From: Actinomycetota bacterium
Lineage (GTDB): Bacteria > Actinomycetota > Geothermincolia > Fen-727 > Anoxymicrobiaceae
Assembly: GCA_016927325.1 (NCBI GenBank)
Contig: JAFGMY010000031.1
Location: 1 to 38,653, forward strand
Direction of reading: 5' to 3'
DNA: 38,653 nt
Shown here: positions 1-38,653 of the stretch, piece after piece
Numbering within the stretch: position 1 is the first letter of the stretch
Layout of the letters: every line of letters begins with the position of its first letter
The notes under the pieces: generated by a model
What the model saw: only the letters and a program-made list of their open reading frames with translations
What the model was told of the DNA's origin: nothing
Databases searched by the model: none
Made by a program: the position numbers and the translations under genes

Positions 1-489
1 CGATTGAAGACTATACAGGCTATTGCTGTAACACCGGCTACGATAGGCGATGTAATAGTATCCAAGACGGCTTCAGGCACGATCATGTCTTTCGGTCAGG
101 GAATATTTATTCTGGCGCTTTGCGGTGCTTTTACCACCAGTAACTGGCTGTTATTGACAATTGTAGTGCTTCTGGCGGCATTTTTAATGGCCGGTGTCGG
201 GATAATGAGCGGTTCGGTCGGGAAGGACTTCATCGGGACACTTTTTGTATCCATGATATTCCTGGTGCCGATGATAGTACCCGCGATGGCCGTATTGTTC
301 CCGGGGGCTCCTAACTTCTGGATAAAAATTCTGCCGTCCTACGGCGCAGTTCAGTCTATAGTCGGAGTTACCGCGTATGGGGATGGCTGGGCTGACTCTC
401 TTCCCTATATTCTGATGGGGGCGGGATGGAGTATGGTATTTGTCGTCGCCGGGATTTTTGCCCTGACAAGGAAGGTGGCTAAGCTGTGA
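1..489 (+). CDS. ABC-2 type transporter permease, 5'-truncated by the window edge
   Basis: Frame is open to base 1; hydrophobic permease C-terminus (...AIAVTPATIGDVIVSKTASG...) followed by an overlapping second permease gene. Confidence 0.75.
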   Translation, partial: RLKTIQAIAVTPATIGDVIVSKTASGTIMSFGQGIFILALCGAFTTSNWLLLTIVVLLAAFLMAGVGIMSGSVGKDFIGTLFVSMIFLVPMIVPAMAVLFPGAPNFWIKILPSYGAVQSIVGVTAYGDGWADSLPYILMGAGWSMVFVVAGIFALTRKVAKL

Positions 490-1565
490 GCTTTAAACGG
501 ACCTTCAGGATATTCTGGAAAGATGTGCGGCTGGGGCCGCGCTCGCCTATATTTCTTTTCGTAATTGTAATGCCCGCCATATTAACCGCGGTTATTCAAC
601 TTGTGTTCGGGAGCCTGTTTTCACCAAAGCCGCGCCTTGGCATTGTGGACATGGGCAACTCGGAAATTTCCGTGCTGGCTGAAGAACTGGACGGCTTTCA
701 GGTCTCAACAGTCGAGAGCGAGGAGGAGTTGAGGCGAAAGGTTAAGGACAACAACCTCGACGCGGGGCTGGTACTGCCCGCCGATTTTGACGAACAGGTA
801 CGCTCTGGGGAAAAACCGAAACTGGAGTTTTTTATGGGCGGTGAGACCCTGGCTTCAAACAGGGTAATTCTATCGGTGATCACACTTGAGCTGGTCCGTA
901 CTGTAGCCGGGGAGGTGGCTCCCGTTGACGTTGCGGTTAAAACCGCATTCGAGGAGGAAAGTTTCACTATTGCCGAGAGAATGGTTCCCTTTCTTGTGGT
1001 TTTCGCTCTGATTATTACGGGAGTGTTTTTTACGGGATTTGCCATTCAGCAGGAAAAAGAGCGTCGCACAATATGGGCGGTACTTGTTACACCAACAAGC
1101 ATGACCGAGTTTCTTACAGCAAAGGGCACGCTTGGCGTAATAATCGGAGCACTCATGGCTGTTGCCACGCTTGCGCTTAACGGTGCTTTGGGTGGAGATC
1201 CCCCGGCGCTTATACTTACGCTGGTTCTCGGGGCTGTCATGTTCGTCGAGATTGGACTTATCTTCGGCATACTGGCAAAAGATTCGGCGACGCTTTTCAC
1301 GCTGATGAAGAGCACCGGGATATTCTTCATGGCACCCGCTCTTTTCATACTGTTTCCCAACTGGCCCCAGTGGATTGCAAAGATATTCCCTACATACTGG
1401 ATAATGGATCCGATGTTCGGGGTAACCATGCGTGGCGAAACACTGTCAAACGTGGGACTGGATTTGCTGATATCTCTCGGGATCTGCCTGGTGCTCATAC
1501 CGGTTATTGGTATTCTCGCATCGCCAACTCCGGTATTCCGGCGTAAAGCTTCTCATGCACAGTAA
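486..1565 (+). CDS. ABC-2 type transporter permease
   Basis: 359 aa; N-terminal TM, extracytoplasmic domain, QQEKERRTIWAVLVTPTSMTEFLTAK motif, C-terminal TM cluster; 4-nt overlap with upstream permease. Confidence 0.85.
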   Translation: MSFKRTFRIFWKDVRLGPRSPIFLFVIVMPAILTAVIQLVFGSLFSPKPRLGIVDMGNSEISVLAEELDGFQVSTVESEEELRRKVKDNNLDAGLVLPADFDEQVRSGEKPKLEFFMGGETLASNRVILSVITLELVRTVAGEVAPVDVAVKTAFEEESFTIAERMVPFLVVFALIITGVFFTGFAIQQEKERRTIWAVLVTPTSMTEFLTAKGTLGVIIGALMAVATLALNGALGGDPPALILTLVLGAVMFVEIGLIFGILAKDSATLFTLMKSTGIFFMAPALFILFPNWPQWIAKIFPTYWIMDPMFGVTMRGETLSNVGLDLLISLGICLVLIPVIGILASPTPVFRRKASHAQ

Positions 1566-1800
1566 GACTGGTTAAGTCCTGCTTTTTATTGTACTGTTCC
1601 CTATCTGGATCGGCGATTGCGGCAACGTCACCGTCTGCAATCATGATGGTCCGTAGTTCCTTTTCTCCGTTATCGTAGTCAAGCTTAATGAAGTTGTTGT
1701 CAGTGAGCTTGAAGTCCCCTTTGACACCTGTGCCGGTGGTGGAAGTGCCGTCGCTGTAAATGGAGACGGTGCTGTCACCACCCTTGAGAGGTACCCACAT
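1504..1800 (-). CDS. Small conserved-looking protein, possibly N-terminally truncated lipoprotein-type domain
   Basis: 98 aa (WVPLKGGDSTVSIYSDGTSTTGTGVKGDFKLTDNNFIKLDYDNGEK...) resembles the mature part of small secreted domains; in-frame stop 3 codons upstream, no signal peptide, no clear SD. Confidence 0.45.
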   Translation of the reverse strand: MWVPLKGGDSTVSIYSDGTSTTGTGVKGDFKLTDNNFIKLDYDNGEKELRTIMIADGDVAAIADPDREQYNKKQDLTSLTVHEKLYAGIPELAMREYQ

Positions 1801-1822
1801 GACTATAGTTCAAGAAAAGGAA

Positions 1823-2521
1823 TTAGACGCCTGCCGTGTTATTGTCATACTCGGGAGAAAGCAGATAACGCATTGTACCGCAGGCTTGAAGGCTGAGGTT
1901 GATAATAGATGAGTAGACTGCGATATTCTGGCAGACAACCTGCATTCGCAAACCTCCGGCGGTGTCAATGTCAGGTTTGAGAAACAGCAGAAGCATATAT
2001 CCGCCTAGGATGAATACCGAAACTGCATTCAAGGCAATGCAGGTCCTGTTCCAGCCGTTGGCTGTCTGAAGGAATACAACAATAATCAGGTAAATCAATA
2101 GAGTACCGAATGTGAAATCAACCAGGATCATATGGAAGTTGGGAAAATGGTTTCGCGGAGCCGCGGCGATGGCTATGAAAGCCAGTCCGCTGATAATTCC
2201 GAAAGCAATAGAAGCTTTCCCAAGAGTGGAGAAGCGCCCCCTTTTTTCAGTAATCACCCTGATGTTGAAGGTGAAAAGAAAAAGAGAAAGTCCAAATAGC
2301 AGAACCGCCGTCACGAATAATACCATTGACACCATGTTTGTTCTTTCACTGCAGGTTCGGGTCGCCCCAAGGTCGCTGAAATAATTTTCCGTAAAGGAAA
2401 AACCTCTTGCGGGATCATTCCCGTAACTGCCGCCAGGGAACAGGAGCATGGAGATTCCGGTGAAGATAATAAACAGAATTACCGAGGCTATTATTATGTT
2501 GCTGCGAAAAAGAGTTCTCAT
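1823..2521 (-). CDS. DUF998-like multi-TM membrane protein
   Basis: Six or more TM segments; ...SFTENYFSDLGATRTCSERTN... motif; start taken at MRTLFRSN (ORF extends to 2560). Confidence 0.7.
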   Translation of the reverse strand: MRTLFRSNIIIASVILFIIFTGISMLLFPGGSYGNDPARGFSFTENYFSDLGATRTCSERTNMVSMVLFVTAVLLFGLSLFLFTFNIRVITEKRGRFSTLGKASIAFGIISGLAFIAIAAAPRNHFPNFHMILVDFTFGTLLIYLIIVVFLQTANGWNRTCIALNAVSVFILGGYMLLLFLKPDIDTAGGLRMQVVCQNIAVYSSIINLSLQACGTMRYLLSPEYDNNTAGV

Positions 2522-2697
2522 GAGACTCCGCCGCTGTAAGAATAGCCGCCATGACGGCAATACGTGACACTGCCGGTTGTCAGACTGTCAATATATAGTT
2601 CGAGCGATAGTGCAATTATTCATTCCGCCGCGAAATATTGACGCGATTTCCTGAAAATACGAAACAGCCTGAAAGGTTTTCAGCACCTCACACAAAA

Positions 2698-2727
2698 TAA
2701 CCCCCGGCAAACAAGAGTCGGGGGTTA
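2698..2727 (-). terminator. Rho-independent terminator of the HdeD-like gene
   Basis: TAACCCCCG / CGGGGGTTA 9-bp stem, T-rich on the minus strand. Confidence 0.75.
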
Positions 2728-2751
2728 AATGAAATAAAATTTAATTTTAAG

Positions 2752-3306
2752 TTATGCCGCTTCGACTTTTCTTCTGGTAATCAAAGCGTATATGCCAAGG
2801 AACATGAGCCATACGCCCCAGATCAGGAGAAGTGTCGAAACCAGTATTAATACCGCACCGACAGTGTCGAATGGAATCGCGATAAGAAGAATACCTATAA
2901 TAATGGAAAGCACGCCTCCTACACCCACAAGGCTGCGACCGGTCATCGGCGGGAGTTCAAAAGCGATCAACAACTGGATGAACCCGGTTATTATCATCCA
3001 TATTCCAATAAGGATTATTACTACGGCAAGGGCTACGCCGGGCCGTGATACCATAACACCACCTATCAGCAGTCCCACAAGGCTCTTAATCATGGCCATG
3101 CCCCACGGTTCGAGCTTGGAAGCCATGATAATGGCCATCACAAATTCGATGGCACCTTCAATGAGGGCGAATATACCGAAAACGACAATTAGAACGCCCA
3201 CGGTCGCGCCCGGCCAGCTCAGGAGTATAATGCCAATCGCAATGGCAAGGATACCTCTCAGTAGATATGCCCACCAACTCCTTGTTATGATACCTGCATT
3301 TTCCAT
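2752..3306 (-). CDS. HdeD family (DUF308) membrane protein
   Basis: Repeated TM hairpins (WWAYLLRGILAIAIGIILLSWPGATVGVLIVVFGIFALIEG); start MENAG with AAAGGAGAACTG upstream. Confidence 0.85.
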   Translation of the reverse strand: MENAGIITRSWWAYLLRGILAIAIGIILLSWPGATVGVLIVVFGIFALIEGAIEFVMAIIMASKLEPWGMAMIKSLVGLLIGGVMVSRPGVALAVVIILIGIWMIITGFIQLLIAFELPPMTGRSLVGVGGVLSIIIGILLIAIPFDTVGAVLILVSTLLLIWGVWLMFLGIYALITRRKVEAA

Positions 3307-3595
3307 CAGTTCTCCTTTCCTTCTAAAGGAAAAAACATACCAATTGACCTTAGAAAAGCCTGAATCCGAAGTTCCCCTGTTGAATGCCCGATAACATGCA
3401 ACCATTGCCCTGTTCCAACCGGGTGTTCCGGTCGAACAAAAGCAGGATACCATATGTCAGCATTCACAACAATCCAGCGACTCCACGCATTTGAATCGTA
3501 CAGGTTCTTATTTGATATTTCTTCGAGTATATACTTAGCCCTTTAGAGAATAATAAGATAAGCGTGCCGGTAACTGTTAAAGGACTGACCACGAT

Positions 3596-4732
3596 ATGGA
3601 TGATATTCCGGTTTGTGAAAGATGCGGTGTTCCGCAGTTTGTGGGAAATGAACTGAGTTGGAGCAATAACGGCGTTATTCTTCTCGGGGGATCACCCGTG
3701 AACAGGTGGGTCTTCTATGAGTCCGACAACATAGACGCGCTTTTCTGTGGTCTCGAACGGCTGATTGGTGTGCCCCTGAACGACATAATAGTCGAAAGCA
3801 GAAGGCGGGAGACAAGGAAGTACCTGGAAAGGGTATATCCTTCAGAGATCAGGGATGTATTGAAGCAGGAGCAGTTTTCCGGTACCAGGGGAGAAGCGGG
3901 AAAGCATGAAGAGCTGAAAGCAATCTTTGAAATGGCGAAATCCATTACCACCAGTGTTCACAATGTGGCTAGAATTTATGGGTATGGAGACCTTGGGCTG
4001 GGTGATTCATGGGAGCGTGGAGACGCGTACCCATGGCGCGAGACCCGGGTGAAAAAGCCTTACTCTTTGCCTATGAATATGGCTGAATCCCTGGGATCGT
4101 GCGAAGCCTTTGAGGGAGTCGATTTAAGGGTAGATTATAAGGAAATCGCACCTGAAACATTTATATTTACCAGTTCGGAAGGCGAACATCCCATTCATCT
4201 TCGTGGACGGCTGAAGCAGAACCTCTATCAGTTCAAGCCAGGTGAAATAACTTATGACTGCTGCAGGAGTTGCGGTGTTCCGGAGGATATAGCGCGCTGC
4301 GTGTGGAACCTTGAGGAAGGCACAATATTTGATCCCGTCATAGAAAGAAGAATGGCCGTATTCGGGCCGTATACGATTGAATCATTGTTAAAAGATCTTG
4401 AGTCGGAACTGGGGGACGCGGTACCCCGGTTGGTTATTGAAGCACAAAGAGAGCATGTAAGGGGAGCGTTGAGCGGTGAGAACTGGAGGCTGAAAGCTTC
4501 ACACTACAACAATATGATTGCTCTCCGCGGCCTGGGGAACCTCGTGGAATTCAACGTGGATGAGAATGCGCTTACGTTATTGATTCAAAATGCCTGTATG
4601 CACCTGCTGATGGTTGGAACGGTCAGGGCTCTGGTTGAGATGGGAATGGGTTGGGAAAACTCTGATTATGAATACTCGATGGAGGAGGATGGAGATCTCT
4701 TTGTGAGAATCAGTTGTCGGGAAAGGATATGA
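3596..4732 (+). CDS. Unrecognised CxxC protein family, paralogue 1 of 3
   Basis: 378 aa; CERCGVP near N-term and CCRSCGVP at about residue 222; strongly similar to the next two ORFs. Confidence 0.85.
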   Translation: MDDIPVCERCGVPQFVGNELSWSNNGVILLGGSPVNRWVFYESDNIDALFCGLERLIGVPLNDIIVESRRRETRKYLERVYPSEIRDVLKQEQFSGTRGEAGKHEELKAIFEMAKSITTSVHNVARIYGYGDLGLGDSWERGDAYPWRETRVKKPYSLPMNMAESLGSCEAFEGVDLRVDYKEIAPETFIFTSSEGEHPIHLRGRLKQNLYQFKPGEITYDCCRSCGVPEDIARCVWNLEEGTIFDPVIERRMAVFGPYTIESLLKDLESELGDAVPRLVIEAQREHVRGALSGENWRLKASHYNNMIALRGLGNLVEFNVDENALTLLIQNACMHLLMVGTVRALVEMGMGWENSDYEYSMEEDGDLFVRISCRERI

Positions 4733-4827
4733 AGGCTAAACGGGTTCGTGCTTTGGCTGAAGGGCTGAGGTTTGAAATTAAAGCAATGCGCCGCATTAAG
4801 CGGGATAGAGGACGAGAATTTATTTAA
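4729..4827 (+). CDS. Candidate 32-aa basic microprotein
   Basis: MKAKRVRALAEGLRFEIKAMRRIKRDRGREFI; ATG overlaps the upstream TGA (ATGA), AAAGG just upstream; below ORF-track cut-off. Confidence 0.3.
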   Translation: MKAKRVRALAEGLRFEIKAMRRIKRDRGREFI

Positions 4828-4894
4828 GCTAAAGGAACAGCGCCTTTTGTATCGACAATAATAGAAAGGACTTTTAATTCGGGGGATGGAAGTC

Positions 4895-6040
4895 ATGGAC
4901 ATTCCATTGTGTAAAGAGTGCGGAGTACCGCTTCACCTGAGCAGGAATCTATGCTGGTGTGACAACGGCGTAATCTCATTAAGAGGTAATCCGGAAAAGA
5001 GATGGGTTTTCCTGGAATCGGAAAACATAGATAATCTTTTTTCCGAAATGGAAGATCTCATAGGGATTCCGATAGGCAACCTGATTATTGAGAGCAGAAG
5101 AAAGGGCGCAAGGAAGTACCTCGAGGAGATCATACCTGAAGAGTTAAGGGTATATTCCGGGAATGAAGCAAGAGCCGGAAGCGATGGCGAATTCCTGGTC
5201 GAGGCTGACGACAAGAAGAAGTTCATCAGCCTTGCAAAATCAATTACCCTCGATATCTATGATGTTGCAAGAGTATACGGATTCGGTGATTCCAGGCTTG
5301 ATCCGGCGTGGGACAGAGGTGACGTGTTTCCATGGCGTAACACCGTAGTCAGAAAGCCATACTCACTGCTTATGAATCTCGCCGAGAGCCTGGGACAATG
5401 TGAAGCGATGGAAGGCAGGGACCTCTGGATTGAATATGAAATAACCGGTAATGACCGATTCGTATATCATTGCTTCGAAAGCAGGCACCCGGTAAGCCTG
5501 GAAGGAAGGCACAAGAAAGAGCAGTACATATTGACTGCGGGGGACATTGAATATGAGAGGTGCCCGCAGTGCGGCATGCCTTCAGAAGTCGGTAAATATG
5601 AATGGAATCTTGACGACGGTACTATTATCGACAGTTCCAGGGAAAGGCGAATGGCCGTATACGGACCTTACGCTTTTGATTCAATACTGCGTGATCTTGA
5701 GCATGAGCTTGGTGATGAGGTACCCAACCTGGTGATCGAGGCCCAAAGGCGTTATATAAAAGAATCCTGGGGAAATGAAAACTGGAGGATCCCGGGGTTT
5801 GAGTTCAGACAACGTGTTGCTGTACGGGGCCTTGGAAACATAGTCCGTTTTGATCCTACCGTGAGTGAACACAAACTCCTCATTGAAAATCCATGTATGC
5901 ATCTGGTGATGGTAGGGATAGTCCAGGCCCTGGTGGAGTTGGCAAGGGGCTGGGATGCATCTTTCTCCAGTTATGAGTTGCGGGGCGACGGCAGTCTGGA
6001 AATAACGATCCGCCGTAAAACCGGCAACTCGCCGGAATAG
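4895..6040 (+). CDS. Unrecognised CxxC protein family, paralogue 2 of 3
   Basis: MDIPLCKECGVP... and YERCPQCGMP...; start MDIPLC chosen by alignment with paralogues and GGGGGATGGAAGTC upstream. Confidence 0.85.
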   Translation: MDIPLCKECGVPLHLSRNLCWCDNGVISLRGNPEKRWVFLESENIDNLFSEMEDLIGIPIGNLIIESRRKGARKYLEEIIPEELRVYSGNEARAGSDGEFLVEADDKKKFISLAKSITLDIYDVARVYGFGDSRLDPAWDRGDVFPWRNTVVRKPYSLLMNLAESLGQCEAMEGRDLWIEYEITGNDRFVYHCFESRHPVSLEGRHKKEQYILTAGDIEYERCPQCGMPSEVGKYEWNLDDGTIIDSSRERRMAVYGPYAFDSILRDLEHELGDEVPNLVIEAQRRYIKESWGNENWRIPGFEFRQRVAVRGLGNIVRFDPTVSEHKLLIENPCMHLVMVGIVQALVELARGWDASFSSYELRGDGSLEITIRRKTGNSPE

Positions 6041-6131
6041 GAGGGTATAGTCAAAAAATGCGTATACTGGAAATTATTGCTTTGAAATATTGATCAGGAG
6101 GTTGGAAACTGACGTTTAGTTCCTTACGACC

Positions 6132-7262
6132 ATGAAAGATATCCCCATATGCGGCGTTTGCAAGGTGCCGGTTTTTATCAGCAGAGAATTCGGGTGGGAG
6201 AAAAGCGGTGCGATTTTAACCCCTTCGTCCAGGGAGCTTCGCTGGGTTTTTCTGGAATCGGAGTATATCGACTTGCTGTTCAGGGGGCTTGAAGAGCTTA
6301 TTGGTGTACCGCTGGACAATATCGTGATTGAGAGCAGGCGCCGCGAAACCAGGCACTATATGGCTAAGATTTGGCCTCCGCAGGAAATTCGCGACTATCT
6401 TAACAGGCGCGACGGAGGCACTTCGACAAATGAGCCTGTTACACCGCGGGAAAAGGAAGAGTTTTATCGGCTGGCAAGATTGCAGGTCCTTGGTGTTCAG
6501 AATATCGGCAGAATCTATGGTTACGGTGAAATGTTTCCCGCAGATTCATGGGAACGCGGCGATTTGAATCCATGGCGCTTCAATATCCTGAGAAACTCTT
6601 ATTCAGTGCTTATGAACGTCGCTGTGCTTCTTGGTTCCGTCGAGGCTTTTGAGAAGAGGGACATGTGGGCGAAATATGAGCCGACAAATGAAAACACATA
6701 CACGGTAACCTGCTACGAGGAGGAACACCCGGTTCACCTGAGAGAGCGGCTCTGGAGGCAAAAATATGAATTGAAGCCGGGCGATATCACCTATGAATGC
6801 TGCCCGGAGTGCGGCTTGCCGGAGGAGATTTCCAGGTGTGTCTGGTTTATGGACAAAGGAATCATTTTTGATCCCCTTGTTAATCGAAGGATGGCGATAT
6901 TCGGCCCTTCGTCGGTGGACTCCATACTGAAAGACCTCGAGTTTGAACTGGGCGATGCCGTTCCAAGCCTGGTCATAGAAGCGCAGAGGCGTATTATAAA
7001 GAGTGAATTATCCAGTGAAGACTGGAAGAGACGCGCACCTGACTTCAAGCGAATGATATCTGCCCGGGGGCTGGGAAACCTGACGAATTTTAAAGGCGAC
7101 AAAACATACCTTACGTTAACGATCCAGAACTCATGTTTGACACTGATAATGGTTGGGTCGGTCCAGGCTCTGGTTGAGCTTGCTCTCGGGTGGGAATGCT
7201 CAGATTACGAATATGAACTGAAAGAAGATGGCGACCTGATTGTAACTATTAGGCGAAAGTAG
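6132..7262 (+). CDS. Unrecognised CxxC protein family, paralogue 3 of 3
   Basis: MKDIPICGVCKVP... and YECCPECGLP...; aligns end to end with paralogues 1 and 2. Confidence 0.85.
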   Translation: MKDIPICGVCKVPVFISREFGWEKSGAILTPSSRELRWVFLESEYIDLLFRGLEELIGVPLDNIVIESRRRETRHYMAKIWPPQEIRDYLNRRDGGTSTNEPVTPREKEEFYRLARLQVLGVQNIGRIYGYGEMFPADSWERGDLNPWRFNILRNSYSVLMNVAVLLGSVEAFEKRDMWAKYEPTNENTYTVTCYEEEHPVHLRERLWRQKYELKPGDITYECCPECGLPEEISRCVWFMDKGIIFDPLVNRRMAIFGPSSVDSILKDLEFELGDAVPSLVIEAQRRIIKSELSSEDWKRRAPDFKRMISARGLGNLTNFKGDKTYLTLTIQNSCLTLIMVGSVQALVELALGWECSDYEYELKEDGDLIVTIRRK

Positions 7263-7327
7263 GATTCAGCGGGACAGAGAATCTTTTGCGTTTTTCGCGC
7301 GGCGGATCACGGTGTATAAACGGTCTG

Positions 7328-7945
7328 TTACTTGACATAATTTCTTAAACCTTCGTATTCGGTTTTTATACGGTCGTACCACTCTTCAATATTTTCTTTC
7401 CCCTTAAGGTCACCGGTGTCGATATACTTAATCAGCTTTTCCATTGAACTCAAAATACTCTCCATGCCTGTGGCTGTAATTGAAAGTACGACAGGGACTT
7501 TTTCTGAAATTGAAGCTCTTTCATCGATTGTCTGGTCCTTTGCGTTCGCGAGCGCAATTGAGAACTCGTTGTTTGCTTCGTCGACTTTTAATATACCGTC
7601 TTCAAGGTCTTTGGCGATTTCCTCGGATTGACCATCAGGCTTATTCATTTTCTCCAGGGCCTCCAGGCCTTCACCGTCTTTCACTATGCTCGCCTCGTAA
7701 GATTCTCTTGCGATGTCGGCACTTTCCAGGTCGGAATACCCGGAGCGCGCATATCTGATGAATGCTTCCCCGCCTTCCTGTGCGATTTTCGGGTCCGATT
7801 CCATGTTGTCCATGATTTCTATATACCGGTCGACAAAGCTTTGTTTTGCTTCCCTGTCATTACAGCCGTAAGCGGCCAGGGACACTATTAACAGAATGGC
7901 CGTTACAAACGCCGACACCATAACTTTATATATCGTTCGATGCAT
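7328..7945 (-). CDS. Lipoprotein of unknown function
   Basis: Signal peptide with lipobox LAAYGC, then helical soluble domain. Confidence 0.75.
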   Translation of the reverse strand: MHRTIYKVMVSAFVTAILLIVSLAAYGCNDREAKQSFVDRYIEIMDNMESDPKIAQEGGEAFIRYARSGYSDLESADIARESYEASIVKDGEGLEALEKMNKPDGQSEEIAKDLEDGILKVDEANNEFSIALANAKDQTIDERASISEKVPVVLSITATGMESILSSMEKLIKYIDTGDLKGKENIEEWYDRIKTEYEGLRNYVK

Positions 7946-8156
7946 TTGAACTTCTTCTTCCGAATGAGCAAATAAGACTATCGGCTGACCTGAATTACTA
8001 CATAATCTAATTCAATTATCACATGGGGATACCTTTGGACAAGCATGGTAAATGGAACCAGCGGGAACTTATTCCAGACAGGGCTCGTCAGAACTCTTAA
8101 TTGATGTATGATAGTACCTGAAAATAAACACAGACGAATTCCACGGAGGAGTCATA

Positions 8157-8636
8157 ATGAGGAAAATCATAATTGTCACCTGTATTGTATCCATGATTTT
8201 CGGTGGGGTTGCAGTAATTGGATGCGGCGGTGGAGGCGGCGGCAAGGGGGATTCCCCCAAGCAGGTTGCGCAGAAGTTCATGGAGGGACTTGCCGATAAT
8301 GATGTCGATGGCTACCTCGCCCTTGTAACTGAGGGTTCCAAGAAGGGCGTGGATGTCGAGGATATGAAAAAACAGACGGCTGAATACGAAAAGCAGCAAA
8401 CCGAGAAAATTGAATTCAAGGTCGGCGAAGAGAAAATCGACGGTGACAAGGCACTGGTTGACGTTACAGTAATACAGCAGGGCATGGAAATGACCATGAA
8501 ATGGACCCTGTTAAAAGAAAATGGTGTTTGGAGAGTCGATTTGACGACAGAGCCCATTATGGAGGGCACTGAGGGTATTGAACCTGATCAGGAAACAACT
8601 CCCGGAACTTTGCCCGAGACCGAACCGGCTGAATAG
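8157..8636 (+). CDS. DUF4878-like lipoprotein
   Basis: Lipobox VIGC, Gly-rich linker, KQVAQKFMEGLADNDVDGYLALVTE...; GGAGGAGTCATA upstream of ATG. Confidence 0.8.
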   Translation: MRKIIIVTCIVSMIFGGVAVIGCGGGGGGKGDSPKQVAQKFMEGLADNDVDGYLALVTEGSKKGVDVEDMKKQTAEYEKQQTEKIEFKVGEEKIDGDKALVDVTVIQQGMEMTMKWTLLKENGVWRVDLTTEPIMEGTEGIEPDQETTPGTLPETEPAE

Positions 8637-8669
8637 CAGTCGTCAGGAGACAAGGTTCTTAAGGATGTG

Positions 8670-8710
8670 GGAGGGCTTAGCCGCTTTTTGGAGAAGTCCT
8701 CCTTTTTTTT
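8670..8710 (+). terminator. Rho-independent terminator
   Basis: GGAGGGCTT / AAGTCCTCC stem followed by T8. Confidence 0.7.
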
Positions 8711-9354
8711 GCGATTCTTTCACTGAAGACGTTGACCGGAAGTATGGCGAACCAGAAATATTCGGCTGCCTGCGGGCTTAAAAAGGCCAGGGCGATCGAT
8801 ACCATGAAAACACCACCGACAAGGAGAAAAGATAAGGTCGCGTGTTTACCCATCTCAACACTGAAAGCACTTGAAACGAGACCGGGTGACTTTGTGATAA
8901 AGTACCACATCGCCGCAAAAAGAAAACACGCTGCTGCATAGTTCGCCGCATATATGATTACACCGATACTGGTATTTCCATATTCGCTGATAACGCTTGT
9001 CGAGAAAGGAAGCAGAATGATACTGAGTAATATCGCCAGATTGATCCACAGAAGGAAACCGTTCTGATTTTCGATATGTCTAAAAAGGTTGTGATGAGAG
9101 ATCCACAGGAAACCGATGATCAAAAAGCTCAATATCAATGCGAAAATATTGGGCCATAGCGCAGTTATTTCGGAGACAAGCTCTTTATTGACAAGTTTTT
9201 CAGGGATATCGGGGATTTCTATATTCAAGACAAGAAGTGTGATGGCAACAGCGAAAACCGCATCTGAAAACGAGGCGATGCGGTCCACTTGACGCCGGTT
9301 ATTTTCAGCGGTTTCGTATGTTGAATTTTCGGCAGCCTGTTCAATCTTATGCAG
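8677..9354 (-). CDS. TMEM175-family potassium channel-like protein (DUF1211)
   Basis: RIASFSDAVFAVAITLLVLNIEIP signature; first ATG/GTG/TTG start is GTG at 9288, but GGAGG with 7-nt spacing precedes an in-frame CTG at 9354. Confidence 0.85.
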   Translation of the reverse strand: MHKIEQAAENSTYETAENNRRQVDRIASFSDAVFAVAITLLVLNIEIPDIPEKLVNKELVSEITALWPNIFALILSFLIIGFLWISHHNLFRHIENQNGFLLWINLAILLSIILLPFSTSVISEYGNTSIGVIIYAANYAAACFLFAAMWYFITKSPGLVSSAFSVEMGKHATLSFLLVGGVFMVSIALAFLSPQAAEYFWFAILPVNVFSERIAKKRRTSPKSG

Positions 9355-9507
9355 TGAAGTACCTCCAACCGTTAGATTATTAAAGATTTTCTGATATTTA
9401 ATTGGTCAAAGCATCGGCTGTGACCTTTCATGGCGTGATATCTTTCCGGAGTGCATCAGCACGGGAAATTAGTTTCACAGTGGATTCAATGGCGGAAATG
9501 GCAGGCG

Positions 9508-10491
9508 CTATTCCAGGAAGTAAAGTATCACCCGGGACATCCTGAGTGGTTCCTGGTATTGAAGGCCGTGGCCGGCATCCTGAAACTGGATAAGCCATGA
9601 TCCCGGAATCTGAGCGACCATTATTACCGAGTTTTCCGGCGGGGTTAGAATATCATCAGCCCCGGTTATCAGAAGTGTTTTGGCCTTGATATTGTGCAAT
9701 CGATTGTAAGCACCGGCCCAGGACGTCATGGCCGTGTACTGTTTTGACACTGACTCCGGCGAGACACTTTCGAGAGTGTTTGAGAATAGGGATTTCACAT
9801 GGTCCATGTTTTGTTCATTTGACAGCCAGTCCCCCGGGAAAAGGAGGTTCAAAAGCCTTTCGCCTCTCTGGGAAGGGCTGCCGGATGTGTTTCCCAAAGC
9901 GTTCATGATCTTTGGGGAAGGGGGGACTGCTTCCTCGCCACCGGGGTCCGCGGCATACAAGACCAGGCCGTCCACCACCCCGGGGTTTCGCAACGCAAGC
10001 TCCTGGGCTATATTTGTGCCCATAGACCAGCCAAGGACGCTGCATGCTTCAATATTCAGGGCATCAAGCAACCCGGCTGAGTCGTCAGCGAACTGCTCTA
10101 TAGTGAACTCACGCTCACCGGAACCGGTCTCACCGGTGCCCCGGTTGTCGAAAACGATTACCTGATGACGCGTAGCGAGATTATTCAGCAGCTCAGGGTC
10201 CCACATCTCCATTGTCCCTGAATATCCCATGATCATAAGAAGAGGAGTTCCTTCACCGAATGTCTTATAAGCGATTTCGATATCGCCGACGGCAGCTTTC
10301 CTGACCTTCGACCTGGTAATTCCTGTGTTGACTTCAGTGCTTGTGTTATCTTCGCATCCCGATACCGCGGGAAGCCCAAGTGCCAGGAATAACAGGAGAA
10401 TTGCTGTCAATATGACTGTTTTTGCGGTTTGCCTACGCACTGAAAGGTATGGTTCGCTCAGGATTACCGTCTCCTGTAGTCGGAATTTCAA
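9508..10491 (-). CDS. Alpha/beta hydrolase, secreted or lipoprotein
   Basis: Signal segment ending VSGC; VFDNRGTGETG; nucleophile elbow GWSMG; C-terminal DAGHGLQYQEP. Confidence 0.85.
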   Translation of the reverse strand: MKFRLQETVILSEPYLSVRRQTAKTVILTAILLLFLALGLPAVSGCEDNTSTEVNTGITRSKVRKAAVGDIEIAYKTFGEGTPLLMIMGYSGTMEMWDPELLNNLATRHQVIVFDNRGTGETGSGEREFTIEQFADDSAGLLDALNIEACSVLGWSMGTNIAQELALRNPGVVDGLVLYAADPGGEEAVPPSPKIMNALGNTSGSPSQRGERLLNLLFPGDWLSNEQNMDHVKSLFSNTLESVSPESVSKQYTAMTSWAGAYNRLHNIKAKTLLITGADDILTPPENSVIMVAQIPGSWLIQFQDAGHGLQYQEPLRMSRVILYFLE

Positions 10492-10599
10492 GATCTTCCT
10501 TGAATAAATAATAAAATTTTAAGGACCGCCGGTTCCGGGGTGTCAGAGACGCTGCATACTGAAATGCCGGGCAGTTCCTTTTACTTGTGCAAAACACGA

Positions 10600-11079
10600 T
10601 TACTCCTGTTCTTCTCTGTGGGTAACGTGCGGGTAGACTTCTATCTTATCCAAAGGTGTAATCGCACGTAGAAATACTCCTATGGACACACCCAGAAGGG
10701 AGGCGCTCAGGATGGCGAATGCTACTATTAAAGCGGTCCCACCGGGACCGATTATGGTTCCAATCATCGCAACCAGGAAAAGCAGGCTTGAGACGGCAAA
10801 TAACAGGGACGCGACCTTCAGCCTCCGGCTTCTCGGTATTTTCTTAATCGTGGTTGAAGGCGCGATATTCTCCGAGCACTTGACGCAAAGTGTTTCACCT
10901 TCAGGGGCTTTTTCCCCGCATATTTCACAGATTCCAAGTTTTTCAGGCGGGATATTTACTCCGTCACCCTTGGAATGTCTTTGTATGGACCCGCACTTGT
11001 CGCATATTGTCATGTAGTGAGCGATTGGATGCCCGCAAACCATGCAGTAATGGTCTTCAGGTACTTCCCGGTGTGCCAC
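10600..11079 (-). CDS. Zinc-ribbon membrane protein
   Basis: Four CxxC pairs (CMVCG, CDKCG, CEICG, CVKCS) then two TM helices. Confidence 0.75.
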   Translation of the reverse strand: MAHREVPEDHYCMVCGHPIAHYMTICDKCGSIQRHSKGDGVNIPPEKLGICEICGEKAPEGETLCVKCSENIAPSTTIKKIPRSRRLKVASLLFAVSSLLFLVAMIGTIIGPGGTALIVAFAILSASLLGVSIGVFLRAITPLDKIEVYPHVTHREEQE

Positions 11080-11152
11080 GTATACCTCCCTGTCGGTACA
11101 TACAAATACGTAAATCTTGCCGGTGCTGCCGGGCGGTAATGATTGTACTGCA

Positions 11153-11680
11153 TTATCCGCCGTCTCCCAACATGCTGATAAGCTCTTCCGCGAACTGTGA
11201 AGCGGCGGCGGGCCCGGATCCGGTCAACAAGTTTCCGTCCCGCTGTATTTCATTACCCGTGCACTGACCGCCTCCGCGTTCAACGATGGGTTTTACGGAC
11301 TCAGAAGTAGTGACCCTGCGGTTTGCCAGGATACCGGCATTGGCGAGAATAGCGGGCGCAATGCAGATTGCGCCAACGATTTTTCTCTGGTTCATGGCCT
11401 CTCGTGCGATCATCTGGGCGGTCAAGTCCTCAAAAAACACGGAAGCGCCGCTGCCTCCAACAAAAACGACCGCATCGAAGCCGGCGGGATGCACCTCGTA
11501 GATTGTCGCGTCCGGGATGACTTCCGTCCCGAACATGCCTGTGGCCTTGTGAGTGGTAAGAGAGGCTACGGTTACTTCAGCGCCTGCTTCCATAAGCAGG
11601 TTGAAGGGGATTTCAAACTCCTCGTCGCGAAAGTTGCCCGGAGCAAGAATGAAAAGAACCTTTTTTTCACTGAGCGTCAC
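11153..11680 (-). CDS. DJ-1/PfpI family protein
   Basis: KKVLFILAPGNFRDEEFEIP...; nucleophile-elbow region IVGAICIAPAILANAGIL. Confidence 0.9.
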   Translation of the reverse strand: MTLSEKKVLFILAPGNFRDEEFEIPFNLLMEAGAEVTVASLTTHKATGMFGTEVIPDATIYEVHPAGFDAVVFVGGSGASVFFEDLTAQMIAREAMNQRKIVGAICIAPAILANAGILANRRVTTSESVKPIVERGGGQCTGNEIQRDGNLLTGSGPAAASQFAEELISMLGDGG

Positions 11681-11822
11681 CGCAATACCCCTTTAACCAG
11701 TCGAATGTTTGCACTGATATTACACTAATATGATAACACCAATCGGCAAATAGTTTAAAAACACCGTAACCGGTCTTGTTGCAGGTATGGAAAGCTAAAA
11801 TTGCGGTTATCCGGGAAACAAA

Positions 11823-14167
11823 TCAGGTTTCTGCGGACCTGTGCCGGGACAGGAATTTTGCCACAACCGCCAGAAGGCTTGGAAGAACGATAATGGCACC
11901 GATCAAAGCTCCGACTAAAGAGATCGCGATAGTGATACCGAACCGGCTGAGCGGTGTCATCCGGGAGGTGCCGATGATAGCGAAAACGCCGCATGTCGTA
12001 AGCGCGGCTGCGAAAAGCGAGCGTCCCACATGCAGAACGGTTTTCCTGATTGCCCCTGAAACATCCGGGACCCCGTGGTTGAACTCCTCGCGGAACCTGT
12101 GGGTGATATGGATTCCGAAATCGACACCGACTCCTATTACCAGGGAGGATATAGTAACGGTGAAGAAATCAAGCGGCCATCCGATAACGTAGAGAACAAT
12201 AAGCTCGAGGGCGATTCCGAAAACGACCACGATAAGGGTAGCCATTCCGTAAAGCACCGAGCGGAAGACGACTATGAGAACAAGCAGGCAGAGGAGGAGA
12301 GCGAGACCGGAAGATTTTACCTGGGTGGGCAGTATGTTTCCAAGAAGGTCGGTTACGATTATTGATGACCCGGTGGCTGTGGCCTGCATGCCGGTTTCCG
12401 ACTCCAGTGTAGAAGCCTCGGCCCTTATCAACTCAGCGACGGCTTTCATTTCATTTTGAGATCCCCGGGGCGTTCGTATAAGAACGATTGTGGTATCGCC
12501 GCCTTCATTGACGAAAGAGTTGGTCTGCATGTTCTCCTCAAGAGAAGCGAGAATCCTCTCTATTTCTTCACGGGTCTCGGGAATCTCACCATTTGACGTG
12601 TCACTTACGATATCGGCGATCGAAATTATACCTTCGCGGTCGATCTTGATTTCGTTCCCGCCTTTACGCTTTCAAGCGCGATATCGTCTTCAAGTTCAAG
12701 GAGCGCCTTCAGGTTGTCGGGGTCCAGGATGTCCCCCTTAACCAGCAGCATATCCTGATGTCTCGAGCCGAACTTTTCACTGATAAGGTTACCCGCCTTG
12801 ACGCTTGGCGTATTCACGGGAAGGAAGTTTGAAAAATCGGCGTCGGTGTCAAGTTGAAAGCCGGCAAAGATAGAGAATCCTATGATTACGATCAGTAAGC
12901 CGATTACCAGCCAGTGGTACCTGTAAGCCGCAACGGCGGATCCCGAAAGTATTTGATCTATGAACGTGCCGTACCATGCTTTATCTTTTTGTTTCTTGAT
13001 CTTCTCCATGTGTTTCCGGCGCTTTTCATCTTTCTTGTTCCCGTCGCGTATTACCATTATTGCAGGAAGCATAGTGACCGCCAGGAGGAAGCTGAAGACC
13101 ACTCCCAGCAGGCAGAGTATTCCGAAGTCTCTCAATGGCGGCATGTCGCTTACGGTGAAAGACACGAACCCGAAAACGGTAGTAAGGGCGGTAAGGAACA
13201 CGGCAATGCCGACTGTTTTCATGCTGGTATTGACGGCATCATAGGGATTTTCACCGGTTTCCCTCTCCTCGTAGTACCGGCTGAGAAGGTGTATTACATA
13301 GGCGATGTTTATACCAAGCATGAGCGGTACTATCATCACCGACATCATCGTGTACGATATTCCGATCCATCCCATGAAGCCAAAAAGCCAGGTTACAGAT
13401 ATCATCATGATGAAAAGCGGAAGGGCTATATCTGAAACACGGCGGAAGGTCATGAAAAGTATAAGTATCAGGAATGCAAGGGCGATCAACAGGAGCTTGC
13501 TCGATTCACTGCTCATAAGCTTGCTGTTGTCCCTGCTCTGCGCGGCGGACCCGGAAATGTATGCGTTTTCACTCTCTCCGTCGAAGGTGTCGTCGAGGTA
13601 GCTCTCGAAGGATTCAAGCAGTTCAGCCTGGGCTTTCTCTTTTAATCCGGGCTTGAGCTGGAACTTGACAAGTGTCGCGGTCCTGTCTTCGGAGATCACC
13701 TCGCCGAACAGCCTGTTCCTTGCATATTCGGAAGAGAGGTACATCTCGAGCTTTTTCAGGCCTTCATCGGGGTCCACAACTGTCTCTCCGGGAACGGAAT
13801 CCCGGCGGCCGTTCATTTTGTTCATCCCGTCGAGATAAGTTTCGATCGCCGCCAAATGGCCTTTTTTTGCACCGGCTTCTTCAGCGCCTTCAATTGATAG
13901 ACCGTAAAGTTTCTTCGCGAAAAGGGGAGTAGTGACATCATCCGCAGTAACGATTACGTACTGCCAGTCGACATTACCGAACTCATCTTCAATTGTTTCA
14001 AGGGCTTTAAGCGAATCGTAGTCTTTGGGAACCATGCTTTCATTGGATGTGTCCATATGAATGCGGCCCATGCCGAGGACCATGAAAACGGTTATCACCG
14101 CGGCTGCGGCGATTACCAGCCATGGTTTCTTCTCAGACATTTTTGCCAGGATTCCAAACAGTTTCAT
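11823..14167 (-). pseudogene. MMPL/RND superfamily transporter, frameshifted
   Basis: 513-aa ORF (12626..14167) and 235-aa ORF (11823..12530) are the two RND halves; joined by a 1-nt shift near 12660 (...LESVK|GGNEIKIDREGIISIADIVSD...). Total 2345 nt, 1 short of a multiple of 3. Confidence 0.8.
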
Positions 14168-14228
14168 CGGGGGGTTAATCCTTTCGCTTGAGAATAATCA
14201 GTGGTCTCTGACAAGTTACAGAGAGAGA

Positions 14229-14663
14229 TTATTCATATCTTTCATCTATTTTCATGAGGAGCTCAAGAAATAATGAGCGCTCATCCTCACTCAGCACCGA
14301 GAAAATCTCTTTTGTGATTTTATTCCTCTTCGAACACACCTGTTTTACGAAGCGTTCTCCTTCTCCGGTCAGACGGGCGTGCACAACACGGCGGTCGTCC
14401 CGGCCTCTTTCCCTTTCGATCATCTTTTTATCCACGAGCCGGTCCATCATCCTGGTGGCGACGCTCTGGGAAATGTGCCACTGTTTAGAGATATCACTTA
14501 CGCTTGAAGAGCCGCTTTCGTAAAGAAAGACAAGAAAAGCGGCCTGGGGAACTGTAAGACCGGTTTCATTTGCGAGTTCGGCCATAGGATGAGGAGCTTT
14601 CCGGGCCAGCCTGGTCATATAGCCATTAACGATTCTCGTGAATTCCTCGAGTTGGTCTTCCAT
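14229..14663 (-). CDS. MarR family transcriptional regulator
   Basis: wHTH: VSDISKQWHISQSVATRMMDRLVDKKMIERERGRDDRRVVHARLTGEG. Confidence 0.92.
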   Translation of the reverse strand: MEDQLEEFTRIVNGYMTRLARKAPHPMAELANETGLTVPQAAFLVFLYESGSSSVSDISKQWHISQSVATRMMDRLVDKKMIERERGRDDRRVVHARLTGEGERFVKQVCSKRNKITKEIFSVLSEDERSLFLELLMKIDERYE

Positions 14664-14670
14664 AAATATA

Positions 14671-14718
14671 CCTTATGCAATATATACCTAATACATAATA
14701 TGCCTAATGCATACTTTA
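14671..14718. promoter_or_regulatory. Three 16-bp tandem iterons upstream of marR, candidate operator
   Basis: CCTTATGCAATATATA / CCTAATACATAATATG / CCTAATGCATACTTTA at 14671, 14687, 14703; contains TATGC-CTAAT-GCATA (14699-14713). Confidence 0.5.
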
Positions 14719-15052
14719 TATTTCGACGATTTCGATGTCAATCTTTATAGTGATCGGCAGAATCAGGCGTGTCCATGCTGTTTATTGTCGGGAATAACCC
14801 GGATGGGGGAGTTAAGTTCTGATACAGGTTGCACTGTGTTAACAATAATATGAGTGTGTTTCCGCGAAAGGCGGTTCAACATACATGGATGATCCGGAAG
14901 ACGGAACGTATTGAGAAACGCATGAGGTAAGTAAAACATGATTGAGGTCGGCGGCGAGTTCCACATATTCGGGATATTTACGGATTTACAGCGTTCATGT
15001 GTTAACATTTCTTATGAATAATCACGTTTGGATATCAAGTTAAGGAGCGAAT

Positions 15053-15460
15053 ATGAGAAGAGTTGTTGTGGTGCTTTGCGCCATTTCCCTGATTGCGTGC
15101 TCCGCCTTCACGGCCGGCTGCACGAACAATGGAGACGGGCCGGAACAGAAACAGGTAAAGGAAGTTACAGACACGTTTATGAAAGCGCTCAACGGTCACG
15201 ATGTTGGCGCACTGATTTCCGTGGTTGCCAAGAAAGATAAAAAGGGCCTTGAGGAAGAGATGAAAACCGGTGAACCTTCTGATTTCAAGGTCGACTATGA
15301 GATCGGGGACGCGAAAATTGAACGTGATGATAGAGCTACCGTCAGCGTTATCTGGAAAGACGGTAAGGGGTCACTCGAGGTCCCGATGTTTCTGGTTAAA
15401 GAGAAAGGGAAGTGGAAGGTGGATTTCGAGAAGTCAATGGAAATGGACTCAGAGGTGTAG
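15053..15460 (+). CDS. DUF4878-like lipoprotein
   Basis: Signal peptide with lipobox TAGC; KEVTDTFMKALNGHDVGALISVVAKKDKKGLEEEM. Confidence 0.75.
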   Translation: MRRVVVVLCAISLIACSAFTAGCTNNGDGPEQKQVKEVTDTFMKALNGHDVGALISVVAKKDKKGLEEEMKTGEPSDFKVDYEIGDAKIERDDRATVSVIWKDGKGSLEVPMFLVKEKGKWKVDFEKSMEMDSEV

Positions 15461-15600
15461 GTCGAGCCGGAGAAGTTACATGGGAAGATGCTGATGTAAG
15501 CCAGCCGTGCGAGGATGAAAATACTATCCGTGGCGGCCGAACCTGAAAGTCATATGAGAAAAGTACCCGGAATAAGCGCAACTGATAAAAGGAGAAGAAA

Positions 15601-16032
15601 ATGAAAAGGGTTATTGTCCTGGGGTGTATCTTGCTGCTGGTGTTTTCATCCGCTCTGCTGGTGGGCTTCGGAAGCGGCGGAGGTGGGGGAGACGACGAGG
15701 CCCAGGCTAAAGCCGTGGCTGAAAAGTTTATGAAAGCAAGCATGGAATACGATATTGAGGGAATTCTGGACACCTTGTCAGAGAAAGATAAGAAGGAGAT
15801 ATCCGACGAGGATATCGAAGAGGCAAAGAAGCAGAGTGAGGCGGCAGGGGGCGTAGATCTGGGGATTGACTATAAAATAGGAAAAGTTGAAATTGAAGGT
15901 GACAAAGCGACCGTCGAAGTAGCCGTCGAGTTCGCCGGAGAGAAATCCACCGACAACATTTACATGCTTAAGGAAGACGGTAAATGGAAAGTGGATGGTG
16001 AGAAATCCGGCGCGGAAACAGAGATGGAATAG
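15601..16032 (+). CDS. DUF4878-like exported protein lacking the lipobox Cys
   Basis: Paralogue of 8157 and 15053; signal peptide ends LLVGFGSGGGGG with Phe where Cys is expected. Confidence 0.75.
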   Translation: MKRVIVLGCILLLVFSSALLVGFGSGGGGGDDEAQAKAVAEKFMKASMEYDIEGILDTLSEKDKKEISDEDIEEAKKQSEAAGGVDLGIDYKIGKVEIEGDKATVEVAVEFAGEKSTDNIYMLKEDGKWKVDGEKSGAETEME

Positions 16033-16073
16033 ATGCAGGCAAAGAATTTCTGGTAGAGTATTCATTGTTTTAT

Positions 16074-16150
16074 GCCCCCGTAGCTCAACAGGATAGAGCA
16101 ACTGCCTTCTAAGCAGTAGGTTGCAGGTTCGAGTCCTGCCGGGGGTGCCA
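16074..16150 (+). tRNA. tRNA-Arg (TCT)
   Basis: Acceptor GCCCCCG/CGGGGGT, anticodon arm ACTGC-CTTCTAA-GCAGT, T-arm GGTTCGAGTCC, encoded CCA. Confidence 0.97.
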
Positions 16151-16339
16151 CATCAGAATATGCAAGAGGCAGACTTGAACCTGCAACAACTGGAGCGAAG
16201 CGAAATCAAACGGTTGCAGGTGGGTCACCGCGTGTACGAAGCGCGTGGGGTGAGTCCCGCCGGGGGTGGCGGGTATTGATAGTTGCCGCATGTACTTCAT
16301 TTTCAAGCCGCCGATTAAACCGGATGGGGGGAGAGAAGA

Positions 16340-17098
16340 GTGGGTCCAAGGAGAACAGGTTTACATCTCTTCGTAATAATATTTTTAATCTCAATCATGG
16401 CGGTATCTCTTTGTTCGTGCGGGGCCGGTGGCAATGGTGATGAGAAAGCCGTAAAAGAGGGCGATGCCGGCCTAAAACTTCCCCCCGGGACTTCTGAGGA
16501 GGAACTGGAGGAGGCAACTTTCTCAGGTGGGGCGGATGATTCGGTTGCCACAAAAGAGGAACAGCCCGCGCAGGCCGATGAAGAGAAAGCCCAGGTGCAG
16601 ACACCGGGAACATCCGGTGATCTCGCGGGCGGGCGGTTCACAATAATGGAAGCCGTAAGGAAGGAATCAAATTCCGATGTCATAAAGACCGGGGCCAGGG
16701 AAGTGAAGGGCGACTACCTTGAAATCGAGCTCGAGATACAGAACGCGGGTGATGACCTTATCAACCTCGCAGACTACTCTTTCCGGCTGCAAAGCCCGGG
16801 TATAGAGGCGGACAATTACCAGGACTATTACGGGCAGGCTGGAACATATGGGAAGTATGTGTCTGAAGACACCATTGGGGGTACGCTTCTTGATTACGGC
16901 ACTCTGGAACCTGTTGACTACAAGGTCAAGATGGGTGAAGTGGTGGACAAGGTGTTTCTCTTTTTAGACTTGAACCCCAAGAGCGTTGCCAGAAACGACC
17001 TGGTGACAAAGGAAAACACCGTACTTGTTATCAAGAAGACTCAGGGAAGCGATTACGGCGAGAAGATAGAAATGGGCCTCGCCGGCTATCCCGACTGA
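16340..17098 (+). CDS. DUF4352-like lipoprotein
   Basis: GTG start after GGGGGAGAG; lipobox LCSC; acidic linker; beta-rich domain YLEIELEIQNAGDDLINLADYSFRLQ. Confidence 0.7.
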   Translation: MGPRRTGLHLFVIIFLISIMAVSLCSCGAGGNGDEKAVKEGDAGLKLPPGTSEEELEEATFSGGADDSVATKEEQPAQADEEKAQVQTPGTSGDLAGGRFTIMEAVRKESNSDVIKTGAREVKGDYLEIELEIQNAGDDLINLADYSFRLQSPGIEADNYQDYYGQAGTYGKYVSEDTIGGTLLDYGTLEPVDYKVKMGEVVDKVFLFLDLNPKSVARNDLVTKENTVLVIKKTQGSDYGEKIEMGLAGYPD

Positions 17099-17136
17099 GG
17101 ACGAGGGTAAATTTAAAATACAGCGGAGAGAAAATC

Positions 17137-18654
17137 ATGAGAGCGGCAAAAAGAGGCCTCAGGAGTTTCAGGCGGCACCCTGGACGCAACGCGGTAATAG
17201 TCATCCTGCTCTTTGTATGCCTTACCTTCTCGATATCCATGCTGGCTGTGAAACTTGCCGCGGACGCCCAGGTTCAGGCGGTTAAGGAGAGAACCGGAAA
17301 TTACGGTGAAGTAAGGGTCAGCTCGGATTACATGATGGGTGTGTTCCAGGAAGAGCGGGCCAGGTCCGCAGTTGAAAGGACCCAGGAGTCGAGGAGCATG
17401 AGTGAGGAAGAAAGGCGGCTGAAGGTCGCCGACTCGCTTGTTCCCGAAGATGTGACCGACCGGTTTTCCAGAGATCCGCATATTCTTACTTACGATAAGG
17501 TATTGAACGCCCAGATAGTTCTGCCGGGAATGAAAAACGCGGAACTTGAATCGGTAATGAGCCTTATCGAATCCCAGGCGCAGGAGTCCGGGCCTTTTGC
17601 CATTACCGAGGAGACTTTCTTTTTCGAGGGAAATACCAACGGCGCTTCAGCGTCGGACTTTACCCAGGGCAGAAAAAAGCTGATCGAGGGAAACCTCTTC
17701 ACCTATAAAGACCAGGAGTCGGGTAATCCGGTTGTGGTAGTCGAAAAAAACTTCGCCGAGGAGAACGAACTGAGGGTTGGGGACACTCTGAAAGCTGAAA
17801 TAAGCGAGATCAGTGGAGAAGGTGGAACGCTGGAACTCGAGGTTGTAGGGATTTACGAATCCGTGGAAGCAGAGAGAGACAGCGGAGCCATGGGCGGCAT
17901 GCTTGGTTCTTTCAACCCGGCCGGCAACAAGGTTTTCGCACCGCTTTCAATCGTACAGCGCTTGAACGACACCGCCGGTTATGTGGACCTCGGATCATAC
18001 TATTTTGACAACGTTGAGAGTACTGGAGCGGTGGTTTCCGCCTTTGAAAAGGAAGTCGGCGAAGGAGACAAGTATGAGTTCGTGACCGACAAGGCTGACT
18101 ATGTACTGATTTCAGACCCGCTTCTGAAGGTCGGGAACAGTTCAATGATCGGTCTTGCCGGTGCCCTCGGCGCATGTGTGCTTATTATAATACTCGCCAT
18201 GGTGATAACCATAAGCGGCAGGTCGAGAGACATCGGTGTATTGAAAGCGCTTGGGGCGACAGACAGGCAGGTAATGCTTCAATACGCGGTCGAGGTTGTG
18301 TGCATCTGTCTGTTGGCGATCGTACTGGCGGTCATTGCCACAGCCGTAATAAGCCAGCCAATGGGTGACTGGCTTCTTTCCGGCAGGCAGGAAGTAGAAG
18401 AGGTTGAGGAAAGTTCCGATGGAATGGGCGGCATAATGAGCATGATGGACAGGGGCCTTTACAAGGAAGGCGGGTATTTCAAGGGTTTCCTCGGGGAAAA
18501 AGAGAAGGAAAGCTCTTCACTCAACGTCGTCTTCAAGGGAAGCCTGCTATGGTATACGATGGCTATACTGATCGGTATCAGCCTGCTTGGAATGGCGGTT
18601 CCCGTTATCTGGATCTCGAGGTTGAGGCCCGCGAGAGTCCTTAGTATGGAATAG
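17137..18654 (+). CDS. ABC transporter permease, FtsX/MacB type
   Basis: N-terminal TM, large periplasmic domain, three C-terminal TMs with SGRSRDIGVLKALGATDRQVMLQYAVE. Confidence 0.9.
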   Translation: MRAAKRGLRSFRRHPGRNAVIVILLFVCLTFSISMLAVKLAADAQVQAVKERTGNYGEVRVSSDYMMGVFQEERARSAVERTQESRSMSEEERRLKVADSLVPEDVTDRFSRDPHILTYDKVLNAQIVLPGMKNAELESVMSLIESQAQESGPFAITEETFFFEGNTNGASASDFTQGRKKLIEGNLFTYKDQESGNPVVVVEKNFAEENELRVGDTLKAEISEISGEGGTLELEVVGIYESVEAERDSGAMGGMLGSFNPAGNKVFAPLSIVQRLNDTAGYVDLGSYYFDNVESTGAVVSAFEKEVGEGDKYEFVTDKADYVLISDPLLKVGNSSMIGLAGALGACVLIIILAMVITISGRSRDIGVLKALGATDRQVMLQYAVEVVCICLLAIVLAVIATAVISQPMGDWLLSGRQEVEEVEESSDGMGGIMSMMDRGLYKEGGYFKGFLGEKEKESSSLNVVFKGSLLWYTMAILIGISLLGMAVPVIWISRLRPARVLSME

Positions 18655-18667
18655 GAGGGCGGTAATC

Positions 18668-19348
18668 CTGGAAGATACAGTCAGGGTGGATAAACTGGGC
18701 AGGATATTCAAGAGCAAGGCCGGTGAAGTTGTCGCGGTGGATAACGTAAGCATGACGGCCCGGAAGGGTGAAGTGACGACGATCGTCGGGCCTTCCGGTT
18801 CGGGGAAGACAACCCTTCTCTATCTGATCGGCTCTCTTGAAGCGCCCGACACCGGCTCGATCCGGGTTTCCGGCGAGGAGATCACAGGGTCCGAGGCTGA
18901 CCTGGTCCGGTATAGAAAAGAAAGAGTCGGCTTCGTGTTCCAGTTTTTCAACCTCGTCTCGTCGCTGAACGCGACAGAAAACGTGTCTCTGCCGATGGAC
19001 CTTGCCGGGGTCTCCGCAAAAGACCAGCATTTGAGGGCGGTTGAGCTGTTGGAGAGGATGGGTATAGACGGAAGGTTGCAGAAGACACGCGCTAACAAGA
19101 TGAGCGGTGGGGAAAAGCAGAGGGTGGCTATCGCCAGGGCTATAGCGAACGATCCGGAAATAATACTCGCGGACGAACCTACAGGGAATCTTGATTCATC
19201 GACGGGGGAAAACGTCGTGAAAATACTGATTGATCTGGCTCATCACGATGGCAAATGCGTGCTTATCGTTACCCATGACGAAAGCATTCTGGAGGTCTCG
19301 GACAGGGCGTTTCATATGACGGACGGGCGCCTGGCTTCGATAAAATAG
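18668..19348 (+). CDS. ABC transporter ATP-binding protein, LolD/MacB type
   Basis: Walker A GPSGSGKTT, signature MSGGEKQRVAIARA, Walker B IILADEPTGNLD. Canonical GTG at 18686, but GGAGGG is spaced 8 nt from in-frame CTG 18668 (LEDTVRVDKLGRIF). Confidence 0.92.
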   Translation: MEDTVRVDKLGRIFKSKAGEVVAVDNVSMTARKGEVTTIVGPSGSGKTTLLYLIGSLEAPDTGSIRVSGEEITGSEADLVRYRKERVGFVFQFFNLVSSLNATENVSLPMDLAGVSAKDQHLRAVELLERMGIDGRLQKTRANKMSGGEKQRVAIARAIANDPEIILADEPTGNLDSSTGENVVKILIDLAHHDGKCVLIVTHDESILEVSDRAFHMTDGRLASIK

Positions 19349-19428
19349 AGTACCCTCTGCCTTGTTTATCTGGTTAATGATTTGCCGTATACTAATCAGC
19401 GGATGAAGCCACTTTAATAATTTTCGCG

Positions 19429-19505
19429 GTGGACGTAGCTCAGTTGGTTAGAGCGCCGGGTTGTGGCCCCGGAGGCCGGGGGTTCAAGTCCCCTCGTTCA
19501 CCCCA
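19429..19505 (+). tRNA. tRNA-His (GTG)
   Basis: Acceptor GTGGACG/CGTTCAC with G-1 opposite C73, anticodon GTG in TTGTGGC, encoded CCA. Confidence 0.95.
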
Positions 19506-19543
19506 GTAATCTCCATGTGTTCCAGTTCGGGGCCATCTGCCTT

Positions 19544-19675
19544 CAGCCCGGGTTTATCCAGGCCCGGGATCGATACACCATAATCTTCAGCTCAGGCCTA
19601 TCCAGGCCCGGGATCGATACATCGTAATCTTCTACTCAGGCCTATCCAGGCCCGGGATCGATACACCATGAGGGG
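19544..19675. repeat. Three tandem copies of a 44-bp repeat
   Basis: TATCCAGGCCCGGGATCGATAC core begins at 19555, 19599 and 19643 (exact 44-bp period). Confidence 0.9.
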
Positions 19676-19785
19676 CTTGATGCCGCGGAGTTCAGGTTTG
19701 CGGCTATATATTAAGAGGTTGTGGCATTATTTTACAGAAACTATTTCTCGAAGGCTGGTTTAACTATGGCTGTGGGAGAACAGAT

Positions 19786-20145
19786 ATGAGGAACAGAAAA
19801 CTATTCATTTTTGCGATGGTAATAACAATCATTATTATGGCTTTTTTGACGGGGGGCTGCGGTGGTGGTGGCGGGGAGGACTCTTCATCGAGGATAACCT
19901 GGGTATGGCCTGATACGGGGGATGCAGGCATGGAGTTCAAGGTAACCGGGCAGGGTTTCGGAGACAGCCAGGGGCACAATTATCTGGATATCGGTGGTGA
20001 AAAAGCGGCCATAGTGGAATGGTCCGACACGGAAATTACAGCGGAGGTTCCAAACGGCCTGGAGGTAGGTCCCGTCGATGTCGTCGTATATTTAGGCGGA
20101 AATCCAAGCAACGAATTCGAATTCTATGTAGTCAAAACAAAGTAA
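19786..20145 (+). CDS. Lipoprotein with IPT/TIG domain
   Basis: Lipobox TGGC + GGGGG linker; ITWVWPDTGDAGMEFKVTGQGFGDSQ...TEITAEVPNGLEVGPVDVVV. Confidence 0.8.
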   Translation: MRNRKLFIFAMVITIIIMAFLTGGCGGGGGEDSSSRITWVWPDTGDAGMEFKVTGQGFGDSQGHNYLDIGGEKAAIVEWSDTEITAEVPNGLEVGPVDVVVYLGGNPSNEFEFYVVKTK

Positions 20146-20319
20146 CCGCCGCGGTTTTCCAAGTTTTAAGACGCGTCTGAATTTGTTTCCGAACCAGCGG
20201 CTCTGATGATATTTCCAGTCAAATCAACGGCTCGCAACCGCGGGATACAGGGAGCACATTTTCGCGCCTCGTTGAATTGAAACGTCCGGAATGCTAAACT
20301 CCATTTTGCTGAACTCAAA

Positions 20320-20395
20320 GGGCCGTTAGCTCAGCAGGCAGAGCAGGGGACTCTTAATCCCAAGGTCGCAGGTTCGATTCCTGCACGGCCCACCA
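20320..20395 (+). tRNA. tRNA-Lys (CTT)
   Basis: Acceptor GGGCCGT/ACGGCCC, loop CTCTTAA, T-arm GGTTCGATTCC, encoded CCA. Confidence 0.96.
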
Positions 20396-20649
20396 TCATA
20401 TAACCCGTTAGTTAAGCGAATCTTATCAATCCAAGCATATTTGAGATATTTCGAGCCTTTCTAAAAATTCGAGCTATGTTCGAGTAAATATATCCAAATT
20501 CTAGAATTGTAATACTGGCAGCACCTTGGACACTGATCAACATACTAATTAAAAAAGCAGTAATCCGTTTCTTTCGGTAGAATTGTTGTTCGGGGTTGGC
20601 CTGACTGACATTAGACACGTAAGTGTTTGAAGATTCACAGGAGGTAGCA

Positions 20650-21252
20650 TTGGCGGACACATGGATTATCGATATCACGCATTTCGGAACAGATAGGGCG
20701 TCAATCTGGGATATACCACCGCACGCGAGGAGGCTTGCCGAATACTTCGGGTCCATTATCGGCGCGGCGACGCTTACGGGACCGGGGTTGGTGGTACATA
20801 CCGCGCTCCGGTGCAGGCGCCGTCCGGGCAGGAAGCCGTGCCCCGGGCGCATTGTGGTCGAACGGTTGGAGGTGCCTCCAGAGATCGAGTGGTCGTGCTC
20901 CTCTTGCGGCGACAGGGGTGTCCTCAGGAATTGGCGGAGGACTGGTTGGGACCTGTCCGAGAAGGGCGAATTCCTGAACGGCACAGAGAGGCGTATTGGT
21001 ATCGAGCTGACCGCTGAGCAGTACGATGTGCTACGGAAGGGAGGCGTCGCTTTCGACGCGGAGTCAGACAGGATTGTCCTGGGGGCGATTACGACCGGGC
21101 GCGGGATCGAGATCAGGGGCACCTTCGATGAGTTGGATTACTTCCTGGAATGCCTCGCCGCCGAAGCAAATCACGAGACAAATCCAGCCCGGCGGAGACT
21201 TCTGGACGCGGCATACGATGTCCTTCAAGCCGAAATGGATGCACTGCCATGA
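20650..21252 (+). CDS. Hypothetical protein with single CxxC motif
   Basis: TTG start preceded by GGAGG (5-nt spacer); IEWSCSSCGDRGVLRNWRRTGWDLSE. Confidence 0.65.
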   Translation: MADTWIIDITHFGTDRASIWDIPPHARRLAEYFGSIIGAATLTGPGLVVHTALRCRRRPGRKPCPGRIVVERLEVPPEIEWSCSSCGDRGVLRNWRRTGWDLSEKGEFLNGTERRIGIELTAEQYDVLRKGGVAFDAESDRIVLGAITTGRGIEIRGTFDELDYFLECLAAEANHETNPARRRLLDAAYDVLQAEMDALP

Positions 21253-21330
21253 AGCGGTTCCAGGCATGGTGATGACGCTCTTAAGATATAAGTCACTTAT
21301 AGATATGGTGCCGGGTTTTGATATGTGCGC

Positions 21331-21639
21331 TTATGGCAATATCTGATTGATAAACGGATCAAATCTTATATCAGTTATGAATATTTGATATAAGCTTTGA
21401 TCCAGGCAGAACCACTGATTAGCGCGGAACTGCTTGACGTTTAACGCTTTCCATTGGAGCATTGGTTGATTCTTAATTTTGATTTGAAGATCCGGATCAC
21501 CAGTAAAAAGTTCCGGGCGGATTTCGTCCTGGTCCAAAAGAAGGTTCAAGAATTCCAATTCCTCATGAGTAGTTGGAGTAAGTATTTCCGGGTTACTGAA
21601 ATCCGGCAGGGGATACCGGGTATTGTAATCCTTTAACAA
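21331..21639 (-). pseudogene. Probable C-terminal fragment of an AbiEii-like toxin/nucleotidyltransferase-family protein
   Basis: ELEFLNLLLDQDEIRPELFTGDPDLQIKIKNQPMLQWKALNVKQF; no N-terminal catalytic domain; family assignment from memory. Confidence 0.45.
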
Positions 21640-21682
21640 TGGTATATAATGTTACCAGATAATAACCTAATGCGGTAATGTT

Positions 21683-22459
21683 ATGACTATGATAAAAACA
21701 AGCTTAACCAGACGAGAACTGCATATTTTAGAGAAAATCATCTCAAATCTCGGCAATATCGTTTATATCGAAGATATCAACAAACTTTTCGAGCAAGACT
21801 ATTCTCTTCAGGAGATAAGGCGTCAAATAAGTTTATTGACCAAACGGGGTTGGTTGGTCCGGATCAAGCGCGGTATTTTTGCCGTAGCCAGTCTTGAATC
21901 TCACGGTTTCGCCGGTGTGTCGCCTTTGGCGGTTTCACAAATACTTGTGCCTGAATCATATGTATCATTTGAATTCGCTTTTTCACATTACGGCTTATTT
22001 GATCAGCTGCCTTCAAAGCTTACCGCTACAACATCGATTAAGCCCAAGAAATTTACTTTTCAAAACTTGGAGTATGAATACAGAAAGATCAAACCCGAGC
22101 TTTATTTTGGTTACGTTGAGATAGCAGAAAGCGGCAGGACGGCGAACATCGCCGAGCTTGAAAAAGTCTTTCTCGACTTTCTCTATTTCCGGATAGACAC
22201 CTATAGCATTGATCTGCTGCTGGAGAAGGTGAATGAAGGCAAAGACGATCTCGACCTTAAAAAACTATTCAAATACGCGAAAAAATACCCTGTGTCTGTA
22301 AAGCGTCGTCTTGGCTATCTCTTAGACCTGGCCGATATTCCCTCTGACTCTTTGCATAGAGAGGTCAAAACAAGGCGGGATTTCTCCAAATTAACCAACA
22401 CGTCAGACAAGTTCAACGCGAAGTGGCGCATCTACTATGAAGATCGATTTAATAAATAG
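21683..22459 (+). CDS. abiEi: AbiEi-type antitoxin (type IV TA)
   Basis: N-terminal wHTH (EIRRQISLLTKRGWLVRIKRGIFAVA), AbiEi-type layout, overlapping downstream toxin gene. Confidence 0.8.
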   Translation: MTMIKTSLTRRELHILEKIISNLGNIVYIEDINKLFEQDYSLQEIRRQISLLTKRGWLVRIKRGIFAVASLESHGFAGVSPLAVSQILVPESYVSFEFAFSHYGLFDQLPSKLTATTSIKPKKFTFQNLEYEYRKIKPELYFGYVEIAESGRTANIAELEKVFLDFLYFRIDTYSIDLLLEKVNEGKDDLDLKKLFKYAKKYPVSVKRRLGYLLDLADIPSDSLHREVKTRRDFSKLTNTSDKFNAKWRIYYEDRFNK

Positions 22460-23195
22460 ATCACAGCTTTCCATCGTCAATAAGAGCAACTACCGCTATC
22501 CTTTGGCTGAAGCCGAGAAGGATTACTTCCTGGCGGTAGTTCTAAAGATCCTCTTTACTTCACCGCTTGCGGAAAAGCTCGTCTTCAAAGGTGGTACAGC
22601 TTTGCATCATCTATACCTTGACCAACTGCGATTTTCTGAAGACCTTGATTTCGGAACCATAGACGAAATTTCAATTAACGATATTGAAGAAGTCATCGCT
22701 CAAACTGAATTCCTGGAGATTAAGAAAGTTTCAAAGTCTGACTTCTCTTTGAAGATTAACCGGTTGAAGTTTACCGGGCCACTTGGTCAACCAAATTCTT
22801 TGAAGATCGACATTGATTTGTGACTCAGGATATTCTCCTGCTGGTACTCGAAATGCCATATCACAATATTTTCAACATTCCAGTCAAAGTACAAGGAATG
22901 GACCTTTCGGAAATTTGCGCTGAAAAGGTTAGGGCAATAAACGAGCGAGCCCGTTACCGGGATTTCTACGATTTGGCAATGGCATTCAAGAAGAAGAAGA
23001 TTAACCCAGAAGTTATAGTCGCAACGCTAAAAAAAGAAAGAGCTAAGGAAACCACTTTCGATTGATCAGATTAGAAAGAATCTTGATATAGCCCAGATAG
23101 CAAAAGACAAGGGTCTTGAAAATCTTTTTTACCGTGAAGAGATCGAAAGAAAGCAGATTGAGCAAGTTCTGGAAAAGATTCTCTCTCTTCTTTGA
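22437..23195 (+). pseudogene. abiEii: AbiEii-type nucleotidyltransferase toxin, disrupted by two frameshifts
   Basis: GGTALHHLYLDQLRFSEDLDFG motif intact; shift near 22820 (TQDILLLVLEM...), second near the A7 run at about 23030, last frame PLSIDQIRKNLDIAQIAKDKGLENLFYREEIERKQIEQVLEKILSLL*. Confidence 0.75.
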
Positions 23196-23283
23196 ACCTA
23201 ACCTGGGCTCAGAAACGACAATTAGCGCTCGAATGTAATAGTAGTCTCGCTGGTAGTTGTAGTAGTAGTTGTAGTCTAAAAAA

Positions 23284-23688
23284 CTATTTATTAATTGATT
23301 TAATTTCTTGAGACATAAATATCAGGTTTTTATTTGTATTGGACAGCAGAGCATCAGCGCGCAGGGCGGCATCACCCAAGTCAGAGATCATTAGATGGCT
23401 GCAGGTGTCCAGTGTCATGGTTGCGGAGCTGTGGCCCAGGGCGGACTGCACGGCCTTGATAGACGCGCCGCACCCGATAAGCTTGGTGGCGAAGCTGTGT
23501 ATCAGGGAATGCATCGTTACATGTTTGAGCTCTGCACGGTCTAGCGCCTGATTGAATCTTTTTCTCGGCATTGAAGGGTCAGGTGGAATAGCGCTGCTGT
23601 AACTGAATAGAAGTTCATCCGGTTTGTGACGGCCTATCTTTTCGGAGTGTTGCTCGAGTATTTCACTCAATGTATTTAGAAGAGGCAC
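23284..23688 (-). pseudogene. Tyrosine recombinase/integrase C-terminal remnant
   Basis: MHSLIHSFATKLIGCGASIKAVQSALGHSSATMTLDTCSHL; N-terminal half absent; catalytic HxxR is HSLI, TLDTYSH is TLDTCSH. Confidence 0.85.
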
Positions 23689-23984
23689 CGCCCTTACAGG
23701 CGGCCGGTAGGAAGAAAGAAACGAGATAGTATTGGTAGCAGTAGAAGATGTAATTCAATAAAAGAGGAGCTCCTGGTTTTGACCTGGGGCTTTTTAAGTG
23801 GGGGAGGGACGCGCGGAAAACACGGTAAATGTTGACCGCATGGATCCCCTGAACTATATACTCAAATGAGTGTCATACATATAAGTTTAATTGTATTCAG
23901 ACCGGATACTTGATTGATCGAGGGCTTAACCTGAGGATGATACATCGGTATTCGGAGTATGTATTTTCTATAACTATGTCTGAC

Positions 23985-24150
23985 CCGCGCGGTATTGCTT
24001 GACGTTTAATGCTTTCCACCTAAGCAGCACTTAAGCAGCGGCTGGTTTTCTGTCTTTATTTGGGGATCCGGGTCGGTTGTAAGGAGATCCGCCCGGATTT
24101 CACCGTTATCATGTCGAAAGTTTAAGAACTTCAATTTCTGTTCCGTAAAT
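23985..24150 (-). pseudogene. Degenerate second copy of the toxin-like fragment at 21331..21639
   Basis: Minus-strand reading ...LKFLNFRHDNGEIRADLLTTDPDPQIKTENQPLL(K)...WKALNVKQYRAGQ; broken by an 11-bp duplication. Confidence 0.7.
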
Positions 24151-24280
24151 GGTAAGAAAATAGATGGCCAATGTAATTGAGGTCAAGGTTTACTGAAAGG
24201 CGTGGGTGCCGGAAAATAGAATAGATTCAGAGCGGTGCCACCTCTGAGTGCCAGAATGCTTCCCGGACACTTGTGTGGTC

Positions 24281-24298
24281 TTTACACATTCTTTACAC
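24281..24298 (+). promoter_or_regulatory. Direct repeat TTTACAC-ATTC-TTTACAC, candidate KdpE/OmpR-type site
   Basis: Two heptamers with 11-bp centre spacing, upstream of the trk operon. Confidence 0.4.
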
Positions 24299-24359
24299 GA
24301 ATCAGGCATATTTCGAATGGAATATTTATCACGTGAAGGCCTACTCTGAGATCGTGCAG

Positions 24360-24535
24360 GGTTATGTGTTGATAACCGATGGTTTCGGGTGATTGTGCCG
24401 GAATTGTATATCTCAAATACAGATAATAACCGTTATCTACCAACGCGATCAGCGAATGAGAGAACCGGGCGGAGGCCAAAGAGAGCATATTCATTTGCTC
24501 GGGCGAATATGCAACTTTCCGGTTGGGATTTCTCA
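24360..24535 (+). ncRNA. Candidate structured 5' leader of the trk operon
   Basis: Successive inverted repeats: GGTTAT/ATAACC, AGATAA/TTATCT, GCATATTC/GAATATGC nested within TGAGA..AACCGG/CCGGTT..TCTCA. Confidence 0.4.
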
Positions 24536-24576
24536 GGATGGATTGATCTGTTTGAAAAGGCAGGGGAATTGCACAG

Positions 24577-25944
24577 ATGCATGCAGTGATTGCCGGTTGC
24601 GGAAGAGTAGGTGCGCAGCTCGCAGTATCACTTTCGTCTGAAAATCATGATGTGGTTATTATTGACAGGAAGGCAAATGCTTTCAAGCGTCTCGGTGATA
24701 AGTTCCATGGGCTCTGCATTGAGGGTATCGCGTTCGACGAAGAAACATTGATCAATGCGGGAATAAGAAGAGCGGGAGTTTTTACGGCTGTTACAGGTGT
24801 GGACAAATCCAATCTCATGGCCGGCCTGGTCGTGAAGCGAATTTTCAACGTTCCAAAAATTATGTCACGCATTGATAACAGTTTCCTTGAAGATGCCGTC
24901 TCCGTTGCGGGATTAGAAAAAGTATGCGGAACCAGAATGGTATCGGACGAGGTCCTGAAACTCCTTTTCTGCGCCGGCAATTATCGGGTTCTTGAAAAGA
25001 ATGATGATTACGGGCTTCTTGTAATCGGTTTCACGGTGCCGCAAGAGGCGTCGGGCATGCCGGTGTCTGAACTGTGCGACGGCAAGAAGTTGAGAGTAGC
25101 CGCGATCTCACATGATAACAGGGAAGAGTGTATCGAAAGCAGGACCAGGCTGGCCTGTGAAGATCAGGTAATTCTCGTGTCTTTGGAAAACGCATGGTCA
25201 CCGGTTGGTGAATTGCCCGGGATAGAAAAGAACGTGCTCGATCATATTCAAGATGGTGAGCCGGAAGATGCAAGAATAATCATAGGCGGCTGCAGTAAGG
25301 TGGGAGCCCGACTTGCCATGCAATTGATGGAAAAGGGTTTCAGGATTTCCGTTATTGATGACAATCCGGAAAAGTCGGAAAGAGTGCCGGCCAACAGCTC
25401 GGTTCAGTTTATAGAGGGTCTGATTTATGAGGAAAGCGCTTTGGTCAAGGCAGGCGTCGAGGAGGCAACAGCTTTTATCGCGGTAGGCAAGCTCGATAAC
25501 GAGAACCTGATGGCCGCGGAGGTGGCAAAGCGAATCTTTAATGTTCCGCGTGTGTTATCAAGAGTGTTCAACCCGGACAAAGAGGCTACATATCATGCGC
25601 TTGGCACTAAGCATGTGTGCGGCACTGAAATATTATACCGTTCGATTCTGGGGGATATTCTCCATCCGAAAATTCGAACCCTGTCTTACAGGGCGCTGCT
25701 TGATTACGACCTGGTCGAATTTGAATGCCCGCCAATCTGGCACGGCAGAAGTCTCGGGTCTCTCGCCTCCGGCAAGGGGATGTGTTTCATTTACCTCATC
25801 AGGGGAAGAACATGCAACTTCCCGGAGCGTGACCTTGTCCTTGCGGAAAACGATATTCTGGGTGCTCTTGCAACTCCTGGGATGTTATTGAAAGTGGACA
25901 GGCACATGGAAAAGAAAGGGAGGTGGCTGCCATCCACCTGGTAA
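24577..25944 (+). CDS. trkA: TrkA family potassium uptake protein with two fused RCK modules
   Basis: Two Rossmann starts (VIAGCGRVGAQLA; IIIGGCSKVGARLA), each followed by a C-terminal domain. Confidence 0.92.
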   Translation: MHAVIAGCGRVGAQLAVSLSSENHDVVIIDRKANAFKRLGDKFHGLCIEGIAFDEETLINAGIRRAGVFTAVTGVDKSNLMAGLVVKRIFNVPKIMSRIDNSFLEDAVSVAGLEKVCGTRMVSDEVLKLLFCAGNYRVLEKNDDYGLLVIGFTVPQEASGMPVSELCDGKKLRVAAISHDNREECIESRTRLACEDQVILVSLENAWSPVGELPGIEKNVLDHIQDGEPEDARIIIGGCSKVGARLAMQLMEKGFRISVIDDNPEKSERVPANSSVQFIEGLIYEESALVKAGVEEATAFIAVGKLDNENLMAAEVAKRIFNVPRVLSRVFNPDKEATYHALGTKHVCGTEILYRSILGDILHPKIRTLSYRALLDYDLVEFECPPIWHGRSLGSLASGKGMCFIYLIRGRTCNFPERDLVLAENDILGALATPGMLLKVDRHMEKKGRWLPSTW

Positions 25945-26585
25945 TTGCCGGAGGCGGCAAAGTCGGGGCTTTCCTTGCGAACAAGCTGGCCGGAAAGAAT
26001 ACCATAGTCATAATCGAGAAAGATCCAACAGTTTGCAAGGAGCTTTCAAAGACAACAAAGTCTCTGGTAATTCAGGGCGACGCCTGTGACTACAGGTATC
26101 AGGAGGAAGCCCGGGTGGATCGATGCGACGTATTCGCTGCCGTAACGAGTGACGACGATGATAATCTTGTGGCATGCCAGTTGGCAAAGACAGCTTTCAG
26201 CGCCGGGCGAGCCGTTGCCCGCGTAAACAACCCGAAGAATGAACGGATCTTCAATTTGATGGGAATAGACGCCATCTCCAGCACGACTATTATCGGTCAC
26301 CTCATAGAGGAGCGGGCCACCATTGGTGATATCCTGACGCTTCATGTGATGAAGTCGGGCCAGGTGGAAATAGTGGAGATAGATATCCCGGAAACAGGAT
26401 GCCGCTCGTGCAACCGTCAACTGCGCAGCCTCGGACTTCCGGAAGGTTGCGTGCTGGTTTCCATTATCCGGGGGGATGATGTGGTTATTCCCAGGGGAAG
26501 TGACATGATACTGCCCGGCGATTCAATCATCGCCGTGACTTCGACGGAAAATGAGGCTGAACTGAAGAGGGCACTTGCAGAATGA
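25923..26585 (+). CDS. trkA: TrkA family potassium uptake protein (single module)
   Basis: IHLVIAGGGKVGAFLANKL; overlaps upstream trkA by 22 nt; C-terminal RCK_C-like end. Confidence 0.92.
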   Translation: MAAIHLVIAGGGKVGAFLANKLAGKNTIVIIEKDPTVCKELSKTTKSLVIQGDACDYRYQEEARVDRCDVFAAVTSDDDDNLVACQLAKTAFSAGRAVARVNNPKNERIFNLMGIDAISSTTIIGHLIEERATIGDILTLHVMKSGQVEIVEIDIPETGCRSCNRQLRSLGLPEGCVLVSIIRGDDVVIPRGSDMILPGDSIIAVTSTENEAELKRALAE

Positions 26586-26779
26586 AAATATTGCATGTTT
26601 TCAAGAGGAGCAGGAAAAAGACGGACGGACATGGAAAAAGCGATGGTTATTTCCTTGAGGCCCGGTTTGGAGAGTGGGGGTACTACCTCCTGGGAATCGT
26701 CATGGAAGTTTCAATGGTCGCGGCCTTTTCCCTTGCCGCGCTTCTTGTGATGATAATCGTCAAGGCTGTCGTGACGTGA
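26582..26779 (+). CDS. Small single-TM membrane protein in trk operon
   Basis: 65 aa; ATGA overlap with trkA stop and GTGA overlap with trkH start. Confidence 0.7.
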   Translation: MKILHVFKRSRKKTDGHGKSDGYFLEARFGEWGYYLLGIVMEVSMVAAFSLAALLVMIIVKAVVT

Positions 26780-28293
26780 ACCTCCGCCCGACACTTAATG
26801 ACTTCAGATTAATAGGGTGGGGAATCGGCCGGGTGGTTCTGTCCGTCGGCCTGATCATGGCTGTTCCGCTTGCCACCGCTCTCATCTGTGGGGAGTGGAA
26901 TGTATGCACTGATTTCCTGATAGGAATTTCCGCTTGTCTGATATTCTGGCTGGGAACGGAAATCACCTGCCGGGTCACCCTCGATCTCAGGGTCTCTCAC
27001 GGCCTGGTGGTGGTATCTGCGGGATGGTTGTTCGCTATGGTTTTCGGTGCGATTCCCCATTACCTTTCCGGCCACTTCAGTTCATTCCTGGACGCCTGCT
27101 TCGACGTCATGAGCGGCTTCACGACAACGGGATTATTCTTGCTCCAGGACCTGGACCATGTGTCCAACGGGCTGAACATGTGGAGGCATGTATTAACATA
27201 TGCCGGCGGGCAGGGAATCATTGTTGTTGCCCTGACATTTCTGTTTGTCAGGACATCAGGGGCATTAAGCATTTATCTGGGAGAGGGCAAAGAGGAAAAA
27301 CTGCTTCCCAACGTGGTTAATACCGCAAGGGCAATATGGATGATAAGTCTTACATATCTGGTAATCGGCAGCGTTTTTCTTTTTGTCGCGCTGAAGACCT
27401 GCGGTATGACTCCGGGCAGGAGTTTTCTGCATTCAATCTGGCTTTTCATGGGCTCCTGGTCCACGGGCGGCTTTGCACCGCAGAGTCTCAATCTGCTTTA
27501 CTATCACAGTTTCACGATTGAGCTTATTACCATGGCGATATTCGTTATCGGGTCACTCAACTTTGCGCTCCACTATTCGGTATGGACCGGGAAGCACTCA
27601 GAGATATGGAAAAACATTGAAATCAGGTCTTTTGCAGTAACCGCCCTGGTTGTTACATTCTTTGTGTCGCTGGGTTTTTCCAAATTGGGTGTATACACAA
27701 CAATCAACGAGTTTTTCCGCAAAGGTTTTTACATTATGATTTCAGGCCATACGACCACCGGAAACGCCACGGTCTACTCTTCATCCCTTGTTAATGAATT
27801 TGGTGTTCTGGCACTGTGGGCGATTGTTTTCGCCATGGCAATAGGAGCCAGCGCCGCGTCTACGGGGGGCGGCTTTAAAAACCTCAGGGTGGGAATACTC
27901 ATTAAGAGCCTCTGGCTGGATATCAGAAAGATGGCGTCACCCGATTCGGCGGTATTGAGTGAAAAGGTTCATCACCTCAACGACTTATGGATCGACGATC
28001 CGCTGGCTCGCAGCGCGGCGCTTATTATCCTGTGCTATATCGCCATATACTTCATGGGAGGCCTGCTTGGGGTGGCATACGGGTTTTCTCCTTCAGTTGC
28101 GTTTTTCGATTCCGTAAGTACTGGGAGCAATACGGGTCTGTCGGCTGGCCTGGTATCGCCTGTGATGCCGGTTCTGTTGAAGGTCTACTATACCCTCAGT
28201 ATGTGGGTCGGCCGTCTTGAGTTTATATCCATATTCGCGTTAATAGGTATGGGCGCGTCGATTGTGAGAGGAAGAAAGGTCGGCGGATCATGA
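26776..28293 (+). CDS. trkH: TrkH family potassium uptake membrane subunit
   Basis: Multi-TM with DVMSGFTTTGLF and GSNTGLSAG filter-like segments; start taken at GTG 26776 (VNLRPTLNDF). Confidence 0.93.
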   Translation: MNLRPTLNDFRLIGWGIGRVVLSVGLIMAVPLATALICGEWNVCTDFLIGISACLIFWLGTEITCRVTLDLRVSHGLVVVSAGWLFAMVFGAIPHYLSGHFSSFLDACFDVMSGFTTTGLFLLQDLDHVSNGLNMWRHVLTYAGGQGIIVVALTFLFVRTSGALSIYLGEGKEEKLLPNVVNTARAIWMISLTYLVIGSVFLFVALKTCGMTPGRSFLHSIWLFMGSWSTGGFAPQSLNLLYYHSFTIELITMAIFVIGSLNFALHYSVWTGKHSEIWKNIEIRSFAVTALVVTFFVSLGFSKLGVYTTINEFFRKGFYIMISGHTTTGNATVYSSSLVNEFGVLALWAIVFAMAIGASAASTGGGFKNLRVGILIKSLWLDIRKMASPDSAVLSEKVHHLNDLWIDDPLARSAALIILCYIAIYFMGGLLGVAYGFSPSVAFFDSVSTGSNTGLSAGLVSPVMPVLLKVYYTLSMWVGRLEFISIFALIGMGASIVRGRKVGGS

Positions 28294-28880
28294 AAATTAA
28301 TGTCCGCGGAAGAAGGATCTTCGCTGTGATCACAGTTGCGGCAATGTGCCTGTTGCTGCAGACCCCATATTGCAGGGGAACTGCTGCAGCCTATGACACG
28401 AACCGCATTTCTATTTCCGAACTGATAGATGAAATGGATAAATATGACGGAATGTCTGTTACTGTTAAGGGCGAGGTGATCGGAGACATCATGATCAGGG
28501 GGGAGTATGCCTGGATAACTGTCAACGACGGACCGTACAGCGAGAAGAACCTGGAGAGTGGTGCAGAGTTCTCAGGTGTCAGCAATATCGGGATTGGTAT
28601 CTGGATCCCCAGCGGGGATGTATATTCGATCAAGAGCGTTGGTGGTTATTCGAGAAAAGGTGACACAGTCGAGGTTGAAGGTGTTTTTCACAGGGCTTGC
28701 TCAGAGCATGGCGGTGATACCGATATCCATGCCAACTCCCTGAAAGTGGTAAGAGAAGGTTATGTAATACCGCATCCGTTTAGTTACTTCAAGTTGCTGA
28801 TCGCCGCGTTACTCGCTGGTATCTCCGGATTATTGATTTATGTTCTGGTGAAACGCAAGAAAAAGTATACTGAAGAATGA
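28290..28880 (+). CDS. Exported OB-like domain protein with C-terminal TM
   Basis: Signal peptide; SVTVKGEVIGDIMIRGEYAWITVNDG...; C-terminal TM and basic tail; ATGA overlap with trkH. Confidence 0.7.
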   Translation: MKINVRGRRIFAVITVAAMCLLLQTPYCRGTAAAYDTNRISISELIDEMDKYDGMSVTVKGEVIGDIMIRGEYAWITVNDGPYSEKNLESGAEFSGVSNIGIGIWIPSGDVYSIKSVGGYSRKGDTVEVEGVFHRACSEHGGDTDIHANSLKVVREGYVIPHPFSYFKLLIAALLAGISGLLIYVLVKRKKKYTEE

Positions 28881-28997
28881 CAACTGAATAACAGCTTTAA
28901 CATGGCGTCAACTGTACTTGGGATTATATGGGGACGAACGGATGTATGGCATGAGTAAAGATAAACCTGAGAAATCGACTATCCCGGAAAATTATCC

Positions 28998-31646
28998 ATG
29001 AAGGCTGGAAACGGAGAATTAACAGTATTTCTTGGAGCGGCGGCGGGAGTCGGAAAGACTTACGCAATGCTGCAGGCTGCGCGCGAATGGGCTTCCGAAG
29101 GGGTGGATGTGGTTGTCGGCTGGATCGACATACATGGCGACAGAGATATGGCGCGGCTTCTTCAGGGCATGGAAGTGATCCCCCCGTCAGCAGTATGCCG
29201 CGAAGTGTCAGCACTGCATGAAATGGACCTTGACGCCATACTTGACCGTAAGCCCGAACTCGTGCTTGTCGACAATCTCGAGCATGTCAATGCCCACGGG
29301 GCAAGGCACAGTAAACGTTATCTGGACATAGAGGAGTTGCTTGACGCCGGGATCAGCGTAATTACTGCTGTCAATATTCACGGTATCGAGAGTATGAGTG
29401 ATGTCGTGAAAAGGATAACCGGAATAAGCACGGAAGACAGGGTCCCGGATTCTTTTTTCAGACGGGCCTGTATGATCCAGGTTGTGGATATCCCGGCGGA
29501 AGTGCTTGTCAAAAGGTTCATAAAAGGCCATCTGGACGCCGCTGATTTGGCGGAAGGGGAAGTAGAAAGGCTGTCACTTGTAGATAATATTAATACGCTC
29601 AGAAAAATGGCTCTAAGATTCGCGACCCGGCACGTTGACTCCGATTCTCATTACGCGGATTCTGGAAACGGCACACCGGAGGCATTATTTTCTGCGGAAC
29701 GGGTCCTGGCCTGCATCGGTCCCAGTCCATTCGGATCTCAGATTCTCAGAGCCGCGAAGCGTCTTTCCGATAACATGAGATGCGGTCTTGCAGCTCTCTA
29801 TGTCGTTGTTCCGGGGGCAAGGCTCAGTGAAACCGACACCGATTATCTCGAGAACAACGTCAATCTTGCTGAAGAACTGGGCGCGGAAGTGATACAGGAG
29901 AGTGGGAGCGATATTGCGGCGACAATCCTCAAGACGGCGGCTGAAATAAACGCTTCCCAACTGGTTCTTGGCAGACCTCTTGGAAATCGATGGAAAGAAA
30001 TACTGAAAAAATCCATCGTTGATCGTATCATCACTAGAGACAAGACGGTGGAGCTTCACATTGTGCCGGGCTCGAAGGATGAACTGCCGAGACGCAATGC
30101 CGGGGCAAGACACTCGCCCGGCAGGCACAAAATATTACAGTATTTGGTGATAGCAGCGCTAATTGCCGCTATTGCCCTGTTCTGTAAAACAACGGGTGGT
30201 ATTGTGGACCGCACTGACGTAGCGATGCTTTTCCTTCTGCCTGTGCTTTACGCGGGAGCTTTCGTAGGGGTTACTCCTTCTATAATCGCGGCGGTGGCAA
30301 GTGTTCTCGTTTTCGACATACTGTTTGTTCCACCCCTGTATCAAGTTACGGTATACGATATAAATTACCTGATAAGCTTTGCCGTGTTTCTGCTGGTGGC
30401 GGTAAGCACCGGTTTGCTGGCGAGCAGGTTGAGGCGGCAGATACTGGAGTCCACCAGCGCTGAGAAGCGTGCCAGGACATTATACAACCTGAGTCGGGAG
30501 TTGACGGTTGTTCCGACAATTGAAGATTTCAGCATGGTCCTTGTGCATCAGGTGAATAAAATATTCAACATGGGCACGGTTCTGTATCTGCCTGACGCCG
30601 GTTCCAAGCTTAAACTCGCCGCCATGAGCGTGAATGAAAAAGAAAAAGCCGCCATTGAATCAGAGTCGTCAACTGCGGTGTGGGTTTTTACTCACGGTCA
30701 GATTGCCGGAGCCAGAACCAACACTTTGTCTGAAGCAAGGGCGATATACTTTCCTCTCAAAACAGAAAACGGGGTTATCGGCGTAATAGGATTTGCGGAA
30801 GAATCGAACCCCCCGGTAACACGTTTGAAGCGGCAAGAGACATTTCAGGCAATAACCGATCTGGCTACCCTTGCGCTGAACAAGCTTCATCTCTCACTGG
30901 CTACACAGCAGGTTCAATCCATGGAGGCAAGCGAGCGTCTGTGGAACGCGTTGTTTGACTCCGTTTCGCACGACCTTAGAACACCACTTTCATCTATCAC
31001 CGGCGCGGTGACGACATTGAAGGATCACGGTGCGGGGTTGACATCCGAACAGAAGAGTTCCCTTCTCAAGAATATCGAAAAAGGTTCCGCCCAGATGAAC
31101 AGGCTGGTAGGGAAACTGCTTGATATGGCCAGGGTAGAGAGCGGAAGCCTTCATATCGAGGAGGAATGGTGCGATATACAGGATATCGTCGGCGTGGCTC
31201 TCTCTGATTTGTCCGACGACCTGGAGGAGCGTGATATCAAGTTGGTGATACCGCCGGACCTGCCTCTGATAAAGGCGGACTTCGGCCTGATAGTACAGGC
31301 GCAGATAAACCTGATTGACAATGCCATCAAATATTCACCGGAAGAAAGTGAGATTGAAGTTTCCTGGTGTCTCGAGAAGGGAGACATTTTTGCTTCGGTT
31401 GGGGACAGGGGCCTGGGGATAAGCGTGGATGCAAGAAAAAAGGTGTTCGACAAGTTCAGCAGGTTGAATTCGGATCATGCAATTCAAGGCACTGGATTGG
31501 GGTTGTCGATCTGCAAGGGAATTGTCGAAGCGCATGGAGGAAGAATCTGGGTGGAGGACAGGCCCGGCGGCGGCTGTCTTTTCAGGTTCAGCCTCGACGT
31601 GGATAAACTTTACCCTGAGATGATGGAGGAAATTGAAAGGAGCTGA
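28998..31646 (+). CDS. kdpD: KdpD-type sensor histidine kinase
   Basis: N-terminal KdpD domain FLGAAAGVGKTYAMLQAA, Usp-like region, DUF4118 TM block, H-box SVSHDLRTPLSS, HATPase. Confidence 0.95.
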   Translation: MKAGNGELTVFLGAAAGVGKTYAMLQAAREWASEGVDVVVGWIDIHGDRDMARLLQGMEVIPPSAVCREVSALHEMDLDAILDRKPELVLVDNLEHVNAHGARHSKRYLDIEELLDAGISVITAVNIHGIESMSDVVKRITGISTEDRVPDSFFRRACMIQVVDIPAEVLVKRFIKGHLDAADLAEGEVERLSLVDNINTLRKMALRFATRHVDSDSHYADSGNGTPEALFSAERVLACIGPSPFGSQILRAAKRLSDNMRCGLAALYVVVPGARLSETDTDYLENNVNLAEELGAEVIQESGSDIAATILKTAAEINASQLVLGRPLGNRWKEILKKSIVDRIITRDKTVELHIVPGSKDELPRRNAGARHSPGRHKILQYLVIAALIAAIALFCKTTGGIVDRTDVAMLFLLPVLYAGAFVGVTPSIIAAVASVLVFDILFVPPLYQVTVYDINYLISFAVFLLVAVSTGLLASRLRRQILESTSAEKRARTLYNLSRELTVVPTIEDFSMVLVHQVNKIFNMGTVLYLPDAGSKLKLAAMSVNEKEKAAIESESSTAVWVFTHGQIAGARTNTLSEARAIYFPLKTENGVIGVIGFAEESNPPVTRLKRQETFQAITDLATLALNKLHLSLATQQVQSMEASERLWNALFDSVSHDLRTPLSSITGAVTTLKDHGAGLTSEQKSSLLKNIEKGSAQMNRLVGKLLDMARVESGSLHIEEEWCDIQDIVGVALSDLSDDLEERDIKLVIPPDLPLIKADFGLIVQAQINLIDNAIKYSPEESEIEVSWCLEKGDIFASVGDRGLGISVDARKKVFDKFSRLNSDHAIQGTGLGLSICKGIVEAHGGRIWVEDRPGGGCLFRFSLDVDKLYPEMMEEIERS

Positions 31647-31651
31647 AAACT

Positions 31652-32353
31652 ACGTCAAGTACAAGCGCCAGAATTCTGGTAGTCGATGACGAGATAGAGA
31701 TACGAAGGCTCCTGAAAGTAGCACTTGGTGCTCAGGGCTATACCGTGATAATGGCAAAAACCGGCCGAGATGGGATAAGTAAAGCCGCCCTGGAGCACCC
31801 GGACATAATCATACTTGATATGGGATTGCCTGATATCGAAGGGCTTGATGTCATAAGAACCGTAAGGGAGTGGTCATCTACACCGATAATTATTCTTTCC
31901 GTAAGAGAGAGGGAAAAAGATAAGATCACAGCTCTTGATTCCGGTGCAAGTGATTATGTGGTGAAACCCTTTAACATGGGAGAGCTCATGGCCCGGGTGC
32001 GCGTAGCCCTGCGAAGCCTGGTCCCGGGAGGTGACAAGCCGGTTATTGAAGCGGGGAGACTGAGCATGGACCTGTCGAGAAGGGTGACTTCTATTGACGG
32101 CAAAGAGATCAAATTGACTCCAACGGAGTATGAACTACTGAAGCTGCTTGCAACCAACGCCGGCAAAGTCGTAACACAGAAGCAGTTGCTTGCCCATGTA
32201 TGGAACACGCAGTCCATGGAGAATTCTCAGTACCTGCGCGTTTATATCAGCCAGTTACGAAAAAAAATCGAAGTGGACCCCTCCAATCCGCGGCACCTTT
32301 TGACCGAACCCGGCGTGGGGTACCGCCTTGCTTTGCCTGAAGATTATGTGTAG
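31652..32353 (+). CDS. kdpE: KdpE-type response regulator (OmpR family), non-canonical start inferred
   Basis: REC domain SARILVVDDEIEIRRLLKVAL begins upstream of the first ATG/GTG/TTG (GTG 31745); ACG 31652 lies 9 nt after GGAG; C-terminal OmpR wHTH. Confidence 0.9.
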   Translation, partial: TSSTSARILVVDDEIEIRRLLKVALGAQGYTVIMAKTGRDGISKAALEHPDIIILDMGLPDIEGLDVIRTVREWSSTPIIILSVREREKDKITALDSGASDYVVKPFNMGELMARVRVALRSLVPGGDKPVIEAGRLSMDLSRRVTSIDGKEIKLTPTEYELLKLLATNAGKVVTQKQLLAHVWNTQSMENSQYLRVYISQLRKKIEVDPSNPRHLLTEPGVGYRLALPEDYV

Positions 32354-32726
32354 CCGGATGAAAAGCGGGTCTTTATCTTATTCTGGGATTAAATAAACAG
32401 CATTATAAACGCAGGTTCATTGTACCGAGGTTCTTCAGGAGAAACACTTTAACCGGAAACGACCATAGACCCCCGCGCCGCATAAGAAGGAATAATGATA
32501 TGATTGCTTTTACAGGAAATGAAGTGTCGGAAAGGAAGTGAAACAAGGCTGATGCAGGGCAGTTGCAGGATTCATCGAGATTCTCCGGTTTTACGCAAAG
32601 AGGAAGGTCTCAATCATTGAGGTTGTGGCCGCATCGCTGTTCCCGTCGTAGAGTAAATCGAAAGGCAGAGATCTCTGTTCATTTCTATTGTCCGGATTCC
32701 GGGCGCAGGCAGCCAGGGGGACAAAG

Positions 32727-32987
32727 ATGGTCTTAACAACGCGTCATGCTTCCGCATCACCTGGGTATATGGAAGAAACGAGCATTAAGAAAAAAATAAT
32801 TGAGGATCTTTGCGCGAAAGGTATCTATCCGAAGATAGATACGGTAGAGTGCGTGATTCATTTTACCGAGACCGGTGGTTGTGAAGGGTGCGAGAGCCAG
32901 GACGAATGCGTCAAGGTGTTTGAAACAATGGCGGACCGGATATGGAAATTCTTGCAGGACAGAGCCGAAGGCTGGGAAAGCGAGTAA
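32727..32987 (+). CDS. Small Cys-containing protein
   Basis: CVIHFTETGGCEGCESQDECVKVFETMADRIWKFL; GGGGGACAAAG before ATG 32727. Confidence 0.55.
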   Translation: MVLTTRHASASPGYMEETSIKKKIIEDLCAKGIYPKIDTVECVIHFTETGGCEGCESQDECVKVFETMADRIWKFLQDRAEGWESE

Positions 32988-32989
32988 GA

Positions 32990-33721
32990 TCAGGATTCGC
33001 CGGCCAGGCTGGCGATCGCGGTGTGCACCTCCTCGATGAGTTCATCCTTTTGCATCAGCGTATAGCGGGAAGCGTCTATCGGAGTCCCGATTTCGACGGT
33101 GACGTTCCGGTCTGTGTAAAAGTCGAGGGTCTCGGGTTTGACCACCTCGGCGGTTCCTCTGATTCCGACGGGGATGATGGTTGCCCCTGAATCGATGGCC
33201 ATGATGAAACCGCCCTTCTTGAAAGGTTGAAGTTTGCCGGTGCGCGAGCGTCCTCCCTCCGGATATATCCAGACCATTATGCCGCTTTCCATCTTTTCAC
33301 GGGCCGCCGCGAGGTCTTTCCTGGCCTGAATCGGGTGCGAGCGGTCGATCGAAATGAACTCACCGTGCCTTAGCCCACGGCCCCAGAGCGGGATCTTGAA
33401 CAGTTCAGACTTGGCAAGCATGCGCACGCTTCCCGGCATTACCAGCATCGATACGGGAACATCGAAGTGGCTCCGGTGGTTGCTCATGATGATATAAGGT
33501 CTGCCGGGCTCTGTTTTAAAGTTATCCGGATAATTTATCGTCAGATAGGACCTGAAAGCGTCGACGTTTTTCCGGCCCCACCACTTGAGCCACATGTCAC
33601 CGTATTCGCGCGAGTAGCCGCCCCTGAAGATGTCGCGGTAGAGGACGAGGATGGTGAGCCAGGCGCAGGAGTAGAAAATCACCCACATTATTTGTAGTTT
33701 CCTGAAAATATTTGCTTTCAA
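32990..33721 (-). CDS. plsC: 1-acyl-sn-glycerol-3-phosphate acyltransferase (PlsC family)
   Basis: NHRSHFDVPV (HX4D) and YPEGGRSRTGKLQPFKKGGF motifs. Confidence 0.92.
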   Translation of the reverse strand: MKANIFRKLQIMWVIFYSCAWLTILVLYRDIFRGGYSREYGDMWLKWWGRKNVDAFRSYLTINYPDNFKTEPGRPYIIMSNHRSHFDVPVSMLVMPGSVRMLAKSELFKIPLWGRGLRHGEFISIDRSHPIQARKDLAAAREKMESGIMVWIYPEGGRSRTGKLQPFKKGGFIMAIDSGATIIPVGIRGTAEVVKPETLDFYTDRNVTVEIGTPIDASRYTLMQKDELIEEVHTAIASLAGES

Positions 33722-34048
33722 TAAACACGTCCATTCCAGAGGCGATCTTCAATGTCGTTATCCTAGCATAATCGAAACAGTTTGAGGTACCGTTTCATCA
33801 ATCGGCGGTTTAATGCCTGAAACGTTGAACAGGGTTCAGCTGTGGACGGCTGGTGTTGCCGGAACACAGTCAAGGCTGGTCAAAAAATAACACGTGTTTT
33901 GAAGGATTCAGATTGGTTGACACGTAAATGATTATGATGCAGGGAAGTATGTGATACGGCTGTAGAGATTTTCCTGCATAGACATAAAAGAATAAGGGCG
34001 TAAATAAAATTCAGGGCAGCATCGAATCTGATTAGGGGGCGGTTTCGG

Positions 34049-34750
34049 ATGAATGGCATTAATCCGGGAGATGTTTGTATCATTACACATGATATAGGCA
34101 CTTCGTTCAGACAGGGTGAACAGGTGGTTGTGGCCCAGGTAGACCCCGACCCCCAGGCCCCGCAGTTCAGGTACCTGGTCCAATCCCAGGCGGATATGAA
34201 CTGGTACAAGCTCTCCGACCAGGACATTGTGCTTCAGCAGCAGGTTGAGGTACCCGCTCCACAGATGACCCAGGTTATGGACCTTGACCTGCCTTCAAAG
34301 CGCGGGACCAATTGGAAGACCCTGGGAATATCGCTCGCGGTTATTGTTTTAATTGCGGTTGTTGGGCTTGGCGCCATGTATTTTCTGGTTTGGAACAGCT
34401 CGTCAACAGATGAGCCGGTGGTCGAGGAGCCGGTCCGGTCCACTGTTCCCCGGACAGTGCCTGGAACTACGCCGAGTACGACCCCGTCGACGACTCCAGC
34501 TCCGGCGGTTACTTCGCTTGGCACCGTAAAAGTAAACCAGTCGAAGTTTGAACTCGCACAGAATGGAATGAACTACAGCCAGGTGGTTGGCGTGTTTGGC
34601 GGGCCGGGTGTGGAAAGATCTGCGACGGGTACGCCGGGACAGCCTGGATACATGATCGAGTATGTCTGGGACGGAGAAACACCGGGAACGGCTGTTTTCT
34701 GCACTTTCGTAGACGACAAGCTGACTGTCAAGAGGATAGCGGCACTTTAA
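34049..34750 (+). CDS. Membrane-anchored protein with Thr/Pro linker and SmpA/DUF3862-like C-terminal domain
   Basis: One TM, TTPSTTPSTTPAPA linker, FELAQNGMNYSQVVGVFGGPGVERS...YVWDG. Confidence 0.65.
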   Translation: MNGINPGDVCIITHDIGTSFRQGEQVVVAQVDPDPQAPQFRYLVQSQADMNWYKLSDQDIVLQQQVEVPAPQMTQVMDLDLPSKRGTNWKTLGISLAVIVLIAVVGLGAMYFLVWNSSSTDEPVVEEPVRSTVPRTVPGTTPSTTPSTTPAPAVTSLGTVKVNQSKFELAQNGMNYSQVVGVFGGPGVERSATGTPGQPGYMIEYVWDGETPGTAVFCTFVDDKLTVKRIAAL

Positions 34751-34803
34751 CAAACGGGCGCAACTGAATGCTTTTCCTTTCGAGGAAACGCATAGAGAAA
34801 AGA

Positions 34804-34827
34804 AAAGGCCGGCTGAATCCGGCCTTT
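34804..34827. terminator. Bidirectional hairpin terminator
   Basis: AAAGGCCGG-ctgaat-CCGGCCTTT between convergent genes. Confidence 0.75.
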
Positions 34828-34856
34828 ATATTCTAAGTACATTAAAGAATACGCAG

Positions 34857-35036
34857 TCAACCCTCATCTTTTGAGAACTTTTTCAGGGCTCTGGCGACAC
34901 CGCAGTTTTCGGGGTTCCATTCAACGATGCTGAGTTCGGGATCGAAGTCTCCACCTTCGCGATTGAAGAAGACACACGTATCCTTGCAGTTTTCCTTTGC
35001 GAGAGGGCAGTACATCAAAGGCTTTTTACCATCCAT
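34857..35036 (-). CDS. 59-aa Cys-containing protein, missing from ORF track
   Basis: MDGKKPLMYCPLAKENCKDTCVFFNREGGDFDPELSIVEWNPENCGVARALKKFSKDEG*; GGAAAGGGGA upstream of ATG. Confidence 0.7.
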   Translation of the reverse strand: MDGKKPLMYCPLAKENCKDTCVFFNREGGDFDPELSIVEWNPENCGVARALKKFSKDEG

Positions 35037-35225
35037 CCGAGTCCCCTTTCCATGTCAGCAACAGCCGAATCATAAATTAAGACTTATTGCGTTTGCCGAA
35101 CTGATAGTAGCACAACGAAGGCAATTGGGAACATAGCGGAAACATCGAGGGCGGTGCCTGATCGGGGAAAGCGGGGGAGATGACCATCAAGTGATGTTAT
35201 AATTTTTTTATCTATTAGATTTATT

Positions 35226-35882
35226 ATGGAAGTCGGAGTGAATAACAACATGGAAGAAGCGAGATTAGAGACTATCATTGAGGGAACTGAAGAGCATAGG
35301 GACCTCGGGCGCAGAGAACGGAAGAAAATCGAGACAAGGCAGGCCCTGGAAGAAGCGGCATTGAAGCTGTTTGAAACAAAGGGATACGACCAGACAACAA
35401 TTGAAGACATAACCGAAGCGGTGGACGTTTCATCCAGGACTTTTTTCAGGTACTTCGATTCAAAAGAAGCGGTGTTGTTCGGGAACTGGCAATCTTATTT
35501 AAGTGGTATATCCGAAATGCTCAAAAATCGCCCAAGTGAAGAGACACCGCTTGAAACAATGAAGGAGTTTTCGCTTCTTTATGCTCAAGTGATGGAAACC
35601 CTGAAGCCCAGAATGCTTTTCATAAAGAAGCTGTCCGACATATCCACCACGATCGGGGACTACGAAAGAGAAATAATGTGCCCGATAATCGAGGAAGTCC
35701 TCGCCACCGCTTTTGCGGACCGAATGGGGGTGGATATTAATGCGGACATGAAACCTCGAATATTCGCCGGGGTAAGCATAGTCGCTCTCAACGTTGCCAA
35801 ACTCCAGTGGATAGAATCGGATGCAAAAAAGCCTTTCTGCAAGTTCGTTGAAGAGGCTTTTAATATTGTCGGGTGCGATTGA
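35226..35882 (+). CDS. TetR family transcriptional regulator
   Basis: RQALEEAALKLFETKGYDQTTIEDITEAVDVSSRTFFRYFDSKEAVLF. Confidence 0.93.
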   Translation: MEVGVNNNMEEARLETIIEGTEEHRDLGRRERKKIETRQALEEAALKLFETKGYDQTTIEDITEAVDVSSRTFFRYFDSKEAVLFGNWQSYLSGISEMLKNRPSEETPLETMKEFSLLYAQVMETLKPRMLFIKKLSDISTTIGDYEREIMCPIIEEVLATAFADRMGVDINADMKPRIFAGVSIVALNVAKLQWIESDAKKPFCKFVEEAFNIVGCD

Positions 35883-35896
35883 AACTCTTCATGCTT

Positions 35897-36997
35897 TTAT
35901 CCGCGAAGGATCCCCGTTAGCCTTCCTGTTTTAACCGCAGACTCCGGACATAGTTCATGGCAGCAGTAGCAAGCTATACATTTCGAACGGTCGAAGCTTG
36001 GGTAGCCACCGTACATGTCGATTGCATTGACCGGACAGGATTTAGCGCAGGTGCCGCATTTGGTGCATTTACTTTCATCGGCGCTTAGTCTTGGCGTGGA
36101 CATTCTACTGGACACAAGTTTCTGTACTATGCCGCCGGGGTCAAATCGAACCAGGTTCCGCGGGGCCTTGAAGTTTTCTATTAGTGGCAATATGCCTGTG
36201 ATATCGATGTCTTCAATCCTGGAAGGCGCAAGTTTTCTATCTATGGCGGCAGTAACGGGAGGTACCCTGGACGGGTTGATTCCAGCCATGTGGCACATTG
36301 CAAGGTCAATCGCCCCCCCGCTGTCTGATGAAAGCAGGTGTCCGATCTTTCGAGGATTGCCTGCCGAAGGCCCGTTTCCTTCCATTCCAACAACTGCGTC
36401 AAGGATAACAAGGTCAGGTGGCCTGATGGAATATATGTCGACTATTAGTTCTCCGAAAGCGGCATGTTTTGGTGCGGCCCCGTGGAGCCTCATTTTTTCC
36501 GCGCCGACAAGCAGTCCAAAGCTGTTCTTAATGGCGCCGGTGAGAACCGTACTCATGTGGGTTTTAAACTTGGGAAGAGAAATAAAGTAATCGGCTTCAA
36601 GAACCTCAGTCGATATTGAAAAACAGTCGGTATACTTTGAATCTGTTCTGTGTTTATAAGGCCGCCGGCCCATGTTGATGAAACAGTCACCGGCAGCCTC
36701 AAGGGTTCCTGAGATTTCAGCTGTTTTTATCATCTTTCCGTAACCGCGAACACCTGGATTATCTCCTACAAAGACTTTTGCGCCGCGTGTCAGTAGTCCA
36801 TCCTTTACCGCTTTCACGATTGAAGGATGTGTAACCACCCCCGAGTCGGGCCCCCAGGGACCCAGAAGGTTCGGTTTTACCAGAACCGTCTTGCCACTGA
36901 ACACCAGCCCGGATTGATCCAGGATGTCTGATACGGTTCTCTGGATCAGATTTATGTCGTACTCTTTAATTTCGCTGATGGTGATATGGGACGACAT
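35897..36997 (-). CDS. DUF362 domain protein with C-terminal 2[4Fe-4S] ferredoxin domain
   Basis: VLVKPNLLGPWGPDSGVVTHP...; CTKCGTCAKSCPVNAI and CIACYCCHELCPESAV. Confidence 0.92.
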   Translation of the reverse strand: MSSHITISEIKEYDINLIQRTVSDILDQSGLVFSGKTVLVKPNLLGPWGPDSGVVTHPSIVKAVKDGLLTRGAKVFVGDNPGVRGYGKMIKTAEISGTLEAAGDCFINMGRRPYKHRTDSKYTDCFSISTEVLEADYFISLPKFKTHMSTVLTGAIKNSFGLLVGAEKMRLHGAAPKHAAFGELIVDIYSIRPPDLVILDAVVGMEGNGPSAGNPRKIGHLLSSDSGGAIDLAMCHMAGINPSRVPPVTAAIDRKLAPSRIEDIDITGILPLIENFKAPRNLVRFDPGGIVQKLVSSRMSTPRLSADESKCTKCGTCAKSCPVNAIDMYGGYPSFDRSKCIACYCCHELCPESAVKTGRLTGILRG

Positions 36998-37050
36998 TAA
37001 TTTCCTTTCAAGAAGCGCAAAATGAATTATTGTCAGCTAAATTTTACAGT

Positions 37051-38433
37051 TTAATTTTCGGTTGTGGGTATATCCTGGTAGTTTCCAGATGCTTTCTTGT
37101 TGTTCCTGTATAGAAAAGCGGTCAGAAAAGAGAGGATTAGAGCGGCGATATAGGCACCGGAAAGAGCAATAAACGCTGGCAGGTTCAGAGAATTGCTTTT
37201 CCGGCCGGATGAAAAAACAGTAGAACCGCTTCCTGCGGTTGATGTTGTCATATCGTTCGGAGTTTCGCCGCTGGAGCGGGCAGGCGTTTGTGCAGTTCCG
37301 GAAATCTCAGTGCTTTCAGTTGATGCCGATGACTTGTTTTCACCGGACGTATTGTTTTCAACGGCAGATCTGCTGTCAGATGAGTCTTTGCTGTCGTTTG
37401 TGGAGTTTGTGGAGACTGTTGGAGCAGTCTGGGTCCCGTCAACAGTTGTTTTAGGTTTCGGGGTAAAGTTAAGCGGATAAGGCCGTTTGAGAAGGGCGGG
37501 AACCGCCTCGGCGGTCATCCAGACCGGTTTTGCGTCACTGGAATTTGTATATTTTATATGGCCGTCAGGTTGTTGCATTTTCAGTATGAACACAACCGGT
37601 GTTTTCCCGTTTTTCTGCCATGAGTCGGAGTCCGCATCTTCACCCGCCGCTGAAATTCCCTGCACCGCCCATGCCGTCGAGGCACTGTTGGAGAAATCCG
37701 ATTTCCATTTGAATCCTCCATCGTCACCCTGGCAGAAGACAAGGTATTTAAGGGCGCGATCCACCGTCTGGCTTTCAGGATCGGCTCCAGCTGCCAGAAG
37801 TGCCTGTAATGCGGCCCCGGTATCATCGGGATCGCTTGCCGCCCCTGTCGCGAAGCTGAAGCCGCCGTCGGTGTTTTGAACGGATGAAAGCCAGCCCACG
37901 CAGTTGGACGGCAACCGCTCGGACGCGGAAGAAAGAGCGATCGTCCCCCAGACGTGTTCGTTCACTGAGTTACCGATGCGACCGTCGGGAAAGACGTTGG
38001 CGTTTATTTCAGCAACCAGGTTTCTTCCCTGGAAAGAGCGCGGGTCGACTCCAGCGGAGGCCAGAGCGAAACATGCCCTTTCCACATCGGTGAGCTTCTG
38101 CCAGCCGCCTGCCTGTGACGCGAGAAAGTCTATTGGAGATTTGCCGCCCTTTTTCCAGAGTTTCGGGTCTTGTCCCGCGGAGACGATTGCGGGTATGACC
38201 CAGGTTGTAAGCAGTTCCGAGGAGGAGCCGCCGGGCTCGGCGAAACCGCCGTCAGCCTGCTGCCTGCCGGCCAGGTAGTTTAGAGCCATATTTACACTGT
38301 CGCTTACGCCGTTAATGCTCATATTTTGGGACGCGGCCGGGGTAGGACGGCAGGCAATCAGGAGAAGTATCAGCAGCATTGAAAATAATGCCGACGTTTT
38401 CTTGTTTTTACTGGCGGCAATTAAATTCCCCAT
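37051..38433 (-). CDS. Secreted alpha/alpha-barrel (prenyltransferase/squalene cyclase-repeat) surface protein with C-terminal TM
   Basis: Repeats AGRQQADGGF, SVQNTDGGFSF, VFCQGDDGGFKW, MQQPDGHI; signal peptide at MGNLIAAS...; Ser/Thr linker, C-terminal TM and basic tail. Confidence 0.85.
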   Translation of the reverse strand: MGNLIAASKNKKTSALFSMLLILLLIACRPTPAASQNMSINGVSDSVNMALNYLAGRQQADGGFAEPGGSSSELLTTWVIPAIVSAGQDPKLWKKGGKSPIDFLASQAGGWQKLTDVERACFALASAGVDPRSFQGRNLVAEINANVFPDGRIGNSVNEHVWGTIALSSASERLPSNCVGWLSSVQNTDGGFSFATGAASDPDDTGAALQALLAAGADPESQTVDRALKYLVFCQGDDGGFKWKSDFSNSASTAWAVQGISAAGEDADSDSWQKNGKTPVVFILKMQQPDGHIKYTNSSDAKPVWMTAEAVPALLKRPYPLNFTPKPKTTVDGTQTAPTVSTNSTNDSKDSSDSRSAVENNTSGENKSSASTESTEISGTAQTPARSSGETPNDMTTSTAGSGSTVFSSGRKSNSLNLPAFIALSGAYIAALILSFLTAFLYRNNKKASGNYQDIPTTEN

Positions 38434-38488
38434 CTTAATATTATAAGCCCGGTTTTGCGCATTGACATAGTTATTAATGGGTTTCACC

Positions 38489-38653
38489 TTATGCTTCACT
38501 TCTTTCTCCCGATACTGCGTGGCTGTCCGACAGGTCGTCAGCGAGTTCATAGGAAAAGCGGGCTTTATATCTTGAGAGCATCTCAATAAGTGCCGGTCCC
38601 ATAAGGAAAGCAAAAGCGAAGTTGCCTCCCGCGTGCAGAAGATCGAACCAGAA
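38489..38653 (-). CDS. ECF transporter S component, C-terminal fragment (5' end beyond window)
   Basis: Open frame FWFDLLHAGGNFAFAFLMGPALIEMLSRYKARFSYELADDLSDSHAVSGERSEA*; resembles FD..HA.GN..FA...GP.LI..L.RY endings of S components. Confidence 0.6.
   Translation of the reverse strand, partial: FWFDLLHAGGNFAFAFLMGPALIEMLSRYKARFSYELADDLSDSHAVSGERSEA

Follow-up and report, generated by a model that had tools for sequence, protein, structure and literature searches.

The window, by which we mean the whole stretch of 38,653 nucleotides analysed here, carries three consecutive open reading frames on its forward strand. Paralogue 1 (3596..4732) encodes 378 amino acids, paralogue 2 (4886..6040) encodes 384, or 381 if translation starts at the ATG at 4895, and paralogue 3 (6132..7262) encodes 376; 153 bases separate paralogues 1 and 2, and 91 bases separate paralogues 2 and 3. 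The list of open reading frames, the alignment and the family profile place a CxxC knuckle in each half of these proteins, at C7xxC10 and at residues 223 and 226 in paralogue 1. An earlier note on this DNA had described three diverged frames that align from end to end. The computed full-length alignment agrees, with 46–51% identity and a mean column identity of 69%, and every motif quoted in that note is found in the three proteins.

The genes on either side, an HdeD-like DUF308 gene upstream and a small lipoprotein-like frame downstream, are unrelated to the trio and lie on the opposite strand. Thus, the trio is a free-standing tandem. At 6152-6170, inside the first codons of paralogue 3, there is a terminator-like hairpin with a T run after it; six terminator-like sites were observed in the region against 3.3 ± 2.0 expected, and they are probably due to chance. 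Elsewhere in the window, at 24577-32353, a potassium-uptake region can be read by eye, with two TrkA-like genes, a TrkH-like channel, a KdpD-like kinase and a KdpE-like regulator, and with no kdpABC adjoining the KdpD-like gene.

Internal duplication and fold

The earlier note missed two features of the family: the proteins are internally duplicated, and at least 21 more paralogues are present elsewhere in the genome. When the family alignment is cut just before the second CxxC and the two halves are compared with hhalign, they match at 99.7% (E 5e-27, 156 columns), and at 99.8% (E 5e-30) when the comparison is repeated with 115 sequences; column-shuffled and reversed controls reach 1.3% at most. 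The repeat is also detectable inside each window protein taken singly, with z-scores of 6.3, 8.9 and 8.2. The family protein is, then, a CxxCGxP knuckle plus an alpha/beta domain of about 150 residues, present twice. In paralogue 3, the N-terminal repeat (6132..6767, forward strand) has its knuckle at residues 7-10, followed by a V4R-like domain in which the AlphaFold2 model places an additional helical segment at about residues 84–128. The C-terminal repeat (6768..7259, same strand) has its knuckle at residues 224-227, followed by the second V4R-like domain.

Family proteins of 350–390 residues consist of the two repeats and nothing else. A candidate fusion to a further domain, a 647-aa frame at one locus, was rejected; its continuation resembles frameshifted readthrough more than a domain. 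No single-repeat relatives were seen, and matches to a model of the C-terminal half sit in frames of about 360 residues, except for frames that are broken or run off a contig end.

To which fold do these halves belong? AlphaFold2 models paralogue 3 with a pLDDT of 93.3 and a pTM of 0.91, and its C-terminal half alone with 90.5 and 0.84. A Foldseek search of the PDB with the full model returns H-NOX, YslB, MopR, PoxR, TPC6, Bet3–Trs33 and the V4R protein MJ1460 at E 1e-3 to 4e-2, and the top 50 matches all share the superfamily or, as for BcsD, the fold, bar a few designed proteins. The best matches of the C-terminal half alone are to the aromatic-sensor domain of MopR, PoxR and DmpR, over the entire domain (E 4e-6 to 2e-5, query TM 0.63–0.66); such TM-scores, near 0.65 for the query, are moderate, and the sequence identity is about 15%. 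Profile–profile comparison with V4R proteins of the same class gives scores of 41–44 (88–91%) for the C-terminal half and 33–37 (51–75%) for the N-terminal half, where shuffled controls have maxima of 16–18, at about 1% probability. With XylR-type sensors, the C-terminal half scores 30.8, shuffled profiles reaching 16.7 at most, and the first hairpin and helix are aligned, the RM...lG motif included; the positive control, V4R against XylR sensors, stands at 98.8%.

According to Podar et al. (PMC2253512), helix 5 of V4R and Bet3 carries a small-xxx-small motif. This motif is conserved in both halves of the family, as G342xxxG/A346 and A/G164xxxG168, and the second GxxxG of V4R, in helix 2, is represented by one conserved glycine per half only, G58 and G274. 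On the strength of Foldseek searches with the predicted structures and of the profile comparisons, each half belongs to the V4R / XylR_N / H-NOX / TRAPP-Bet3 superfamily, and we hold the architecture and fold of the family, a tandem of V4R-like domains, with high confidence. The earlier statement that no named full-length family is recognisable stands insofar as no curated model reaches its cut-off, but the fold and superfamily can be named.

Indeed, Pfam and NCBIfam searches with the window proteins give no model at cut-off, the weak matches being zinc-knuckle fragments only, and PHROGs and PADLOC give no match. The Pfam V4R model (PF02830) has no match in the genome of the window and does not rank in the top 25 families by number of matches from 67 members at E<=1. 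The XylR_N model (PF06505) finds nothing in 248 genomes of the phylum, that of the window included, and since the positive controls are also silent, this informs only on the reach of the model. A rubrerythrin-like match (E 0.16) is not supported by the fold. DUF2378 (PF09536) of myxobacteria, likewise a set of paralogues specific to its lineage, may be of the same clan; its model matches no member of the present family, and the single weak stretch belongs to a different locus.

The closest comparison is with the MopR/PoxR/DmpR/XylR sensors, in which XylR_N and V4R are combined. They give the best fold match to a single half, share the W/F...G.I...RM motif of the hairpin with the first helix after it, and have a dimeric arrangement that we would expect in the family as well. 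Unlike in those sensors, the domain is duplicated within one chain and an N-terminal CxxC knuckle is added, and the V4R cis zinc ligands and any AAA+ or DNA-binding domain are lacking. With V4R proteins at large (PF02830, COG1719), the family has in common profile homology, the helix 5 motif and the alpha/beta fold of MJ1460, Bet3 and MopR, but none of its members was reported as matching the V4R model, and it has no C-terminal Cys motif, is arranged in tandem and reaches a copy number far above theirs. In 2008, a set of seven in Ignicoccus was regarded as unusually large (PMC2253512).

Conservation points to where a metal might be held. The four knuckle cysteines are all present in 113 of the 115 members, and no other cysteine is conserved among them. 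The other most conserved positions are a few glycines, one tryptophan and one arginine per half, and a glutamate of the last helix (E171, E349). Neither domain has a conserved histidine, the sole one above 50% being H199, in the linker. In MopR-type sensors, three cysteines and a glutamate form a zinc site within the V4R part (PMC7264223, PMC10715001). Given the absence of further conserved cysteines and of a domain histidine, both that site and a haem ligand are absent; the family shares a superfamily with the H-NOX/HNOB haem sensors but has no conserved histidine fit to serve as a proximal haem ligand.

The sensor domain of DmpR binds phenol and zinc as a dimer in which the N-terminal arms of the two chains interlock (PMC7264223). 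The family knuckles occupy the corresponding arms. This arrangement, with two cysteines per half, suggests one zinc common to both halves, and we judge that a metal site shared in this way is somewhat more likely than not. Members also have weak but recurrent matches to zinc-finger, zinc-ribbon, rubredoxin-like and L37e knuckle models.

Copy number, distribution and genomic context

The genome from which the window comes (2.47 Mb in 178 contigs, 82% complete) carries at least 24 distinct paralogues, as singles, pairs and triplets, and the family makes up about 1% of it. Phylogeny and copy-number variation, both named as checks in the earlier note, have now been examined. Each of the 32 genomes sampled from the class has the family, with 6 to 102 matches of a half-domain model per genome, equivalent to about 3–6 to ~50 genes. 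The 366 other genomes searched in the phylum have no copy. Within the sampled Actinomycetota, the family is therefore restricted to this class. By tblastn it is absent from 72,556 plasmids and 50,697 phages, and no viral fold was matched, so that a mobile or phage origin was rejected; a defence system was likewise set aside for want of a PADLOC match.

In a tree of 115 members, the three window proteins form one clade (SH-aLRT 99), next to which branches a member from an Actinomycetota metagenome-assembled genome. The trio thus arose by tandem duplication within the lineage, after the split from its nearest sampled relative. Other copies are old and form orthologous sets that hold the same syntenic position across genera and sometimes families, beside AddAB-like nuclease genes, TRCF helicase, PhoU and GltX, thiolase, MazG and B12-radical-SAM, or carboxylase genes (some of these names were read by eye from the sequence). 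Orthologue pairs have dN/dS of about 0.1–0.2 (NG86), which indicates functional genes under purifying selection. Together, fixed synteny and purifying selection support distinct, retained roles for the family. The earlier note had preferred specialised roles to recent duplication. An identity of 46–51% does mark an old split, and the synteny of family paralogues and the selection on them favour specialisation; the trio itself, however, is one clade made by duplications internal to its lineage.

Most copies stand alone or in tandem with another copy, and no constant partner gene emerges among neighbours that are housekeeping or unrelated. A histidine kinase or response regulator was tried as such a partner and rejected, being nearby in 14 of 26 cases with about 15 expected. 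Four genomes (loci L110, L117, L121 and L132) have, in a conserved order, a B12-binding radical-SAM gene, a family member and MazG on the other strand, followed by histidine-kinase/response-regulator genes.

A possible sensing role and its alternatives

What would such a protein do? The published view of V4R domains is that they bind hydrophobic ligands and signal in cis or in trans (PMC2253512). We propose that the gene product would be a soluble, single-chain pseudo-dimer of two V4R/XylR_N-type domains, each preceded by its CxxCGxP knuckle. On the model of MopR, PoxR and DmpR, in which separate chains interlock their N-terminal arms, the halves would pack as a fused dimer, and the two knuckles would meet in a single four-cysteine zinc site that staples the arms. 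Each half would contain a hydrophobic pocket, and a small hydrophobic or aromatic metabolite bound there would alter the packing of the halves. Because the chain has no DNA-binding, ATPase or kinase domain, signalling would be in trans. The tens of paralogues per genome would then be a repertoire for different ligands, in which cysteines and glycines are kept and most other positions are free to vary, and these bacteria may thus possess many intracellular chemical sensors that have so far escaped study. For a ligand-sensing role as such we see the chances as roughly even, and we are equally divided on the full proposal of a fused-dimer V4R-type protein for hydrophobic ligands, stapled by one zinc and signalling in trans.

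A different use of the same pocket would be that of a ligand carrier or chaperone, which binds a hydrophobic cofactor or intermediate and passes it to an enzyme, different paralogues serving different enzymes. A carrier role of this kind has been proposed for BchJ, a photosynthetic V4R protein. Radical-SAM or B12-radical-SAM genes directly adjoin the family gene in seven of the nine cases with that cluster (P 5e-4, uncorrected), but these represent about three distinct syntenic positions and the association would fail strict correction. Moreover, most copies adjoin unrelated housekeeping genes. The V4R proteins have also been connected with the allosteric control of reactions in which hydrophobic molecules take part (PMC2253512), which is compatible with a carrier, yet on the whole we consider this reading unlikely.

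Somewhat less probable still is a ligand-free scaffold or assembly platform, comparable to the TRAPP heterodimer (Bet3/Trs33) or to BcsD. Bet3–Trs33, TPC6 and BcsD are all among the Foldseek matches, as dimeric relatives with the same fold, and conservation is dominated by cysteines, glycines and a few charged residues, with no obvious pocket signature. Indeed, BcsD and the TRAPP subunits are structural proteins and not small-molecule sensors despite the common fold, which counts against our sensor reading. On the other hand, they have no sequence match to the family, Bet3-type dimers are made of separate chains, and a single half is closest to ligand-binding sensor domains, not to TRAPP or BcsD. 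A scaffold would also leave unexplained the need for at least 24 diverged paralogues scattered over the genome. Finally, the CxxC motif also occurs in redox-active proteins and the family conserves no more than two cysteine pairs, but a thiol-disulfide switch or reductase in place of the zinc site is improbable, since the CxxCGxP context and the recurrent, if weak, zinc-knuckle-type matches favour metal knuckles and the thioredoxin fold is absent from the Foldseek matches.

Returning to the zinc-stapled, ligand-sensing pseudo-dimer, it is tempting to extend it to the whole class, which would then possess a private repertoire of up to ~50 such proteins per genome, each for a different hydrophobic metabolite and each acting on an effector in trans. 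We put this forward tentatively, as rather less probable than the sensing role itself; if true, it would be a cytoplasmic counterpart of an odorant-receptor family in a class of uncultured Actinomycetota.

The fold and superfamily are already known; what the searched family models do not cover is the duplicated knuckle plus V4R-like arrangement devoid of an effector domain, and the size of its expansion. Our literature search found no paper that describes either. The TRAPP subunit Bet3 is considered to descend from prokaryotic V4R domains, for which there is no settled general function. With so many natural variants, the ligand, the role of zinc and the signalling of the family are open to experiment, and recognition of the family, for which there is no Pfam or NCBIfam model, would allow hundreds of hypothetical proteins to be annotated.

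Two further groups of genes accompany the family. A very divergent subfamily (branch length 2.2; L117 1277-2434, L017 239-1399, and the 12.0–13.3 kb regions of L121 and L132) retains the tandem arrangement and may be a second family with a separate function. True single V4R proteins, about 250 aa long and often encoded as tandem pairs, are present beside the tandem-repeat family in 12 of the 32 class genomes (L083–L106, e.g., G024:C15, G029:C180 and G026:C85).

Follow-up and report, generated by a model that had tools for sequence, protein, structure and literature searches.

The window, that is, the whole stretch of 38,653 nucleotides analysed here, carries three adjacent, co-directional open reading frames for proteins of 376-384 amino acids, designated P1, P2 and P3 (Table 1). 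Each protein has exactly two CxxC motifs, with a spacing of about 216 residues, and the segments quoted in the preliminary description of this DNA were located in P1. The trio is preceded by genes for an ABC-2 permease, a DUF998 protein and a DUF308 protein, and is followed by genes for two small proteins without a Pfam match and then for a TMEM175-type protein; these neighbours on both sides give no hint at function. Farther along the window (10603-11079, minus strand) lies a gene for a small protein that has four CxxC-type motifs, matches a double zinc ribbon weakly, probably contains a membrane segment and is unrelated to the family described below.

Table 1. Features of the P1-P3 locus and of the P1 protein.
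Feature	Position	Strand	Description	Basis
P1	3596..4732	+	378 aa, two-unit V4R-like protein (predicted)	ORF, AlphaFold model, family profile
P2	4886..6040	+	384 aa paralogue, Cx2C at 9 and 226	ORF; identity to P1 48%
P3	6132..7262	+	376 aa paralogue, Cx2C at 7 and 224	ORF; identity to P1 51%
P1 unit 1 Cx2C knuckle	3614..3625	+	residues 7-10, CERC then GVP	sequence; conservation
P1 unit 1	3614..4228	+	residues about 7-211: knuckle, W22, then beta-beta-alpha-alpha-alpha-beta-beta-alpha-beta-beta	AlphaFold, family profile
P1 unit 1 extra loop			residues around 90-110, low-confidence in model	AlphaFold
P1 unit 2 Cx2C knuckle	4262..4273	+	residues 223-226, CRSC then GVP	sequence; conservation
P1 unit 2	4247..4729	+	residues 218-378, element order as unit 1	lone-half AlphaFold pLDDT 80; Foldseek

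Each of these CxxC proteins had been proposed to be a tandem duplication in itself, and this holds over the full length of P1, P2 and P3, with alignments and profile-profile comparison in agreement. Local alignments of N-terminal with C-terminal halves, made within and between the three proteins, yielded scores of 58-90 against shuffle means of about 30 (standard deviation about 5), and in none of the nine comparisons did any of 500 shuffles reach the observed score. Profiles of the two halves matched at 99.8% (E 1.6e-27, 164 columns) when built from 24 paralogues and at 99.84% (E 2.3e-30, 160 columns) when built from 163 members, a match that covers nearly the entire half. The further pair of segments that had been suggested to correspond (KPYSLPMNMAESLG... 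and NACMHLLMVGT...) falls in the same register of this half-versus-half profile alignment. Positions conserved one-to-one between the N- and C-terminal units include C7/C223, C10/C226, P13/P229, W22/W237, G26/G242 and I28/I244, as well as R37/R252, G58/G273, G129/G312, G131/G314 and E170/E348.

In a tree of 162 members, N-units are cleanly divided from C-units, with 0 of 324 in the wrong group, although the underlying alignment was seeded with both groups and this seeding favours their separation. The separation indicates that the internal duplication preceded the spread of the family. P1-P3 form one clade in the tree of family units (support 0.993), which, as judged from these sequences, is the product of local gene duplication. 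Thus, the earlier view that the locus holds six copies of one ancestral unit is upheld in the form of an old, family-wide internal duplication followed by local duplication of the gene. No genuine one-unit protein was found among the family matches examined; the apparent single-unit proteins were rejected because they are contig ends or frameshifted copies. Two frameshifted copies (L213:1864-2928 and L215:1016-2109, the former also without the unit 2 knuckle) suggest that some members are decaying, as expected of a birth-and-death gene family. In some members a long N-terminal extension was disregarded as the result of an over-extended open frame.

The family is large, and among the Actinomycetota searched it is restricted to a single class. 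The window's own genome, which is 82% complete, has at least 23 distinct family genes, which amounts to about 1% of the gene number expected for 2.5 Mb. In a close sample of 30 genomes of the same class, each has between 3 and 66 matches, often corresponding to twenty or more copies. In two wider samples, matches were present in 25 of 297 and 20 of 247 genomes (the window genome being included in each), all of them members of the class, and the other Actinomycetota in these samples had no family match. Outside Actinomycetota, the search comprised one pattern scan of an 84,980-species collection, which is an insensitive method, and no relative was found in plasmid and viral collections or contigs. 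Relatives were found in Candidatus Geothermincola primus, Ca. Solincola daggyaiensis, Ca. Solincola sediminis and further Actinomycetota genomes; the class is Geothermincolia. Beside a P1-type gene in one of the loci lies a very divergent member (L029:275-1408, plus strand; 15% identity to P1), which suggests that there are more subfamilies beyond those sampled. Searches of Pfam, NCBIfam, PHROGs, PADLOC and PDB sequences matched the family to nothing above cut-off, and the partially covered literature on tandem V4R proteins, V4R paralogues and Geothermincolia offered no description of it.

An AlphaFold2 model of P1 built from 21 sequences has a pLDDT of 89 and a pTM of 0.87. A check, run in part, on whether the halves adopt two unrelated folds revealed instead that they share the order of their secondary-structure elements: following the knuckle, each half is predicted to run strand, strand, helix, helix, helix, strand, strand, helix, strand, strand, and the first half has additional helical segments and a loose loop. 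Foldseek searches with the whole P1 model matched H-NOX, PoxR, BcsD, Bet3-Trs33 and YslB, with the phenol sensor and V4R protein PoxR giving a TMt of 0.54 over 183 columns. The C-terminal half alone (pLDDT 80) had 22 PDB matches at E <= 1e-3, all of which are H-NOX, BcsD, YslB or TRAPP structures. TM-scores for this half were 0.57-0.59 with D. dadantii BcsD, 0.53-0.57 with YslB and 0.48-0.53 with Bet3-Trs33; H-NOX proteins gave the best E-values (1.3e-4), yet their TM-scores are below those of BcsD and YslB. A viral structure library yielded nothing at E <= 1e-3 with the model. Structures of H-NOX, the cellulose synthase D subunit, TRAPPC3 and V4R proteins have been compared before and found to have a common fold, dimer geometry and internal ligand cavities (PMC10933270). 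Both the P1 model and the lone C-terminal half display the V4R/TRAPP alpha-beta fold in AlphaFold and Foldseek analyses, and there is good support from these models for each unit of P1-P3 having the predicted fold of the V4R/TRAPP/H-NOX superfamily.

The resemblance to V4R domains that had been noted from the sequence therefore stands at the level of the superfamily but not at that of the Pfam family. A profile of 22 V4R proteins, nearly all from Geothermincolia, matched the C-terminal half collinearly at 94.7% (E 6e-8, 120 columns) and the N-terminal half at 72%, compared with a maximum of 52% in 82 control comparisons with neighbouring gene families; this maximum came from an AbrB-type protein with CxxC motifs of its own, and the remaining values were at most 16%. 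In contrast, the Pfam V4R model (PF02830) had no match at E <= 1 in the 24 paralogues scanned. These findings characterize the family as a distant V4R relative rather than as a member of the Pfam family. PF02830 matches are entirely absent from the genome to which the window belongs, and 12 other class genomes of the sample have PF02830 proteins. At one locus of the same class, two genuine PF02830 genes (L104:946-1683 and L104:1687-2469) form an adjacent pair beside an AMP-ligase gene, with similar pairs in other genomes; such a two-gene V4R dimer would offer a natural comparison for the fused family.

Several features set the family apart from the known proteins with this fold. Compared with V4R proteins (PoxR, DmpR, MsvR and M. 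jannaschii MJ1460), it has two units per chain, a knuckle ahead of each unit, no effector domain and tens of copies per genome. The family has no counterpart of the Cys3-Glu metal site that is canonical for the second part of V4R domains; its only conserved cysteines are the four of the CxxC motifs. DmpR binds zinc through Cys151, Glu172, Cys177 and Cys185 (PMC7264223), and these second-half cysteines are not conserved in the family. TRAPP proteins (Bet3/TRAPPC3, Trs33 (PF04051) and Asgard TRAPPC3) have a similar fold and the expected dimer-like arrangement, but form homo- or heterodimers where the family has one chain. The glycine pair of Bet3 helix alpha5 is present as small-xxx-small motifs (G/A163-G167 and G341-G/A345; 86-99% per site), and that of helix alpha2 is absent. 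Thor-TRAPPC3 binds zinc with four cysteines near the sheet and a helix (PMC10933270), whereas each unit of the family offers two cysteines in an N-terminal knuckle. This knuckle is also extra relative to H-NOX proteins, the proximal haem histidine of which is absent; no His column exceeds about 50% in the family alignment.

The complete set of four cysteines is present in 161 of 163 usable unique paralogues, the two exceptions being a C10G variant and a protein with an incomplete amino end, such that C7 and C10 each occur in 162 and C223 and C226 in all 163. No other column rises above about 50% Cys/His, the next best being about half His, which leaves no further soft ligand for a second site. 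Covariation was analysed by a mean-field method with 162 sequences, whose effective number of about 109 is small for 343 columns; the top pairs are plausible hairpin and helix-strand contacts. The pair 17-228, which joins both knuckle loops, is the second-strongest inter-half pair and ranks 4-6 of 57,001 across five settings. Among the top inter-half couplings, 13% have a symmetric mate in register, compared with 1-5% in 12 shifted registers. These couplings provide modest evidence for a pseudo-twofold interface at which the knuckles would lie close together. The pLDDT of the C-terminal knuckle drops from above 90 in the whole protein to 75-80 in the lone half, which also speaks for the two-unit reading.

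The preliminary description further suggested that the two CxxC pairs of a chain could build one shared Cys4 metal site. Such a site is likely, with moderate support, given that the four cysteines are the sole near-invariant soft ligands, that the pairs are kept together and that covariation links the knuckles. An arrangement that we consider rather unlikely is that the Cys4 site is completed across the two chains of a dimer, or that the two halves carry separate sites, each with non-Cys ligands. Dimers are the rule among V4R and TRAPP proteins, the predictions made here are of single chains, and the conserved glutamates E170/E348 (about 90%) and E67 (86% of 163 members) are possible candidates for carboxylate ligands of such separate sites. 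However, both units are present in every intact member, and the coupling between halves is pseudo-twofold, though coupling is blind to the difference between intra- and inter-chain contacts.

The genomic setting of the family bears on whether its members act within protein complexes. Only 20% of members have a tight co-directional neighbour, compared with 50% of the non-member genes of these loci and 63% of genes in background regions, so that family genes are mostly outside operons; adjacent member pairs are co-directional in 25 of 25 cases. No recurrent partner gene was found beside members. P1-type arrays at seven loci (L031, L032, L035, L036, L064, L071 and L078) adjoin a gene for an EamA transporter, and those at six loci in other genomes adjoin genes for biotin carboxylase and a biotin-carrier protein. 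This acyl-CoA carboxylase pair was rejected as a functional partner because it reflects the shared synteny of one orthologous locus and is absent beside the window trio; the P1-type array of the window genome sits elsewhere, away from the EamA/carboxylase synteny. By TM-score, BcsD and Bet3-Trs33 rank among the nearest folds, which would suit an adaptor or scaffold without a small ligand, like TRAPP subunits or BcsD in protein complexes, but the paucity of tight operons and of any recurrent partner makes this role fairly improbable.

The identity of the metal is the subject of another alternative, in which the Cys4 site would be a rubredoxin-like Fe(Cys)4 centre and the protein an electron carrier or redox sensor for flavin or ferredoxin enzymes, with the V4R fold as a mere scaffold. 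CxxCG knuckles occur twice per chain in both rubredoxins and zinc ribbons, as in the family, although the family's knuckles are about 216 residues apart and in two domains. Among close neighbours of members, FAD-dependent oxidoreductases (7 of 126) and radical-SAM enzymes (6 of 126) exceed the background of at most 2 of 126 each, an excess that would suit iron but that is weak, stems in large part from orthologous loci counted several times and is not used as evidence here. Such Pfam matches as the knuckle has are weak and fall mostly on zinc fingers (best 2e-4, zf-Mss51), and so many redundant carriers, dozens in each genome, would be unexpected; we regard the Fe(Cys)4 reading as unlikely. 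Geothermincolia are thought to be anaerobic, which would be in keeping with CxxC pairs that serve as a thiol switch. Such a switch, in which oxidative disulfides would alter the pairing of units as proposed for MsvR, whose V4R cysteines are redox-active (PMC3729527), is nevertheless very unlikely, as the CxxCGxP context points to a metal knuckle and single losses among the four cysteines are exceedingly rare.

Taken jointly, these findings make it fairly probable that P1-P3 are cytosolic two-unit V4R-like proteins that share a clamp metal site and bind hydrophobic ligands. The three proteins would belong to a class-wide cytosolic family with two H-NOX/V4R/TRAPP-superfamily units per chain. The dimers of V4R and TRAPP proteins have cavities that accommodate hydrophobic molecules (PMC10933270; PMC2253512), and fusion would turn this usual dimer into a single chain with a pseudo-twofold axis, a pairing of units that has good support. 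Each unit may contribute one CxxCGxP knuckle; the knuckles would meet and hold one structural metal ion, most likely as Zn(Cys)4, which would clamp the units together and replace the intra-unit zinc site of ordinary V4R and TRAPPC3 proteins. By analogy only with these relatives, which is the basis for both the hydrophobic ligand and the cellular role, the protein may bind and buffer, deliver or sense a small hydrophobic compound of acyl, isoprenoid or aromatic type, and the ligand would vary among the 20 or more paralogues. No attached DNA-binding, kinase or other output domain was found in the family proteins, and thus the protein should act in trans, through partners. A more tentative extension of the shared-clamp reading is that the twenty or more fused dimers per genome might constitute a class-specific ligand-handling system, in which an inter-unit Zn(Cys)4 clamp has replaced the ancestral V4R zinc site and the proteins have diversified as trans-acting sensors or carriers of lipophilic molecules.

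The V4R/TRAPP/H-NOX superfamily connects bacterial ligand sensing to eukaryotic vesicle tethering. In the archaeon Ignicoccus hospitalis, a complement of seven V4R proteins has been described as unusually large for an archaeal genome (PMC2253512). By comparison, single genomes of one bacterial class give as many as 66 matches to a fused-dimer form whose cysteines are arranged differently and which the family libraries consulted do not recognise. The family shows that a V4R/TRAPP-type dimer can be fused, and its paralogues are a natural panel for asking what the cavity binds. A predicted fold can now be assigned to about 1% of genes in this lineage, the biology of which is scarcely known.
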